In this document: positions 1 to 56,935 of the stretch, piece by piece
Layout: each line of letters begins with the position of its first letter
How positions within the stretch are numbered: position 1 is the first letter of the stretch
Assembly: GCF_009791395.1 (NCBI RefSeq)
Contig: NZ_WSZK01000024.1
Location: 1 to 56,935, forward strand
Length of the DNA stretch: 56,935 nt
Origin: Halomarina oriensis
GTDB taxonomy: Archaea > Halobacteriota > Halobacteria > Halobacteriales > Haloarculaceae
Direction of reading: 5' to 3'
Position numbers and translations under genes: made by a program
Notes under the pieces: generated by a model
Told to the model about the DNA's origin: nothing
Database searches by the model: none
The model's input: only the letters and a program-made list of their open reading frames with translations

Positions 1-749
1 AAAAGTCCCGTGTCGGTGCGCCGACGACGAACATGATGCACGACAAGGGGCTCTCGACGAACATCGACTGGCGCGACAAGGACGCCTACGGCAACTCCCT
101 CGGGAGCCGTCAGCGCGCGAAGATGCAGCGCCTCCGGAAGTGGAACGAGCGCTTCCGCACGCGCGACTCCAAGGAGCGCAACCTCAAGCAGGCGCTCGGG
201 GAGATCGACCGCATGGCCTCGGCGCTCGGCCTCCCCGAGAACGTTCGGGAGACCGCCAGCGTCATCTACCGCCGGGCGCTCGACGAGAACCTCCTGCCGG
301 GCCGGTCCATCGAAGGCGTCGCCACCTCGGCGGTGTACGCCGCCGCGCGACAGGCCGGCGTCCCGCGCAGCCTCGACGAAATCGCGGACGTGAGCCGCGT
401 CGAGAAGTCCGAAATCGCCCGCACCTACCGCTACGTCGTCCGCGAGCTCGGTCTCGAAGTGAAACCCGCCGACCCCGAGAGCTACGTGCCGCGGTTCGCC
501 AGCGCGCTGGGCCTCTCCGACGAGGCGGAGAACCGTGCGCGTCAGCTCCTGCGCAACGCCAAGGAGAAGGGCGTCCACTCCGGGAAGTCGCCGGTCGGCC
601 TCGCCGCGGCCGCCGTCTACGCCGCCGCGCTCCTGACCAACGAGAAGACGACGCAGGCCGCCGTCAGCGAGGTCGCCGACATCTCCGAGGTCACCATCCG
701 CAACCGCTACCACGAACTGCTCGAAGCCGAGCAGGACATCCCGCTGTAA
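1..749 (+). CDS. tfb: Transcription initiation factor IIB (TFB), 5' end missing
   Basis: The frame is already open at base 3, so the gene begins outside the window; the first in-frame ATG at 33 is internal. The 248 visible residues start in the linker after the zinc ribbon (VGAPTTNMMHDKGLST, typical of archaeal TFB) and continue through two cyclin-like repeats, about residues 60-145 and 155-240, with the characteristic SRQRAKMQRLRKW segment before them. TFB binds the TATA-TBP complex and the BRE and recruits RNA polymerase. Haloarchaea usually carry several TFB paralogues, and which one this is cannot be decided without the N-terminal zinc ribbon. It is followed by a 141-bp gap and is probably its own transcription unit. 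Confidence 0.95.
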   Translation, partial: KSRVGAPTTNMMHDKGLSTNIDWRDKDAYGNSLGSRQRAKMQRLRKWNERFRTRDSKERNLKQALGEIDRMASALGLPENVRETASVIYRRALDENLLPGRSIEGVATSAVYAAARQAGVPRSLDEIADVSRVEKSEIARTYRYVVRELGLEVKPADPESYVPRFASALGLSDEAENRARQLLRNAKEKGVHSGKSPVGLAAAAVYAAALLTNEKTTQAAVSEVADISEVTIRNRYHELLEAEQDIPL

Positions 750-863
750 GCCGGTTCGCGCACTACGACGACACCCCTCGATTCTCCCGCCGTCTCGACC
801 GTCTCGCGTCCCGACCCGGTCGGGGCGGGCCCCTCTCTCCGCGTCCTTCGTGACCGCAAGGCA

Positions 864-867
864 CTAG
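864..867. promoter_or_regulatory. CTAG site in the promoter region of the methyltransferase gene
   Basis: This CTAG lies 24 nt before the ATG at 891, where the TATA box of a leaderless haloarchaeal gene would be. No better TATA-like sequence is visible in the 141-bp gap after tfb. If the downstream enzyme methylates CTAG, as inferred, the site could link methylation state to its own expression. Confidence 0.4.
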
Positions 868-890
868 GTCGTCGACGTCGACTCCCGACC

Positions 891-1988
891 ATGCAGACCG
901 ACCACGAGGTCCACGTCGCCGACGCACGGACGCTGCCGCTCGCCGACGACTCCGTGGACCTCGTGGTCACCTCGCCGCCCTACCCGATGATCGAGATGTG
1001 GGACGACCTCTTCTGTGCCCTCAACCCGACGGTCGAGGAAGCGCTCGCCGACGCCGACGGCGAGCGTGCGTTCGACCTGATGCACGAGGCGCTCGACGCG
1101 GTGTGGGGCGAACTCGCTCGTGTCCTCGCGCCCGGCGGTGTCGCCTGCGTCAACGTCGGCGACGCCACCCGCACGCTGGAGGAGTTCGCGCTCTACCCCA
1201 ACGGCGCGGAACTCGCCGGCCGACTCCGGGACCAGGGTCTCACGCAGTTACCGGGCATCCGCTGGCGAAAACCGACCAACAGCGGGACGAAGTTCATGGG
1301 ATCGGGGATGCTCCCACCGAACGCCTACCCGACGCTCGAACACGAGCAGATTCTCCTCTTTCGCAACGGTGGCCCCCGAACGCTCGAACCGAAGGCCGAC
1401 GACCGTTACGAGGCGGCGTACTTCTGGGAGGAGCGCAACCAGTGGTTCTCGGACCTCTGGACGTTCACCGGCACCGACCAGCGGCTCTCCGAGCAGGCCC
1501 GCGAGCGCTCGGCGGCCTACCCGCTCGAACTCCCCCTGCGACTGATTCGGATGTTCTCGACGTACGGCGACCGGGTGTTCGACCCGTTCTGGGGGACCGG
1601 AACGACGGCGCTGGCGGCGATGGTCGCCGGTCGGGACTCCGTCGGCGTGGAACTCGACGCGGGACTCGTCGACGCGTTCGTCGACCGTTTGGCCGACCTC
1701 CCCGAACGGACCCGCGAGCGGGCGACCGACCGACTGGAACGTCACGCCGCGTTCGCCGCCGACCACGAGACCAACTACGAGGCCGAACACTACGACTTCG
1801 GCGTCGTGACGAAACAGGAGCGGCGCGTCCGACTGTACGCCGTCGACGGCGTCACCGAGGCCGACGGCGGGGTCACCACCGACCCGGTCGTGGGGGCGAC
1901 CGAAGGGGGCGTGACCGACGCCGGAGCGGCCGAGGGGACGGCCGCGACGCGACGCTGGACCTGTGAACACAGCCCGGTCGAGTTTTGA
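891..1988 (+). CDS. zim: Orphan DNA methyltransferase, N4-cytosine type, probable CTAG methylase
   Basis: A 365-residue beta-class DNA methyltransferase: the catalytic motif TSPPY (residues 27-31, the form usual in N4-cytosine enzymes) comes before the S-adenosylmethionine-binding motif DPFWGTGTT (about residues 231-239). No restriction endonuclease gene lies beside it, so it is an orphan enzyme. The segment MGSGMLPPNAYPTLEHEQ and the aroD neighbour are as I remember for the haloarchaeal Zim family, whose Haloferax volcanii member makes m4C in CTAG; this specificity is an inference. It fits the strong scarcity of CTAG in the window. The last 60 or so residues are low complexity and probably dispensable. 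Confidence 0.85.
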   Translation: MQTDHEVHVADARTLPLADDSVDLVVTSPPYPMIEMWDDLFCALNPTVEEALADADGERAFDLMHEALDAVWGELARVLAPGGVACVNVGDATRTLEEFALYPNGAELAGRLRDQGLTQLPGIRWRKPTNSGTKFMGSGMLPPNAYPTLEHEQILLFRNGGPRTLEPKADDRYEAAYFWEERNQWFSDLWTFTGTDQRLSEQARERSAAYPLELPLRLIRMFSTYGDRVFDPFWGTGTTALAAMVAGRDSVGVELDAGLVDAFVDRLADLPERTRERATDRLERHAAFAADHETNYEAEHYDFGVVTKQERRVRLYAVDGVTEADGGVTTDPVVGATEGGVTDAGAAEGTAATRRWTCEHSPVEF

Positions 1989-2010
1989 AGGTCGGCCCGG
2001 AACGACGGGT

Positions 2011-2691
2011 ATGAACTTCGACGACTTCGTCCTCGCGGCGAGCACGGCCGACCTCGGCGAGGAACCCGCCGCCCGCGACCACGCCGACGCCGTCGAGTTC
2101 CGCATGGACGCCGCGAGCGACCCGCTGGGTGCGCTCGACGACTACGACGGGACGCTCCCGATTCTCGCGACCAACCGGGTCGAGTGGGAGGGTGGTGAGG
2201 CCCCGGACGACGAGGACCGACTCGTCGAACTGGCCGTGGCGGCCGAACACCCCTCGGTCGAGGCCGTCGACGTGGAACTCGCGGCCGTCGTCGGGGCACG
2301 GAACGACGACGCGCTCTGGGCGGTCGCTCACGCCCGCGAACACGGTGCGTCGGTCGTCGTCTCGATACACGACTTCGAGGAGACGCCGTCGCGGGCGGAG
2401 TGCGCTCGACTCCTCGACCAGGCCCACGAGTTCGGAGACGTGGCGAAACTCGCGGTCACCGCCGAGTCGCGCGAGGACGTGCTTCGCCTGCTCGCGCTGA
2501 CGAACGCGCAGACCGCGGCCGGAGAGCGGGTTGCGACGATGGCGATGGGTGCGGTGGGTCGTCACTCGCGGGCGGTCGCACCCGTCTACGGGTCGTGTCT
2601 CGGGTACGCACCCGTCGCCGCCGAGCGTGCGACCGCCCCCGGCCAGTACGACCTCGGGACGCTCCGTGGCCTCGTCGACCGCCTCCGGTGA
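2011..2691 (+). CDS. aroD: 3-dehydroquinate dehydratase, type I
   Basis: This 226-residue enzyme dehydrates 3-dehydroquinate to 3-dehydroshikimate in aromatic amino acid synthesis. Type I features are visible: the catalytic His in SIHDFEETP (about residue 122), the Schiff-base Lys in DVAKLAVTAES (about 146), and the substrate-binding Arg in GRHSRAVAPVYGSCLGYA (about 183-200). The start at 2011 gives the usual N-terminus MNFDDFVLAAST; an in-frame ATG at 1963 would lie inside the methyltransferase gene and add residues without family resemblance. It begins 22 bp after the methyltransferase stop and is probably cotranscribed with it. Confidence 0.93.
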   Translation: MNFDDFVLAASTADLGEEPAARDHADAVEFRMDAASDPLGALDDYDGTLPILATNRVEWEGGEAPDDEDRLVELAVAAEHPSVEAVDVELAAVVGARNDDALWAVAHAREHGASVVVSIHDFEETPSRAECARLLDQAHEFGDVAKLAVTAESREDVLRLLALTNAQTAAGERVATMAMGAVGRHSRAVAPVYGSCLGYAPVAAERATAPGQYDLGTLRGLVDRLR

Positions 2692-2768
2692 CCGGCGACC
2701 GGCGAACCGGGAGGGGCCGTACGGGCGGGTACTGCCCCTCGAACCCCCTCTCGTCGCGGGATACGCCA

Positions 2769-2780
2769 CTACAAAATACT
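2769..2780 (+). promoter_or_regulatory. TATA-like box
   Basis: An A+T-rich patch (CTACAAAATACT) centred about 35 nt before the ATG at 2810, in an otherwise G+C-rich gap after aroD. It implies a short leader and a transcript separate from aroD. Confidence 0.5.
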
Positions 2781-2809
2781 CTTGTGCGTCCGGTGTCGAA
2801 TTCCGGACG

Positions 2810-3235
2810 ATGAGCACGCGTCGACCGTGGCTCGCGGCCATGCTCGCGTTCGTCTACCCCGGACTCGGGCACGTCTACCTCCGGGAGTGGCTACGGGCGT
2901 TGCTCTGGTTTCTCCTCTCGGTATCGACGTACTTCCTCGTCTTCGGCGACACCGGCCTCGACGCCGAGAGCCTCGAAGCGGCGATAGACGCCGTCCTCAT
3001 GGCCCAGGAGGGGCTACCGCTGTGGACCGTCGCGTTGCTGTACTCGGTGACGCTGTTCAGCACGGTAGACGCGTACTGGCTGGCGACCCGCGGTGCCGAC
3101 GCGCCGACCGCCCGCACCGCCGCTCGCGGGGCGGACGGGGAGGCGAGCGAGGGCGCCACGGAGCGCTGTCCGAACTGTCGTCGCCGCGTCGAGGACGACT
3201 ACGACTTCTGTCCGTGGTGTGCGGCCGAGCGCTGA
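2810..3235 (+). CDS. Small membrane protein with C-terminal zinc ribbon
   Basis: A 141-residue protein of unknown function. Two or three hydrophobic helices lie in the first 80 residues (around WLAAMLAFVYPGLGHVYL, ALLWFLLSVSTYFLVF and WTVALLYSVTLFSTVDAY), followed by a polar linker and a C-terminal zinc ribbon with paired CPNC and CPWC knuckles. The N-terminal layout resembles the TM2-like small membrane proteins that are often attached to zinc ribbons in archaea. The start at 2810 is chosen because MSTRRPWLAAML leads directly into the first helix and a TATA-like box lies upstream; ATGs farther 5' fall in the aroD gene. Confidence 0.8.
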   Translation: MSTRRPWLAAMLAFVYPGLGHVYLREWLRALLWFLLSVSTYFLVFGDTGLDAESLEAAIDAVLMAQEGLPLWTVALLYSVTLFSTVDAYWLATRGADAPTARTAARGADGEASEGATERCPNCRRRVEDDYDFCPWCAAER

Positions 3236-3253
3236 GTCGCCGGGACGGCGGCG

Positions 3254-3994
3254 CTACTGGAACATCCGGAGCGGCTGAGCCTGTGAACTCTCGTCGCCCT
3301 CGGCCTGTTGCATCCGTTCTGCCAGTCGTTCGCGGGCCTCGCGGATGTCCTCGGCCTGGTCGACCAGGTCGTCGGTGTCGACCTCCACGTCGGCCAGCGG
3401 TTCGACGCCGTACTCCAGGACCGACCGCGCGGCCTCGGGGTCGGGGAACTGCTTGCTCGCCTCGGCGATGAGGCCGACGCTCGTGACGCCCTGGTCGCTC
3501 GCCTCGGCGAGCAGTGCCCCCGTCGGGCCGCTGACGAGGCCGCCCTCCGGTGGCGGGACGATGCCGGCCTCGTCGAGCAGGGAGAGGCCGTCGCCGGTCG
3601 CCACGCCGTAGAGGTCCGGGACGTCGGCGTCCTTCTCGCTCGGGAGGCCCGTGACGTACAGCGGCGTGACGTCGTTCGACACCACCCAGTCGGTGACGCA
3701 CTCGGCGAACCCCTCGGTCGTCTGTGGGGAGACCGGGATGTCGCTCTGGAGGACGACCAGCGACCCGTCCTCGGTGGCGTACAGTCGAACCGGCGGCATG
3801 AGTTCGGAGGAGTCCGCGCGATAGACGGTCACCTGCGGGAGGCCGTTACAGCGGACCGCCCCGTAGTACTCCATGTCGAGCGAGGAGACGAGGTGGTCGG
3901 CGGCGATCTTCCCGACCAGGCCGAGGCCGGGCAGGCCCTCGACCAGCGCCGGCGAGTCCAGCTCGATGTCGCTGTGGACGGTGATACGTGCCAT
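3254..3994 (-). CDS. PAC2 (proteasome assembly chaperone) family protein
   Basis: A 246-residue member of the archaeal PAC2 family (related to COG1938/COG2047). The N-terminal segment LVEGLPGLGLVGKIAADHLV is the hallmark of the family, followed by the conserved stretches GLPQVTVYRADSSELMPPV and PTGALLAEASDQGVTSVGLIAEAS. The C-terminus is a charged coiled-coil-like helix. Eukaryotic relatives help assemble 20S proteasome alpha rings; in archaea the role is unproven, and some relatives are annotated as ATP-grasp-related proteins, so a chaperone function is only inferred. It is convergent with the zinc-ribbon membrane protein. Confidence 0.85.
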   Translation of the reverse strand: MARITVHSDIELDSPALVEGLPGLGLVGKIAADHLVSSLDMEYYGAVRCNGLPQVTVYRADSSELMPPVRLYATEDGSLVVLQSDIPVSPQTTEGFAECVTDWVVSNDVTPLYVTGLPSEKDADVPDLYGVATGDGLSLLDEAGIVPPPEGGLVSGPTGALLAEASDQGVTSVGLIAEASKQFPDPEAARSVLEYGVEPLADVEVDTDDLVDQAEDIREARERLAERMQQAEGDESSQAQPLRMFQ

Positions 3995-4016
3995 GTCTCC
4001 TCATCGCTCGGTAGCG

Positions 4017-4024
4017 GGTTAACG
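4017..4024 (-). promoter_or_regulatory. TATA-like box of the PAC2-family gene
   Basis: On the minus strand this reads AGCGTTAACC, about 23-30 nt before the ATG at 3994, which suits a leaderless or nearly leaderless transcript. Confidence 0.5.
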
Positions 4025-4121
4025 CTATGCCTCTCCCGTGTTCGGTGGTCTATCGCGTCGTCACGTTCCGGTCGGGGGGCCGGATGGAAACGCACAAACG
4101 CGGCCACCGGGTACGCGGCGT

Positions 4122-5045
4122 ATGGTTCTGGAGCGTTACGACCCGCTCGTCGACGACGTCGACGCCTTCCGGGCGGCCTGCGAGCGGCCGCTCCCCTCGG
4201 TGGTCCGCGTCAACACCGTCAAGACCACCGTCGACCGCGCGATGGCCGCCCTCGACGCCGACGGGCACGGCTACGACCGACTCGACTGGCTGCCCGAACT
4301 CCTGCGTCTCGACTCGGACTCGCCGGGCACGTCCTGGCCGTACTTCCACGGCTGGCTCTACGGACAGGAGGAGGTCAGCGCCCTCCCCGCGCTGGTCTGT
4401 GACCCGCAACCGGGCGAGCGCGTCCTCGACCCGTGTGCGGCCCCCGGAAGCAAGACGACGCAACTCGCGGCGATGATGGACGACACGGGTACGCTCGTCG
4501 CCAACGACAACAACCTCGGGCGACTCTCGGCGCTGCGCTCGAACGCCGAACGCTGTGGCGTCACCAACCTCGTCGTCACCAACCAGGACGCCCGCAACCT
4601 CTCGCTCAAGCCGTTCACGGCCGACGAGAGCGACGAACAACCTCCCTTCGACCGGGCGCTCGTCGACGTCCCCTGCTCGTGTGAGGGCACGGTTCGGAAG
4701 AACCCCGACGCCCTCGACGACTGGTCGGTGGGTCACCTCGAGCAGATAGCGGGCGTCCAGCGCGACATCCTCCGGCGGGCCGTCCAGACGACGCGCGAAG
4801 GCGGCACCGTCGTCTACTCGACGTGTACGTTCGCACCCGAGGAGAACGAGGCCGTCCTCGACCACGTCCTGCGCGAGGAACCGGTCGAACTCGTGGAGTT
4901 CGACGTGCCACTGGAGACGCGACCCGGCGTCACCGAGTGGAACGGCGAGGCGTACGCCCCGAGCGTCGAACGCGCAAAGCGTGTCTGGCCACACCTCAAC
5001 GACACGGGCGGGTTCTTCTGTGCGAAACTGGAGGTGACCGCATGA
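4122..5045 (+). CDS. RsmB/NOP2/Sun-family RNA 5-methylcytosine methyltransferase
   Basis: A 307-residue S-adenosylmethionine-dependent enzyme that methylates cytosine C5 in rRNA or tRNA. Visible motifs are the SAM-binding loop DPCAAPGSKT (about residues 103-112), the PC motif in DVPCSCEGT (about 182-190) and the nucleophile motif STCTFAPEENE (about 233). The start MVLERYDPLVDD at 4122 is preferred; the frame is open farther upstream but without family resemblance. The stop overlaps the ATG of the next gene (ATGA), implying translational coupling to the PUA-like protein. The target nucleotide cannot be read from sequence. Confidence 0.92.
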   Translation: MVLERYDPLVDDVDAFRAACERPLPSVVRVNTVKTTVDRAMAALDADGHGYDRLDWLPELLRLDSDSPGTSWPYFHGWLYGQEEVSALPALVCDPQPGERVLDPCAAPGSKTTQLAAMMDDTGTLVANDNNLGRLSALRSNAERCGVTNLVVTNQDARNLSLKPFTADESDEQPPFDRALVDVPCSCEGTVRKNPDALDDWSVGHLEQIAGVQRDILRRAVQTTREGGTVVYSTCTFAPEENEAVLDHVLREEPVELVEFDVPLETRPGVTEWNGEAYAPSVERAKRVWPHLNDTGGFFCAKLEVTA

Positions 5046-5599
5046 GCGGCGAGGACTTCGCGGCGTACGACGACCCGAGCGACGGCGAGGACCTGAGGGA
5101 GAACCGGAGTCACGTCTTCGAGCGACTGCCCGAGACCAGCGCCGACCGGACCGTCGGGGGCCGCCCCTCCCGCGAGGCGGTGGTCGACTTCTGGGCCGAC
5201 CGCTTCGGCGTCCCCCGCGAGACGTTCGACGGCTACACCTTCTGGGAGAAGGGGTCGGGGAAGCTCTGGGCGTACGCGGGCGACGCCCCGGACGGCATCG
5301 ACGTGGAGGCGCTCGGGATGGTGTTCCTCCGGGTCAGACAGGACCACTGGAAACCCACGACGGACGCCGTCCAGCGGTTCGCCGGCAGGGCGACGGAGAA
5401 CGTCGTCCACCTCGACGACGAGCAGGCGAGGCGGTTCGTCGCCGGCGAGGACCAGGAACTGGAGTGGGACGGCGACTGGGGCTATCTCGTCGTCAGCCAC
5501 GACGTCGCCGGCGCGGCCGAACCCATCGGTGTCGGCCTCTATCTCCACGGCGAACTCCGCTCGCAGGTCCCGAAGGGTCGGCGCCGCGACATCGACTGA
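5042..5599 (+). CDS. PUA-like RNA-binding protein coupled to the m5C methyltransferase
   Basis: A 185-residue protein whose ATG overlaps the methyltransferase stop codon. The C-terminal segment (SHDVAGAAEPIGVGLYLHGELRSQVPKG) resembles the PUA-like domain that follows the catalytic domain in bacterial RsmF and related single-chain enzymes; the N-terminal half (residues 40-130) has the pattern of the preceding RNA-binding extension. I infer that it is the RNA-recognition half of a split NOP2/Sun-type methyltransferase. No catalytic motif is present. It is convergent, with a 9-bp gap, with the M23-family gene. Confidence 0.75.
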   Translation: MSGEDFAAYDDPSDGEDLRENRSHVFERLPETSADRTVGGRPSREAVVDFWADRFGVPRETFDGYTFWEKGSGKLWAYAGDAPDGIDVEALGMVFLRVRQDHWKPTTDAVQRFAGRATENVVHLDDEQARRFVAGEDQELEWDGDWGYLVVSHDVAGAAEPIGVGLYLHGELRSQVPKGRRRDID

Positions 5600-5608
5600 C
5601 CGACGCGG

Positions 5609-6601
5609 TCAACGAGCGGCCGGCCTGTCCGCGCCTCGTTCTTCTGCAGTCTCGTCGGTGACGTAGCGAACGTGCTGGCCACGGCGCAGGTACGCCCAGC
5701 GTCGCCGTTCGCCCCGACCGTTGGTCCTCGGGTCCTCGGCGTTCGCGCCGGCGAGTTCGACGCCCGAGAACGCCGGCGGGAGACCCATCGCCGTGAAAAA
5801 GTCCGGCGTGTCCTGCAACTGGTAGTGGAGGTGTGGCTCCGTCGAGTTCCCCGAGTTGCCACAGCGACCGACCTGCTGGCCCACCTCGACCCGCTCGCCC
5901 GGTTCGACGCAGACGCTCCCCTCCTGGAGGTGTGCGAGCAGGCTGTACTCGCCGTCGTGGTCGACGACGACGTGGTTGCCCCGGACGTCCCAGGTCCGCC
6001 ACTCGGTCCACCCGGTGCCGGGACTGGGGTGGTCGCGCAGACCGTCCTTGACGGCGACGACGGTGCCCCCGGCGGGCGCGAGGACGGGTTCGCCGTAGGC
6101 GTAGTAGTCCTCCAGCCAGATGCCGTCCGCCGAGTGGGTTCGCCCCAGGTCGTCCGTGAGGAGGAAGTCGTAGGCGTAGCGCTGGGCGAGCAGTTCCCAG
6201 GAGTGGGCGGTGGCCTTCGTGACGCCGCCGTTGACGACGGTCCACTCGCCGTCGAACGGCGGGCGGAGCGCGACGGTCTGGTCTGTCGACTCCGGCGTCG
6301 GGAGACGGCCGCGATAGCGCGCCAGTGGCACGAACTGCCCGAACAGTTGGGCGAGACTGGCGACGAACCCCCACGGCGTCAGGCCGAACAGTAGCTGTGA
6401 GACGAGAAACCGGGCGTTCGTCCCCGCGTCGTACGACTCCATCCCGTGGTCGCCGTCGTCCGAGCGCAAGAACGGCAGGAACGCGAGCAGGAAGCACACC
6501 CCGAACAGTCGGAGCCACTCGGGGCCGACCCCGATCATCGGGAGGACCATCAGGAAGCCGAGGACGGCAAGCCACGACACGTCGAACCCACGGAACGCCA
6601 T
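5609..6601 (-). CDS. Membrane protein with M23 (LytM-type) peptidase domain
   Basis: A 330-residue protein with about three hydrophobic segments in the first 100 residues (LAVLGFLMVLPMIGV, LRLFGVCFLLAFLPFL, FGLTPWGFVASLAQLF) and a C-terminal M23 domain. The domain keeps the conserved pieces: AQRYAYDFLL, GEPVLAPAGGTVVAV, GNHVVVDHDGEYSLLAHL and the metal-binding HLH in GNSTEPHLHYQLQ. In bacteria M23 enzymes cut peptidoglycan cross-bridges; haloarchaea have no murein, so the substrate here is unknown, perhaps a cell-surface protein. The first metal ligand region has DF rather than the usual HxxxD spacing, so activity is not certain. Confidence 0.82.
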   Translation of the reverse strand: MAFRGFDVSWLAVLGFLMVLPMIGVGPEWLRLFGVCFLLAFLPFLRSDDGDHGMESYDAGTNARFLVSQLLFGLTPWGFVASLAQLFGQFVPLARYRGRLPTPESTDQTVALRPPFDGEWTVVNGGVTKATAHSWELLAQRYAYDFLLTDDLGRTHSADGIWLEDYYAYGEPVLAPAGGTVVAVKDGLRDHPSPGTGWTEWRTWDVRGNHVVVDHDGEYSLLAHLQEGSVCVEPGERVEVGQQVGRCGNSGNSTEPHLHYQLQDTPDFFTAMGLPPAFSGVELAGANAEDPRTNGRGERRRWAYLRRGQHVRYVTDETAEERGADRPAAR

Positions 6602-6650
6602 CGGTTCCGGATATGTCGAGGGAGGAAAAGAAGCTGTCGCGAGCGACCGG

Positions 6651-8150
6651 TCACTTCTCGCGGAGCGTGCCCCCCGAGAGGCCGGCCCACTCGACGCGGT
6701 AACCGAGCCGCGAGAGCGTCGCGCTCGCGTCGTCGATGCCCACCTCGTCGAGCACCGACTCGGCCTCGGCGAGGGCCATCCCCGCCTCGAGACGCGCCGC
6801 GAGGTCGTCGAGCACGGCGGGGCGAACGAGCGTCCGCCCGACGCGCTCGTGTTCGGGGAACCGCTTGTCCTCGACGGCGTCCTCGCTGACGCCGTGGGCG
6901 GCGGCCAGCGCCGCGATGGTCGTCACGTCCGACTCGGGTCGTAGTTCGTCGGGGAGGGCGGCCGCGCTCTCGGCGACGAGGTCGGTCTCGTAGTCACGGA
7001 GCGCGTCGCGGACGTCCTTGACCCGGACGGTCCCGCGGTAGGGAATCGCGCGGTGGTCGAGCAGTGCGAGGTCGTCGGCGACGCCGAGCGACTCGTCGAC
7101 GGCGACGAGCAGTTCGACGTCCTCCAGGTCGGCCAGCCGCGACAGCTTCTTCTCGACGTACTCGGGCGTCCAGAAGCCCATTATCTCGAAGAAGACGCGG
7201 AACGGCGCGTGGTCGTAGTCGAACGCGAAGTCAGGGATGACGACGTGTGCACCCGATTCGAGCGGTTCGGGCTCCCGGACGAGCGTCCAGTCGAGGTCCA
7301 GCGAACGAAACCGGGTGGCGAAGTCGGCCTCGACACCGCTGTCGAAACCGGGTTCGGCGACCGGGTCGGTGTCCGGCACCGAGAGGTCGGCCGCGTCGAG
7401 CGAGAGGGTGCGTTCGGTCCCCCGGTCGTCGACGGTCGCCTCCAACTGCCAGTCCTCGACCTTCACGAGCGTCCGGAGCAGGCGGGCGAACCGGGTCCCG
7501 TAGCGCCGCGAGGCGTGGAACAGAGCGTCCGGACCGGTGACGACGACCTCCCGTCCGTCGTCGGTCCGCCGAATCTCGTACATGAGTCGCAGGCGTTTGA
7601 CCGCCGAGACGAACGCCTTGGGGTCGGCCGTCCGCACGCGAACCTCGGTGGCGTCGAACAGCGCTGTCTGGGCCAGCGAGAGGTCGTACTGACGGCGCAG
7701 TTCGTCGGGCGTCCAGCGCGGGTCGAACGCGACGAGGACCTGCCGTCGCTCGCGGTCCGCGTACAGCGACGACGCCACGCGTTCGGCGGTCGTCCCCAGT
7801 CGCTCGGCGGCGGCGGCGAGCGTCGCCTCCCGGTCGGTCTCGGTGACCACCACGCGGTCCGCCGCGAGGTCGAACGTCGTCGCCCGAGCACGTTCGGGGT
7901 CGACCGCCGCCCGCGTCTCGAACGTCGCTTCCCGGTCGAGGAGGCTGGCGAACCCACGGACCAGTTTGAAGTCCGACGCCTCGCCTTCGAGGTCGGTCAG
8001 CGCCGTGTCGAGGTCGGCCCGTGACTCGCCGACGTGGCCCTGGTAGACACCGAGGACGCGCGCCGCGAGTCGCTCGTCGTCCGCGTCGGTGAACTGCGGC
8101 CGGTACCCTCCACCGCGGCGACTGACACGGAGGAGGTCTTTGGTCAGCAC
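6651..8150 (-). CDS. Bax1-type nuclease (DUF790), XPB partner
   Basis: A 499-residue protein of the DUF790 family, known in Archaeoglobus and Sulfolobus as Bax1, the endonuclease that binds archaeal XPB helicase and is thought to act in nucleotide excision repair. The N-terminal MLTKDLLRVSRRGGGYRPQF is typical. A PD-(D/E)xK-like nuclease core is visible at about residues 300-330 (VIPDFAF, FFEIMGFWTPEYVEKK), after a domain resembling the damage-recognition domain of XPB. It is normally adjacent to xpb; here a Bat-type regulator gene lies between them, all on the minus strand. Confidence 0.88.
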   Translation of the reverse strand: MLTKDLLRVSRRGGGYRPQFTDADDERLAARVLGVYQGHVGESRADLDTALTDLEGEASDFKLVRGFASLLDREATFETRAAVDPERARATTFDLAADRVVVTETDREATLAAAAERLGTTAERVASSLYADRERRQVLVAFDPRWTPDELRRQYDLSLAQTALFDATEVRVRTADPKAFVSAVKRLRLMYEIRRTDDGREVVVTGPDALFHASRRYGTRFARLLRTLVKVEDWQLEATVDDRGTERTLSLDAADLSVPDTDPVAEPGFDSGVEADFATRFRSLDLDWTLVREPEPLESGAHVVIPDFAFDYDHAPFRVFFEIMGFWTPEYVEKKLSRLADLEDVELLVAVDESLGVADDLALLDHRAIPYRGTVRVKDVRDALRDYETDLVAESAAALPDELRPESDVTTIAALAAAHGVSEDAVEDKRFPEHERVGRTLVRPAVLDDLAARLEAGMALAEAESVLDEVGIDDASATLSRLGYRVEWAGLSGGTLREK

Positions 8151-8300
8151 GTCCGTCGGTCGGTCGAGTGAGCGGAAAGTGACTTCGGTCGCGGCGCTCC
8201 GGGGCGAGGAGTCGTGCGCGAAAACCGCCGACAGGGGTGGACGGGTGTGTGCCTCTGACGTACCCGGATAATACCCGATGCAGGTGTGACGCTTCGTGCG

Positions 8301-8372
8301 CTAGTAGCGCAGTAGTACGATGGCGATACAGTGCAATGTACTGTCGGGTGTCTCACATGCTTCTTTATAACC
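8301..8372. promoter_or_regulatory. Spacer between regulator and bax1 with TATA-like box and CTAG
   Basis: The 225-bp gap 8151-8375 holds one of only seven CTAG sites seen in the window (8301-8304) and an A+T-rich patch whose minus strand reads GGTTATAAAG (about 8363-8372). That patch could serve as a promoter for bax1 (with a leader near 190 nt) or belong to the end of the regulator transcript. No small gene is convincing here. Confidence 0.35.
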
Positions 8373-8375
8373 ACT

Positions 8376-9032
8376 TCACCGCTGGCCACCGAGAACCGCC
8401 TCGACGAGGGAGGCCGTGCCGCGTCGGAGTCGGCGACCGACAGCCGTCGAGGAGATGTCGAGCGTGCCCGCGATGTCCTCCAGGTTCGCCGTCCGGGGGT
8501 CGTCGAAGTAGCCGGCCTCGTAGGCGGCGAGCAGCGCCTCGCGCTGTGGGTCGGTGAGTCCCGCCCCGCCCCAGTCGCTCGGTCCGTCGGCGCGATACAA
8601 CTGCTTGACGTCGAACGTCACGCCGTTCTCCTTGCAGAACTCCCGCATCGCCACCAGCGTGTCGCGGTCGGGGAACTGATAGCGGCCGTGCCACGCGCCG
8701 TCCTGACAGTAGGCACTGAGCATCGCGCCGCCGCGTCTGGTGAGTTCGGGGACGACGAGGAGGTCCGGCGTCGGGACGACCCGGTACAGTCGGTCACCGT
8801 CGCCCTCCGCGACGACGACGGGGTCGGTCACCGAGGGGTCGTCGGCCAGCGCGGCGTCGAACGCCTCGAAGTCCTCACACTGGACGGCGTAGAACAGGTA
8901 CGGGATGTCCCGGTCGGTCGCCGCGTGGTATCGCGTCTCGATGACCGCACCGGGAACTGCACTGCTCGCCGTGTAGAACATCTGTTCCGGGCTCGCTTTC
9001 CGTATCTCGGCGATGAGGCTGTCGTCGGGCAT
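8376..9032 (-). CDS. Bat-type (HTH_10) transcriptional regulator
   Basis: A 218-residue bacterio-opsin-activator-type regulator. The N-terminal about 150 residues form the sensor-like domain (SLIAEIRKASPEQMF and YRVVPTPDLLVVPELTRRGGAM), and the C-terminal HTH_10 domain starts at GLTDPQREALLAAYEAGYFDDPR and includes the recognition region GTLDISSTAVGRRLRRG. The start at 9032 (MPDDSLIAEI) matches related proteins better than the ATG at 9089, whose extra 19 residues are unrelated. It separates the bax1 and xpb genes. No ligand-binding residues can be named, so what it senses is unknown. Confidence 0.85.
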   Translation of the reverse strand: MPDDSLIAEIRKASPEQMFYTASSAVPGAVIETRYHAATDRDIPYLFYAVQCEDFEAFDAALADDPSVTDPVVVAEGDGDRLYRVVPTPDLLVVPELTRRGGAMLSAYCQDGAWHGRYQFPDRDTLVAMREFCKENGVTFDVKQLYRADGPSDWGGAGLTDPQREALLAAYEAGYFDDPRTANLEDIAGTLDISSTAVGRRLRRGTASLVEAVLGGQR

Positions 9033-9138
9033 GCGTCGAACGGCGAGCGGGCACTCGCCCTTTCTGGCTGTTCTGACTCGGTGGCTCAAGTAGATGTCGG
9101 CCGCCGGCGCTCGGCGTGTCCGGCCCGCTCGGAGCTAC

Positions 9139-10542
9139 TCAGCGCCGCCGAGCGGCGACACGCTCCTCGGCGGTCTCGCGGGTGACGATCTCGTACAGCA
9201 CCGCTCGCCCCGCTCGGGTGGCCGGGACGGCCGCCGTGGTCGACGCCTCGCCGTCGGCGTCCTCGGCCGCCGCCCGTTTCGGTCTGAGCACGCGCCCGAG
9301 TCGCTGGGTGAACTCGCGTTCGCTCCCGGACCCCGAGAGGACGACGGCGACGTTCGCGTCTGGGACGTCGACCCCTTCGTCGAGGACGTTCGCGGCGACG
9401 ACCCGCGAGTACGTCCCCTCGCGGAACCGTCGGAGCACGTCGCGTCGCTCGGCCGCGCCCGTCTCGTGGGTGATGGCCGGAATCAGGAAGCGCTCGGAGA
9501 GGCGGTAGACGAGGTCCGTCGAGGCCGTGAAGACGATGACGCGGTCCTCGCGGTGGCGGTCGAGGATGGCTTCGAGTTCGTCGACCTTCGCGTCGGCGTG
9601 CATCATCACGTCGCGGGCGCGTTGCTTCGCCAGCAGCGCCTCGCGTGCACGCGGGTCGGTCCCCGAGCGCACGACGAGTTTCTGGTAGTCACTGCCCGAG
9701 CGCAACTGGATGTTCGACCGTTTCAGGTAGTCGGTGAACGTCCCCTGAGCGGTCTCGTAGCGCTCACGTTCGGCCTCGTTCAACTCGACCGAGATGCGCT
9801 TGATGTCGTAGGCCGCGAGATGTTCGCCCGCCAGGTCGTCGACGGCCACGTCGTAGACCTTCGGCCCGACGAGGTCCGCGACGACCTCGTGTGCGCCGTC
9901 CGGGCGCTCGAACGTCGCGGTCAGGCCCATCCGGGCGGGAGCGGCGAGCAGGCGGGCGATGTCACGGTAGCCCTCGCCGCCGAGGTGGTGGACCTCGTCG
10001 AAGACGACGAAGCCGAACCGGTCACCCACTTCGTCCGCTCGCAGGTACGCCGAGTCGTACGTCGAGACGGTCAGCGGGCCGAACTCCTGGACGCCACCGC
10101 CGAACTGGCCCACCTCGCAGTCGAACTCCGTCTCCAGTTCCCGTCGCCACTGCTCCAGTAAGTCGATGGTCGGGACGACGACGAGCGTCGGCACTCCGAG
10201 CGCGGCGATTGCCGCGACGGCGACGACCGTCTTGCCGCTCCCGGTCGGCAGTTCGAGGACGCCCCGGTTCCCGTTTTCCTGCCACGCGTCGAGCGCCGCC
10301 CGCTGGTAGTCGCGGAGTTCGTAGCTCGTCGTCAGGTCGAGCGCGGGCGTGTCGAGGACGCCGTCCTCGTAGTCGACGCCACGCTCGTCGAGCGCGTCCC
10401 GCAGGTCGGCGTAGCGGTAGCCCGGTGCGCGGGCCGTCTTCGTCCGCGGGTCGGACTCGACCCACGGGCGGTCGAGGTCGGCCGGTGGGTCGGTCACGCG
10501 GACCGTCCCCTCCTCGAACGAGAGCCGTGTCACACCCCGCAT
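9139..10542 (-). CDS. XPB/Rad25-type DNA helicase
   Basis: A 467-residue superfamily 2 helicase, the length usual for archaeal XPB. Visible motifs are the Q-like region YELRDYQRAALDAW, Walker A in LPTGSGKTVV (about residues 98-106), DEVHH (about 180), the motif III form TATFER, the thumb/RED region RSGSDYQKLVVRSG, and motif VI in QRLGRVLRPK (about 410). With Bax1 it forms a helicase-nuclease pair inferred to act in nucleotide excision repair. It starts 62 bp from grpE on the opposite strand and probably shares a central promoter element with it. Confidence 0.93.
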   Translation of the reverse strand: MRGVTRLSFEEGTVRVTDPPADLDRPWVESDPRTKTARAPGYRYADLRDALDERGVDYEDGVLDTPALDLTTSYELRDYQRAALDAWQENGNRGVLELPTGSGKTVVAVAAIAALGVPTLVVVPTIDLLEQWRRELETEFDCEVGQFGGGVQEFGPLTVSTYDSAYLRADEVGDRFGFVVFDEVHHLGGEGYRDIARLLAAPARMGLTATFERPDGAHEVVADLVGPKVYDVAVDDLAGEHLAAYDIKRISVELNEAERERYETAQGTFTDYLKRSNIQLRSGSDYQKLVVRSGTDPRAREALLAKQRARDVMMHADAKVDELEAILDRHREDRVIVFTASTDLVYRLSERFLIPAITHETGAAERRDVLRRFREGTYSRVVAANVLDEGVDVPDANVAVVLSGSGSEREFTQRLGRVLRPKRAAAEDADGEASTTAAVPATRAGRAVLYEIVTRETAEERVAARRR

Positions 10543-10572
10543 AGCGAGTGCGCCGCCATGTGGATTCCGGTC

Positions 10573-10581
10573 GGGTTAAAC
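10573..10581. promoter_or_regulatory. Shared TATA-like element between xpb and grpE
   Basis: GGGTTAAAC reads TATA-like on both strands (GTTTAACCC on the minus). It is 24-32 nt before the grpE ATG at 10605 and 31-39 nt before the xpb ATG at 10542, in a divergent spacer of only 62 bp. Both transcripts would have no leader or a very short one. Confidence 0.5.
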
Positions 10582-10604
10582 GCCCGCCGGTCGTCGGTTC
10601 GACC

Positions 10605-11288
10605 ATGACCGACGAGACGCCGGAGACGGACGCCGAGCGTGCGACGGACGAGGCCGACCCGGAGTCCGCGGAGTCGAGTGCGGACGCGGACGACGCGCCC
10701 TCCGAGGAGACCACGGGCGCCGGCCACGCGACGAGCGAGGCCGACACGGTCCCCGAGGAACTCGTCGAACGCGTCCGCGAGTCCGACGCCGAGACCATCG
10801 CTCGGGAGATTTCCGGACTCCGTGCCCGCGCGGAGGAGGCCGAGGCGCGACTCGACGAGGCCGACGAGGAGCACGCGGACCTCCGCGACCAGCTCAAGCG
10901 CAAGCAGGCGGACTTCCAGAACTTCAAGAAGCGCATGGAGAAACGTCAGGCCGAAGAACAGAAACGCGCGACCGAGGACCTCGTCACGCGCATCGTCGAC
11001 GTTCGGGACAACCTGAAACGCGGCCTCGACCAGGAGGGCGACATCCGCGAGGGCGTCGAGTCGACGCTCCGGCAGTTCGACGACGTGCTCGACGCCGAGA
11101 ACGTCGAGGAGATATCGCCCGAACCGGGCGACGACGTGGACCCACAGCGCCACGAGGTGCTGATGCGCGTCGACAGCGAGCGTCCCGAGGGAACCGTCGC
11201 GCAGGTCCACCGACCGGGCTACGAGATGGCCGAGAAGGTCATCCGGGCCGCGCAGGTGACGGTCAGCCAGGGCGACGGCGAGCAGTAG
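10605..11288 (+). CDS. grpE: Nucleotide exchange factor GrpE
   Basis: A 227-residue GrpE homologue that releases ADP from DnaK. An acidic disordered N-terminus (about residues 1-55) is followed by the long dimerising coiled coil (residues 60-130, including DQLKRKQADFQNFKKRMEKR) and the C-terminal beta domain ending RPGYEMAEKVIRAAQVTVSQ. The start MTDETPETDAE at 10605 is preferred because it is correctly spaced from the TATA-like element; an ATG at 10548 is in frame but overlaps the promoter. It is the first gene of the grpE-dnaK pair. Confidence 0.95.
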   Translation: MTDETPETDAERATDEADPESAESSADADDAPSEETTGAGHATSEADTVPEELVERVRESDAETIAREISGLRARAEEAEARLDEADEEHADLRDQLKRKQADFQNFKKRMEKRQAEEQKRATEDLVTRIVDVRDNLKRGLDQEGDIREGVESTLRQFDDVLDAENVEEISPEPGDDVDPQRHEVLMRVDSERPEGTVAQVHRPGYEMAEKVIRAAQVTVSQGDGEQ

Positions 11289-11320
11289 GCGGGGTCGGGC
11301 CTGCGGCAGTCTCCGACCTC

Positions 11321-11350
11321 CGAGCGGTGAACGGAGCGACCCGCGAGGAG
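11321..11350. repeat. Copy 1 of a dispersed intergenic motif
   Basis: This stretch in the grpE-dnaK spacer contains CGGTGAACGGAGCGACCCG, which closely matches CGGTGAACGGAGTGAGCCG at 26784-26802, upstream of the methylmalonyl-CoA mutase gene. Short GAACGGAGTGAG-type repeats are common in haloarchaeal spacers; function is unknown. Confidence 0.45.
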
Positions 11351-11395
11351 TGACGCTGTGTCGTCGCCGTTCTCCACCGACTGGTCCGGAACTTC

Positions 11396-11523
11396 TGTAT
11401 AAAACTTCGCAGGCGGGTCGAGCGGTGGGTGACGAAAACCGCACGACTGCGGCCGATTCGTACGAGAGTGTGTGACGCCCTATTCAGCAAGCTTTACCAG
11501 TCCGACGCCGGTATGGGAGGGTA

Positions 11524-11524
<1 letters not shown>
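11396..11524 (+). promoter_or_regulatory. dnaK promoter region with two TATA-like boxes and a three-codon upstream frame
   Basis: Two candidate boxes are seen: TGTATAAAA at 11397-11404 and GCTTTACC at 11491-11498. The second is about 28 nt before the dnaK ATG at 11524 and fits a leaderless transcript; the first would give a leader near 95 nt. Immediately before dnaK is ATG GGA GGG TAA (11513-11524), whose stop shares its last A with the dnaK start; the same bases form a GGGAGG purine stretch that could act as a ribosome binding site on the longer transcript. Confidence 0.45.
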
Positions 11525-13446
<1,922 letters not shown>

Positions 13447-13458
13447 CCGAGCGACTCT

Positions 13459-13647
13459 CTACGGCTCTTCTGCGGGTTTCGATTCGGTCGGTGAGTCGTG
13501 CGTATTGGTAGCCTTCGAGAGGTCCACCGTCGTCTCGAACGTCGCAGGGACTGCCCGAGTCGGTGTCTCTTCGGTGTCGTCGAGTAAGCTGCCACACCCA
13601 GCGAGCGGGAGGGTGGCGACCACCGAAAGGAGGGCACGGCGCTGCAC
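13459..13647 (-). CDS. Small predicted lipoprotein
   Basis: A 62-residue frame with a complete lipoprotein signal: MQRRALLSVVATLPLAGCGS, with a twin Arg near the start, a short hydrophobic core and a lipobox LAGC. The mature part of about 45 residues is polar, rich in Thr, Pro and Glu, and shows no domain. It fills the gap between dnaK and the enoyl-CoA hydratase-family gene and is convergent with dnaK. It could be a genuine short surface lipoprotein or the remnant of a longer one. The signal peptide is the main reason to accept it. Confidence 0.55.
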   Translation of the reverse strand: MQRRALLSVVATLPLAGCGSLLDDTEETPTRAVPATFETTVDLSKATNTHDSPTESKPAEEP

Positions 13648-13709
13648 ACGCTCGCTGGTGGGAACCGAGCGAAAACTCTTCGCGTGAGGGTCGCAGGTGG
13701 CCGTCCTAC

Positions 13710-14504
13710 TTACCGCCCGACGAACTCGGCGTCTTCCTTCCCGAAGAACGCGGCGTAGCCACGCTCGTAGTCCTCGGTCTGTGTGGCGCTGGCGATGGTA
13801 TCCGTCTCGGCGGCCATCTGGCCCGGTAGGTCACGGCCGTAGCTCTCGACGAGGAGGCGCTTGGTCGCGCCGAACGCCTTCGTCGGGCCACTGGCGAGTC
13901 GGTCGGCCATCGCCGCGAGTCGGTCGTCGAACTCCTCGCTCGGGACGGACTCGGTGACGAGGCCCAGCGAGACGGCGTAGTCGGCGTCGATGGGTTCGTC
14001 CATCAGGATTAGCTCTTTCGCGCGGCGGAGGCCGACGAGTCGCGGGAGCCAGAACGTCGACCCGCCGTCACCGGTCAGGCCGATGCGGCCGTAGGCGAAC
14101 TCCAGTCGCGCGTCGTCGGCCATCACGACGGCGTCGCCCGCGAGCGCCATCGAGAAGCCGGCACCGGCGGCGACGCCGTTGACGCCCACGACCACGGGTT
14201 TCGGGGCCTGATGCAGTGCGAGGACGGAATCGTGGAGCGTCGACGCCAGCGAGCGGAGGTTCGACGCGTCGCGCTCGTCGCCGTCGAACAGCGCGAGGTC
14301 CGCACCCGCACAGAAGACGCCGTCGGTGCCCCGGAGCGTGATACATCGCACGGACTCGTCGTCCGCGAGGCGGGTCGTCGCGTCGACGAGTTCGTCGGCC
14401 ATCGTCGGGTTGAGCGAGTTGAAGTTGCTCGTCGAGGCGAGCGTGAGGTGGGCGACACCCTCGGCGACGGTCAGTTCGAGGTTCTCGTAGTCGTCGTCGG
14501 CCAT
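13710..14504 (-). CDS. Enoyl-CoA hydratase/isomerase family protein
   Basis: A 264-residue crotonase-fold enzyme. The oxyanion-hole segments are TDGVFCAGADLALF and VNGVAAGAGFSMALAGDAV. At the second catalytic position the sequence is LTGDGGSTFWLPRLVG, with Asp where hydratases have Glu; this is the PaaG-like pattern of isomerases, so an acyl-CoA isomerase role is as likely as hydration. The start at 14504 (MADDDYENLEL) sits correctly behind a minus-strand TATA-like TTTTATC at 14529-14535; an ATG two codons upstream (14510) is the alternative. Confidence 0.85.
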   Translation of the reverse strand: MADDDYENLELTVAEGVAHLTLASTSNFNSLNPTMADELVDATTRLADDESVRCITLRGTDGVFCAGADLALFDGDERDASNLRSLASTLHDSVLALHQAPKPVVVGVNGVAAGAGFSMALAGDAVVMADDARLEFAYGRIGLTGDGGSTFWLPRLVGLRRAKELILMDEPIDADYAVSLGLVTESVPSEEFDDRLAAMADRLASGPTKAFGATKRLLVESYGRDLPGQMAAETDTIASATQTEDYERGYAAFFGKEDAEFVGR

Positions 14505-14578
14505 GTCCATGGGTTACAACGCAGTTGCGATAAAACAACTGGGATGGTTCGTCCGTTCGGGGGTGACACGCACGGAAC

Positions 14579-14584
14579 TTTATA
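14579..14584 (+). promoter_or_regulatory. TATA box for the gene at 14610
   Basis: TTTATA, 26-31 nt before the ATG at 14610, in a spacer that also carries the divergent TATA-like element of the enoyl-CoA hydratase-family gene. The spacing indicates a leaderless transcript. Confidence 0.6.
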
Positions 14585-14609
14585 GGTGGACTCCCGAACG
14601 GTCACGCAT

Positions 14610-15278
14610 ATGCGACAACTCGACGTGACCGACGAGCAACTACAGTACCTCGAACGCGTTCGTGCGACCCTCGAAACCGAGTATCTCGGCCCGTACGGAC
14701 AGGTCGGCATCCTCGACGCCCTCCAGTACCTCATCGACGTCCACGAGGCGGCCGACCCCGACATGCCCTCGACGGACGCGGCGGTGGTCGACGCGGCCAC
14801 GCCGGTCGTCGCCGGGGAGAACCGACCGTCGCAGGTCGCCGACGTTCCGGCCGAGGCGGCCGTCACGGCCGACTCGGCGTCGTCGAACGGCACACCACCG
14901 GCCGACACCGACGAGACGGCGGACACGACCGCTCCCGAGGCCGACGTCGGATCGGACGACGGGGAGGCGACGGCCCCGGCGAGCCACGACGCGAGCGACG
15001 ACTCGGAGACCACCGAGGGGACGGGACGGACAGCAGAGCGCGGCGACGAGAGCGAGGACACGACCGACGGCGGGGACGAGGGCGGCAGTTCTCCGCCGAC
15101 GCCGTCGGGCGGGAACGACCGACTGCAGGCGATGATGAACCTCCTCGACACACACGGTAACAAGTGGCGGGAGGGCGACGGCGAGGCGCGCTACGAGGTG
15201 GACCTCCCGAACGGGTCGGTGGAGACGGTCCAGACGCGCGACGACGTGCGCGCGGTCCTGTTCAAGAACTACCGTTGA
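14610..15278 (+). CDS. Uncharacterised protein with acidic linker
   Basis: A 222-residue protein I do not recognise. It has a folded N-terminal part (residues 1-50, MRQLDVTDEQLQYLERVR and LGPYGQVGILDALQYLIDVH), a long low-complexity linker rich in Asp, Glu, Thr and Ser (about 55-170), and a C-terminal module of about 50 residues (LQAMMNLLDTHGNKWREGDG onward, ending VRAVLFKNYR). The layout suggests two small interaction modules joined by a halophilic flexible tether. The start at 14610 agrees with the TATA box 27 nt upstream; an ATG at 14586 would fall inside the promoter. Confidence 0.75.
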   Translation: MRQLDVTDEQLQYLERVRATLETEYLGPYGQVGILDALQYLIDVHEAADPDMPSTDAAVVDAATPVVAGENRPSQVADVPAEAAVTADSASSNGTPPADTDETADTTAPEADVGSDDGEATAPASHDASDDSETTEGTGRTAERGDESEDTTDGGDEGGSSPPTPSGGNDRLQAMMNLLDTHGNKWREGDGEARYEVDLPNGSVETVQTRDDVRAVLFKNYR

Positions 15279-15463
15279 CACGTCTCACGGTCGCTTCGTC
15301 TCCTCACCGAGCGTATCGGTGGCGTGTCTCTCCGCCCCGTCGTCTGTGGCTTCGCCGTCCCCTACGAGTTCACCTACCCGCAGGTCCTCCTGCAGGCGGT
15401 GAGCGTCGTCGGGACGCTCGTCTACGAACCTGCCCGCTGCTCCTCCCGTATCCCTCCTCTCGC

Positions 15464-16618
15464 CTACGACTCGCTTCCGACCGAGCCACCCGTCTCCCCA
15501 CCATCGCGGAGGCGCTCCATCCGCGCGCCCAGCGAGCGGGTCTGCTGGAGCAGGTTCGTGACCGTGCTCCGGTCGCGCGACGCCCCCTGTTCGTCGAGCA
15601 GCCACTGCATCGTCTCGTGGACGGTCCCGGTCCCGACCTGTGCGTCCGTCGCGGCGTCCGCGCGGTACGTCAGTCGACCGGCGACCCACGCGAGGAGGAC
15701 GACGACGGCGACGCCACCGAGAAAGGGGCCCCAGACGCTCGTTTCGAGGGTCGCCGCGGTCCGGGCGAGCGCACCGTTCACCATCGAGACGCCGAGTGCA
15801 GCCAGGCCAGCGAGGAGCGCGAACTTGACCGCCTGCTGGCCGCGTCGCGCTCGGTTGGTCTCGATGCCGACCAGCACGGCCAGTCGCTCGTCGTCGGTGA
15901 CGTCGAGCAGGTGCCGCGAGACGAACAGGTGACGTCGTCCACGAACGCCGGTGACGTTCACGAGCAGGTTCTCCGTCCCCTCGGTGTCGACGACGTGGAC
16001 GCCTCGGGGGTCGAAGGCCACCCTCTCACAGGCCCGTCGAAGTCGAGTCGCCTCGTCGTCGGTCGGGTCGCGTGGTGAGAGCGACAGGCGCGTCGTGTAC
16101 GGCGTGACGGCGTGTAGCAGGGCGAAGGCGACGAAGACGACCACCGGTGCCCACCCGCCGATGCCCGTCGTCGCCACGATACCGAACGCCCCGATCACCG
16201 CGAACACGAGCACACCGGCGAAGAACTGGCGCGCGACCCGAACCGCGTTACCGGCCAGCGAGAGGTCGAGGTCACGTCCTTCCCGAACGGCCGGGAGCAT
16301 CACGAGATAGCAGCCGAGAGCCGTCGTCGCCGTCGCCGCCCCGAGTACGAGCGTCCCGCCGAACACCGCCACCGGCCAGAGTGGGTCGGTGAGGAGGGCG
16401 TTCAGCCCTGCCGTGACGAGGTCGTACGCACCGAACAGGTACAGTCCAGCGCCTTCGACGCCGGCGACGACGACGAGCGTCCGACTGCCGAGTCGTGAGA
16501 CGCGCTCTTCGGCGTTCTCGGCACGTATCGCCCACCGACTCAGGAGCCACGAGAGACCGGCGAAGGCGGCCGTCGACCCGAGGTACCAGAGGGCGAGCGT
16601 CGGGAGGGAACTAGTCAT
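15464..16618 (-). CDS. M48-like membrane protein lacking the zinc-protease motif
   Basis: A 384-residue multi-spanning protein with the layout of HtpX-like M48 peptidases: hydrophobic segments at about residues 5-30, 48-72, 80-112 and 130-172, then a soluble core with the family pattern RRHLFVSRHLLDVTDDERLAVL. Where M48 enzymes have HExxH the sequence reads LAVLVGIETNRARRG (residues 247-260), so both His ligands and the Glu placement are lost. Two further membrane segments follow (about 266-285 and 298-315). I infer a non-catalytic homologue, perhaps a scaffold or inhibitor. Its start codon overlaps a rare CTAG (16611-16614). Confidence 0.75.
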   Translation of the reverse strand: MTSSLPTLALWYLGSTAAFAGLSWLLSRWAIRAENAEERVSRLGSRTLVVVAGVEGAGLYLFGAYDLVTAGLNALLTDPLWPVAVFGGTLVLGAATATTALGCYLVMLPAVREGRDLDLSLAGNAVRVARQFFAGVLVFAVIGAFGIVATTGIGGWAPVVVFVAFALLHAVTPYTTRLSLSPRDPTDDEATRLRRACERVAFDPRGVHVVDTEGTENLLVNVTGVRGRRHLFVSRHLLDVTDDERLAVLVGIETNRARRGQQAVKFALLAGLAALGVSMVNGALARTAATLETSVWGPFLGGVAVVVLLAWVAGRLTYRADAATDAQVGTGTVHETMQWLLDEQGASRDRSTVTNLLQQTRSLGARMERLRDGGETGGSVGSES

Positions 16619-16681
16619 CGATTCGGACTATCCGCGAGCGAACAAATGCTTTCGGAGGGGACGGACCGCGCCTCGGGTCGT

Positions 16682-18460
16682 TCACTCCACCTCGTGGAGT
16701 CGTTCTCCTCGGTGGAGACGGGTGGCGATAGAGAACGTCTGTTCGGCCGAGCGCCGGGTCGGGAAGTGCGCGGCCATGTAGCGAGCGGGTGCTATCAGGG
16801 CGAGTCGCTTCTCCATCTCGTCGGTCGTCGGGTCGGCAACCAGCGCGTCGAACCGCTGGAACCCCGCCTCGACGTTCTGGAGCGTGTGGAACCCCGCGTC
16901 CTCCCGGAGGAGGCCACGCCCGAGCGTCCGCTTCAGGTCCGCCGGGTCGCCGCCCGCGTCGAAGTGCTCGCTGACGAGGTTCGCGGCGCGGTTGACCTGT
17001 CCCTGCTCGTCGAAACACGTCAGAACGTCCTCGCGGACGTCGACCGGGTCACGCTCGCTCTCGCCCGGCGACGGGACGGGGGCGCGTGGCTGGTTGAGGA
17101 ACCGGTCGAGATAGACCGACATCGCGGCGTCGAGACAGCCCCGGTAGAGTTCGGTGGCGTCAGTCTTGGCCGTCGCGCGGTGGACGGCGTTCGCGTAGGT
17201 GAGCGTGTGGTGGACGGTGTTCCAGTCCGAGAACTCGTTGTTCGTGGCGAAGTACGCCACCCGTCGGGAGGCGGCGCGCGCGACCGCATCAGAGAGCTGC
17301 TCGGTCGTCGCTCCCGCCCGAATCGCGTCGGTGAGCGTGTCGACGATTAGCTCAGGGTCGTCTTCGAGGAGCGTCTCGACGAATCCCTCGGGGTGGGTCC
17401 ACTCCTTGCCTGCGCCCGCCGCGACGAGGTCCGGGAGCAGGTCGTGGGCGTCGAAGACGAGGTCGGCGATGTCGACGGGTTGTCGCCACGAGGAGCGTTC
17501 CTCCGAGCGCGTCGCCCCCGTGAGTTGTTCGAGCGTCGAGGCGAGCGCGGCGTCGGCGTGGTCCTCCCAGCCCACGTGTTCGAGCGTCTCGAACGCCTTG
17601 TTGAGGAAGTCCAGCGTGTGGCCGTTGTTGAGATAGAGGCTGTCGGTCGCGGCGGTGAACAGGAGGTCCGCGACGTCCTCGCGCGGGAGGGTGCCGATGG
17701 CGGTCAGGAGGACGCGCTCGGCACCGTCGCGGTCACGCACCTCGACGCAGTTGCGGAACCACGCTTTCAGCCGCGACTTCGAGAGGTCGCGGTTGTCGAA
17801 GGCGTACTGCTGGAATCGCGGGGGTTCGCCCGCCGTCTCGTCGGCCACTTCGCGGACGCCCATGAACATCGCACGGCGCTTGTCGCGGTCGCCCACTTCG
17901 TCGTAGAGGTTCGCCATGCAGCCGAGCGTGGTGAGGCCGCGGCCCCACCCCATCTCGCGGTAGCGCGTCCCGAAGTTGACGGCCGTCTCGACGGGCGTGT
18001 CGAAGCCCCCTCCTTCGCTGTCCAGTCCGATGATGGCCTTCGCCATGACGAGCGAGAGGTTCTCGTGGAGACCGTCGGCCAGTCGATTCCGCCAGTGGGT
18101 CGCCGGGTCGACGTCCGAGGACGGGTCCGGGTCGAGGTAGACGCCGTCCTCGCGCAGTTCGACGGGAAACGTCTGGACGTCGTCGGCCCAGATGTCGAAC
18201 GTGTCGCCCTGCTCCAGTTCGAAGCGGGCGTGGTGCCAGTGACAGGTGAGGATACCGTCCTCGATGGAGCCACGGCTCAGGGGGAAACCCATGTGGGGAC
18301 AGCGGTTGTCGACGGCGAACACCTCGCCCTCGTGGTGGAACAGGGCGATGGCCTGGCCGTCCTCGCTGACGACGGCCTGTCCGTCGGCTTCGAGCGTCTC
18401 GCGGTCGGCGACGCGGACGAATCGGTCGTCGGAGGTGGTGGCGTCGGGGTCTGTTGCCAT
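16682..18460 (-). CDS. Rieske [2Fe-2S] domain fused to a large helical domain
   Basis: A 592-residue protein. Residues about 12-105 form a Rieske ferredoxin domain with cluster ligands C54, H56, C73 and H76 (CPHMG and CHWHH). The remaining about 480 residues are predicted mostly helical, with conserved-looking His clusters (NNGHTLDFLNKAFE, WNTVHHTLTYANAVHRA, FHTLQNVEAGFQ, YMAAHFPTRR). They do not look like the non-haem iron domain of Rieske ring-hydroxylating oxygenases; a distant resemblance to questin-oxidase-like proteins is possible but not secure. The start at 18460 (MATDPDATTS) is chosen over upstream ATGs that lie near dnaJ. It is divergent from dnaJ. Confidence 0.8.
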   Translation of the reverse strand: MATDPDATTSDDRFVRVADRETLEADGQAVVSEDGQAIALFHHEGEVFAVDNRCPHMGFPLSRGSIEDGILTCHWHHARFELEQGDTFDIWADDVQTFPVELREDGVYLDPDPSSDVDPATHWRNRLADGLHENLSLVMAKAIIGLDSEGGGFDTPVETAVNFGTRYREMGWGRGLTTLGCMANLYDEVGDRDKRRAMFMGVREVADETAGEPPRFQQYAFDNRDLSKSRLKAWFRNCVEVRDRDGAERVLLTAIGTLPREDVADLLFTAATDSLYLNNGHTLDFLNKAFETLEHVGWEDHADAALASTLEQLTGATRSEERSSWRQPVDIADLVFDAHDLLPDLVAAGAGKEWTHPEGFVETLLEDDPELIVDTLTDAIRAGATTEQLSDAVARAASRRVAYFATNNEFSDWNTVHHTLTYANAVHRATAKTDATELYRGCLDAAMSVYLDRFLNQPRAPVPSPGESERDPVDVREDVLTCFDEQGQVNRAANLVSEHFDAGGDPADLKRTLGRGLLREDAGFHTLQNVEAGFQRFDALVADPTTDEMEKRLALIAPARYMAAHFPTRRSAEQTFSIATRLHRGERLHEVE

Positions 18461-18579
18461 GGATCGACGTGTGATAGCGAACGGCAAGTAGGTTCGCTGA
18501 AACCCGTTTTGGTACGCGATCCGACACGTGGCCGAGGCGGGCCGTTCAAGTGGCTCAACGGACAACGCATGGGCAACGA

Positions 18580-19728
18580 ATGAGCGAGGACTTCTACGAG
18601 GTGCTCGGCGTCTCCCGCGACGCGGACGCCGACGAGATCAAGCAGTCGTACCGGAAGAAGGCCGCCGAGTACCATCCGGACGTGAGCGACGACCCGAACG
18701 CCGAGGAGAAGTTCAAGCAGGTCAAGAAGGCCAAGGAGGTGCTCACGGACGAGGACGCCCGTGCGGCCTACGACCGGATGGGCCACGAGCAGTTCGAACA
18801 GGCCGAGAAGCGTGGCTTCGACGCCAGCGAGAACGGACAGGACCCGTTCGGCGGGATGGGCGGGATGGGTGGCGGTCAGGGAAGCCCGTTCGACGACATC
18901 TTCGAGCAGTTCTTCGGCGGCGGGCGTGGCCGTGGCCAGCAGGGCCCCCGGCCGGGACGTGACCTCCAGACGGGCCTGACCATCGACCTCGAAGACGCCT
19001 ACTTCGGCACCGCCCGGCAGATGACCGTCACCCGCCCCGAGCGCTGTGATGACTGTGGCGGCCACGGCCATCCCGAGGACGCCGAGGCCCGGACCTGCCC
19101 GGGGTGTGAGGGCCGCGGCCAGCAGGTCCGCGTCCAGCAGACGCCGCTCGGTCGGGTCCAGCAGACGACCACCTGCCCGCAGTGTGAGGGCGAGGGAGAA
19201 CTCTACAGCGAGACGTGTGACTCCTGTGACGGCGAGGGCGTCGTGATGGAGGAGTCGACGCTGACCGTCGAAGTGCCCGAAGGCATCCGCGACGGCCAGA
19301 CCCTGCGGATGGACGGGGAGGGCGCACCGGGCGAACCGGGCGCTCGTGACGGCGACCTGCTGGTCGAAATCGCGGTCGAGGCCGACGAGCGCTTCGAGCG
19401 CGACGGTGACGACCTCCACATCACCCACCCCATCTCGTTCCCACAGGCCGTCTTCGGCGACGACCTGCGCGTCGAGACGCTCGACGGGACCGTCTCGCTC
19501 GACCTGCCACGGGGCACCCAGAGCGGCGAGACGTTCCGCCTGCGCGGGAAGGGGATGCCCCGCCTCCAGCGTCGCGGTCAGGGCGACCTGTTCGTCCGCG
19601 TGCAGGTCGTGACTCCCGAGAACGTGAACGAAGAACAGCGCGACGCCCTCGAAGCGTTCGCCGAGGCTGGCGGCGAGGATATCGACGTCAAGGAGGGCTT
19701 CTTCGAGAAGATCAAACGCTCGCTGTAG
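18580..19728 (+). CDS. dnaJ: Co-chaperone DnaJ (Hsp40)
   Basis: A 382-residue type I Hsp40. The J domain occupies residues 1-70 with the HPD motif at 32-34; a Gly/Phe-rich segment (GGMGGMGGGQGSPF) follows; four zinc-binding repeats are intact (CDDCGGHG, CPGCEGRG, CPQCEGEG, CDSCDGEG); the C-terminal substrate domains include LRLRGKGMPR-like sequence (ETFRLRGKGMPRLQRRGQGD). The start MSEDFYEVLGV at 18580 is the family start; an ATG ten codons earlier is in frame. It stimulates the DnaK encoded 5 kb upstream. Confidence 0.97.
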   Translation: MSEDFYEVLGVSRDADADEIKQSYRKKAAEYHPDVSDDPNAEEKFKQVKKAKEVLTDEDARAAYDRMGHEQFEQAEKRGFDASENGQDPFGGMGGMGGGQGSPFDDIFEQFFGGGRGRGQQGPRPGRDLQTGLTIDLEDAYFGTARQMTVTRPERCDDCGGHGHPEDAEARTCPGCEGRGQQVRVQQTPLGRVQQTTTCPQCEGEGELYSETCDSCDGEGVVMEESTLTVEVPEGIRDGQTLRMDGEGAPGEPGARDGDLLVEIAVEADERFERDGDDLHITHPISFPQAVFGDDLRVETLDGTVSLDLPRGTQSGETFRLRGKGMPRLQRRGQGDLFVRVQVVTPENVNEEQRDALEAFAEAGGEDIDVKEGFFEKIKRSL

Positions 19729-19748
19729 CGCCTCGCCGCGCCGCCTCG

Positions 19749-20054
19749 CTACGTCCCGCGCCCCGCCTGTCCCGTCGTCTCCAGTCTGTCCTCGTACTTC
19801 GCCAGCGCCGTCGCCAGTGCGTCGTCGGCGTCGATGCCCGTCTCCTCACAGAGCGCGAGCAGGCAGAACAGCGCGTCACCCACCTCGTCTTCTTCGACGT
19901 CGGCAGCCGTCGGGTCGTCGCCGTACCCCGTCGACGTGTTGACGTTCTTGGCGAGTTCGCCGACCTCCGAGACGAGGTCGAGCAGTCGGTACGCGGGCGT
20001 GGTGTGCAGGTCGTTGGCGTCGAGGAACGACGCGACACGGTGCTGGTCGGTCAC
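19749..20054 (-). CDS. MazG-like nucleotide pyrophosphohydrolase
   Basis: A 101-residue all-alpha NTP pyrophosphatase-like protein. The metal-binding pattern is visible: SEVGELAKNV followed by EEDEVGDALFCLLALCEETG, giving the EE..E..D arrangement of the MazG/dUTPase superfamily. Such proteins remove non-canonical or excess nucleoside triphosphates. The length is normal for single-domain archaeal members. It is convergent with dnaJ, 20 bp away, and could share a transcript with the upstream gene at 20107-20664 on the same strand (52-bp gap). Confidence 0.82.
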   Translation of the reverse strand: MTDQHRVASFLDANDLHTTPAYRLLDLVSEVGELAKNVNTSTGYGDDPTAADVEEDEVGDALFCLLALCEETGIDADDALATALAKYEDRLETTGQAGRGT

Positions 20055-20106
20055 ATGTCACTCGCCAGACCGGCGTCGCCTGAAGCTATCGATGTCGTCT
20101 CGCTCG

Positions 20107-20664
20107 TCAGTTCGTGCTCGGTTCGTCGGCCGGTGCGACGACGACGTCGACCTCGGTGGTCGCCTCGTCGCCACAGACCGGGACGCCCGTCTCGTCGAGG
20201 AGGTCGACGACGAGGTGGACGGTGAGCGTCCGGACGCGGGACTGCGTCGCTCGTGGCGCTGGCTCGAAGTCGACGGCGTCGAGCGACGTGTTCCGGACCA
20301 CGTCGTGAGACCGGTCGAACTCCAGCGTCGTCTCCCCGCGACGGAGTCCGTCGAACGGGAGAAGTTCCGTGGCGACGGGGTCCATCGACACCTCGTCGTC
20401 CAGAGTGACCATCAACGTCGCTCCGACCTCCGACGGTGCGTCCTCGAAGCCGTCCCACGCGCAGTCGACGCGTGGTCTGAGTTCGAGAGCGGCCAACCAG
20501 CCGTCACCCTGCGTGACGGTCAGGTCGCTCTCGCCGAGAGACGCGTCGTCGAGTTCGACGACCGGTTCGGTCACCGTCTCGATGTGCGTCCGTTCTGTCG
20601 TCTGTGTCGTCTCCACCGACGCCCCCCGCTCGTCGCTCTTCTCGAACTGTTCCTGTGAGGCCAT
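20107..20664 (-). CDS. Uncharacterised beta-rich protein
   Basis: A 185-residue protein with no domain I recognise. After a polar N-terminus (residues 1-35) the sequence alternates short hydrophobic and polar stretches (SDLTVTQGDGWLAALELRP, GATLMVTLDDEVSMDP, VRTLTVHLVVDLLDETG), as expected of a beta sandwich. There is no signal peptide or membrane helix; two Cys occur (DCAWDG and VPVCGDEA). An A+T-rich TATA-like element upstream marks a separate promoter. Confidence 0.7.
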   Translation of the reverse strand: MASQEQFEKSDERGASVETTQTTERTHIETVTEPVVELDDASLGESDLTVTQGDGWLAALELRPRVDCAWDGFEDAPSEVGATLMVTLDDEVSMDPVATELLPFDGLRRGETTLEFDRSHDVVRNTSLDAVDFEPAPRATQSRVRTLTVHLVVDLLDETGVPVCGDEATTEVDVVVAPADEPSTN

Positions 20665-20689
20665 CGTTCTCTGTTAGAAGACTATCCGA

Positions 20690-20704
20690 CTTAAATTAAT
20701 ACCA
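20690..20704 (-). promoter_or_regulatory. TATA-like element of the gene at 20107-20664
   Basis: On the minus strand the A+T-rich stretch reads TATTAATTTAAGT, 26-39 nt before the ATG at 20664. It is one of the most A+T-rich sites in the window. The rest of the 249-bp spacer to 20914 shows nothing definite. Confidence 0.55.
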
Positions 20705-20913
20705 CGTTTCAGAACCGTTTTTGTCGACTACCGAGCGACTCGGTACCGAGCCTCGACCGGTCCGGGATCTCTCCTCGCTACGGTGGAAGAAACGCCCGAC
20801 GGCGTGAGGGTTCAGTGACGGTCTGACCCACACTGTTGCACCCATCGTCGGCGGTAAGCGGTTGCTAATCCCGCGTTCGTCGCTGATTTAGCCTCCTCGC
20901 TCGAACCCGTCTC

Positions 20914-21630
20914 ATGGACGTGCTCGGTGACCTCGTCGCGCGCCCGCGCCGGAGCGACGACAGGGCACTCGTCGTTCCCTCGCTCGGCCGGACCTACGAC
21001 TACCGCCGGTTCTGCACGACCGCCTGGAAGGTCGGAAACTTCCTGCGTCACCTGGGAGTCCGCTCGGGACGCGGGGTCGCGCTGGTCGGCGTCGACGCCC
21101 CCGAACCGGTGCTGTCGTTCTACGGGGCCGCACTGCTGGGCGCGCCGGTCACCTTCGACCCACCGACCGACGAACCCGTCGACGCCCGTGCGCTGGTCGT
21201 CCCGTTCGACCGGGTCGAGGAGTACGAGGCCCCACCCGGCACACAGCGTGTCGCGTTCGGGGACGCCCCCGACGACCCGACCGTCGCGTACTTCGAACGC
21301 GACGTGTGGAGCGAGAACCCGACCGAACCCCCGGACCGTGTCGCGCCGCGGGACGTGCTCCTGCGTACCGACGACGGAGCGTACAGCCACGCCACCGTGC
21401 TCGACGCCGCTGGCCGGGTCGTGGACGAGTGGGGCCTGACCGCGTCGGACACCGTCGCGGTCCGTGCGCCGTTCTCTCGTCCCGGCACCGTCGCGGCGGG
21501 TCTCGTCGCGCCGCTACTCGCCGGCGGGTCGATACTCCTCCCCGACGACGAGACGGTCGGTGACCGCGCGGTGAGCGACGGCGATGCGCCCGAGTCGAGC
21601 GTCGTCGCTCCGGGGTCGGTGCTGCCGTAA
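20914..21630 (+). CDS. Truncated AMP-binding (acyl-CoA synthetase-like) protein
   Basis: A 238-residue protein matching only the N-terminal half of the adenylate-forming fold: YDYRRFCTTAWKVGNFLRHLGV, GRGVALVGVDAPEPVLSFYGAALLGAPVTF, and a degenerate P-loop at DVLLRTDDGAYSHATV where active enzymes have a YSSGTTGKPKG-type loop. The downstream adenylation motifs and the C-terminal lid are missing, and the frame ends without a nearby continuation. It cannot be an ordinary ligase. I infer either a remnant or a domesticated regulatory or binding protein; a complete synthetase is encoded 1.5 kb away on the other strand. Confidence 0.75.
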   Translation: MDVLGDLVARPRRSDDRALVVPSLGRTYDYRRFCTTAWKVGNFLRHLGVRSGRGVALVGVDAPEPVLSFYGAALLGAPVTFDPPTDEPVDARALVVPFDRVEEYEAPPGTQRVAFGDAPDDPTVAYFERDVWSENPTEPPDRVAPRDVLLRTDDGAYSHATVLDAAGRVVDEWGLTASDTVAVRAPFSRPGTVAAGLVAPLLAGGSILLPDDETVGDRAVSDGDAPESSVVAPGSVLP

Positions 21631-21754
21631 TCGCTCGGTCGGTCGACGGTCCGACGCCGTCGGATGATTCCCTCGCTCGTCCTGCTGTACGCTGTGAAAA
21701 AGTGTTATGTCGGCTGAAGTATCACTGTCGTTTCCCTTCGGGGTGACCGAACAC

Positions 21755-22333
21755 ATGACACGACTACCCGACCCGATGGACGGTATCTCTCGACGCCGAC
21801 TGCTCCGCAACACGGCCCTGCTGGGCACGGCGACGATGCTGGGCGTCGGCACCGCTGCCAGTCAGACGAGCTACTCGTTCCCGAGTACGAACGCGAACAA
21901 TCGAGCGAACGGGTTCCCGTACGTCGAACTGGTCGAGGACGGAAACTGCGAGGTGACGCTCCGGTTCGTCAACGGGACGAACTCCCTTGCGTACTTCGAG
22001 TACCGAATCGACGGCGTGACGCCGGCCGCCGCGACGTCTCCCCACCCTGTCGTCACTGGGAGCGTCATCTACCCCGGTGTCAGTGTCGATGGCCGCGGCG
22101 ACCCCGCTCCCGTCGTCGCCACCGAGACGCTCGCGGCGGCCGAACTGGTCGAAGTCCGACTCGCCCTCGGCGGCGAACGTGACTGGGACTTCGACTGGAC
22201 GCCGTTCGCGGTCGACTGCGACGCCGAGACGAAAGCGGACTGCAAGAACGGTGGCTGGGAGACGTTCGGGTTCCGCAACCAGGGCCAGTGTCTCCGGTAC
22301 GTCAACACCGGGAAAGACAGCCGACCGGAGTGA
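21755..22333 (+). CDS. Tat-exported protein with C-terminal CKNGGW motif
   Basis: A 192-residue exported protein. The Tat signal ISRRRLLRNTALLGTATMLG is followed by AASQ as a likely cleavage region. The mature part contains a domain of about 130 residues with one distinctive C-terminal block, DCKNGGWETFGFRNQGQC, a cysteine-paired motif I recall from exported proteins of Gram-positive bacteria such as actinobacteria; its function is not known to me. The start at 21755 has GGTGA about 10 nt upstream; ATGs at 21707 and 21776 are alternatives. Repeated Asn/Thr near the N-terminus suggests a surface protein. Confidence 0.75.
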   Translation: MTRLPDPMDGISRRRLLRNTALLGTATMLGVGTAASQTSYSFPSTNANNRANGFPYVELVEDGNCEVTLRFVNGTNSLAYFEYRIDGVTPAAATSPHPVVTGSVIYPGVSVDGRGDPAPVVATETLAAAELVEVRLALGGERDWDFDWTPFAVDCDAETKADCKNGGWETFGFRNQGQCLRYVNTGKDSRPE

Positions 22334-22393
22334 CCGTGAGCGCCCACGACGGGCGAACCTCACCGGTTTCCGATCATCCGGTCCGTCAGACGG

Positions 22394-24382
22394 TTACCGT
22401 GCGTCCTCGACGTTCTCCAGGGCCTCGGGATTCTCGATGGAACTCATGTCGCCGAGGTCCTCGCCAGTGTAGGCGGCCTGGATGGCCCGCCGGATGATCT
22501 TCCCCGACTGCGTCTTCGGGAACTCGTCGACGAACAGCACCTCGCGTGGGCGAAACGGCTTGCCCAGTTCCGCGCCGACCTGCTCGCGCAGTTCGTCGCG
22601 CAGGCGCTCGCTCTCCTCGTAGCCCGCGTCCAGGATGACGTAGGCGACGACGGCGGTTCCGGTGGTGTCGTCGGGCGCACCGATGGCGGCGGCCTGGTTG
22701 ACCGACTCGTGGTCGATGAGTGCGCCCTCGACCTCCGCGGGACCGACCTTCCGTCCGGCCACGTTGAGCGCGTCGTCCGCGCGGCCGTGGAGGAACCAGA
22801 ACCCGTCCTCGTCTTGCTGTGCCCAGTCGCCGTGGTCCCACATCGGCGGGTCCTCGAAGCTGCTCCAGTAGGTGTTCAGGTAGCGCTCGTCGCCCTCCCA
22901 CAGCGACTTCGTCATCGACGGACTGGAGTCACGCGCGACGAGGAACCCGCGTTCGTGGTCGTCCGCGACCGACTCGCCCTCGGCGTTCACGATGTCGACG
23001 TTCATCCCGAGGCCGGGTTTCCCGAGCGTACACGGCTTGAGCGGCATCCCCGGCAACGGCATGAGGAAACAGCCACAGATCTCGGTGCCACCGGAGATGT
23101 TGATGATGGGTGTCTCGCCGTTGCCGACGTGCTCGTAGAACCACATCCAGGACTCGGGGTCCCACGGTTCGCCCGTGCTTCCGAGCATCCGGAGCGAGGA
23201 GAGGTCGTAGCCCTCCAGCCACTCGTCACCCTGTTTGCGGAGCGCCCGAATCGCGGTGGGGGAGATGCCGAACACCGAGAGGTCGTGGCGGTCGATCATC
23301 TCCCAGAAACGGTCGGGTTCGGGGTAGTCCGGTGCGCCCTCGTACATGAACACCGTGCCGCCGAACGTGTGGTTGCCGATGAGCGTCCACGGTCCCATCA
23401 TCCAGCCGATGTCCGAGACCCAGAAGAAGCGGTCCGAGTCCTGGTGGTCGAAGCCGAAGTACAGCTCCTTCGCACACTGCATCTGGACGCCCGCGTGGGT
23501 GTGGACGATGCCCTTCGGTTTCCCCGTCGTCCCCGACGAGTAGAGCAGCATCGACTCCTGGCCCGAGTCGAGGGACTTCGTGTCGTACTCGTCGTCCTGT
23601 GTCTCGACGGCGTCGGCCCACCACTGGTCACGCGAGTCGTCGAACGGAATCGTCACGTCGCCGCTGTCCGACCGGGAACCTAATCGGTCGAAGACGACCG
23701 TGTGTTCGACGTGGCCCGCCTCCGCGATGGCCTCGTCGGCGGTGTCTTTCAGCACGACGTTCGACCCGCGTCGGAGGAAGCCGTCGCCCGTGAACAGCAC
23801 CGAGCACTCCGAGTCGGCGATGCGGGTCGCGGTGGCGTCGACGCCGAACCCGGAGAAGATGGGAACGGCGACGGCACCGACCTTGAAACAGCCGTAGAGG
23901 ATGGAGACGACTTCGGGCACCATCGGCATGTAGAGGCCGACGGTGTCGCCGGTGCCGACGCCGACCGATTCGAGGTAGTTGGCGACTCTGTCGGTCTGGC
24001 GGCGGAGTTCGTGGTAGGTGACCTCCCGGACCTCCCCGTCCTCGCCCTCCCAGATGGTGGCGACGGTGTTGCGTCGCTCGCTGTCGACGGCGGCGTGGCG
24101 GTCGACGGTGTTGTGCGCGACGTTGAGTTCGCCGCCGACGTACCAGTCGGTGAACTGCGGCCCGTCCGTCGTGTCCCGGAGTTCGTCGTACTCCTCGTAG
24201 AACTCGACACCGAGGTAGTCGGGGAGGCGGTCCCAGAACCACTCGACGTCCTGCGAGCGCTCGACGAGTTCGTCGTAGTCCTCGATACCGTGGTCCTGCA
24301 TGAACTCGTAGACGTTCGTCGACTCGACCGTCTCCCGGTCGGGGTCGTACACCACTTCGTCGAGGTCCGGTAGGCTGCTCAT
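22394..24382 (-). CDS. AMP-forming acyl-CoA synthetase (acetyl-CoA synthetase-like)
   Basis: A 662-residue adenylate-forming enzyme that activates a carboxylic acid to its CoA thioester. Motifs seen: the P-loop LLYSSGTTGKPKGIVHTH, ISGGTEICG, the hinge region GRADDALNVAGRKVGPAEVE and the catalytic-Lys end PKTQSGKIIRRAI. The size and N-terminal extension (EFMQDHGIEDYDELVERS) match acetate/propionate-type synthetases; the chain length preferred cannot be read with confidence. The start at 24382 (MSSLPDLDEVVYD) is preferred to the ATG at 24409, which lies inside a palindromic promoter element. Confidence 0.92.
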   Translation of the reverse strand: MSSLPDLDEVVYDPDRETVESTNVYEFMQDHGIEDYDELVERSQDVEWFWDRLPDYLGVEFYEEYDELRDTTDGPQFTDWYVGGELNVAHNTVDRHAAVDSERRNTVATIWEGEDGEVREVTYHELRRQTDRVANYLESVGVGTGDTVGLYMPMVPEVVSILYGCFKVGAVAVPIFSGFGVDATATRIADSECSVLFTGDGFLRRGSNVVLKDTADEAIAEAGHVEHTVVFDRLGSRSDSGDVTIPFDDSRDQWWADAVETQDDEYDTKSLDSGQESMLLYSSGTTGKPKGIVHTHAGVQMQCAKELYFGFDHQDSDRFFWVSDIGWMMGPWTLIGNHTFGGTVFMYEGAPDYPEPDRFWEMIDRHDLSVFGISPTAIRALRKQGDEWLEGYDLSSLRMLGSTGEPWDPESWMWFYEHVGNGETPIINISGGTEICGCFLMPLPGMPLKPCTLGKPGLGMNVDIVNAEGESVADDHERGFLVARDSSPSMTKSLWEGDERYLNTYWSSFEDPPMWDHGDWAQQDEDGFWFLHGRADDALNVAGRKVGPAEVEGALIDHESVNQAAAIGAPDDTTGTAVVAYVILDAGYEESERLRDELREQVGAELGKPFRPREVLFVDEFPKTQSGKIIRRAIQAAYTGEDLGDMSSIENPEALENVEDAR

Positions 24383-24405
24383 GTCCCGCAGTGCTCCGCC
24401 CGACG

Positions 24406-24418
24406 ACAAGTAACTTGT
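24406..24418 (-). promoter_or_regulatory. 13-bp palindrome in the synthetase promoter
   Basis: ACAAGTAACTTGT is a perfect palindrome around a central base, 24-36 nt upstream of the synthetase ATG at 24382, so it overlaps the place of the TATA box. A dimeric regulator could bind here. Confidence 0.4.
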
Positions 24419-24504
24419 CTCGGCCCGAGGCCCGCCGTCGTCGCTCGGCCGGTCGATTCCGACGGCGGAGAACGTTTTTGCCGTTGCCGAGACAACCGTC
24501 CCGC

Positions 24505-25092
24505 ATGTACCTCAGGGACGCGAAAAACCGAGAGGAGGTGTGGCTGCTCGACCACATCGAGGCGATGGGGCTCGACGGGCAGTCGTTTCGGTCCCGTGAC
24601 TACGTGGTCGCCGTCGACGAGGAGTCGAACGTCAAGGCGGGGTTCGGTCGGTTCCGCATCCACACGCCGGACGACGAGGACGCGACCGAGACCTGTGAAC
24701 TGACGAGCATCGGCGTCCTCGACGGGTGGCGCGGCCAGGGCGTCGGTGCCCACGTCGTCGAACGACTCGTGACGACGGCCACGAACCAGGGGTTCGAGGA
24801 CGTCTACGCGCTGACCGACCGGCCCAACTACCTCTCGCAGTTCGGCTTCCGGGCGGTCGAACGCGAGCACCTCCCGGAGGTCCTCCGTGAGCGTCTCGAC
24901 GAGAAACGCGAGACGACGACGCCCGAGGCCATCGGGATGCACCTCGACACGGAGCGGTTCCGGATGCCCGAACGCCTGCGCGAGCGGTTCAAGGTCGCCG
25001 CCGAACAGCACGACCCGGAACCGGACCCCGACGCCGAGGAGTTCGGCATCGACCCGGACGAGGCGACCTACAAGTACGACACGGGGCGCTGA
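24505..25092 (+). CDS. GNAT-family N-acetyltransferase
   Basis: A 195-residue acetyltransferase. The acetyl-CoA binding motif A is visible as ELTSIGVLDGWRGQGVGAHVVERLVTTA (Q/RxxGxG/A pattern in RGQGVG), followed by the motif B region FEDVYALTDRPNYLSQFGFRAV. The C-terminal third (residues 135-195) is a charged extension not usual in small GNAT proteins. The acceptor is unknown. The start MYLRDAKNREEVW at 24505 is spaced about 27 nt from a T-rich TATA-like patch at 24473-24480. It is divergent from the synthetase gene. Confidence 0.82.
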   Translation: MYLRDAKNREEVWLLDHIEAMGLDGQSFRSRDYVVAVDEESNVKAGFGRFRIHTPDDEDATETCELTSIGVLDGWRGQGVGAHVVERLVTTATNQGFEDVYALTDRPNYLSQFGFRAVEREHLPEVLRERLDEKRETTTPEAIGMHLDTERFRMPERLRERFKVAAEQHDPEPDPDAEEFGIDPDEATYKYDTGR

Positions 25093-25110
25093 GGGCCCGG
25101 ACGAGCGTCT

Positions 25111-26058
25111 CTACGTGTACGACCGGGACCGCTCACCGACGACGCGCGCGGTGAGGTCCGCCAGCGTGTCACGCTTCAGGAGGGCGAACCCGAGGAAGAT
25201 GGCGGCGAATCCCGTCGCCGTCGCCACGTCGACGAACTCCCCGAGCACCAGCCAACTCATCAGCGCGGCGACGACGGGTTCGAGGTAGCCGATGAGGTTG
25301 AGTTCGGTCGGACCGACGCGGTCCAGCAACTCGAAGTAGAGCAGGAACGCGACGACCCCCGAGACGAGTGTCAGGTAGAGGAACGACGCCACGGCGGTCG
25401 GCGTGAGGTGGACCTGTGCGAGCGTCTCGCCGCGGGCCGCGCCCGCGACGTGGAGCATCGCCGCACCCAGTACCATCGCCCAGCCCTCCATCGTGGCGAT
25501 GGGGAGGTCGGTGTCGAACGGCCGGGTCAGGACGGCCCCGAGCGCGAAGCTGGCACCGCCGAAGAACACCAGCGCGATGCCCGTCGCGCTTGACCCCAGC
25601 GCGCCGGGGTCGGGGTTCGCCACGAGGACGACGCCGACGAAGCCGAACGCTAGTCCCAGCACGCCGAGGCCCTCGATACGACCCTCCCGGAGGACGAGCG
25701 CCGCGAACGCGACGGTCAGGACCGGAGAGAGCGAGACGATGACGGCAGCGATGGCTCCGGAGACGTAGAGTTCGCCCAGATAGAGCAGACCGTGGTAGCC
25801 CGCGATGATGAACGCGCCCGCGACGAGCGTGACCGCCCACTCGTCGCGGCCACGGGGCCGCCAGCGGTCGGTGGTGTACGCCGCGTAGCCGAGCACGACG
25901 AGCCCGGCGAGGTCGTAGCGCAGCGCCGCGAACAGCATCGGCGGGACGTGGTGGAGACCCACCTCGATGGCGACGAACGACGTCCCCCAGAAAGTGGCGA
26001 GCAGTACGAACAGGAACGGTGTACTTGGAAGAATCTTCCAAAGAGTATCGCGGACCAT
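25111..26058 (-). CDS. DMT-family (EamA) transporter
   Basis: A 315-residue membrane protein with about ten helices in two EamA repeats (first from FLFVLLATFWGTSFVAIEVG, second from IALVFFGGASFALGAVLTRP). Members of this drug/metabolite superfamily commonly export amino acids, nucleosides or other metabolites. The substrate cannot be deduced from the sequence. It is divergent from an Lrp-type regulator across a 204-bp A+T-rich spacer with an inverted repeat, an arrangement typical of an exporter controlled by its neighbour regulator. Confidence 0.88.
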   Translation of the reverse strand: MVRDTLWKILPSTPFLFVLLATFWGTSFVAIEVGLHHVPPMLFAALRYDLAGLVVLGYAAYTTDRWRPRGRDEWAVTLVAGAFIIAGYHGLLYLGELYVSGAIAAVIVSLSPVLTVAFAALVLREGRIEGLGVLGLAFGFVGVVLVANPDPGALGSSATGIALVFFGGASFALGAVLTRPFDTDLPIATMEGWAMVLGAAMLHVAGAARGETLAQVHLTPTAVASFLYLTLVSGVVAFLLYFELLDRVGPTELNLIGYLEPVVAALMSWLVLGEFVDVATATGFAAIFLGFALLKRDTLADLTARVVGERSRSYT

Positions 26059-26086
26059 TGGTTTCTACTCCAATCTCACTGACGCC

Positions 26087-26159
26087 CGTAGTTAAACCCT
26101 TCTACAACAGATTTAGTATAGGTAGAAGGATTATGTAGTATACGATCTGATAGTTGTAG
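26087..26159. promoter_or_regulatory. Divergent promoter with TATA-like box and inverted repeat
   Basis: The minus strand reads TTTAACTA at 26087-26094, 29-36 nt before the transporter ATG. Beyond it lies an A+T-rich stretch bounded by CTACAAC (26102-26108) and GTTGTAG (26153-26159), with a second nested pair CAGAT (26108-26112) and ATCTG (26145-26149). The arms are about five helical turns apart centre to centre, as expected for a multimeric Lrp-type regulator wrapping DNA. Confidence 0.5.
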
Positions 26160-26262
26160 TCGATGCGTCGAAAACGATGTGAAACTGAACCGGGGTTGAT
26201 TCAGACGTCGTCGGCTGGCGTACTCCCGGTGGTTAGTTGGTCCCTCGTGACGAGCGAGGGGC

Positions 26263-26745
26263 ATGGACGAGCGCGACGTGCGCCTGCTGCGGGCCATCGC
26301 CGACCTCGGGACCGGGAGCCCCGAGGCACTTCACGAGGAGACTGACATCCCGGTGTCGACGATTCACTACCGGCTGAACAACCTGCGCGACGAGGGCGTC
26401 ATCACGAACGACCTCTACGACCTCGACCTCGAAGCGGTCGGTCTGGGGGTGACGGTGTTCGTCGAAATCCTCGCGGACCTCGACGAGCGGGACGTGGTCG
26501 AGAGCGACATCCTCGCTATCGAGGGTGTCACACAGCTGTTCTCGACGATGGGCGAGACGGACTTCATCGCCATCGCTCGTCTCCCCGACGCCGACCAGGT
26601 GGGGCGACTCATCGACGACTTCGAGCACGTCCCACGGGTCGAGCGAACCAACTCGACGTTCGTCATCGACGCCATCCACGAGGACGCCCGCGCGCTGGGG
26701 TCCTACGAGTTGGAGACGCTGCTGGACGCGCTGGTCGACGAGTAG
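26263..26745 (+). CDS. Lrp/AsnC-family transcriptional regulator
   Basis: A 160-residue regulator with an N-terminal winged helix (residues 1-50: MDERDVRLLRAIADLG and IPVSTIHYRLNNLRDEGVI) and a C-terminal RAM effector domain (about 60-140, GVTVFVEILADLDERDVVES and GETDFIAIARLPDADQV). Such proteins usually respond to amino acids or related small molecules. It probably controls itself and the divergent DMT exporter. The ATG at 26263 follows a purine-rich GAGGGGC and is the only plausible start. Confidence 0.9.
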   Translation: MDERDVRLLRAIADLGTGSPEALHEETDIPVSTIHYRLNNLRDEGVITNDLYDLDLEAVGLGVTVFVEILADLDERDVVESDILAIEGVTQLFSTMGETDFIAIARLPDADQVGRLIDDFEHVPRVERTNSTFVIDAIHEDARALGSYELETLLDALVDE

Positions 26746-26750
26746 CGCGG

Positions 26751-26849
26751 TTCGAACGACAGTGAGAACCGCGGAGCAGCGAACGGTGAACGGAGTGAGC
26801 CGTGAGTAGGGAGATTCGAACGACAGTGAGAACCACGGAGAGCGAACGG
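26751..26849. repeat. Imperfect direct repeat upstream of the mutase gene
   Basis: A unit of about 35 bp occurs at 26751-26786 and again at 26815-26849, 64 bp apart, differing at few positions; both begin TTCGAACGACAGTGAGAACC and end GCGAACGG. The copies are separated by GTGAACGGAGTGAGCCGTGAG, related to the motif at 11321-11350. The first copy starts just after the Lrp-type gene. It may be a recent local duplication of a dispersed haloarchaeal spacer sequence. Confidence 0.6.
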
Positions 26850-26935
26850 CGTGGGTGAGCGACGAGCGGTCGTCGCTCCAGCGCCGCCGCCACCGAGGAG
26901 ACAACGGTATAGTGGCCCGGCGTGAGTCGGTAGGT

Positions 26936-28612
<1,677 letters not shown>

Positions 28613-28686
28613 ACGGGTCGCGCCCGCTCGCTCCGAGAACTCGTGGTCGTCTCTCCCCTCGCCGCCGCGTTCTTCGTCCTCGCCCG

Positions 28687-30162
28687 TCAGTCGTCCTCTG
28701 GAGTCACGCGCGAGCGGCGCGCGGCCTCTTTGTCCGCGCGGGCCCGTTCGCGGACGGTGTCGAGATCGAACGTCTCGCCGTAGCCGGCGTAGCTCAGTCC
28801 CAGGATGGTCACCAGCGCGGCGGCCGTCGCGGGGACGGCGGATTCGAGGGTTCCCTCACCGAACAGTGCCGGTTCGCCGAGGACGAACGCCCAGACGACG
28901 AACACGACACCGCCGACGACGAACCCCGGGAGGCCGGCCTCCCGTGTCGTCCCGCTCCACAGCATGCTGACGATGCCCGCGAACAGCACCGACATGATGC
29001 CCATCCCGAGGGTGTTGATGGCGATGATGTCGATGCCGCTGTACGCTATCGTCGCGGCGAGGAGACCGAACCCGAGGATGGTCGCGCGTGTCACCCCCAC
29101 GAGGTGAGCGTCCGAGAGGTCCTCCTGCCCCCCTCGCAGTGGGACGTAGAGGTCGTTGACGAACGTCGTCGCACCGGCGAGCAGGAAGGAGTCGGCCCCG
29201 CTCATGACCGACCCGACGGCCGCCGCCAGCAGGAGGCCGGCGACGACGGGCGGGAGCGTGTTCGCCAGCGTCCACGCGAACGCCATCGAAGATTCGATCT
29301 GCGCACCCTGTGCGCTGGCGATCATCCCGGCGGTGGCGGTGAGGATGCCGTACCCCGTGATGACCGCGCCCGCCATGAACGTCCCGAGGATGGCGACGCG
29401 CTTGCTGCGTGCCGACCACGTGCGCTGGAGCATCTGCTGTTGGGCACCGGCGACGGTGAGGTACATCAGGTACCACGAGCCGATCTGTATCAACCCGACG
29501 CCGAACCAGTTGGTGTGACCCGATGGGACGTTCGCGGCGATGGTCCCGACACCGCCCGCGTTCGACACCGCGATCGGGATGGCGACGAACATCCCGACGA
29601 TGATGAGGACGCCGTGGAGGGTGTCCGCGTACGCGACCGACCCCATCCCGCCGTACAACGTGATGGCGATGAAGACGACCACGCTCGCCCAGAACGCGAT
29701 TCCCAACGGGATGTCGGTGACGGTGGCGATGATCGAGGCCATCCCGATGGTCTGGCCGGTCGTCAGCGCCACCTGCCCGACGACGGTGAACAGCGCCGCG
29801 AAGTACTTCGTGTAGTCGCCGAACACCCGGCCCAGCAGTTCCGGGACACTGACGACGTCGAACGCGTAGAGAAAGCCGATGAGGACGGTGATGCTCATCC
29901 ACGCGAGTCCCTGTGCCATCGCGTACCACTGCGCACTGATGCCCGCCGTGAACGCGCGCTGGGCCACCCCCATCGTGAGGCCGCCTCCCGCGAACGTGGC
30001 GAAGTAGGTCATCATGTAGACGGGGAGGCCGAGGTCCCGGCCCGCGAGCGTGAACTCGACGTACCCGGACCCCGCACCGCGGCCGCCCCACCACGCGACG
30101 AGGAGAGTGGCGACGGCGTACCCTGCCATCGTCAGGATTAGCGGGTCGGTCAGCGTCGCCAT
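28687..30162 (-). CDS. Sodium:solute symporter (SSS) family protein
   Basis: A 491-residue membrane protein with about 13 helices and the SSS pattern (GRDLGLPVYMMTYFATFAGG, the sodium-site region GSVMSGADSFLLAGATTFVND). The frame stays open far upstream, but the start at 30162 (MATLTDPLILTMAGYAVAT) puts the first helix at the N-terminus as in the family. The gene lies between the mutase and epimerase genes of the methylmalonyl pathway, which suggests, without proving it, uptake of a carboxylate such as propionate. Pantothenate, proline or other solutes remain possible. Confidence 0.88.
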   Translation of the reverse strand: MATLTDPLILTMAGYAVATLLVAWWGGRGAGSGYVEFTLAGRDLGLPVYMMTYFATFAGGGLTMGVAQRAFTAGISAQWYAMAQGLAWMSITVLIGFLYAFDVVSVPELLGRVFGDYTKYFAALFTVVGQVALTTGQTIGMASIIATVTDIPLGIAFWASVVVFIAITLYGGMGSVAYADTLHGVLIIVGMFVAIPIAVSNAGGVGTIAANVPSGHTNWFGVGLIQIGSWYLMYLTVAGAQQQMLQRTWSARSKRVAILGTFMAGAVITGYGILTATAGMIASAQGAQIESSMAFAWTLANTLPPVVAGLLLAAAVGSVMSGADSFLLAGATTFVNDLYVPLRGGQEDLSDAHLVGVTRATILGFGLLAATIAYSGIDIIAINTLGMGIMSVLFAGIVSMLWSGTTREAGLPGFVVGGVVFVVWAFVLGEPALFGEGTLESAVPATAAALVTILGLSYAGYGETFDLDTVRERARADKEAARRSRVTPEDD

Positions 30163-30339
30163 CGACCGCCCCGAAGCTCTGCAGTGCGATACGAAGCCGC
30201 GTCGAAACGTCCCGTCGTGCGTCTCATTTGCGCTATCCGAACTGGCAGGGTTCGAGACAAGTATCGGATGCTTGCTTATCATCGGTCGACCGGTCCGGGG
30301 AACCGGGAACCTTTCTACGACGCCCGCCGCAGTCCGGGT

Positions 30340-30726
30340 ATGCAGTTCCACCACGCGGGTATCGCCACGACCGACGCGGACGCGCTGGCGTCGCTGTTCT
30401 CGACGCTGTTCGAGACGCGCGTCGTCCACGAGGAGATGTTCGGGGAGTTGTACGTTCGGTTTCTCGACGTCGGGAACGGCTACTTCGAACTCCTCGAACC
30501 GACCGGGGAGGGAACCATCCAGCGCTACCTCGACGATAACGGGTCTGGCATCCACCACCTCGCCCTCGAAACGCAGAACATGCCCCGGACGCTCCAGCGT
30601 GCGCGCGACGCCGGTGTCGAACTCATCGACGAGGAGCCTCGCCCCGGCGCGTGGGGCCACGAGGTGGCGTTCTGTCACCCCGCATCGACGGGCGGCGTCC
30701 TCGTCGAGTTCGTCGCCGAGCACTGA
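30340..30726 (+). CDS. mce: Methylmalonyl-CoA epimerase (VOC fold)
   Basis: A 128-residue vicinal-oxygen-chelate protein that interconverts (R)- and (S)-methylmalonyl-CoA. Metal-ligand regions are visible: FHHAGIATTD near the N-terminus, YFELLEPTGEG, GIHHLALETQN and the terminal VLVEFVAEH. Length and motifs match archaeal epimerases. The start at 30340 (MQFHHAGIATTD) is the family start; the frame is open upstream without similarity. It lies 1.7 kb from the mutase gene, with the symporter gene between. Confidence 0.9.
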   Translation: MQFHHAGIATTDADALASLFSTLFETRVVHEEMFGELYVRFLDVGNGYFELLEPTGEGTIQRYLDDNGSGIHHLALETQNMPRTLQRARDAGVELIDEEPRPGAWGHEVAFCHPASTGGVLVEFVAEH

Positions 30727-30740
30727 CATCCGACGACATC

Positions 30741-30778
30741 TATAGCGCTCTATATCAACCACGAAACATAAACGAAAG
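30741..30778 (+). promoter_or_regulatory. A+T-rich promoter region of the nuclease gene
   Basis: Between the epimerase stop and the ATG at 30814 are a small inverted repeat TATAG-CGCT-CTATA (30741-30754) and a TATA-like ACATAAAC (30766-30773), the latter giving a leader of roughly 15-20 nt. Confidence 0.4.
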
Positions 30779-30813
30779 ATAGTAGTGGGTAATCCTCGGA
30801 CGGTCGACTGTCA

Positions 30814-32994
30814 ATGCGACGACGTACCTTCCTGACGGCGCTCGGCGCGACGGGCGCGGCAACGCTCGGCGCGACCACCGTTCCGACCGCGTTCGCACAG
30901 TCCGCGGACGTCATCCAGCCGCTGATGTTCGATTCGACGGCGAGCATCCTGGACGCGGACGGCGAACCGCTGACCGACGACTCGGTCGTAGCGATGTGGG
31001 CCGAACCGACGGCGTTCAACGTCAACGAGGACGGGAACGCGAACGACGGCTTCGTCGAGTACCCCGACGGGACGCCGATTCCGCTCGTCACGAGTGCGGG
31101 CGGTGTCGTCGGCTTCGGCGCACCCATCGGACAGAACGATACGAACTTCAACTACGGCAACGAGGAGTTCCTCCTCAACGTCCTCGACGCCGAGACCGGC
31201 GGGTCGGGCACCATCGCGTTCGACTTCGGCCACGACCAGTTCTACGGCCCGTGGAGGTTCGAGGCGTTCCTCGGCTACGCCGAAGACAACGGCTACGACG
31301 TGAACTGGACGGAGACGCTCGCGGCGGACCTGCCCGACGCCGACGTCGCCGTCGTCACCTCGCCGAGCGAGGCGTTCACCGCCGCCGAACTCGACGCCGT
31401 CGCGTCGTTCGTCGACGACGGCGGCACGCTCCTGCTGTTCGACCAGTCCGACTTCCGGAACTTCGACGCGACGGACAACAGCAACGAGATAGCGGCCGCC
31501 GTCGACGCACCGTTCCGGTTCAACGACGACCAGGTGCTCGACGCCGAGAACAACGTCGGCCCCGACTTCATCCCGGTCACTTCGAACTTCAACACCACCG
31601 CGTTCGACTACTTCACCGACCGCGACGGACTCGGCTTCGAACTCGACCGCGAGGCGACCTACGCCGTCGACGTCGTCGAGGTCACCGACGGCGACACCGT
31701 CGACGTCGAGTTCGAGGGCGGGCAGGAGGAGGCCATCCGCGTCCTCGGCATCGACACGCCCGAGAAGCCCAGCGCCGCGTTCGCCGAGCGCACCCAGGAG
31801 TGGGAGGGCATCGAGTCGCTCGACTACCTCCAGGAGCAGGGCCTCGCCGCGACCGAGTACGCGCAGGGTGAACTCACCCCCGGTGACACGGTCGACCTCA
31901 CCTTCGACGAGAACGAACCCGTCCGCGACGAGTTCGGCCGCGTACTGGGCTACCTCACCTACGACGCCGACGATTCGGGGTCGCGTGACACGCTCTACAA
32001 CCGCCAGGTCGTCGCCGACGGCTTCGCCCGCGTCTACGACTCCGGACTGGGCCGCCACGACGCACTCCTCGCCGCGGAGTTCGAGGCCCGTGCCGCCCGG
32101 AAGGGTCTCTGGGCCGGCAGCGAACTGCCCGCGCCCGAGATTCGCAACGACGACGTCGAGTCGCTGTTCTTCCCGCGTGCGGCGAGCGTCGAGAGTTCGA
32201 CGGGGCGTCTCGACAAGCGCGTCCCCGTCCGGTCGAGCGAGTCCGCCTCGACGCCGAACGCACCGCTCGTCGGTATCGACCAGCACGCCCGCGTGGCGAT
32301 GGTCGGGTCGCCGTTCGTCGACGAGTCCTACGAGGCCGAAGAGGACTACCCGGTCGACACCAGCGAGTACGGTAACTTCGCGTTCCTCACCAATCTCGCC
32401 GACCGGCTTTCGGCCCGCGAGGGCGTGCCCGTCATCGACGGCGGTCACGGTCAGTTCGGTGCGGGCTACGCGCTCTCGGCGGAGGACGCCGCCTACTACA
32501 AGCGGTACCTCGAAGGCGTCGGCCTCGGTCTGCAGGGCGTCAACGATATCGACGAGGGGTTCGGCGCGGAACTGCTCTCGCGGGCCAGCGTCTACGTGCT
32601 CACCGCGCCCGCCGAACCGCTCTCGGAGGCCGAACTCGCCGCGCTCCAGTCGTTCCGCGACGACGGCGGCGCGGTGCTCCTGCTCGGCGGTGACGTGCCA
32701 CAGAGCGCCCGCGAGAACCTCAACGCCGTCGCGGAGGCGCTCTGTACGGACCTCCGTCTCGGCGCGGCCGTCACGGACGCGACGAACAACGTCAACGAGG
32801 ACCCCTCGGTCGTCACGACCTCGGCGTTCGACACCTGGTTCCGCCTGTTCGACGCCTACGACGCCCAGACCGAGTACAAGGGCGCACGCGGCGGCCCCGG
32901 CGTACCCGGTTGCCAGGGCCGACGCAACGGCGCGAGCAACGGGAACGGCAACGCCAACGGGAAGGGCAAGAAGAAGGGCCACGGCAAGCGGTAA
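30814..32994 (+). CDS. Tat-exported thermonuclease-family protein with two amidotransferase-like domains
   Basis: A 726-residue exported protein. The Tat signal MRRRTFLTALGATGAATLG ends in AFAQS. Residues about 130-235 and 540-640 look like two related alpha/beta domains of the DUF4350/glutamine-amidotransferase-like fold (DADVAVVTSPSEAFTAAEL with FVDDGGTLLLFDQSD; ASVYVLTAPAEPLSEAEL with FRDDGGAVLLLGGD). Between them, residues about 285-432 form a staphylococcal-nuclease domain keeping VTDGDTVDV, IRVLGIDTPEKP and RDEFGRVLGYL, the calcium and catalytic Asp, Arg and Glu positions. The C-terminus is Gly/Asn/Lys-rich (NGNANGKGKKKGHGKR) and basic. It probably degrades extracellular DNA or RNA. Confidence 0.85.
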   Translation: MRRRTFLTALGATGAATLGATTVPTAFAQSADVIQPLMFDSTASILDADGEPLTDDSVVAMWAEPTAFNVNEDGNANDGFVEYPDGTPIPLVTSAGGVVGFGAPIGQNDTNFNYGNEEFLLNVLDAETGGSGTIAFDFGHDQFYGPWRFEAFLGYAEDNGYDVNWTETLAADLPDADVAVVTSPSEAFTAAELDAVASFVDDGGTLLLFDQSDFRNFDATDNSNEIAAAVDAPFRFNDDQVLDAENNVGPDFIPVTSNFNTTAFDYFTDRDGLGFELDREATYAVDVVEVTDGDTVDVEFEGGQEEAIRVLGIDTPEKPSAAFAERTQEWEGIESLDYLQEQGLAATEYAQGELTPGDTVDLTFDENEPVRDEFGRVLGYLTYDADDSGSRDTLYNRQVVADGFARVYDSGLGRHDALLAAEFEARAARKGLWAGSELPAPEIRNDDVESLFFPRAASVESSTGRLDKRVPVRSSESASTPNAPLVGIDQHARVAMVGSPFVDESYEAEEDYPVDTSEYGNFAFLTNLADRLSAREGVPVIDGGHGQFGAGYALSAEDAAYYKRYLEGVGLGLQGVNDIDEGFGAELLSRASVYVLTAPAEPLSEAELAALQSFRDDGGAVLLLGGDVPQSARENLNAVAEALCTDLRLGAAVTDATNNVNEDPSVVTTSAFDTWFRLFDAYDAQTEYKGARGGPGVPGCQGRRNGASNGNGNANGKGKKKGHGKR

Positions 32995-33018
32995 GCGACC
33001 CGTCCGGCCCGCTCTCGG

Positions 33019-33630
33019 TCACCGAACGCGTCGTTCGCCGAACCACTCCTTCGCTTTCGGTTCGGTCGCAGGGTGCAATCGCTCGGGAGCCTCGCCGAAC
33101 CACGCCGCACCGTGGAGTTCGCCCGGTTGGATTCGAATCTCGCCCCCGGCGTAGTCGGCGTCGAAGAAGACGTACAGCATGTGGTTCACCCGGTCGTCGT
33201 CGGGGTCGGTGCAGTGGCGTTCGACGCGTTCGAGGCGAAAGAGGTCCGTCACCTCGCAGTCGACATCCGTCTCCTCTCGGACCTCGCGGACGGCCGCCTC
33301 CTCGAACGTTTCGTCGTCCTCCTGCCCACCACCGGGGACGCCCCACCCGTTGTCAGCGCGACCGAGAATCAGCAGCGCGCGTTCTTCGTCGCTGTCTGGA
33401 GACGCCGCCTCGGGCATCGACTGGGTGAGCGCGGCGAACTGCTCGGCCGTGCGTGTCACCCAGCAGTACGCGCCGCCGATGTAGCCCGCGCGGGACTGTT
33501 CGGCGAACTCGTCGAACTCCTCCGGCGACGACTTCCACCGTTTCTCGACCAGTTCGACGCCGTCACGGCCGTACTCCTCCAGCAGTCGCTCGCGTCGCCG
33601 TTCGACCTCTTCGCGGTTGATGTGGGTCAC
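33019..33630 (-). CDS. NUDIX hydrolase
   Basis: A 203-residue pyrophosphohydrolase. The Nudix box is intact: GGGQEDDETFEEAAVREVRE followed by ETDVDC. An N-terminal helical region of about 80 residues precedes the domain (MTHINREEVERRRERLLEEY), an extension common in haloarchaeal members. The substrate (oxidised nucleotide, ADP-ribose or other) cannot be assigned. It is convergent with the nuclease gene. Confidence 0.88.
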   Translation of the reverse strand: MTHINREEVERRRERLLEEYGRDGVELVEKRWKSSPEEFDEFAEQSRAGYIGGAYCWVTRTAEQFAALTQSMPEAASPDSDEERALLILGRADNGWGVPGGGQEDDETFEEAAVREVREETDVDCEVTDLFRLERVERHCTDPDDDRVNHMLYVFFDADYAGGEIRIQPGELHGAAWFGEAPERLHPATEPKAKEWFGERRVR

Positions 33631-33660
33631 GGGGTTCTGAGCCGAGTCCGTGACGCGGCC

Positions 33661-34665
33661 TCAGTCTTCCGAAAGTCGCTCGACGGCCGTCTCGGCCTCG
33701 GTCACGAGTCGCCCGACCACCGCGCTGGCCGACGGGACGTCCTCGATAGCGCCGACGCCCTGTCCGGCGTAGAGCGCCATCGCTTCGACGTCGCCCTCCG
33801 TCGCGGACAGCGGTGGGTCGTCGTCGTAGCGTTCGACGTCGTACTCGCCGACGCGAGCGACCACCTCACCCTCGTTCGGCCGCTCTCCGCGGGGTGAGCG
33901 TCCCGCCGCCTCCCACTCCTCGACCGTCGAGTTCCGCAGCACGCGGTGGTCCCGGCCGGGCCACCCACCGTCGAAACAGTCGGTTCGGACCGTCTCGGTC
34001 CCGTCCGCGTCGAGCAGTCGGTCACGGTAGGCCGGGTGGCTCAGCGCCTCGGCCGTGGCGACGAACCGCGTCCCGAGGTACGCGCCGTCGGCCCCGAGCG
34101 CCAGTGCGGCGGCGACGCCCCGACCGTCGACGATACCACCCGCCGCGAGGACGGGGACGTCCACCGCGTCGACGACCCGTGGGACGAGCGCCAGCGTCGA
34201 CGTCTCGCTGTCGAGGTGGCCGCCCGCCTCCGCACCCTGTGCGACGACGGCGTCGACGCCAGCCTCGGCCGCAGACCGGGCGTCCGCGGGCGTCCCGACC
34301 ATCGTGACCGCCAGCGCTCCGGCCTCGTGCACTCGCTCGACGTACGGGGCTGGGTCGCCGAAGGAGAACGCGACGACCGGCGCACCGGCGTCGAGACACG
34401 CCGCGAGCTGCTCGTCGGTCGGATACCGCGTCGTCGCGTCGTCGAGGACGAGGTTGACCGCGAACGGTGCGTCGGTCGAGGAACGCGTCTCCTCGATGGC
34501 GCGTTCGGTCGCCTCGGGCGAGTGCCACGTCACGGCGAGACTCCCGAGGCCTCCCGCCGACGAGACGGTCGCCGCGAGGTCGGGGCAGGTGACGCTCCCG
34601 ACGGGGGCCTGTGCGACCGGGTGGGCCACGCCGAAGGCGTCGGTGAATCGGGTGCTGAGAGTCAT
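33661..34665 (-). CDS. Nitronate monooxygenase-family flavoprotein
   Basis: A 334-residue FMN-dependent TIM-barrel enzyme of the 2-nitropropane dioxygenase family, which oxidises alkyl nitronates or related toxic nitro compounds. FMN-site segments are present: VAQAPVGSVTCPDLAATVSS, GAEAGGH, and VPVLAAGGIVDGRGVAAALALGADGAYLGTRF. The start at 34665 (MTLSTRFTDAFGVAHPV) is preferred to 34692. It ends 30 bp from the upstream end of the NUDIX gene on the same strand (which follows it in transcription), so the two may form an operon. FabK-like enoyl reductase activity is a less likely alternative. Confidence 0.85.
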   Translation of the reverse strand: MTLSTRFTDAFGVAHPVAQAPVGSVTCPDLAATVSSAGGLGSLAVTWHSPEATERAIEETRSSTDAPFAVNLVLDDATTRYPTDEQLAACLDAGAPVVAFSFGDPAPYVERVHEAGALAVTMVGTPADARSAAEAGVDAVVAQGAEAGGHLDSETSTLALVPRVVDAVDVPVLAAGGIVDGRGVAAALALGADGAYLGTRFVATAEALSHPAYRDRLLDADGTETVRTDCFDGGWPGRDHRVLRNSTVEEWEAAGRSPRGERPNEGEVVARVGEYDVERYDDDPPLSATEGDVEAMALYAGQGVGAIEDVPSASAVVGRLVTEAETAVERLSED

Positions 34666-34721
34666 GGCTCTCCGTTCACGAACGGCCGACAAAAGGGTAC
34701 GTCCGGAACGCCGCGGTGTCG

Positions 34722-35369
34722 CTACTCCGGGGCCGGGCCGAACGACTCCACCTTCGCGGCGTCGGTGTCGAAGCCGTTCTCGGCCAGCGCCTCGCTCGCC
34801 GCGGCCACGAAGTCGGCGAAGCCGTAGACGAACGCCGACTCGTCGCCGGCCGTGGTCTCGGCGAGCGCACGCGTCAGGTTCTCACCGGTCGAGACGATGG
34901 TGACCGTCGCGCCCGCATCGGCGAGCGTCGAGAGGCGCTCTTCGTGAAGCGGGTCGTCGTCCTGGTAGACGACGGTGGCGTCGTTGCCCTCCGCGAGCGC
35001 CCGTTCGCCGATGCCGACGGCCGCGCCGACGCCGGGGCCGCCCGCGAGGACGAGCGCGTGGGGTTCGCCGTCGTAGTGGGCGTCGCCGAACGGCCCGGCG
35101 ACGGTGACGGTGTCTTCGACCGAGAGCGAGGCGAGTCGCTTGCCGACGACGCTCTCGGGGTCGTAGGTGAGCGTGACTTCGAGGGTCCGCCCGGTGTCGG
35201 GCGAGGAGAGGGTGTAGAACCGCGACTCGATGTCGTCGTCCACCTCGACGCCGACGCGGATGAACTGTCCCGGTTGGGCCGAGAAGCCCTCGGGGGTCTC
35301 CAGTTCGAGTGCGATGGCGTCCGGTCCGGCGGGATGAACGGCGGCCACTGCGGCCTCTGTCTGGTCCAT
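34722..35369 (-). CDS. FNR-fold FAD/NAD(P) oxidoreductase
   Basis: A 215-residue protein with a ferredoxin-NADP-reductase fold. The FAD-binding barrel has PGQFIRVGVEV and the flavin motif RFYTLSSPD (about residues 50-58); the nucleotide-binding half starts HALVLAGGPGVGAAVGIGE and ends with the usual ENGFDTDAAKVESFGPAPE. No iron-sulfur motif is fused. It is divergent from korAB, which reduces ferredoxin, so passage of electrons between ferredoxin and NAD(P) is a reasonable inference. The start at 35369 (MDQTEAAVAAV) is the only one that gives a normal N-terminus; the much longer open frame upstream runs antisense to korA. Confidence 0.85.
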   Translation of the reverse strand: MDQTEAAVAAVHPAGPDAIALELETPEGFSAQPGQFIRVGVEVDDDIESRFYTLSSPDTGRTLEVTLTYDPESVVGKRLASLSVEDTVTVAGPFGDAHYDGEPHALVLAGGPGVGAAVGIGERALAEGNDATVVYQDDDPLHEERLSTLADAGATVTIVSTGENLTRALAETTAGDESAFVYGFADFVAAASEALAENGFDTDAAKVESFGPAPE

Positions 35370-35480
35370 ACTCCTCTGTGCGTTCGTCCGATTAACAGGT
35401 GTGTCGGTCCGGGAACGTGGACACGTGCCTGCGGTATTCAGAAGCCTTTTGCGGTGTCGCGGGGTAGCCACGCGGTACGT

Positions 35481-37244
35481 ATGCCTGCGGACCTCAATTG
35501 GGCCATCGGCGGCGAAGCCGGCGATGGTATCGACTCGACTGGGAAGATCTTCGCCCAGGCGCTCTCCCGTGCGGGTCGCCACGTCTTCACCTCGAAGGAC
35601 TTCGCGTCCCGAATCCGTGGCGGGTACACTGCCTACAAGATTCGGACGAGCGTCGACCGCGTCGAGAGCGTCGTCGACCGACTGGACATCCTCATCGCGC
35701 TGACCCAGCGCACCGTCGAGGAGAACATGGACGAACTCCACGAGGGGTCCGTTATCATCTACGACGGCGAGCGCACCACGATGCAGGACCTCGAGATACC
35801 CGACGAGATGGTCGGTCTCGACGTCCCGCTGAAGTCGCTCGGCGAGGAAGCCGGCGGTGCCATCATGCGCAACATCGTCGCGCTGGGCGCAGCCTGTGAG
35901 GCGACGAACTTCGACGTCGCTTTCCTCGACGAGTCCCTCCAGAAGCGCTTCGGCGCGAAAGGCGAGTCCATCGTCGAGAACAACAAGAAGGCCGCGCGAC
36001 TCGGCCAGGAGTACGTTGAGGAGCACTTCGACCACGACTTCGACTACGACCTCGACACGACCGACGAGGACTACGTCCTGCTCAACGGCGACGAGGCCAT
36101 CGGCATGGGGGCGCTCGCCGCTGGCTGTCGGTTCTACGCCGGCTACCCCATCACCCCCGCGACGAACGTGATGGAGTACCTGACGGGCCGTATCGAGGAG
36201 TTCGGCGGCGGCGTCGTCCAGGCCGAAGACGAACTGTCGGCCATCAACATGGCGCTGGGTGCGGCACGCGCCGGTGCCCGCTCGATGACCGCCACCTCGG
36301 GGCCGGGTATCGACCTGATGACCGAGACGTTCGGGCTGGTGGCGACGACGGAGACGCCGCTGGTCATCGTCGACGTGATGCGCTCGGGGCCGTCGACCGG
36401 GATGCCGACGAAGCAGGAACAGGGCGACCTGAACATGCTGCTGTACGGCGGGCACGGCGAGATTCCGCGGTTCGTCGTCGCGCCGACGACCGTCTCGGAG
36501 TGCTTCTGGAAGACCGTCGAGGCGTTCAACTACGCCGAGAAGTACCAGACGCCGGTCTACCTCGTCGCCGACCTGGCGATGGCGGTGACCGAACAGACGT
36601 TCCCGCCCGAAGAGTTCGACATGGACGCCGTCGAGGTCGACCGCGGTAACCTCGTCTCGGACGACGCCATCGACGAGTGGCAGAACGAGAAGGGGCAGTT
36701 CCAGCCCCACCTCGCCACCGAGGACGGCATCTCGCCGCGTGCGTTCCCCGGCCAGGCCGGCGGCGCACACATGACGACCGGCCTCGAACACGACGCCCTC
36801 GGGCGCCGGACCGAGGAGGAGGAGGTCCGCCTCGAACAGGTCGACAAGCGCACCCGGAAGGTCGAGACGGCCAAGCAGAACGAGAACTGGGACTACCGTG
36901 AGTTCGGCGACAGCGACTCCGAGAAGCTCGTCATCTCGTGGGGGTCGAACGAGGGGCCGATGCGTGAGGCGATGGAGTTCCTCGAAGAAGACGGCGTGAA
37001 CGTCCGGTTCATCTCCGTCCCGTACATGTTCCCGCGTCCGGACCTCACCGAGGAGGTCGAGGCCGCAGACGAGGTCATCGTCGTCGAGTGTAACGCGACG
37101 GGGCAGTTCGCCGACGTCGTCGAACACGACACCCTTACCCGCGTCACGCGCGTCAACAAGTACAACGGTGTTCGCTTCAAGGCCGACGAGTTGGCCGAGG
37201 AAATCAAGGCGGCGCTCGCGGAGAGCACGGAGGTGACAGCATGA
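35481..37244 (+). CDS. korA: 2-oxoacid:ferredoxin oxidoreductase, fused gamma-alpha subunit
   Basis: A 587-residue subunit very like KorA of Halobacterium. Residues about 1-190 are the gamma domain (LNWAIGGEAGDGIDSTGKIF, FASRIRGGYTAYKIR); the rest is the alpha domain (FYAGYPITPATNVMEYL, ATSGPGIDLMTETFGL, DVMRSGPSTGMPTKQEQGDL). With KorB it oxidatively decarboxylates 2-oxoglutarate (or another 2-oxoacid) to the CoA ester and reduces ferredoxin, the archaeal replacement for the dehydrogenase complex. The start MPADLNWAIGG at 35481 matches the family. Its stop overlaps the korB start (ATGA). Confidence 0.94.
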   Translation: MPADLNWAIGGEAGDGIDSTGKIFAQALSRAGRHVFTSKDFASRIRGGYTAYKIRTSVDRVESVVDRLDILIALTQRTVEENMDELHEGSVIIYDGERTTMQDLEIPDEMVGLDVPLKSLGEEAGGAIMRNIVALGAACEATNFDVAFLDESLQKRFGAKGESIVENNKKAARLGQEYVEEHFDHDFDYDLDTTDEDYVLLNGDEAIGMGALAAGCRFYAGYPITPATNVMEYLTGRIEEFGGGVVQAEDELSAINMALGAARAGARSMTATSGPGIDLMTETFGLVATTETPLVIVDVMRSGPSTGMPTKQEQGDLNMLLYGGHGEIPRFVVAPTTVSECFWKTVEAFNYAEKYQTPVYLVADLAMAVTEQTFPPEEFDMDAVEVDRGNLVSDDAIDEWQNEKGQFQPHLATEDGISPRAFPGQAGGAHMTTGLEHDALGRRTEEEEVRLEQVDKRTRKVETAKQNENWDYREFGDSDSEKLVISWGSNEGPMREAMEFLEEDGVNVRFISVPYMFPRPDLTEEVEAADEVIVVECNATGQFADVVEHDTLTRVTRVNKYNGVRFKADELAEEIKAALAESTEVTA

Positions 37245-38107
37245 GTTCGGACGTTCGATTCACAGACTTCAAGAGCGACAAACAACCGACGTGGTGTCCC
37301 GGCTGCGGCGACTTCGGGACGATGAACGGCATGATGAAGGCGCTGGCGAACACGGGCAACCACCCCGACGACACGTTCGTCGTCGCCGGTATCGGCTGTT
37401 CGGGCAAGATCGGGACGTACATGCACAGCTACGCGCTGCACGGCGTCCACGGTCGCGCCCTGCCGGTCGGCATCGGCGTGAAGACAGCCAACCCGAACCT
37501 CGAAGTGATGGTCGCCGGCGGCGACGGCGACGGCTACTCCATCGGTGCGGGCCACTTCGTCCACGCCGTCCGCCGGAACGTCGACATGACGTACGTCGTC
37601 ATGGACAACCGCATCTACGGGCTGACCAAGGGGCAGTTCTCGCCGACCAGCCGCGAGGACTTCGAGACGTCGACGAGTCCCGACGGCACCCACCAGCAGC
37701 CGGTCAACCCGCTCGCGCTGGCGCTCGCCTCGGGCGCGACGTTCATCGCCCAGTCGTTCTCCTCGGACGCCCAGCGTCACGCCCAGATCGTCCAGGAGGC
37801 CATCGAACACGACGGGTTCGGCTACGTCAACGTCTACTCGCCGTGTGTCACGTTCAACGACGTCGACACCTACGACTACTTCCGCGACTCGCTCGTGGAC
37901 CTCGGCGAGGACGAGGACTACGACAACAACGACTTCGACCAGGCCAAAGAGGTCATCCTCGACTCCGAGAAGGAGTACCAGGGCGTCATCTACCAGGACG
38001 AGGACTCCGTCCCGTACGGCGAGCGCATGGGCTTCACCGAGGACATGTCCCGGATTCCCGACGGCGCCCCCGAGAACGCGATGGACCTGGTCCGCGAGTT
38101 CTACTGA
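37241..38107 (+). CDS. korB: 2-oxoacid:ferredoxin oxidoreductase, beta subunit
   Basis: A 288-residue thiamine-diphosphate-binding subunit. The iron-sulfur ligands are in PTWCPGCGDFG and VAGIGCSGKIG, with a further Cys at YSPCVTFN; the ThDP/magnesium site is GGDGDGYSIGAGHFV followed by MDNRIYG. The ATG overlaps the korA stop, so the two subunits are translated together. It is followed by a hairpin 0-24 bp after the stop. Confidence 0.95.
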   Translation: MSSDVRFTDFKSDKQPTWCPGCGDFGTMNGMMKALANTGNHPDDTFVVAGIGCSGKIGTYMHSYALHGVHGRALPVGIGVKTANPNLEVMVAGGDGDGYSIGAGHFVHAVRRNVDMTYVVMDNRIYGLTKGQFSPTSREDFETSTSPDGTHQQPVNPLALALASGATFIAQSFSSDAQRHAQIVQEAIEHDGFGYVNVYSPCVTFNDVDTYDYFRDSLVDLGEDEDYDNNDFDQAKEVILDSEKEYQGVIYQDEDSVPYGERMGFTEDMSRIPDGAPENAMDLVREFY

Positions 38108-38131
38108 GGCCGTCACTCCGTTCTCACGGCC
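38108..38131 (+). terminator. Hairpin directly after korB
   Basis: Arms GGCCGT (38108-38113) and ACGGCC (38126-38131) with a 12-nt loop begin right after the korB stop. There is no long T-run, so it may stabilise the 3' end rather than terminate transcription on its own. The rest of the 252-bp spacer to the next gene holds the oxidase promoter. Confidence 0.35.
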
Positions 38132-38322
38132 GCGTCGTACCGCAGTCACGCGCCGACGCCACCCCCCCGTTCGTCCCTCCCGAGCGACTGCTCACGGGCC
38201 TCCGACACTCCCGACACTCGGCGACGAGGAGTCACGGTACCACCGGTCCGAGTCGGGTCGTGCCCCCGCACGCCCGTGTGTAAATTGAAGATCAGGTCGT
38301 GGGACCAACAACAAACATTCAC

Positions 38323-38338
38323 CAATAAATTAATATTG
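38323..38338 (+). promoter_or_regulatory. A+T-rich TATA region of the multicopper oxidase gene
   Basis: CAATAAATTAATATTG has outer arms CAATA and TATTG and lies 22-37 nt before the ATG at 38360, so one element could be both TATA box and operator. The flanking 60 bp are unusually A+T-rich for this genome. Confidence 0.5.
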
Positions 38339-38359
38339 CTACGATACTGTTCTCTTTCA

Positions 38360-40336
38360 ATGACTGATTCTGGACTGAATCGTCGGCAGTTCGTCAAGTT
38401 GGGGGCGGGGCTCGGAATCGCAGGCGCGCTACCCTGGGCCATCGCAACGGCCTCGAAGCCATCGCCCGAACTGGAGAAGTTCGTGCAGCCGATGCCGATT
38501 CCGGAGGTGCGTGCCCCCGACGGGAAGTACCGTGGCAAGGACTACTACGAGATTCCGATGCTGGAAGTCGAGAAGCAGGTCCACCCGGACCTGCCAGCGA
38601 CGACGATGTGGGGCTTCGACGGCGAGGTGCCGGGGCCGGTCATCCGTGCACGGCAGAACGAGCGCATCCACGTTCGCTACGACAACAGCGGCCTCCCCGA
38701 CGAGCACATGTTCGAGGTCGACGAGTTCGTCCACGGCACCACGCCCGAGGACTACACGGACCACGACGGCCCCGTGCCGGAGGTCCGAACGTCGGTCCAC
38801 CAGCACGGACTCAACGTCGAACGCGTGAGCGACGGGCAGGCCCGCCAGTGGGAGTCCCCCGACGGGACGAAGGGGCCACAGCCGGCGAAGGAGGTCCACG
38901 AACTGCGCAACAGGCAAGACCGCATGACGGCGACCTACCACGACCACGCGCTCGGTGTCAGTCGTCTCAACAACTACGCGGGGCTCCACGGCTTCTACCA
39001 GATCGCGGGGAAGAAGGAGTCGAAGCTGAACCTCCCGAGCGGCGACTACGACGTCCCCATCATGCTGGAGGACAAGTCGTTCGACGAGGACGGCTCGTTT
39101 CGGTACCCCGACTCGTTCGTCGCCAACTTCGCCGGTGACACCGCGTTCGTCAACGGCGCGGTGTTCCCCTACATGGAGGTCGAACCGCGCAAGTACCGCT
39201 TCCGTCTGGTCAACCAGGCCAACGGCCGCACGTTCGGCATGGCGCTCCAGAGCGAGGACGGTCACGGCGGGCCGGCGATGTACCAGATCGCTCCCGACCA
39301 CGGCTTCCTCGAAGAGGTCGTCGAGGTCGGCCACCACGGCGACCTGGAGTCACTCGTCCTCTCGCCGTTCGAGCGTGCGGAGGTCGTCGTCGACTTCTCC
39401 GAGTACGCCGGCGAGACCATCACCATGACCAACGACGCCGCCTTCCCGTACATGGGGCCGGGCGGTGGCCACGGTGGTCACGGCGACATGGACGGTATGG
39501 ACATGGGTGGTAACGACTCCATGGACATGGGTGGTAACGACTCCATGGACATGGGTGGTAACGACTCCATGGACATGGGTGGTAACGACTCCATGGACAT
39601 GGGTGACGACTCCATGGACATGGGTGACGACTCCATGGACATGGGTGACGACTCGATGGGCACGAACGACAGCGGCGGGATGGAGATGGGCGGTGACGGC
39701 CACGGCGGGATGGAGATGGGTGGCGACGAGGAGTACCCACAGATTCCCGAGGTCATGCAGTTCCGCGTCGCCGACTCGGTCAGCGACCCCGACACCAGCG
39801 CCGACCCGACGACGCTGGACCTGCCGGGTGGTCCCGCTCACGACGAGCAGGCCGCCGTCGAGACCCGCGAGATGACGCTCGGTATGCGGATGGTGATGGA
39901 CGAACCGGACCTCCACGTCCTCAACGGCAAGGCCTCCTACGAGGGCGGCGACATCGCCCGCCCGAAACTCGGGACGACCGAAGTCTGGGAACTGGAGAAC
40001 ACCGGCCACCACTCCCACCCCATCCACATGCACCTCGTCACCTTCGACATCGTCGGACGCGGGCACCACGGGATGGAAGCGCCGGCACCGAACGAGCGCG
40101 GGCCGAAGGACATCGTCCGCGTCGATCCCGGCGAGACGGTTCGCATCGTCGTGAGGTTCGACAACTACGCCGGCAAGTACCCGTGGCACTGCCACGTCCT
40201 CGAACACGAGGAGCACGCCATGATGCGCCAGTTCGAAGTCGTCGGTGACGAGGAAGACGACGAGGGGGCGGACGGCGACGAGGCCGAGAACGACGGCCGC
40301 GGGCGGGGCCGTGGCGACGACGAGAACGACGACTGA
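38360..40336 (+). CDS. Tat-exported multicopper oxidase with Met-rich repeat insert
   Basis: A 658-residue laccase-like oxidase. The Tat signal has NRRQFVKLGAGLGIAG. All four copper-binding blocks are intact: SVHQHGLN, TYHDHALG, the HSHPIHMHL block and WHCHVLEHEEHAMM. It most resembles the CotA/bilirubin-oxidase branch; the haloarchaeal enzyme LccA of Haloferax is a probable relative. At residues 380-432 an insert repeats SMDMGGND and SMDMGDD units, flanked by GGGHGGHGDMDGMDM and GGMEMGG, so a copper-binding Met/His-rich loop like that of CueO is inferred. The tail is acidic and Arg/Gly-rich. The start at 38360 follows the A+T-rich promoter with leaderless spacing. Confidence 0.93.
   Translation: MTDSGLNRRQFVKLGAGLGIAGALPWAIATASKPSPELEKFVQPMPIPEVRAPDGKYRGKDYYEIPMLEVEKQVHPDLPATTMWGFDGEVPGPVIRARQNERIHVRYDNSGLPDEHMFEVDEFVHGTTPEDYTDHDGPVPEVRTSVHQHGLNVERVSDGQARQWESPDGTKGPQPAKEVHELRNRQDRMTATYHDHALGVSRLNNYAGLHGFYQIAGKKESKLNLPSGDYDVPIMLEDKSFDEDGSFRYPDSFVANFAGDTAFVNGAVFPYMEVEPRKYRFRLVNQANGRTFGMALQSEDGHGGPAMYQIAPDHGFLEEVVEVGHHGDLESLVLSPFERAEVVVDFSEYAGETITMTNDAAFPYMGPGGGHGGHGDMDGMDMGGNDSMDMGGNDSMDMGGNDSMDMGGNDSMDMGDDSMDMGDDSMDMGDDSMGTNDSGGMEMGGDGHGGMEMGGDEEYPQIPEVMQFRVADSVSDPDTSADPTTLDLPGGPAHDEQAAVETREMTLGMRMVMDEPDLHVLNGKASYEGGDIARPKLGTTEVWELENTGHHSHPIHMHLVTFDIVGRGHHGMEAPAPNERGPKDIVRVDPGETVRIVVRFDNYAGKYPWHCHVLEHEEHAMMRQFEVVGDEEDDEGADGDEAENDGRGRGRGDDENDD
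39497..39655 (+). repeat. In-frame tandem repeat in the oxidase gene (4 x 24 bp, 3 x 21 bp)
   Basis: Four copies of a 24-bp unit (39497-39592) are followed by three of a 21-bp unit (39593-39655) that lacks one codon. Copies are nearly identical at the DNA level, including synonymous positions, which points to recent expansion by slippage or unequal recombination. The units encode MDMGGNDS and MDMGDDS, so copy number can change without breaking the frame. Confidence 0.95.
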
Positions 40337-40530
40337 CACTCACGACGGCTGACGGGCGGCCACCACCGCTCGCCGACGCTCCCTCCCGTTTCGGCCGGCT
40401 CTGCCGGCGGATAGCTCCCGTTCCGACCGACGGGACTGTCTCCTCAACCGAACGAACTGTAACGAAATCCTGATACTGGTCGGTCGCACAACCGAAACGC
40501 ATGACAGGGGTGGAACCGGAGTCTCACAGT

Positions 40531-41805
40531 ATGACCGAACGCGAGAACGACCACTTCGATGTCGTCATCGCTGGGGCGGGGCCGGCCGGGGGGCAGTGTG
40601 CCCGTGACCTCGCCGCGCGTGGCTACGACGTCCTCCTCCTCGAAACCGAGGCCGAAGCGGAGTTCCCACGACAGAGCAACAAGTCGACCGCCGGAACGTT
40701 CCCGTCGATGATGGCGGGCTTCGGCGTCCCCGACCGTCTCGTCGAGAAGTTCACCGACAGCGTCGTCGTGGAGGCACCGAACAGCCACTACAAACAGACC
40801 CAGCCCGGCGCGGTACTCGACTTCGTCGCGTTCAAACGGTGGCTCGTCGAGGAGGCCCGCGAGAACGGTGCGGAGGTCCGCTTCGAGTCCCGCGTCAACG
40901 CACCCATCGTCGAGGACGGCCGCGTCGTCGGCGTGACGTACGCCGGGAGCGAGGAGGTGTACGGCGACGTCGTCGTCGACGCTACGGGGCCGAGTGCGCC
41001 GCTGGCGAAGAAACTCGACGTTGTCGACCTCCACCGCGAGAACCAGGCTATCGGCATCGACTACAAACTCGAAGGGCTGGACCTCGACCACGAGGACTAC
41101 GCGGACCTGAACGGCGCGATGATGCTCCGCCTCGACCACGACATCGCCCCTGGTGGCTACTCCTGGATATTCCACACCGGCGGCGACACCGCGAAGGTCG
41201 GCGTCTGTTACATCCAGAACGAGCGCCACGACGAACTCGCCCGCGACGGGATGCGCATCGACGACTACCTCGAGCACTGGCGCGAGACCGACCCCCGGTT
41301 CGCGGACGCCGAACCCGTCGAAGACGCACACATCCTCCGTGGCTCCGCGCACATCCAGATGCCCGGTCGACTGAGCACGGACGGCTTCATGGCCGTCGGT
41401 GACACCGTCCCGACCATCGACCCGCTCTGGGGGGAGGGTATCCACCAGTGCATGAAGTCGGGTCGGGCCGCGGCCATCACCGCCGACCACTGTCTGACGC
41501 TGGAGACGCCCGACACCTCCGCCGACCGAATCGGTGTCTACGACGAACTCTGGCACGAGCGTGTCGCGCCGAACATGGCGACGCGACTGTTCATGACGGA
41601 ACTGCTCTACCTCGTCCCCAACGAGCGCTACGACGGGTTCATCCGCAAACTCGACGAGCTACCCAACGACGTCCTGTCGAGCGCGAACGGCGGGAGCTGG
41701 CTCTCGCTCGCCCGCCTCCTCGAACCACAGGACCTCCGGTATCTCGCCAAACTGGCCCGGAACCGAATCACCGACCCGCACCGACGCTGGAACCCGCTGT
41801 CGTAA
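40531..41805 (+). CDS. Geranylgeranyl-reductase-family FAD oxidoreductase (paralogue 1)
   Basis: A 424-residue flavoprotein. The dinucleotide-binding motif is VVIAGAGPAGGQCARDLAARG, and the family signatures are GGYSWIFHTGGDTAKVGVCY and the FAD-closing GFMAVGDTVPTIDPLWGEGIHQ. In archaea such enzymes saturate geranylgeranyl chains of membrane lipids, but the family also includes halogenase- and cyclase-like members, so the substrate is open. Cys residues in positions used by some GGR enzymes are not obvious. The start at 40531 (MTERENDHFDVV) is preferred; 40501 is possible. It stands alone, separated by 194 bp from the oxidase gene. Confidence 0.8.
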   Translation: MTERENDHFDVVIAGAGPAGGQCARDLAARGYDVLLLETEAEAEFPRQSNKSTAGTFPSMMAGFGVPDRLVEKFTDSVVVEAPNSHYKQTQPGAVLDFVAFKRWLVEEARENGAEVRFESRVNAPIVEDGRVVGVTYAGSEEVYGDVVVDATGPSAPLAKKLDVVDLHRENQAIGIDYKLEGLDLDHEDYADLNGAMMLRLDHDIAPGGYSWIFHTGGDTAKVGVCYIQNERHDELARDGMRIDDYLEHWRETDPRFADAEPVEDAHILRGSAHIQMPGRLSTDGFMAVGDTVPTIDPLWGEGIHQCMKSGRAAAITADHCLTLETPDTSADRIGVYDELWHERVAPNMATRLFMTELLYLVPNERYDGFIRKLDELPNDVLSSANGGSWLSLARLLEPQDLRYLAKLARNRITDPHRRWNPLS

Positions 41806-41946
41806 CCGCTCCGTGAAGCGGACGTACTCCGTCGAACGACCGGACGAAGCGACGGTCGGGCCGGAGTCGTCCGGAGATAGGTTTATGCTCGAAGATTCCG
41901 AGCGGACAGTATTGGACGATGGTAGTACCCGGAGAGACGATAGGCC

Positions 41947-42636
41947 ATGATCGTTGAGTTCGTTATCCAGCAACCGACCCTGCTCGACGCGCTCCGCAGC
42001 GTGCCGTCGATGCGAGTGGAGTGGGAGCAGACCGATACGACCGCCAACAGAGAGGTGCTCCAGGTGTTCTGGGCCATCGGCGACGACTTCGAGGCGTTCG
42101 AGACCGCTCTGCACGGCGACCCCACCGTGACCGCCCCCCGCTGTCTGACCGAGTTCAGTGACAGGCGGCTGTATCAGGTCGAACAGGTCGGTGAGGGCCG
42201 CGCACAGAGCATCTACCCGGCCATCGTCGAGGTCGGTGGTGTCATCCAGCGGTGTACGGCGACGAGCGAAGGGTGGGAGCTACAGGTACGGTTCCCCGAC
42301 AACGACGCGCTCTCACACGTCCACGACATCTGTGCGCGTCACGACCTCGACTTCCGACTCCGCAGGAAGTACGAGGAAGCCTCGGACACGACCAGGTCGG
42401 ACACCTTCGGGCTGACCGAGAAGCAACATCAGATGCTCACGCAGGCCGTCGAACAGGGCTACTACGAGGTGCCACGGAAGATCGGCCTCGACCAGCTCGG
42501 GTCGGAACTCGGTATCTCTCACCAGGCGGCCTCGGAACGGCTTCGCCGGGCGGTCACGATTCTGACGGAGAACGCGCTGTCGCTGGAGCGAGATGACCGT
42601 CCCGACGAGGGAGTCGACACGCAGGCCGCCGAGTAG
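41947..42636 (+). CDS. Bat-type (HTH_10) transcriptional regulator (second)
   Basis: A 229-residue regulator with an N-terminal sensor-like domain (residues 1-150, MIVEFVIQQPTLLDALRSVP and RRLYQVEQVGEGRAQ) and a C-terminal HTH_10 domain (GLTEKQHQMLTQAVEQGYYE, with the recognition region LGISHQAASERLRRAVT). It is only distantly similar to the regulator at 8376-9032. Target genes are not indicated; the oxidase, GGR-family and aldo/keto reductase genes are the nearest candidates. A TATA-like GTTTATGC at 41881-41888 gives a leader of about 35 nt. Confidence 0.87.
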   Translation: MIVEFVIQQPTLLDALRSVPSMRVEWEQTDTTANREVLQVFWAIGDDFEAFETALHGDPTVTAPRCLTEFSDRRLYQVEQVGEGRAQSIYPAIVEVGGVIQRCTATSEGWELQVRFPDNDALSHVHDICARHDLDFRLRRKYEEASDTTRSDTFGLTEKQHQMLTQAVEQGYYEVPRKIGLDQLGSELGISHQAASERLRRAVTILTENALSLERDDRPDEGVDTQAAE

Positions 42637-42658
42637 ACCGCTGTGGTCGGGCGAGTAC

Positions 42659-42829
42659 TCAGCCGCTAGCCACCGCCGTGATGAGCGCTTCGTAGCGGAC
42701 GTCCTCGGTGGCCGTCGTCGCCCACCCACCGCGGGGGTCGACCCCGTTCCGGGCGGCGTCTTCGACGAGTTGTGCGATTCGCTGTTCGAACTCGGCGCGC
42801 GTGCTGACAGGCTGTGTGTTCGTGGTCAT
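42659..42829 (-). CDS. Small conserved-looking protein of 56 residues
   Basis: The frame from the ATG at 42829 encodes 56 residues (MTTNTQPVSTRAEFEQRIAQ at the start, then LVEDAARNGVDPRGGW). The pattern of a short amphipathic helix followed by a GGW turn and a second helix ending YEALITAV is like the tiny soluble proteins frequent in haloarchaea. The frame is open to 43036, but the extra residues look random. It is convergent with the regulator gene, 22 bp away. A CTAG (42666-42669) lies near its 3' end. No function can be given. Confidence 0.6.
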   Translation of the reverse strand: MTTNTQPVSTRAEFEQRIAQLVEDAARNGVDPRGGWATTATEDVRYEALITAVASG

Positions 42830-43353
42830 GTCGAGTACCTCTGCGAGGGCGGCCACCAGCGGTGTGCTGTCGCTACCGGTGTCTCTGGTGTACCGGCGTC
42901 TCGCACCTGTCGATAGACGAGCGGGCTTCAAACCGTCACTGCCTGATACTGCCACCGACGGAACTGGACCCCGGAGGCGATAGCCGCCCCCTTCCCGAAA
43001 CCGGGCGGTCGGGAACGGTTCATGCCACCGAAACATTCATGATTCGATGTTTCTACTGACTTTGTGTCTGTTGGCGTCGTCTGGAAGGTCGTTCACAGGT
43101 GAAGCAGCGATGGTCGCCTTGGCCTGTCGGATTGCCCCAGTCGGCCGCCAACGGACACACCGTCCTCGACAGGTCGATACCGACGGGAGTGAGTCTCTAC
43201 TGCCCTACGAGCCGGGTGGGGTAGCCGCGTGTGCTCGTCGACGAGCGTACCCGGTCGGCTCCTCGGTACACACGGGCCGGCCCGCGGACGGTGGCGGTAA
43301 GGATGTGGCCTTTCGCAACCGCTAATCGGGAGACGCCCCTCAGAACGAGATGT
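42830..43353. other. Gene-poor spacer of 524 bp
   Basis: Short open frames exist but none has a plausible start context, halophilic composition or domain. Visible structure: an inverted repeat GAAACAT (43030-43036) / ATGTTTC (43047-43053) around a TCATGA core, in a locally A+T-rich patch that could be a promoter for either direction. The last 100 bp should hold the promoter of the aldo/keto reductase; no clear TATA box was found there. Confidence 0.5.
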
Positions 43354-44193
43354 ATGAGCCAACAGCCGTCGCTCTCTCCGGAGGACGTGCCGCTCGCCAA
43401 GCAGATGCCGATGCTCGGCCTCGGAACGTGGGAGAACGACGACCCGGACCAGTGTGCGGAGTCGGTCGAGACCGCACTGGGACAGGGCTACCGCCACGTC
43501 GACACCGCACAGGCCTACGGCAACGAGGAGGCGGTCGGCGAGGGCCTCGAGAACGCCCACGTCGACCGGGAGGACGTCTTCCTCGCCACGAAGGTGTGGA
43601 AGAGCAACCTGGCGTCCGACGACGTGGTGCAGACGACGAAGCAGTCGATGCACGAACTCGGCGTCGACACGCTCGACCTGCTGTACGTCCACTGGCCGGC
43701 CGGCGAGTACGACCCCGAGGACACGCTGGGCGCGTTCGACGAACTGGTCGCGGACGGGACAATCGACCGCATCGGCGTGAGCAACTTCGAGCCCCATCAC
43801 CTGGAAACCGCCCAGGAGGTCACCGACGCGCCCATCTTCGCCAACCAGGTCGAGATGCACCCACTGCTCCAGCAGGAGGACCTCCGTGCGTACGCCGACG
43901 AGGAGGACGTCGAACTCGTCGCGTACTCGCCGCTCGCCCGCGGGAAGGTGATGGAGGTCGAGGAGCTACAGGACGTCGCCGAGAAACACGACGTCTCGCC
44001 CGCCCAGGTGAGTCTCGCGTGGCTGCGCGAGAAGGGCGTGACGACCATCCCGAAAGCGACCGGTCCCGAGCACATCCGTGACAACTTCGCGTCGCTGGCG
44101 CTCGACCTCGACGCCGAGGACATCGCAGCCATCGACGACATCGACCGCGAGGAACGGCAGGTCAACCCGGGTTTCGGACCGGATAACTGGTGA
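43354..44193 (+). CDS. Aldo/keto reductase
   Basis: A 279-residue NADPH-dependent oxidoreductase of the AKR superfamily. The catalytic tetrad is visible: Asp and Tyr in HVDTAQAYGNE, Lys in FLATKVW and His in LLYVHWPAG. The coenzyme-binding end ATGPEHIRDNFASL-like sequence (TIPKATGPEHIRDNFASLAL) is present. Typical activity is reduction of 2,5-diketogluconate, methylglyoxal or other aldehydes; the physiological substrate is unknown. The start MSQQPSLSPEDVP at 43354 is chosen; an upstream in-frame stretch from 43231 lacks similarity. Confidence 0.92.
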   Translation: MSQQPSLSPEDVPLAKQMPMLGLGTWENDDPDQCAESVETALGQGYRHVDTAQAYGNEEAVGEGLENAHVDREDVFLATKVWKSNLASDDVVQTTKQSMHELGVDTLDLLYVHWPAGEYDPEDTLGAFDELVADGTIDRIGVSNFEPHHLETAQEVTDAPIFANQVEMHPLLQQEDLRAYADEEDVELVAYSPLARGKVMEVEELQDVAEKHDVSPAQVSLAWLREKGVTTIPKATGPEHIRDNFASLALDLDAEDIAAIDDIDREERQVNPGFGPDNW

Positions 44194-44325
44194 CCGGGCG
44201 ACGGTCGACCGCCTGACGGCGACCGCTCTCTCGGACCGTCGACGGCTACGACGGACCGCGTTCCCCTCTGCCACCCGAATACTCGTAGACGGAACATTCA
44301 CAACGGCTGGCTTCTCAGGGAGCGC

Positions 44326-45090
44326 ATGGTCGTCGAGCGCGAGCAGTACGGGGTGGTCAGCGGCGTCAGAGCGGACGTCGCTCAGCTCCACGAACACTGG
44401 ATGGCAGTCGTCTTCCCGCGAGTACAGCAGACCCACAGCGTGGTCGGACAGTGGCGACCCGACGGGGCACTCAAACAGGGCCTGTTCTACGTCTGGGGGC
44501 TGTTCGGTGCGCTCGCACTCCTCGTCACGTACCCGTTCCTGCTGTTCGGGTTCGGGACGCGATTTTTCGTCCGTCGGGTCGATTCGACCGCGACGCGACT
44601 CGGCGCTATCGGCGTCGTCGCTCTCACGGCAGTCGCCTGGGGCCTGCTGACGGCGTTCGTCTGGGTCCAGGAGACCTTCTCGGCGGAAGCGTTCGTCGCC
44701 GTCGCCGCCGCGAGCGTCGTCGCCGTCGTCAGTGCCGGTCTCGCCGCGCTGTTCACCCGCGTCGGGGGCCGTGTGACGACGGTTCTGCTCGCGTACCCCG
44801 CGGCGATGAACGCGCTGTTCCTCCCGCCCGTCGTCGCGGCGCTGTACTCCCCGACGCTGGCCGGTGCGGTGCTGACCGGGAGCGAGTCGTTCGCCGTCTG
44901 GCTGCTCGACAACGTGCTGGTCGTCGGTGACGTCAACGCGTTCCTCCGCTCGCAGTTCAGTCTCGAAGGCGGGGCGTACGTCGCCATGTGGTTCGCCATC
45001 GCCGTCCCGGTCGGCTGGCTCCTCGGTCTCCTCGTGACGCTCGCGGACGTGGTCCGGCCGAAACCCGACTCGAAGTCCTCGAACGCCTGA
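44326..45090 (+). CDS. Multi-spanning membrane protein of unknown function
   Basis: A 254-residue protein with about six predicted helices (ALALLVTYPFLLFGF, LGAIGVVALTAVAWGLLTAFVW, AFVAVAAASVVAVVSAGLAALF, LLAYPAAMNALFLPPVVAAL, VLTGSESFAVWLLDNVL and AMWFAIAVPVGWLLGLLVTLAD). A soluble N-terminus of about 50 residues precedes them. The layout is reminiscent of Yip1-like proteins, without a diagnostic motif. It may share context with the frameshifted membrane protein 115 bp downstream. Confidence 0.75.
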   Translation: MVVEREQYGVVSGVRADVAQLHEHWMAVVFPRVQQTHSVVGQWRPDGALKQGLFYVWGLFGALALLVTYPFLLFGFGTRFFVRRVDSTATRLGAIGVVALTAVAWGLLTAFVWVQETFSAEAFVAVAAASVVAVVSAGLAALFTRVGGRVTTVLLAYPAAMNALFLPPVVAALYSPTLAGAVLTGSESFAVWLLDNVLVVGDVNAFLRSQFSLEGGAYVAMWFAIAVPVGWLLGLLVTLADVVRPKPDSKSSNA

Positions 45091-45204
45091 CGCCGGCCGC
45101 CCGCACGGCTCTCGCTCCTCGGCGTCGAACACGGCGAGTACCGCGCGACGCCCCGAACCGGCCGGGCAGAAGATTCTTCTTCTCGCTGGCGTGACTGTCG
45201 AGCG

Positions 45205-45763
45205 ATGCGACTGCCCTCCCCCACACGGCCCGCGGCCCTCGTGGGTCTGTCCGTCGCGGCCGTCTTCGCGCTGGGACTCGCCGCCACCGTGTCCGGTTCC
45301 GGCGTGTTCGGGTCGTACCGCTGGCCGGTCGGATACTTCATCGGGATGCTCGTCTCGCTCACGCTCGGTGTCGTCGTCGTCCACCTCGCGCCCGACTACG
45401 TCGAGCGTATCACCGACGAACTCGGTGACCGTCCCGGCGAGTTCTTCGTCTACGGTCTGGTCTCGTTCGCCGTGTTCGTCGTCCTCGCGTTCGTGTTGGG
45501 CATCGCTGCCGTCGGTATTCTCGGGTTCGGCCTCCTCGTTCCGCTCGCCGTTGTCGTCGTCGTCGTCGCCCACGCCGTCGTCTCGACCGGTCTCGGCGGC
45601 GTACTGCGCCCCCCCCGACGGGAGCCTCCTCGGTGACTACCTCGTCGGTGCGGGCGTCGTCCTCGCCGTCTCACAGATACCGCTCGTCGGTGGTGTCCTG
45701 ACCCTCGTCGTGACCTGTCTCGGAACCGGGGCGGTACTCGGGTCGTGGTCCGACCGCCGTTGA
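45205..45763 (+). pseudogene. Membrane protein gene interrupted by a frameshift in a C8 tract
   Basis: The frame from 45205 encodes a membrane protein with at least three hydrophobic stretches (ALVGLSVAAVFALGLAATV, GMLVSLTLGVVVVHLAP, the long YGLVSFAVFVVLAFVLGI region) but stops at 45636. Directly after a run of eight C (45609-45616) the other frame continues with convincing membrane sequence (SLLGDYLVGAGVVLAVSQIP, LVGGVLTLVVTCLG) to a stop at 45763. Removing one C gives one continuous 185-residue protein. So the gene is either inactivated, switchable by slippage in the tract, or misread in sequencing. The short version of 143 residues loses the last one or two helices. Confidence 0.8.
45609..45616 (+). 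repeat. Homopolymer tract of eight C at the frameshift
   Basis: Eight consecutive C at the exact point where coding potential moves from one frame to the next. Seven C would restore a single frame. Confidence 0.95.
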
Positions 45764-46029
45764 CCACCTCGCCGCCGTTCCCGACCCCGGTCGCTCGTCC
45801 GGACGTGGACGTCGAGTCCCGCGGCGCTGTGACTCCGGTCGAGGGAACCCTGCAACGCGTCGGCGCTCCGGAGTGCGCCGACGGGAGCGCACGTCCCGCA
45901 TCGGAGCGGCCTCCGAGTAGCGCCGCTCGAATCGGTACCGAGCGGACACGGTCGCGCCAGTTCGGACGTGACCCCGTCTGAAAGATGAAATCGCTGTTTC
46001 GTCGCCGTGAGCGACGGGTTCGTCCGGTG

Positions 46030-46236
46030 TTACTGTCGGACGACGTTCGCTGCGCGAGGCCCCTTCGGTGAGGACTCGATGTCGAACTCGACCTCCGTCC
46101 CTTCCGTGAGGTCCTCGCCACCGACGTCCTCCATGTGGAAGAAGACGTCTTCGTCGTCGTCGAGGTCGCCGTCGTCAGTCGAAATGAAACCGTAGCCGCC
46201 AGTGTCGTTGAAGAAATCAACTTTGCCGTTTGCCAT
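46030..46236 (-). CDS. cspA: Cold-shock domain protein
   Basis: A 68-residue single cold-shock domain with both RNA-binding motifs, GKVDFFNDTGGYGFIS (RNP1 region) and EDVFFHMEDV (RNP2 region). It binds single-stranded RNA or DNA and acts as an RNA chaperone. Six consecutive acidic or near-acidic residues (DDGDLDDDED) replace the usual loop, a halophilic adaptation. A TATA-like GGGTTATCC on the minus strand (about 46265-46273) is some 30-37 nt before the ATG. The 282-bp region upstream to 46519 shows nothing else. Confidence 0.95.
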   Translation of the reverse strand: MANGKVDFFNDTGGYGFISTDDGDLDDDEDVFFHMEDVGGEDLTEGTEVEFDIESSPKGPRAANVVRQ

Positions 46237-46518
46237 TACGGACGAACGTAGAGGCAGGCGGGGGATAACCCTTCCGAGAGTCGAGTTACCGTGCCCCCGG
46301 TTTCGGACGCACGGGGGACGGCTATCGAATCGGTGGGGGCTGTGTCGTCTGCCGGGACTCGCGGTGACAGAAGGGTGACGGGTCGCTTAGCGACGTCGCT
46401 TCCGAACCAGCGTGAACCGAAACCGCACACCGAGTGCCGGGGTCGTCGGACGGAGCGCGCGGCTCTCACAGCAGCGGGGCATCGACACGACTAACGGACG
46501 GGAACGTCGGCCCACTGT

Positions 46519-46995
46519 ATGGTACGTGAAATCGACGACTCGACACGGATCGTCGAGTCGGAGGTCGGAGCGTCGATGCTCCGTGAGTACGTGACCGTCC
46601 ACGACTCTACGGTCGGGGACGACTGTGGCATCTACGAGCGGACGTCGGTCAAGAAGTGCCACGTAGGCGACAGCGTGGAGATAAACGCCGGCTGTTACGT
46701 CGAGAACGCCGAAATCGGTGACGAGGTGCAGGTCGGGCCGAACTGCAGCGTCGTCGGGGTCACGCACGATCTCGGCGAAGACGGGATGGAACTCCGAAAC
46801 GACGTGTTCGAGCGCATCGTTCTCCACGAGGGGGCGTTCGTCGGCGCGGGCGCTGTGATCGCTCCTGGCGTCGAAATCGGACCGAACGCAGTCGTCGCGG
46901 CCGGTGCCGTCGTCACTACGGACATCGACGAACGACACGTCGTCGTCGGGTCGCCACCGACACAGGACGTCACCCACCTCCGTGAGTGGCTGTAA
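46519..46995 (+). CDS. Hexapeptide-repeat acyltransferase-like protein
   Basis: A 158-residue left-handed beta-helix protein. Hexapeptide repeats run from STVGDDCGIYERTSVKKCHV through VEINAGCYVENAEIGDEVQV to GVEIGPNAVVAAGAVVT, followed by the usual VVVGSPP-type end. Such proteins acetylate sugars or, in the carbonic anhydrase-like branch, bind metal; the sugar O-acetyltransferase type seems more likely from the C-terminal pattern. It could act on surface polysaccharide, given the glycan genes 2-6 kb away, but this is only a suggestion. Confidence 0.82.
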   Translation: MVREIDDSTRIVESEVGASMLREYVTVHDSTVGDDCGIYERTSVKKCHVGDSVEINAGCYVENAEIGDEVQVGPNCSVVGVTHDLGEDGMELRNDVFERIVLHEGAFVGAGAVIAPGVEIGPNAVVAAGAVVTTDIDERHVVVGSPPTQDVTHLREWL

Positions 46996-47094
46996 GCTCC
47001 ACTCGTACGGCTCCTCTCCGTCGGCGTCCCTGCCGATGCACTCGCGGCACGCGGCGACACTCGGCCCGCGCGCTCCGTCGCCGCCGACCGGCCG

Positions 47095-48465
47095 TCAGTA
47101 CTTGGGTTCGGCCCCGGTCGTCGCGTAGATGTCGTCCATGATGCGGTCACGGCGAATCTTCCAGGCGGGGAACCGTTCGGGCGAGTCCGGATAGCGCTCG
47201 TAGTGGGCGAGCAGGCGGTCGGCCAGTCGCTTCGTCCTGTAGAAGTCGACCATCGTCTCCCAGTGGCCACGCGCCTTCCAGAGCGTCTTCGCGGCGAGCG
47301 CCGGCGAGACGCTCGAACTCCCCGAGTAGAGCGCCTCGGAGAGCTGTTGGCCGGGGAGGGAGGCGAGGAGACTCATCAGGTCGTCGAGGTCGTAGGCCGT
47401 CGAGAAGACGTTGTAGACGTCGAGGGCGGCGTAGCGGCCGCCGAAGTGGTCCATCACGCGCTCGTTGTAGCGCCAGAGGCGCTCTTCGGAGTGGTCGTCG
47501 TGCTCGATGGCCTCGATGGCCTGCTCGGCGGCGTACTGACCGGCGTAGGCCGCGCCCGCGATGCCCCCGCCCGTGGTGGGGTTGACGTGGGCGGCGGAGT
47601 CGCCCGCGGCGATGTAGCCCGGTGCGACCGCCGAGTCGTACGTCCGGCGGGTCGGGAGGGCCGCGCCGAGTTTGTCCTTCACGGTGGCGTTCTCGAACTC
47701 GGGGCGCTGGCGGAGGTCGTCGCGCAGGTCGCCGACGAGCTTCATCGGCTCCTCGTTCATCTGGAAGCCGAGGCCGACGTTGATCTCGGTTGGGGTACGC
47801 GGGAAGTACCAGAGGTAGCCCGCCGCGCGCTTGGTCGGTTTGAACACGAGCGCGTCCGACCACTCGACGGGCTCGTCCACCTCGACGATCTCTCGATACG
47901 CCGAGGAGAACTGCGAGTACCGGACGTTCGTATCGAACGTCGCCCCCGAGAAGTCGGTCTTGTCCTGCAGGATGGACAGGGCCCCCGCACCGTCGACGAG
48001 CACTTCGGACTCGTAGGTGACCCGTTCACCCTTGTGGACACCCGTGACGCCGGTGACGCGGCCGTCGTCGGCCTGCGTGACGTCCTGGACGACGGTGTCG
48101 TAGTGGAACTCGACACCCGCGTCCTCCGCCCCCTCGATGAGCAGGCGGCCGTACTTCAGGCGGTCGATGACCGCGATTTCGCCGGGGACCGGGATGTCGA
48201 GGACGACGTCCTCGGAGGGAATCTCGAACTGGCCGTGGTCGACCTCGGTGTTGGTGAACGACGGTTCGATGTGGGACTTCGGGATGGCGTCCGGGAAGTT
48301 CGCCGCCCCCTTCAGCGCGTCGCCACAGGCGATGTGGCCCGCTTCCTCGGCCGTCTTCCGCTCGACGATGACGACGTCGTAGCCCGCCTTGGCGACCGTC
48401 GCGGCGGCGTAACAGCCCGCGGTCCCCGCCCCGACGACGGCGACGTCGTACTCGTGGGTGGTCAT
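47095..48465 (-). CDS. Geranylgeranyl reductase family protein (probable digeranylgeranylglycerophospholipid reductase)
   Basis: A 456-residue flavoprotein. FAD motifs are VAVVGAGTAGCYAAATVAKAG and GYIAAGDSAAHVNPTTGGGIAGA; the family signature GYLWYFPRTPTEINVGLGF and the Cys-containing GHIACGDALKG loop match archaeal GGR. These enzymes reduce the geranylgeranyl double bonds of archaeal lipid precursors. A [2Fe-2S] ferredoxin gene starts 109 bp away on the opposite strand, which suits the ferredoxin-dependent reduction described for a methanogen GGR. It is the better candidate of the two GGR paralogues in the window for lipid saturation. Confidence 0.88.
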   Translation of the reverse strand: MTTHEYDVAVVGAGTAGCYAAATVAKAGYDVVIVERKTAEEAGHIACGDALKGAANFPDAIPKSHIEPSFTNTEVDHGQFEIPSEDVVLDIPVPGEIAVIDRLKYGRLLIEGAEDAGVEFHYDTVVQDVTQADDGRVTGVTGVHKGERVTYESEVLVDGAGALSILQDKTDFSGATFDTNVRYSQFSSAYREIVEVDEPVEWSDALVFKPTKRAAGYLWYFPRTPTEINVGLGFQMNEEPMKLVGDLRDDLRQRPEFENATVKDKLGAALPTRRTYDSAVAPGYIAAGDSAAHVNPTTGGGIAGAAYAGQYAAEQAIEAIEHDDHSEERLWRYNERVMDHFGGRYAALDVYNVFSTAYDLDDLMSLLASLPGQQLSEALYSGSSSVSPALAAKTLWKARGHWETMVDFYRTKRLADRLLAHYERYPDSPERFPAWKIRRDRIMDDIYATTGAEPKY

Positions 48466-48574
48466 GTACGTGAGTGACCGGCCCGTGGCAAAACGGTTAC
48501 TGATGCGGCCGTCGTCCGACCGGGGTCACGAGCGTCCAACAAGAGTTTTGCCACGGTTCGACCAAGCCGTGGGC

Positions 48575-48901
48575 ATGACCGAGTACACCGTGGAGTTCGT
48601 CGGCACCGGCGAGACCATCACCTGTTCGGACAAACAGACCATCCTCAGTCGCTGTCTCGAGGAGGGAATCGCCCAGGAGTACTCCTGTCGCGTCGGGATG
48701 TGTCTGGCGTGCTCGGCCGAGATCGTCGACGGCGAGGTCGAACAGCAGGTCGCCGCCGCCCGCGGCCTGACCGAGGAGGAAGCCGAGACGTACGCGCTGA
48801 CGTGCATGGCTCGGCCCGCGTCGGACCTGAAACTCGACCGCGGGAAGTACCCGCCGAGCATCGAGAACGACACCGAGGAGCCAGCGGCGGCCGACGACTG
48901 A
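48575..48901 (+). CDS. [2Fe-2S] ferredoxin (plant type)
   Basis: A 108-residue electron carrier with cluster ligands C38, C43, C46 and C77 (SCRVGMCLAC and LTCMARP). It lacks the long N-terminal halophilic insertion of the classic Halobacterium ferredoxin and is shorter, so it is a second ferredoxin type. The start MTEYTVEFVGTGE at 48575 is normal; the open frame upstream is not. Divergence from the GGR gene suggests it is that enzyme's reductant. It is convergent with the GH26-like gene, 14 bp away. Confidence 0.92.
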   Translation: MTEYTVEFVGTGETITCSDKQTILSRCLEEGIAQEYSCRVGMCLACSAEIVDGEVEQQVAAARGLTEEEAETYALTCMARPASDLKLDRGKYPPSIENDTEEPAAADD

Positions 48902-48915
48902 GAACCCACCGTCGC

Positions 48916-50124
48916 TCACTCCCCGAGGTCACCGTGGAACTCCTCGGTCGTGAGCCGGCGGGGATGGTCCGAGTACGACCCGAGCACGTCCTCGCTGGCG
49001 ACGGCCTCGCGGTACTCGCGGTAGGCGTGGTAGGTGGTCGTCCCGTCTCGCACCGTCTCGGTTCCGCGTGAGCCACCGAACACGGCCCAGTCGGTCTCTT
49101 TCTCGTGGTTGAACCAGAGGGCCATCCGGACGTCGCTCGCCTCGAAGTACGCGAAGACGTCACGGATCCACCGCCCCTTCCTCGTGGGGTCGGCCGTGCC
49201 GTCGAGCACCGACGAACTGCCGTACTCCGAGACGACGACCGGGTTGTCGGTGATGGCCCGAACCGCGTCGAGCGTGGGGCCGTAGATTTGCTCGGGGGGT
49301 GCCCACCCGCCCCACTTCGGGAAGTTGTAGCCGTGGACGCCACACCAGTCGACGTAGTCGTCGCCGGGGTAGAACGCGGCGAGCGGTTCCGCGCTCCGCC
49401 CGACGTGGTTGACCGCCCACACCCACTGGACGTGCTCGTCGGTCAGGCCTCGCGCCATCACGATGTCGTGGACCCGGCGGTACATCGCCACGTAGTCGGC
49501 GGCCGTCGTCCCGCCGGCAGAGGTGTCCCACGGCACCCAGTCGCCGTTCATCTCGGGGGCGAAGTTGAGGTAGAGTCGCCGTTCGGGACCGGATTCGGGC
49601 CGACACCAGCGGCCGAACACGGACGCCCAGCGCTCGAACAGTCGGTCGTGTCTCCCGGCGGCGATGTCCTGAGGGACCGTCGCGGGGGTGTCCTCCTGCC
49701 CCGCCACGAACGGTTGCCAGATGACGTGCGGGACGCTCCCGTGGTCCCAGATGGGCGTCAGCACCGACTCCCCCAGTGCGAGCAGTTCGCCGTCCGAGCG
49801 TCCGACGTCGAGGAAGAGGCCGACGACGGCGTTGTCCTTCCCCTGCCAGCGTTCGAGCGCGGTCAGTCGTTTTCCGGTCCGCGTCTCGGGAGTCACACCG
49901 AGCAGGAGTCGCCCGGTCCGCGTCTCGACGGACTGCGGGGTCGCCTCGGGCGGCGTCTCGGCCGTCGGCGACGGCTCCTCGGTCGGTGTCGGCGTCGTCG
50001 TCGGAACCTGCCGTCGCTCCCTCACGGCGTCGTCCTCGCTCGTCAGCAGTCGGTACAGTTCGGTGCCACCGAGCGCGACACCGAGTGTACCACCACTCAG
50101 TCCGAGGAACGTCCGCCGGTTCAT
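48916..50124 (-). CDS. Tat-exported GH26-like glycoside hydrolase
   Basis: A 402-residue exported enzyme. The signal MNRRTFLGLSGGTLGVALGG has the Tat twin-Arg; a Thr/Pro/Glu-rich linker (about residues 38-70) precedes a TIM-barrel domain. The family 26 catalytic residues are seen: the acid/base Glu in NFAPEMNGDWVPW (about residue 210) and the nucleophile Glu in PVVVSEYGSSS (about residue 295). GH26 enzymes are mostly beta-mannanases, with beta-1,3-xylanase and related members; substrate here is unknown. It is divergent from the glycosyltransferase gene and probably trims or releases the polysaccharide made by its neighbours. Confidence 0.85.
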   Translation of the reverse strand: MNRRTFLGLSGGTLGVALGGTELYRLLTSEDDAVRERRQVPTTTPTPTEEPSPTAETPPEATPQSVETRTGRLLLGVTPETRTGKRLTALERWQGKDNAVVGLFLDVGRSDGELLALGESVLTPIWDHGSVPHVIWQPFVAGQEDTPATVPQDIAAGRHDRLFERWASVFGRWCRPESGPERRLYLNFAPEMNGDWVPWDTSAGGTTAADYVAMYRRVHDIVMARGLTDEHVQWVWAVNHVGRSAEPLAAFYPGDDYVDWCGVHGYNFPKWGGWAPPEQIYGPTLDAVRAITDNPVVVSEYGSSSVLDGTADPTRKGRWIRDVFAYFEASDVRMALWFNHEKETDWAVFGGSRGTETVRDGTTTYHAYREYREAVASEDVLGSYSDHPRRLTTEEFHGDLGE

Positions 50125-50269
50125 ACGCTTCCGATATGCTGTGAAGATTATTGTTATAGTATCGATAGCGACCGCTTCGGCGTCCGTTAAGCCTCGAAAT
50201 GGGACGTTTAACTCGCTCTGGCGGCTGAATCTTCGTTTCGAGCTGTCTCGGGGGAAAGTATCGACAGAC

Positions 50270-50297
50270 AGAAAAAAACGCTGTACGTGACTAACAA
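50270..50297 (+). promoter_or_regulatory. Glycosyltransferase promoter with GTGACTAACAA motif
   Basis: An A-rich TATA-like patch (CAGAAAAAAAC, about 50270-50280) is followed 7 bp on by GTGACTAACAA (50287-50297), 31-41 nt before the ATG at 50328. The same 11 bases recur before the deacetylase gene at 52162 with nearly the same geometry. Confidence 0.5.
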
Positions 50298-50327
50298 AGG
50301 CTGCGGAGAGTCATCCTTCCCTCGTCG

Positions 50328-52025
50328 ATGAACATCTGGCAGTCGTTTCGGGGGGGAGGGGGAGAGCCGAAAGCGCGAGCGAGCGACCGCCAGCGCGGTG
50401 TGCTCACGCTCTGTATCGTGTTGCTGGCGAGTTCGCTGCTCACCGGGTGGGTCCTCCTGCCGGGGTGGATGGTCGTCGCGTGTGCGTCCGTCACGGTGGT
50501 GTTCGGTGCGGCACTCGTCGCCGCCGAACGCCGGCACTCACTGGTCGACCGGCTGTTCGGCGTCCGGGTGCGGGTCCCCGGCTGGGTCTGGCTCTCCGTC
50601 GTGACGGGTGGCGCTCTCACGCTCGGTCTCGCGGAGTGGGGCGTCCTGACGGGTCGGACGCTCGCCTGGGTCGGACTCATCGCCATCGCGGCCGCCGTCA
50701 CCCTCTCGACGCTCGCCCCGCTGGTCGGGGTGATGCGGATGTCGGTGTCGGCACCGCTCTGGCTGGTCGCGGTCGGCGTCGGCGCGGCCGCGAGTTTCGC
50801 GCTCGTCGTCCGGACGACCGGCACCGTCAGTTCCGCGCTGTTCCTCACCGCGTTCGTGGTGTTCTTCACGTACCTCTGGTTCGTCGTCCCGCTCGCGGTC
50901 TACCGTCAGTCGGTCGACCGGGCCGTGACCGTCGCCCCCGAGTCGCTCCCGACGATGAGCGTCGTCGTCCCCGCGTACAACGAGGCCGGCTACGTCGGTC
51001 GCTGTATCGACCGAATCCTCGCCGCGGACTACCCCGCGGAGCGACTCGATGTGCTCGTCGTCGACGACGGGAGTACCGACGACACGCTCGTCGAGGCGAC
51101 CGCTCGCGTCGGCCCACGCGTCGCGGTCTACTCCAAGCCCAACGGTGGGAAACACGCCGCGCTGAACGACGGTCTCGACCGGACGACCGGGGACGTCGTC
51201 GTCGTCGTCGACGCCGACAGCTTCGTCGACGCGGGGGCGTTCCGGGCGGTCGCCGCCAGTTTCGCCAGCGGCGAGCGCATCGGTGCCGTCGCCAGCGACG
51301 TCCGCGTCGTCAACCGGAAGAACGGCATCAGCCGCCTCCAGACGCTGGAGTACGTCCTCGGTATCAACACGTTCAGACGCGCGTTCGACTTCTTCGGTGC
51401 CGTGCCCGTCGTTCCCGGCTGTCTCGGGGCGTTCCGCCGTGAGGCGCTCCGCGACGCGGGCGGCTACGACGGCGACACGCTCACCGAGGACTTCGACGTC
51501 ACCATCAAGGTGCTCAAAGCCGGGTGGACCGTGCGCCACACCGCTGCCAGAGTGTGGACCGAGGCTCCCTACTCGCTCCGTGACCTCTACCGCCAGCGCC
51601 TCCGCTGGAACCGCGGGAACGTCGAGGTGCTGTGGAAACACCGGGACGTGCTGCTCGACGACGACGCCCGCTTCCTCCACCGTCTCGTCTTCCCGTTCCG
51701 CCTCGGGTCGATGCTGCTCGCACCGGTCGTCGCGGTCGCGGTCGTCGTCGCCGTCGCCGTGAGCCTCGTGCAGGGCGACGTCGCGTCGGTCGCGGGGATG
51801 CTCGCGTACTTCACCATCGTCGGCGTGCTCCTGGCGACGCTCGCGGTCCGTATGGAAGGCGAGAGCGTCCGCCTCGTCCCGTACTCGGTCCCGCTCATCG
51901 TGCTGTTCCCGCTGTTCCAGGCGGTCGTCATCGCGGTCAGCATCGCCTCCGCGCTCCTCAGCACCGACCGGTCGTGGGCGAACGTCCAGCGCATGGCACA
52001 GGACCCGGCCGTCGAACGACACTGA
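50328..52025 (+). CDS. Membrane family-2 glycosyltransferase (processive type)
   Basis: A 565-residue protein. N-terminal helices (about residues 27-200, at least five) precede a GT-A domain with MSVVVPAYNEAGYVG, VLVVDDGSTDDTLVE, VVVVVDADSFVDAGA, the LTEDFD motif and the processive-type QRLRWNRG. Three more helices follow (about residues 450-560). The arrangement is that of PgaC/cellulose-synthase-like polymerases that build and export beta-linked polysaccharide. Codons 8-12 contain a G6-A-G5 tract. It lies between the divergent GH26-like gene and the deacetylase gene, 173 bp from the latter. Confidence 0.9.
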   Translation: MNIWQSFRGGGGEPKARASDRQRGVLTLCIVLLASSLLTGWVLLPGWMVVACASVTVVFGAALVAAERRHSLVDRLFGVRVRVPGWVWLSVVTGGALTLGLAEWGVLTGRTLAWVGLIAIAAAVTLSTLAPLVGVMRMSVSAPLWLVAVGVGAAASFALVVRTTGTVSSALFLTAFVVFFTYLWFVVPLAVYRQSVDRAVTVAPESLPTMSVVVPAYNEAGYVGRCIDRILAADYPAERLDVLVVDDGSTDDTLVEATARVGPRVAVYSKPNGGKHAALNDGLDRTTGDVVVVVDADSFVDAGAFRAVAASFASGERIGAVASDVRVVNRKNGISRLQTLEYVLGINTFRRAFDFFGAVPVVPGCLGAFRREALRDAGGYDGDTLTEDFDVTIKVLKAGWTVRHTAARVWTEAPYSLRDLYRQRLRWNRGNVEVLWKHRDVLLDDDARFLHRLVFPFRLGSMLLAPVVAVAVVVAVAVSLVQGDVASVAGMLAYFTIVGVLLATLAVRMEGESVRLVPYSVPLIVLFPLFQAVVIAVSIASALLSTDRSWANVQRMAQDPAVERH

Positions 52026-52039
52026 CCGCTGCCTCCCGA

Positions 52040-52059
52040 CTCGAACGTGTCGGTTCGAG
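52040..52059 (+). terminator. Hairpin after the glycosyltransferase gene
   Basis: Arms CTCGAAC (52040-52046) and GTTCGAG (52053-52059) with a 6-nt loop, 15 bp after the stop codon; GACTC/GAGTC extend the stem with a bulge. There is no T-run. Confidence 0.4.
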
Positions 52060-52144
52060 CGAGTCGTGTCCCCGGCCTCCCGACGAAAGTGCCGATATTC
52101 GATGCAACGACGCTCCTGGTGAGCGAAACTACCTTTCCGACACG

Positions 52145-52172
52145 TTAAATATCTCATTCGAGTGACTAACAA
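52145..52172 (+). promoter_or_regulatory. Deacetylase promoter with GTGACTAACAA motif
   Basis: TTAAATAT (52145-52152) is a good TATA box; GTGACTAACAA follows at 52162-52172, 27-37 nt before the ATG at 52199. The motif begins 9-10 bp after the TATA box, between it and the expected transcription start, as in the glycosyltransferase promoter. Confidence 0.55.
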
Positions 52173-52198
52173 TACCATCGAAGAGTGTTCCTCCGTGT

Positions 52199-53281
52199 AT
52201 GACCCGCCAGCGAGGCCCACGAGAGGACCAGCACGACGACATCCGTCCCGAGTGGGGTAACTGGTCGGTCGGTCGCGCGAGCGCGTGGTCGGTGCTCGGT
52301 GCCGTCGTCGTCCTCCTGCTCGCTGGCGTTGCGACGGGCGGGGTGGGGATACCGGACGGCGTCCTGGGTGACGCCGGGTCGTCGCCGGCCGCCGGACCGG
52401 GAGCGGTCCCGACCCACGGCACGGAGGACGTCGACGGCCCGGCCGAACGGGCCGTCACGACGACTCCAGAGACGCCACCCGAGTGGCACGAGTACGACGC
52501 CGTCGTCGTCTTCCGGAACGACGACATCCAGCCGTACTACCGGACCGAGACGATGGTCGCCGTCGACCGCATCTTCGTCGAGGAAGGCATCCCGGTGACG
52601 CTGGGCGTCGTCCCACAGGTCGGCAACGGGGCACCCATCACCGACACCGACCTCTGTCCGTACCTCCGGTCGCTCGAACGCGACCACCCCGGTCAGTTCG
52701 AGATGGCACTGCACGGCTACACCCACGAACAGCGCACCGACTTCTACGGCGGAAGCGAGTTCGGTGGCCTCGACCCGGCGACTCAGCGGGCGTACATCGA
52801 CAGCGGCACGCGGACACTGACCGAGTGTGTCGGTGAGCGGCCGACGACGTTCGTGCCACCGATGGACACGTACGATGGCGCGACGGTGGACGCGCTCCGC
52901 GCGGCGAACTACACCGTCGTCTCCGGTGGTGGCTCGTTCACCGCCCAGTACTACGACGAGACCGAACCGTTCGAGCGTGACGGCCTCCTCCACGTCCCGA
53001 ACGACGGCGGGTTCGTCGCCAACTGGTCGACCGGGGCGTTCCACGACGCCGATACGCTCGAACGGCGCTACGACTGGGCGGTCGAGGACGGCGAAATCTA
53101 CGTCCAGATGCTCCACTACCAGGACTTCACGACCGAGGAACGCCGGGCACAGCTCCGGGCGTACATCCAGTACGTCAAGGCCTCCGGTGACGTGCGGTTC
53201 ATGACGCTCGGCGAACTGGACGAGCACACCCGGAACGGAACTATCGAGAAGACCGAGGACGGCTGGCGCGTCTACGAGTGA
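52199..53281 (+). CDS. Membrane-anchored NodB-like polysaccharide deacetylase
   Basis: A 360-residue protein with one N-terminal membrane anchor (ASAWSVLGAVVVLLLAGVAT, about residues 28-47), a spacer and a deacetylase domain from about residue 100. The NodB metal-site pattern is present as VVFRNDDIQP (the DD pair) and EMALHGYTHEQ (the two His), with the later barrel segments TTFVPPMDTYDG and VQMLHYQDF. Related bacterial enzymes de-N-acetylate exopolysaccharides such as poly-N-acetylglucosamine. Its position after the glycosyltransferase and the shared promoter motif suggest it modifies that polymer at the outer face of the membrane. Confidence 0.86.
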   Translation: MTRQRGPREDQHDDIRPEWGNWSVGRASAWSVLGAVVVLLLAGVATGGVGIPDGVLGDAGSSPAAGPGAVPTHGTEDVDGPAERAVTTTPETPPEWHEYDAVVVFRNDDIQPYYRTETMVAVDRIFVEEGIPVTLGVVPQVGNGAPITDTDLCPYLRSLERDHPGQFEMALHGYTHEQRTDFYGGSEFGGLDPATQRAYIDSGTRTLTECVGERPTTFVPPMDTYDGATVDALRAANYTVVSGGGSFTAQYYDETEPFERDGLLHVPNDGGFVANWSTGAFHDADTLERRYDWAVEDGEIYVQMLHYQDFTTEERRAQLRAYIQYVKASGDVRFMTLGELDEHTRNGTIEKTEDGWRVYE

Positions 53282-53297
53282 GTCGAGGGGCGGTGTC

Positions 53298-53319
53298 GGC
53301 GACCCGACGTCGGGTCGCC
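53298..53319 (+). terminator. 22-bp perfect palindrome after the deacetylase gene
   Basis: Perfect self-complementary sequence with arms GGCGACCCGAC and GTCGGGTCGCC, 17 bp after the deacetylase stop. It could form a strong hairpin or cruciform that ends the cluster transcript. The remaining 127 bp to the next gene contain a second, weaker GC-rich inverted repeat. Confidence 0.5.
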
Positions 53320-53446
53320 CGACCGTCGGGGTCACCGAAGCCAGTCCTCCGGACGGGTCGACGTCGACATCCCGCCCTCCGCACCGGGGCGCGTCCGTCG
53401 TCGTCCCGTTAGGTTCGTCCCCGTCGCTCCGTGGCTCCGGTCCCGC

Positions 53447-54478
53447 TCAGTCGTCGTCGGAGGCGGCCGGCGCGGGAGCCTCGGCGTTGTGCTCGCGTGC
53501 GTGTTCGCGCATGCGCTCGGAGAGGCCGGGGACGTCCGCCTCGCTCACCTCCCCCTCGCTCTCTATCTCGTCGAGCGAGCGCGGGAACTTCCGCAGGCGG
53601 TCGTGGATGCCGATGCCGGCCTTCGCGCCCTCGCCCATGGCGACGGGAATCTGGTTGTGGCCGGGGGTCAGATCGCCCACCGCGGAGACGCCCTCGACGC
53701 TCGTGTGGCCGTGGTCGTCGACGGCGACGGTGCCGTCGTCGTTCAGGTCCAGATCCAACTGGTCGGCGAGGTCCGAGTTGTAGTCCGACCCGTACATCGG
53801 GAAGCCACCGCGGTACTCCCGGCGCGTCCCGTCCGCGAAGACGAACGCTTCGAGCCAGCCGTCCTCGCCCTTCTCGACGGACTCGACGTCCTCGTGAACC
53901 ACGTCGACGGGGTGGGCGTCGAGCTGTTTCTGCGTGTCCTCGCTCCACTCCGGGTCGTCGCCGCGGGTGAGCAGGTCCACCTCGTCGGTGAAGTTGAGCA
54001 TGATCATCGCCACCGTCGCGGCGGAGTCGCCCGTGCCCATCACGAACACCGGCTGGTCGACGAACATGTAGGCGTCACAGTGGAGACACCAGTGGAGTCC
54101 ACGCCCGGTCCGGGGCAGGGGTGGGTCGGGGCGAACGTCGTTGAACCCCGTGGCGAGGACGACGTGGTCGACGGTCACGTCGGTGTCGCCACCGGAGACC
54201 GAAAAGCGGCCGTCGTCGGCCCGCTCGATGGTGTCGACGGTGTCGCGGACGTACTCCGCGCCGTAGCCCTGAATCTGCTCGACGGCCGTCTGGAGGAACT
54301 CGTTGCCGCTGACGTCCTCGGTGACGCCGATGACGTTGTGGGTGTCGAGCATCATCGCCGCCCGCCCCCCACCGCGGTTGATGACCACCGTGTCGTGGCC
54401 GAGTCGTGTCGTGTAGAGCGCCGTCGTCAGTCCCGCCGGGCCACCGCCGACCACTGCAACCTGGTACTCGTCGGTCAT
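53447..54478 (-). CDS. Thioredoxin-reductase-like flavoprotein
   Basis: A 343-residue protein with FAD motif VAVVGGGPAGLTTALYTTRLG, NAD(P) motif FVMGTGDSAATVAMI and the closing AVGDLTPGHNQIPVAMGEGAKAG-like block. The redox pair is CLHC (C131, C134) in place of the usual CATC, at the normal position. The C-terminus has an extra acidic/Ala-rich tail. It should pass electrons from NAD(P)H to a thioredoxin or glutaredoxin, or belong to the ferredoxin-reductase branch. The start MTDEYQVAVVGGG at 54478 is preferred to 54505. It is divergent from the glutaredoxin gene. Confidence 0.88.
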   Translation of the reverse strand: MTDEYQVAVVGGGPAGLTTALYTTRLGHDTVVINRGGGRAAMMLDTHNVIGVTEDVSGNEFLQTAVEQIQGYGAEYVRDTVDTIERADDGRFSVSGGDTDVTVDHVVLATGFNDVRPDPPLPRTGRGLHWCLHCDAYMFVDQPVFVMGTGDSAATVAMIMLNFTDEVDLLTRGDDPEWSEDTQKQLDAHPVDVVHEDVESVEKGEDGWLEAFVFADGTRREYRGGFPMYGSDYNSDLADQLDLDLNDDGTVAVDDHGHTSVEGVSAVGDLTPGHNQIPVAMGEGAKAGIGIHDRLRKFPRSLDEIESEGEVSEADVPGLSERMREHAREHNAEAPAPAASDDD

Positions 54479-54627
54479 TGCCGGTGGTTCGAGGGCCAGC
54501 CTCATAACCGATTAGTCGGGCGTGCACGGCCGGCACCACCTCGCGATGGTGGCCGTGGGGGCGACCGGGTGTGGGTTCGGGCCGCCGCTGGCGAAAGGCG
54601 TTTCCACGAGCGGACGAATCCTCTGGT

Positions 54628-54969
54628 ATGAGCTTCGACCCCACACCGTCGCTGAGCGAGGAGGAGGTCCGGGAGGACGTCGAGTCGACCATCGCCGACA
54701 ACGACGTCGTCCTGTTCATGAAGGGGACGCCGCTGATGCCCCAGTGTGGCTACTCGCGGCGCGCGCTCGGTCTCATCCAGCAACACCGCGAGGACGTCGC
54801 CACGGTGGACGTCCTGGACGCACTCGACCACTACCGCGCCGCGCTGAACGACCGGAGTGGCTGGGAGACGATTCCTCAGACGTACGTCGACGGGGAGTTC
54901 GTGGGCGGGAGCGACATCCTCGCAGAACTCGACGAACGTGGCGAACTCGGCGAGACCCTCCACGGATAA
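54628..54969 (+). CDS. Monothiol glutaredoxin (Grx4/GrxD type)
   Basis: A 113-residue glutaredoxin with the active site CGYS (residues 40-43) replacing the CGFS usual in this class, followed by WETIPQTYVDGEFVGGSDIL, the glutathione-/cluster-binding loop of the family. CGFS-type glutaredoxins carry or deliver [2Fe-2S] clusters rather than reduce disulfides. Haloarchaea use gamma-glutamylcysteine instead of glutathione, so the thiol ligand is likely different. The start MSFDPTPSLSEEE at 54628 is chosen over an upstream ATG. Confidence 0.9.
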   Translation: MSFDPTPSLSEEEVREDVESTIADNDVVLFMKGTPLMPQCGYSRRALGLIQQHREDVATVDVLDALDHYRAALNDRSGWETIPQTYVDGEFVGGSDILAELDERGELGETLHG

Positions 54970-55000
54970 CCGCCCCTCGTCACGGAGTGACAAAAAGGGC

Positions 55001-55033
55001 AGAAAATATAAGCCTCAAATCCCTAGAGTAGGG
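55001..55033 (+). promoter_or_regulatory. Strong TATA region with inverted repeat containing CTAG
   Basis: AGAAAATATA (55001-55010) is a clear TATA region; it is followed by CCCTAGAGTAGGG (55021-55033), a perfect inverted repeat (CCCTA/TAGGG) that includes one of the rare CTAG sites, placed about where transcription should start. The leader to the ATG at 55088 is then about 50 nt and contains a CGGGG/CCCCG pair. Confidence 0.55.
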
Positions 55034-55087
55034 TGACCAGTTCCGGTCGCGGGGAGGGACTCGCCCCGGTTAGCTCGTGCCACATCC

Positions 55088-55693
55088 ATGACCAGCCACG
55101 TATACAGCCTTCACTCGACGCTCGAACTGCCACTCGAAGACGTACACGACTTCTTCGAGGACCCAGACCTGCCCGCTGAAATCGCCGACGTCGAGATTAC
55201 TCGACGGAACAACACGCTCATCGTCAGCGCCGTCGCTGCCGAGGACAACATCAGCAAGTACACACCCACCGCACAGCTCAAAGCCAGCGTCACGGAGAAC
55301 CGCATCTACCTCGACGAGGAGGAAGAGGAGGAGGACTCCGGGCCGTTCAGTTCCGGCCCCTCCGGCGGCCCCCAGTGGGGGGCGTTCGGCCAGCAAGAAG
55401 AGGAGATGGAGCGCCCATCCGAACTCGTCGAGTACGCCTGCTTCAAAGGTGACCGCGAGACGGTGCTCCAGAACACCGCGCTCCAGTACCCGATGTTCGA
55501 GGTGCTCTGTGCGCTCGCGCTCGAATGTGAGAAAGGCGCGTTGACGGCCATCACGGCCCACGACGACGAACTCCAGGCGACACGCATCGTCGACGGCGAG
55601 GAACGCGCTGCCCGCCTCGAAGTCGTCGAGGACCCGCGAGAGAACGGTGCTGGCAACGGCATCAACTGGCGGGACAACAAGTTCATCAGCTGA
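55088..55693 (+). CDS. Conserved haloarchaeal protein with acidic loop
   Basis: A 201-residue protein of unknown function. The N-terminal half (residues 1-75, MTSHVYSLHSTLELPLEDVH, then FFEDPDLPAEIADVEIT) looks like a small alpha/beta domain; an insert with a run of Glu/Asp and Gly/Ser/Pro (about 78-112) separates it from a C-terminal domain (SELVEYACFKGDRETVLQNT, FEVLCALALECEKGALTAIT). I recall haloarchaeal homologues only as hypothetical proteins. Its strong promoter region and leader suggest high or regulated expression. It is followed by the PP-loop gene on the same strand, with a separate promoter. Confidence 0.78.
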   Translation: MTSHVYSLHSTLELPLEDVHDFFEDPDLPAEIADVEITRRNNTLIVSAVAAEDNISKYTPTAQLKASVTENRIYLDEEEEEEDSGPFSSGPSGGPQWGAFGQQEEEMERPSELVEYACFKGDRETVLQNTALQYPMFEVLCALALECEKGALTAITAHDDELQATRIVDGEERAARLEVVEDPRENGAGNGINWRDNKFIS

Positions 55694-55820
55694 ACACGGT
55701 TCCTTCTTCGAGCGCACCCGCCTCCGACCGGAGAGCTCCACACCGAGACGGGTGCTACTCCCCCACAGATGCCTCGCAGTGGCTGCGAAACTGTCGCGCG
55801 GGCTGTCGGAGGCCACAAGC

Positions 55821-55850
55821 CCTTTTACGGAAGTAATAATATGTAATTAC
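55821..55850 (+). promoter_or_regulatory. Promoter and A+T-rich inverted repeat before the PP-loop gene
   Basis: CCTTTTACGG (55821-55830) is TATA-like and 24-33 nt from the ATG at 55854. GTAAT (55833-55837) and ATTAC (55846-55850) bound an A+T-rich segment between it and the start codon, an operator-like placement. Confidence 0.5.
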
Positions 55851-55853
55851 GAG

Positions 55854-56822
55854 ATGGCAGACGACTTCCCCGACTATCTGGACGTCGACTACAGCGACGG
55901 CGAAGGCGAGTCCCCCGAGGACTACCCGACGCTCGAAGACAAGATCGAGAAGGCCATCGATGTGACGCGCATCGGCCTCGAGCAGTACGAGAACCCCGCC
56001 ATCATGTGGACCGGTGGGAAGGACTCGACGCTCACCCTCTACTTCGTCAAGGAGGTCGCCGAGCAGTTCGACATGGAGATGCCCCCGGCCATCTTCATCG
56101 ACCACTACCAGCACTTCGACGAACTCCACGACTTCGTCGACCACTGGGCCGAGGAGTGGGACCTCGACGTCGTCTACGCGCAGAACACGGACGTCGGCGA
56201 GTACGTCGAGGCCAACGGCCTCACGCCGGGCGACGACATCCCCATCGACGAACTCAACGAGCAGAACCAGCACCACGTGCGTAACCTGCTCGAGTACGAG
56301 GAAGACAGCTTCCCGTTCCTGCTCGACACCTACGTCGGCAACCACCTACTGAAGACCGTCGCGCTCAACAACGCGCTCGAAGAGTACGACGTCGACGGCA
56401 TCCTCTCGGGCATCCGCTGGGACGAACAGGAGGCCCGCGCCGACGAGACGTTCTTCTCGCCGCGCCACGACCCGGACGTCTACCCACCCCACGACCGCAT
56501 CCAGTCCATCCTCCAGTTCGACGAGGCCGCCGTCTGGGAGGCGTTCTGGAACTTCGTCGTCCCCGAGACGGTCGAGGGCTACCCCGCGGGTCACGTCCCA
56601 CAGGACTACGACGACCTGCCCAACGACCTCACCCACGAGGACATCCCCGTCTCACCGAAGTACTTCGCCGGCTTCCGCTCGCTGGGGAGTGAAGTGTCGA
56701 CCGACAAGTCCGCCGAGGAGCCCGCGTGGCTCCAGGACCTCGAAGGTACCACCGAGCGCGCGGGCCGCGCCCAGGACAAGGAGGACCTGATGGAGCGCCT
56801 GCGCGACCTCGGCTACATGTAA
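55854..56822 (+). CDS. PP-loop protein of the PAPS-reductase/CysD superfamily, cysteine-free
   Basis: A 322-residue protein with the ATP-binding PP-loop WTGGKDSTLTLYF (residues 52-64), followed by PAIFIDHYQHFDELHDFVD and the family block ILSGIRWDEQEARADE. These match the phosphoadenosine-phosphosulfate reductase/ATP-sulfurylase superfamily. However, I find no cysteine in the whole protein, so it cannot use the catalytic Cys of a PAPS reductase; an ATP-sulfurylase (CysD)-like or other adenylating activity is more consistent. The start MADDFPDYLDVDYSD at 55854 agrees with leaderless spacing from the promoter. Confidence 0.85.
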   Translation: MADDFPDYLDVDYSDGEGESPEDYPTLEDKIEKAIDVTRIGLEQYENPAIMWTGGKDSTLTLYFVKEVAEQFDMEMPPAIFIDHYQHFDELHDFVDHWAEEWDLDVVYAQNTDVGEYVEANGLTPGDDIPIDELNEQNQHHVRNLLEYEEDSFPFLLDTYVGNHLLKTVALNNALEEYDVDGILSGIRWDEQEARADETFFSPRHDPDVYPPHDRIQSILQFDEAAVWEAFWNFVVPETVEGYPAGHVPQDYDDLPNDLTHEDIPVSPKYFAGFRSLGSEVSTDKSAEEPAWLQDLEGTTERAGRAQDKEDLMERLRDLGYM

Positions 56823-56845
56823 CACGACCTTTTCGCTCCACGAGC

Positions 56846-56928
56846 CAGGGTGCGCAGCGACCCTGACAGGGTAAAAGCTCTCCCAGTGTCCGAAGGACCT
56901 GGGAGCCGTGAGACGCGAAGCGTCTCAC
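56846..56928. repeat. Three consecutive hairpins at the right edge
   Basis: Arms: CAGGGT/ACCCTG at 56846-56865; CTCCCAG/CTGGGAG at 56880-56905, with an inner GTCC/GGAC pair and a GAA loop; and GTGAGACGC/GCGTCTCAC at 56908-56928 with a GAA loop. They follow the PP-loop gene by 24 bp. The series could be a terminator, a REP-like element or part of a non-coding RNA that continues beyond the window. Confidence 0.6.
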
Positions 56929-56935
56929 AATGCGA

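Follow-up and report, generated by a model that had tools for sequence, protein, structure and literature searches.

Organization of the Locus

The window analyzed here is the whole of a 56,935-nucleotide contig from the 4.07-Mb genome of Halomarina oriensis. It contains three genes that encode a GH26-like hydrolase, a membrane GT2 protein and a DUF2334 protein. All three open reading frames are intact and uninterrupted, and they come out cleanly when genes are called with a model trained on the sequence. The layout is divergent, with the GH26 gene on the minus strand and the GT2 and deacetylase genes on the plus strand. The features of the locus are as follows.

48916..50124, minus strand: GH26-like glycoside hydrolase, predicted to be Tat-exported, closest solved relative CtLic26A (lichenase/endoglucanase H), 402 aa
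50044..50124, minus strand: Tat signal peptide region of the hydrolase (MNRRTFLGLSGG...), read directly from the sequence
50125..50327, unstranded: divergent promoter region between the hydrolase and synthase genes, 203 bp
50151..50156, minus strand: TAACAA box, 26 nt upstream of the GH26 start codon
50292..50297, plus strand: TAACAA box inside GTGACTAACAA, 30 nt upstream of the GT2 start codon
50328..52025, plus strand: membrane GT2 of the processive polysaccharide-synthase type (GT2A), 565 aa
52167..52172, plus strand: TAACAA box inside GTGACTAACAA, 26 nt upstream of the deacetylase start codon
52199..53281, plus strand: DUF2334 protein, predicted membrane-anchored polysaccharide deacetylase of CE4 fold, 360 aa

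The GT2 and deacetylase genes are separated by 173 bp and encode two distinct proteins, not a single CE4-GT2 chain. The layout shows no small gene within the trio, as one for a partner of the PgaD/IcaD kind would be. Genes on both sides are unrelated: those for a geranylgeranyl-reductase-like protein and a ferredoxin on one flank, those for a thioredoxin-reductase-like protein and a glutaredoxin on the other. A hexapeptide acyltransferase-like gene lying 2 kb off (46519-46995) had been mentioned in the preliminary description. Considered as a partner, it is placed outside the system, because two unrelated genes intervene and because it is not found next to the corresponding cluster in Halomarina rubra.

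Predicted Functions of the Three Proteins

The three protein types given in the preliminary description, a Tat-exported GH26-like hydrolase, a processive-type membrane GT2 and a membrane-anchored NodB-like deacetylase, are each borne out by profiles and motifs, and the last two also by predicted structures. The hydrolase scores 25.6 bits against the Pfam GH26 model (cut-off 20.2) and starts with a Tat signal (MNRRTFLG). In an alignment with C. thermocellum Lic26A, its Glu191 (acid/base) and Glu300 (nucleophile) pair with E109 and E222, and both are invariant across 16 relatives. Profile and catalytic pair together place it in family GH26. Some GH26 members of other genera carry a lipobox Cys.

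In the GT2, the DD, DAD, TED and QRLRW (QxxRW) motifs are invariant among 26 relatives, and hydrophobic segments at 23-193 and 453-547 flank the catalytic domain on either side. The protein thus has the full set of features of processive GT2 polysaccharide synthases (D, D, TED and QxxRW, with flanking transmembrane helices). For its AlphaFold2 model, whose confidence is modest (mean pLDDT 75), the best structural match is hyaluronan synthase (Z 33.0 over 377 residues, 2.8 Å), in a tie with PcManGT (Z 32.5); the cellulose synthase BcsA also aligns (Z 30.3). Among equivalog models the best is PgaC/IcaA, which scores 182 bits, ahead of the runner-up at 97 but below its own cut-off of 422; the same model is also the best one for seven relatives. 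Judged by motifs and predicted fold, the GT2 is probably a processive beta-glycan synthase, polymer synthesis itself being a prediction.

The third protein matches the DUF2334 family model with 81 bits (cut-off 26) and Polysacc_deac_1 with 27.5 bits (cut-off 23.1), and has a single N-terminal transmembrane segment. The Asp-Asp and HxxxH motifs of the CE4 type are kept (D108, D109, H172, H176 and H306 are conserved). Its predicted model (mean pLDDT 83) has a CE4 fold, with Z scores of 23.5 and 23.4 against HP0310 and an M. smegmatis deacetylase, and 18.3 against PelA. Hence the fold, the Asp-His-His metal site and the catalytic Asp of CE4 deacetylases are all found. We found no study of DUF2334 function in the literature. 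Many Natrialbaceae homologues carry extra Cys-rich, zinc-ribbon-like stretches preceding the membrane anchor. Among the close fold matches is the turret of the haloarchaeal virus HFTV1, which carries a deacetylase domain thought to be active on host glycans (PMC12494034); this likeness may bear on virus entry.

Conservation of the Gene Linkage in Haloarchaea

Linkage was surveyed in 391 haloarchaeal genomes, of which 34 carry the deacetylase (strong matches), 49 the GT2A and 35 the GH26. Deacetylase and GT2A occur together in 32 genomes where 4.3 are expected (p 4e-32), and GH26 and deacetylase in 13 where 3.0 are expected (p 6e-7), both p values being too small owing to genome relatedness. 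The deacetylase gene adjoins that of GT2A, within about 250 bp, in 29 of its 34 carriers, with 4-bp stop/start overlaps in many genera. At least 29 of the 35 GH26 carriers have a membrane GT2 no more than 4 kb from GH26, the partner being GT2A in 15 genomes and a second membrane GT2 type, GT2C, in 14. When distinct GH26 copies were inspected, 34 of 49 had a membrane GT2 neighbour, and most of the others came from one multi-copy genus. These counts rule out chance proximity of the three genes.

The complete trio is found in eight of the 391 genomes, from five genera and four families, plus a MAG. The carriers are G000, Halomarina rubra, three Natronorubrum, Halogranum rubrum, Halorubrum sp. Hd13 and G208. 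The order of the genes differs among them, and all three are co-directional in the last of these. The check that the trio be kept in other haloarchaea is therefore answered positively, mostly at the level of pairs; the full trio is rare, and either pair is often found without the third gene. On the GT2 tree, the trio label requires four changes, which implies that the trio either arose repeatedly or is an ancestral arrangement that was repeatedly broken up. A third Halomarina (G237) has its deacetylase gene at a distance of about 120 kb from the GH26-GT2 pair. Opposite the deacetylase-GT2 pair, Natrialbaceae have two regulatory genes, one of the HxlR-response-regulator and one of the response-regulator/kinase type.

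Just before the GH26 acid/base Glu, every readable GT2A-linked enzyme has Pro and every readable GT2C-linked one has His, the GT2A-linked enzymes of G374 and G208 being unreadable at this position. The Pro/His switch fails as proof of repeated co-evolution, since the test does not reject a tree on which the Pro type arose once (p-AU 0.27). It is only a partition consistent with such a link.

A viral origin was also considered. It was set aside because no DUF2334 relative could be confirmed in viral contigs and because the GH26 relatives present there are distant, some of them in GT2-GH26 pairs. Where GT2 homologues turn up in phage records, they are PgaC-like genes on contigs that bear a phage label.

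A Promoter Word Shared by the Three Genes

TAACAA occurs four times in the window, and three of these copies stand 26-30 nt before the start codons of the trio, in the orientation of the genes. It is the sole hexamer common to the three upstream stretches, while the longer GTGACTAACAA is present only before the GT2 and deacetylase genes. Across the genome, TAACAA with an ATG 24-32 nt further on has 32 matches, against 17 in a reversed control. Nine of the 32 fall in a surface-polysaccharide island on another contig (C45, 45.9-75.6 kb), several island matches standing farther from the called starts (57-133 nt upstream) than the expected 24-32 nt. This island encodes a GlmS-like enzyme, a UDP-sugar dehydrogenase, flippases, GT4 and GT2-like proteins, DUF354 and DUF1616 proteins, and PadR. 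Its 40 kb hold 14 copies of TAACAA where 1.4 would be expected, and the word ranks top of all 4096 hexamers upstream of the island genes.

The same picture is seen in Halomarina rubra. One TAACAA match precedes each trio gene, and ten others lie on a single 37-kb stretch that corresponds to the island, with genes mostly 60-95% identical; the genome-wide excess is smaller (38 vs. 28 in the control). In G237, the word is kept 25 nt before the ATG of the distant deacetylase gene, so that linkage alone cannot explain its sharing. Further copies in that genome stand before GH26 and before a gene of 114 aa that lies immediately upstream of GT2. In Natronorubrum, Halogranum, Halorubrum and G208, no copy of the word stands before the called starts of the trio genes, and outside Halomarina it was found before one GH26 of another family. 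Thus, it is mainly lineage-specific. We found no study of a TAACAA promoter word in haloarchaea in the literature.

The word may be either a TATA-like element or a regulator site. Tentatively, a Halomarina surface-polymer regulon can be proposed. TAACAA, at the place of the TATA box for leaderless messages, would switch on both the trio and the 40-kb surface-glycan island, perhaps via a regulator of the PadR type, the genes for which are themselves marked by the word. The trio would then make an undescribed deacetylated archaeal polymer, with a hydrolase drawn from an uncharacterised haloarchaeal GH26 clade.

Bacterial Relatives and Known Systems

Plasmid-borne relatives of the GT2 include several fusions. 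In Kocuria, a CE4-GT2 fusion has a weakly GH18-like gene adjacent. Sphingomonas, Prevotella and a Deinococcus have proteins of about 1100 aa that unite GH18, CE4 and GT2 in a single chain. The CE4-GT2 proteins of Novosphingobium, Sphingobium and Sulfitobacter have a longer N-terminal part. Bacterial pairing of GT2 with GH26 is also observed. Deinococcus taeanensis has a GT2-GH26 operon with 4-bp gene overlaps; its GT2 is 40% identical to that of Halomarina oriensis over 318 residues, and the GH26 enzymes of the two organisms have a PEMNG motif in common. In Curtobacterium and in viral contig L212, the order is GT2-GH26-UDP-sugar dehydrogenase.

PgaABCD and IcaADBC combine a synthase with a deacetylase, and the Pga version adds a hydrolase (PgaB). 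The trio has the same predicted functions, but its GT2 scores below the PgaC cut-off and GH26 takes the place of the PgaB hydrolase domain. Moreover, neither an IcaC-type acyltransferase (acyltransferase family 3, PF01757) nor a GGDEF domain, which would be expected for the c-di-GMP control of the Pga version, is present in the genome. The fused GH18-CE4-GT2 proteins carry hydrolase, deacetylase and synthase domains in one chain, with GH18 where the trio has GH26; a narrow literature search found no functional study of them. In Streptomyces, a PNAG-like polymer requires the CE4-GT2 protein MatB, which couples a PgaC-type processive GT2 to an extracellular CE4 deacetylase via a membrane segment (PMC5972031). 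Of the bacterial relatives found for the trio GT2, CE4-GT2 fusions count among the closest. The trio differs by its separate genes, its deacetylase of the DUF2334 branch and the added GH26. In Pel (B. cereus PelADA, P. aeruginosa PelA), a deacetylase of related fold acts on the emerging polymer, but the PelF polymerase is cytoplasmic with a separate exporter (PMC13254593), in contrast with the membrane GT2 of the trio. The likeness to Pga/Ica or Pel drawn in the preliminary description does not, therefore, extend to membership. By analogy, the best reading is that the trio would work like MatB or Pga/Ica while belonging to neither.

Hyaluronan synthase and BcsA share the predicted fold and processive motifs of the GT2, in which a Pfam scan showed no PilZ domain. 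With hyaluronan synthase the likeness is of fold only, alternating two-sugar specificity being a feature of that enzyme. Among haloarchaeal exopolysaccharides, the acidic polymer of Haloarcula hispanica (genes AepG, HAH_1662 and HAH_1667; PMC9943897, PMC5467301) is comparable, but AepG belongs to a lipid-carrier route with a dolichol-phosphate-mannose-synthase-like enzyme.

A Putative Exopolysaccharide Module

Conservation of the linkage, bacterial domain fusions and the shared promoter word together make a strong case, at the level of sequence, for a functional link of the three genes. We consider it likely that they form a co-regulated, synthase-dependent exopolysaccharide module. The GT2 would take a cytoplasmic UDP-sugar and extrude, via its own membrane channel, a polymer with beta linkages in which an N-acetylated amino sugar probably occurs. 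The anchored deacetylase would strip some acetyl groups off the emerging chain, which the exported GH26 would cut, either setting its length, releasing the polymer or clearing stalled polymer. The product may join a surface matrix (biofilm or capsule) made with the products of the separate TAACAA-marked island.

The earlier proposal that one polymer is made, deacetylated and trimmed by these proteins thus stands as far as their functional link is concerned, whereas the polymer itself and any biofilm or capsule role are predictions. Several points weigh against the module: the rarity of the full trio and the frequent occurrence of either pair alone; the different chemistries to which the hydrolase (mannans, mixed-linkage glucans) and the deacetylase (an amino sugar) point; and the low PgaC score of a GT2 whose moderately reliable model has PcManGT tied among its best matches. 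The idea is an ordinary one in bacteria, and its haloarchaeal form is new, with separate genes, a GH26 hydrolase and a promoter word of its own. The genes behind haloarchaeal matrix polymers are little known, and the trio offers a small co-regulated candidate set with a bacterial working model. It also suggests a likely role for a large uncharacterised GH26 clade and for DUF2334, and the TAACAA word points to further members of the system.

Nature of the Polymer and Alternative Explanations

As to chemistry, a serious if still unsure candidate is a partly deacetylated homopolymer of beta-linked N-acetylglucosamine (PNAG-like or chitosan-like), the GH26 having shifted to cut it. PgaC/IcaA as best equivalog model of the GT2 and its relatives, the CE4 deacetylase, and the GlmS-like gene of the TAACAA-marked island are in favor of this chemistry. 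So is the GH18 of the bacterial relatives, a family that acts on GlcNAc polymers. The PNAG-like product of MatB also agrees with it (PMC5972031). However, the GT2 score is far below the PgaC cut-off, and UDP-sugar dehydrogenase genes recur next to related loci. To our knowledge, moreover, GH26 enzymes act on mannans and mixed-linkage glucans, and not on GlcNAc or other amino-sugar polymers.

More tentatively, the polymer may be acidic, a heteropolymer that contains glucuronic acid and is either hyaluronan-like or made of mixed beta-1,3/1,4 glucose/glucuronate; GH26 would then cut it in the fashion of a lichenase. A UDP-glucose dehydrogenase gene (AglM) lies directly downstream of deacetylase-GT2 in Halalkalicoccus, a gene of the AglM cluster is next to GH26 in G060, and a UDP-sugar dehydrogenase accompanies GH26-GT2 in Curtobacterium and the viral contig mentioned above. 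The profile of the hydrolase family matches CtLic26A with E 2e-44, against 4e-17 for mannanases, and the GT2 fold is nearest that of hyaluronan synthase, although in a tie with PcManGT. On the other side, no UDP-sugar dehydrogenase gene adjoins the trio in the window.

It is improbable that the GT2 is instead a lipid- or N-glycan-type transferase, within a cluster that modifies the S-layer glycan. PcManGT, which we take to be an N-glycan enzyme, is the top sequence match of the GT2 as well as a tied top structural match, in Natronorubrum and Halogranum the gene for a PMT-like membrane transferase separates GT2 from GH26, and the TAACAA box also marks the surface-glycan island. However, the TED and QxxRW motifs, invariant in the 26 relatives, are absent from the aligned PcManGT, and the N-glycan equivalogs of NCBIfam score far below their cut-offs (AglJ 36 bits for 325; AglG 21 bits for 440). 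The bacterial fusions of GT2 with deacetylase and hydrolase domains argue in the same direction.

Finally, it is very unlikely that the GH26 is an ordinary catabolic enzyme of mannan or glucan utilisation, standing next to the GT2 by happenstance: catabolic GH26 mannanases do exist in haloarchaea (PMC10963439) and several copies in one genus (g33) have no such synthase nearby, but more than 100 haloarchaeal GH26 proteins form an uncharacterised clade apart from mannanases (PMC10963439), no other polysaccharide-degradation genes are adjacent, a membrane GT2 is near GH26 in most carriers and in bacteria, the Pro/His partition follows the type of GT2, and the promoter box is common to all three genes.

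Catalytic residues and gene neighborhoods of the GH26 enzymes

Among the readable GH26 enzymes, the residue preceding the acid/base glutamate divides consistently with the type of the adjoining membrane GT2. It is a proline in all readable enzymes adjoining GT2A, the type found in the trio (the hydrolase at 48916-50124 and its relatives), and a histidine in all readable enzymes adjoining GT2C, a second membrane GT2 type found near GH26 in other haloarchaea. A Deinococcus GH26 located beside a GT2A-like synthase also carries proline at this position.

In both bacteria and archaea, UDP-sugar dehydrogenase genes repeatedly adjoin GT2-GH26 or deacetylase-GT2 loci (L259, L212, L124, and L037). In the vicinity of the trio, the preliminary description had pointed to the following gene:

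46519-46995, a transferase-like gene of the hexapeptide-repeat type, at a distance of 2 kb

This gene was rejected as a partner, since it is not conserved together with the trio.

In the Deinococcus locus L264, a gene encoding a membrane protein (L264:3090-3902) overlaps the start of the GT2-GH26 pair. From its sequence, the product looks like it contains a degenerate GGDEF-like region, although there is no Pfam match.

Features of the deacetylase

In Natrialbaceae-type loci (L092, L093, L094, L097, L101, and L102), cysteine-rich, zinc-ribbon-like stretches are found ahead of the deacetylase membrane anchor. As modeled, the deacetylase of the window has among its close structural matches the turret protein of the haloarchaeal virus HFTV1 (PDB 8qpg), proposed by its authors to modify host glycans (PMC12494034).

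A TAACAA-marked surface-polysaccharide island

TAACAA, the hexamer preceding all three trio genes, also marks gene starts in a 40-kb surface-polysaccharide island of the same genome (G000:C45:38001-77999; L305 and L306), with 14 copies vs. 1.4 expected. The marked island is also kept in Halomarina rubra (G156:C3; L324 and L325). The hexamer is likewise found upstream of each of the following:

L306:14421-14705, L310:6522-6854, and L311:5841-6104, PadR-family gene and two genes of closely similar sequence

Hence, a PadR-type protein may read TAACAA and thereby regulate its own gene.
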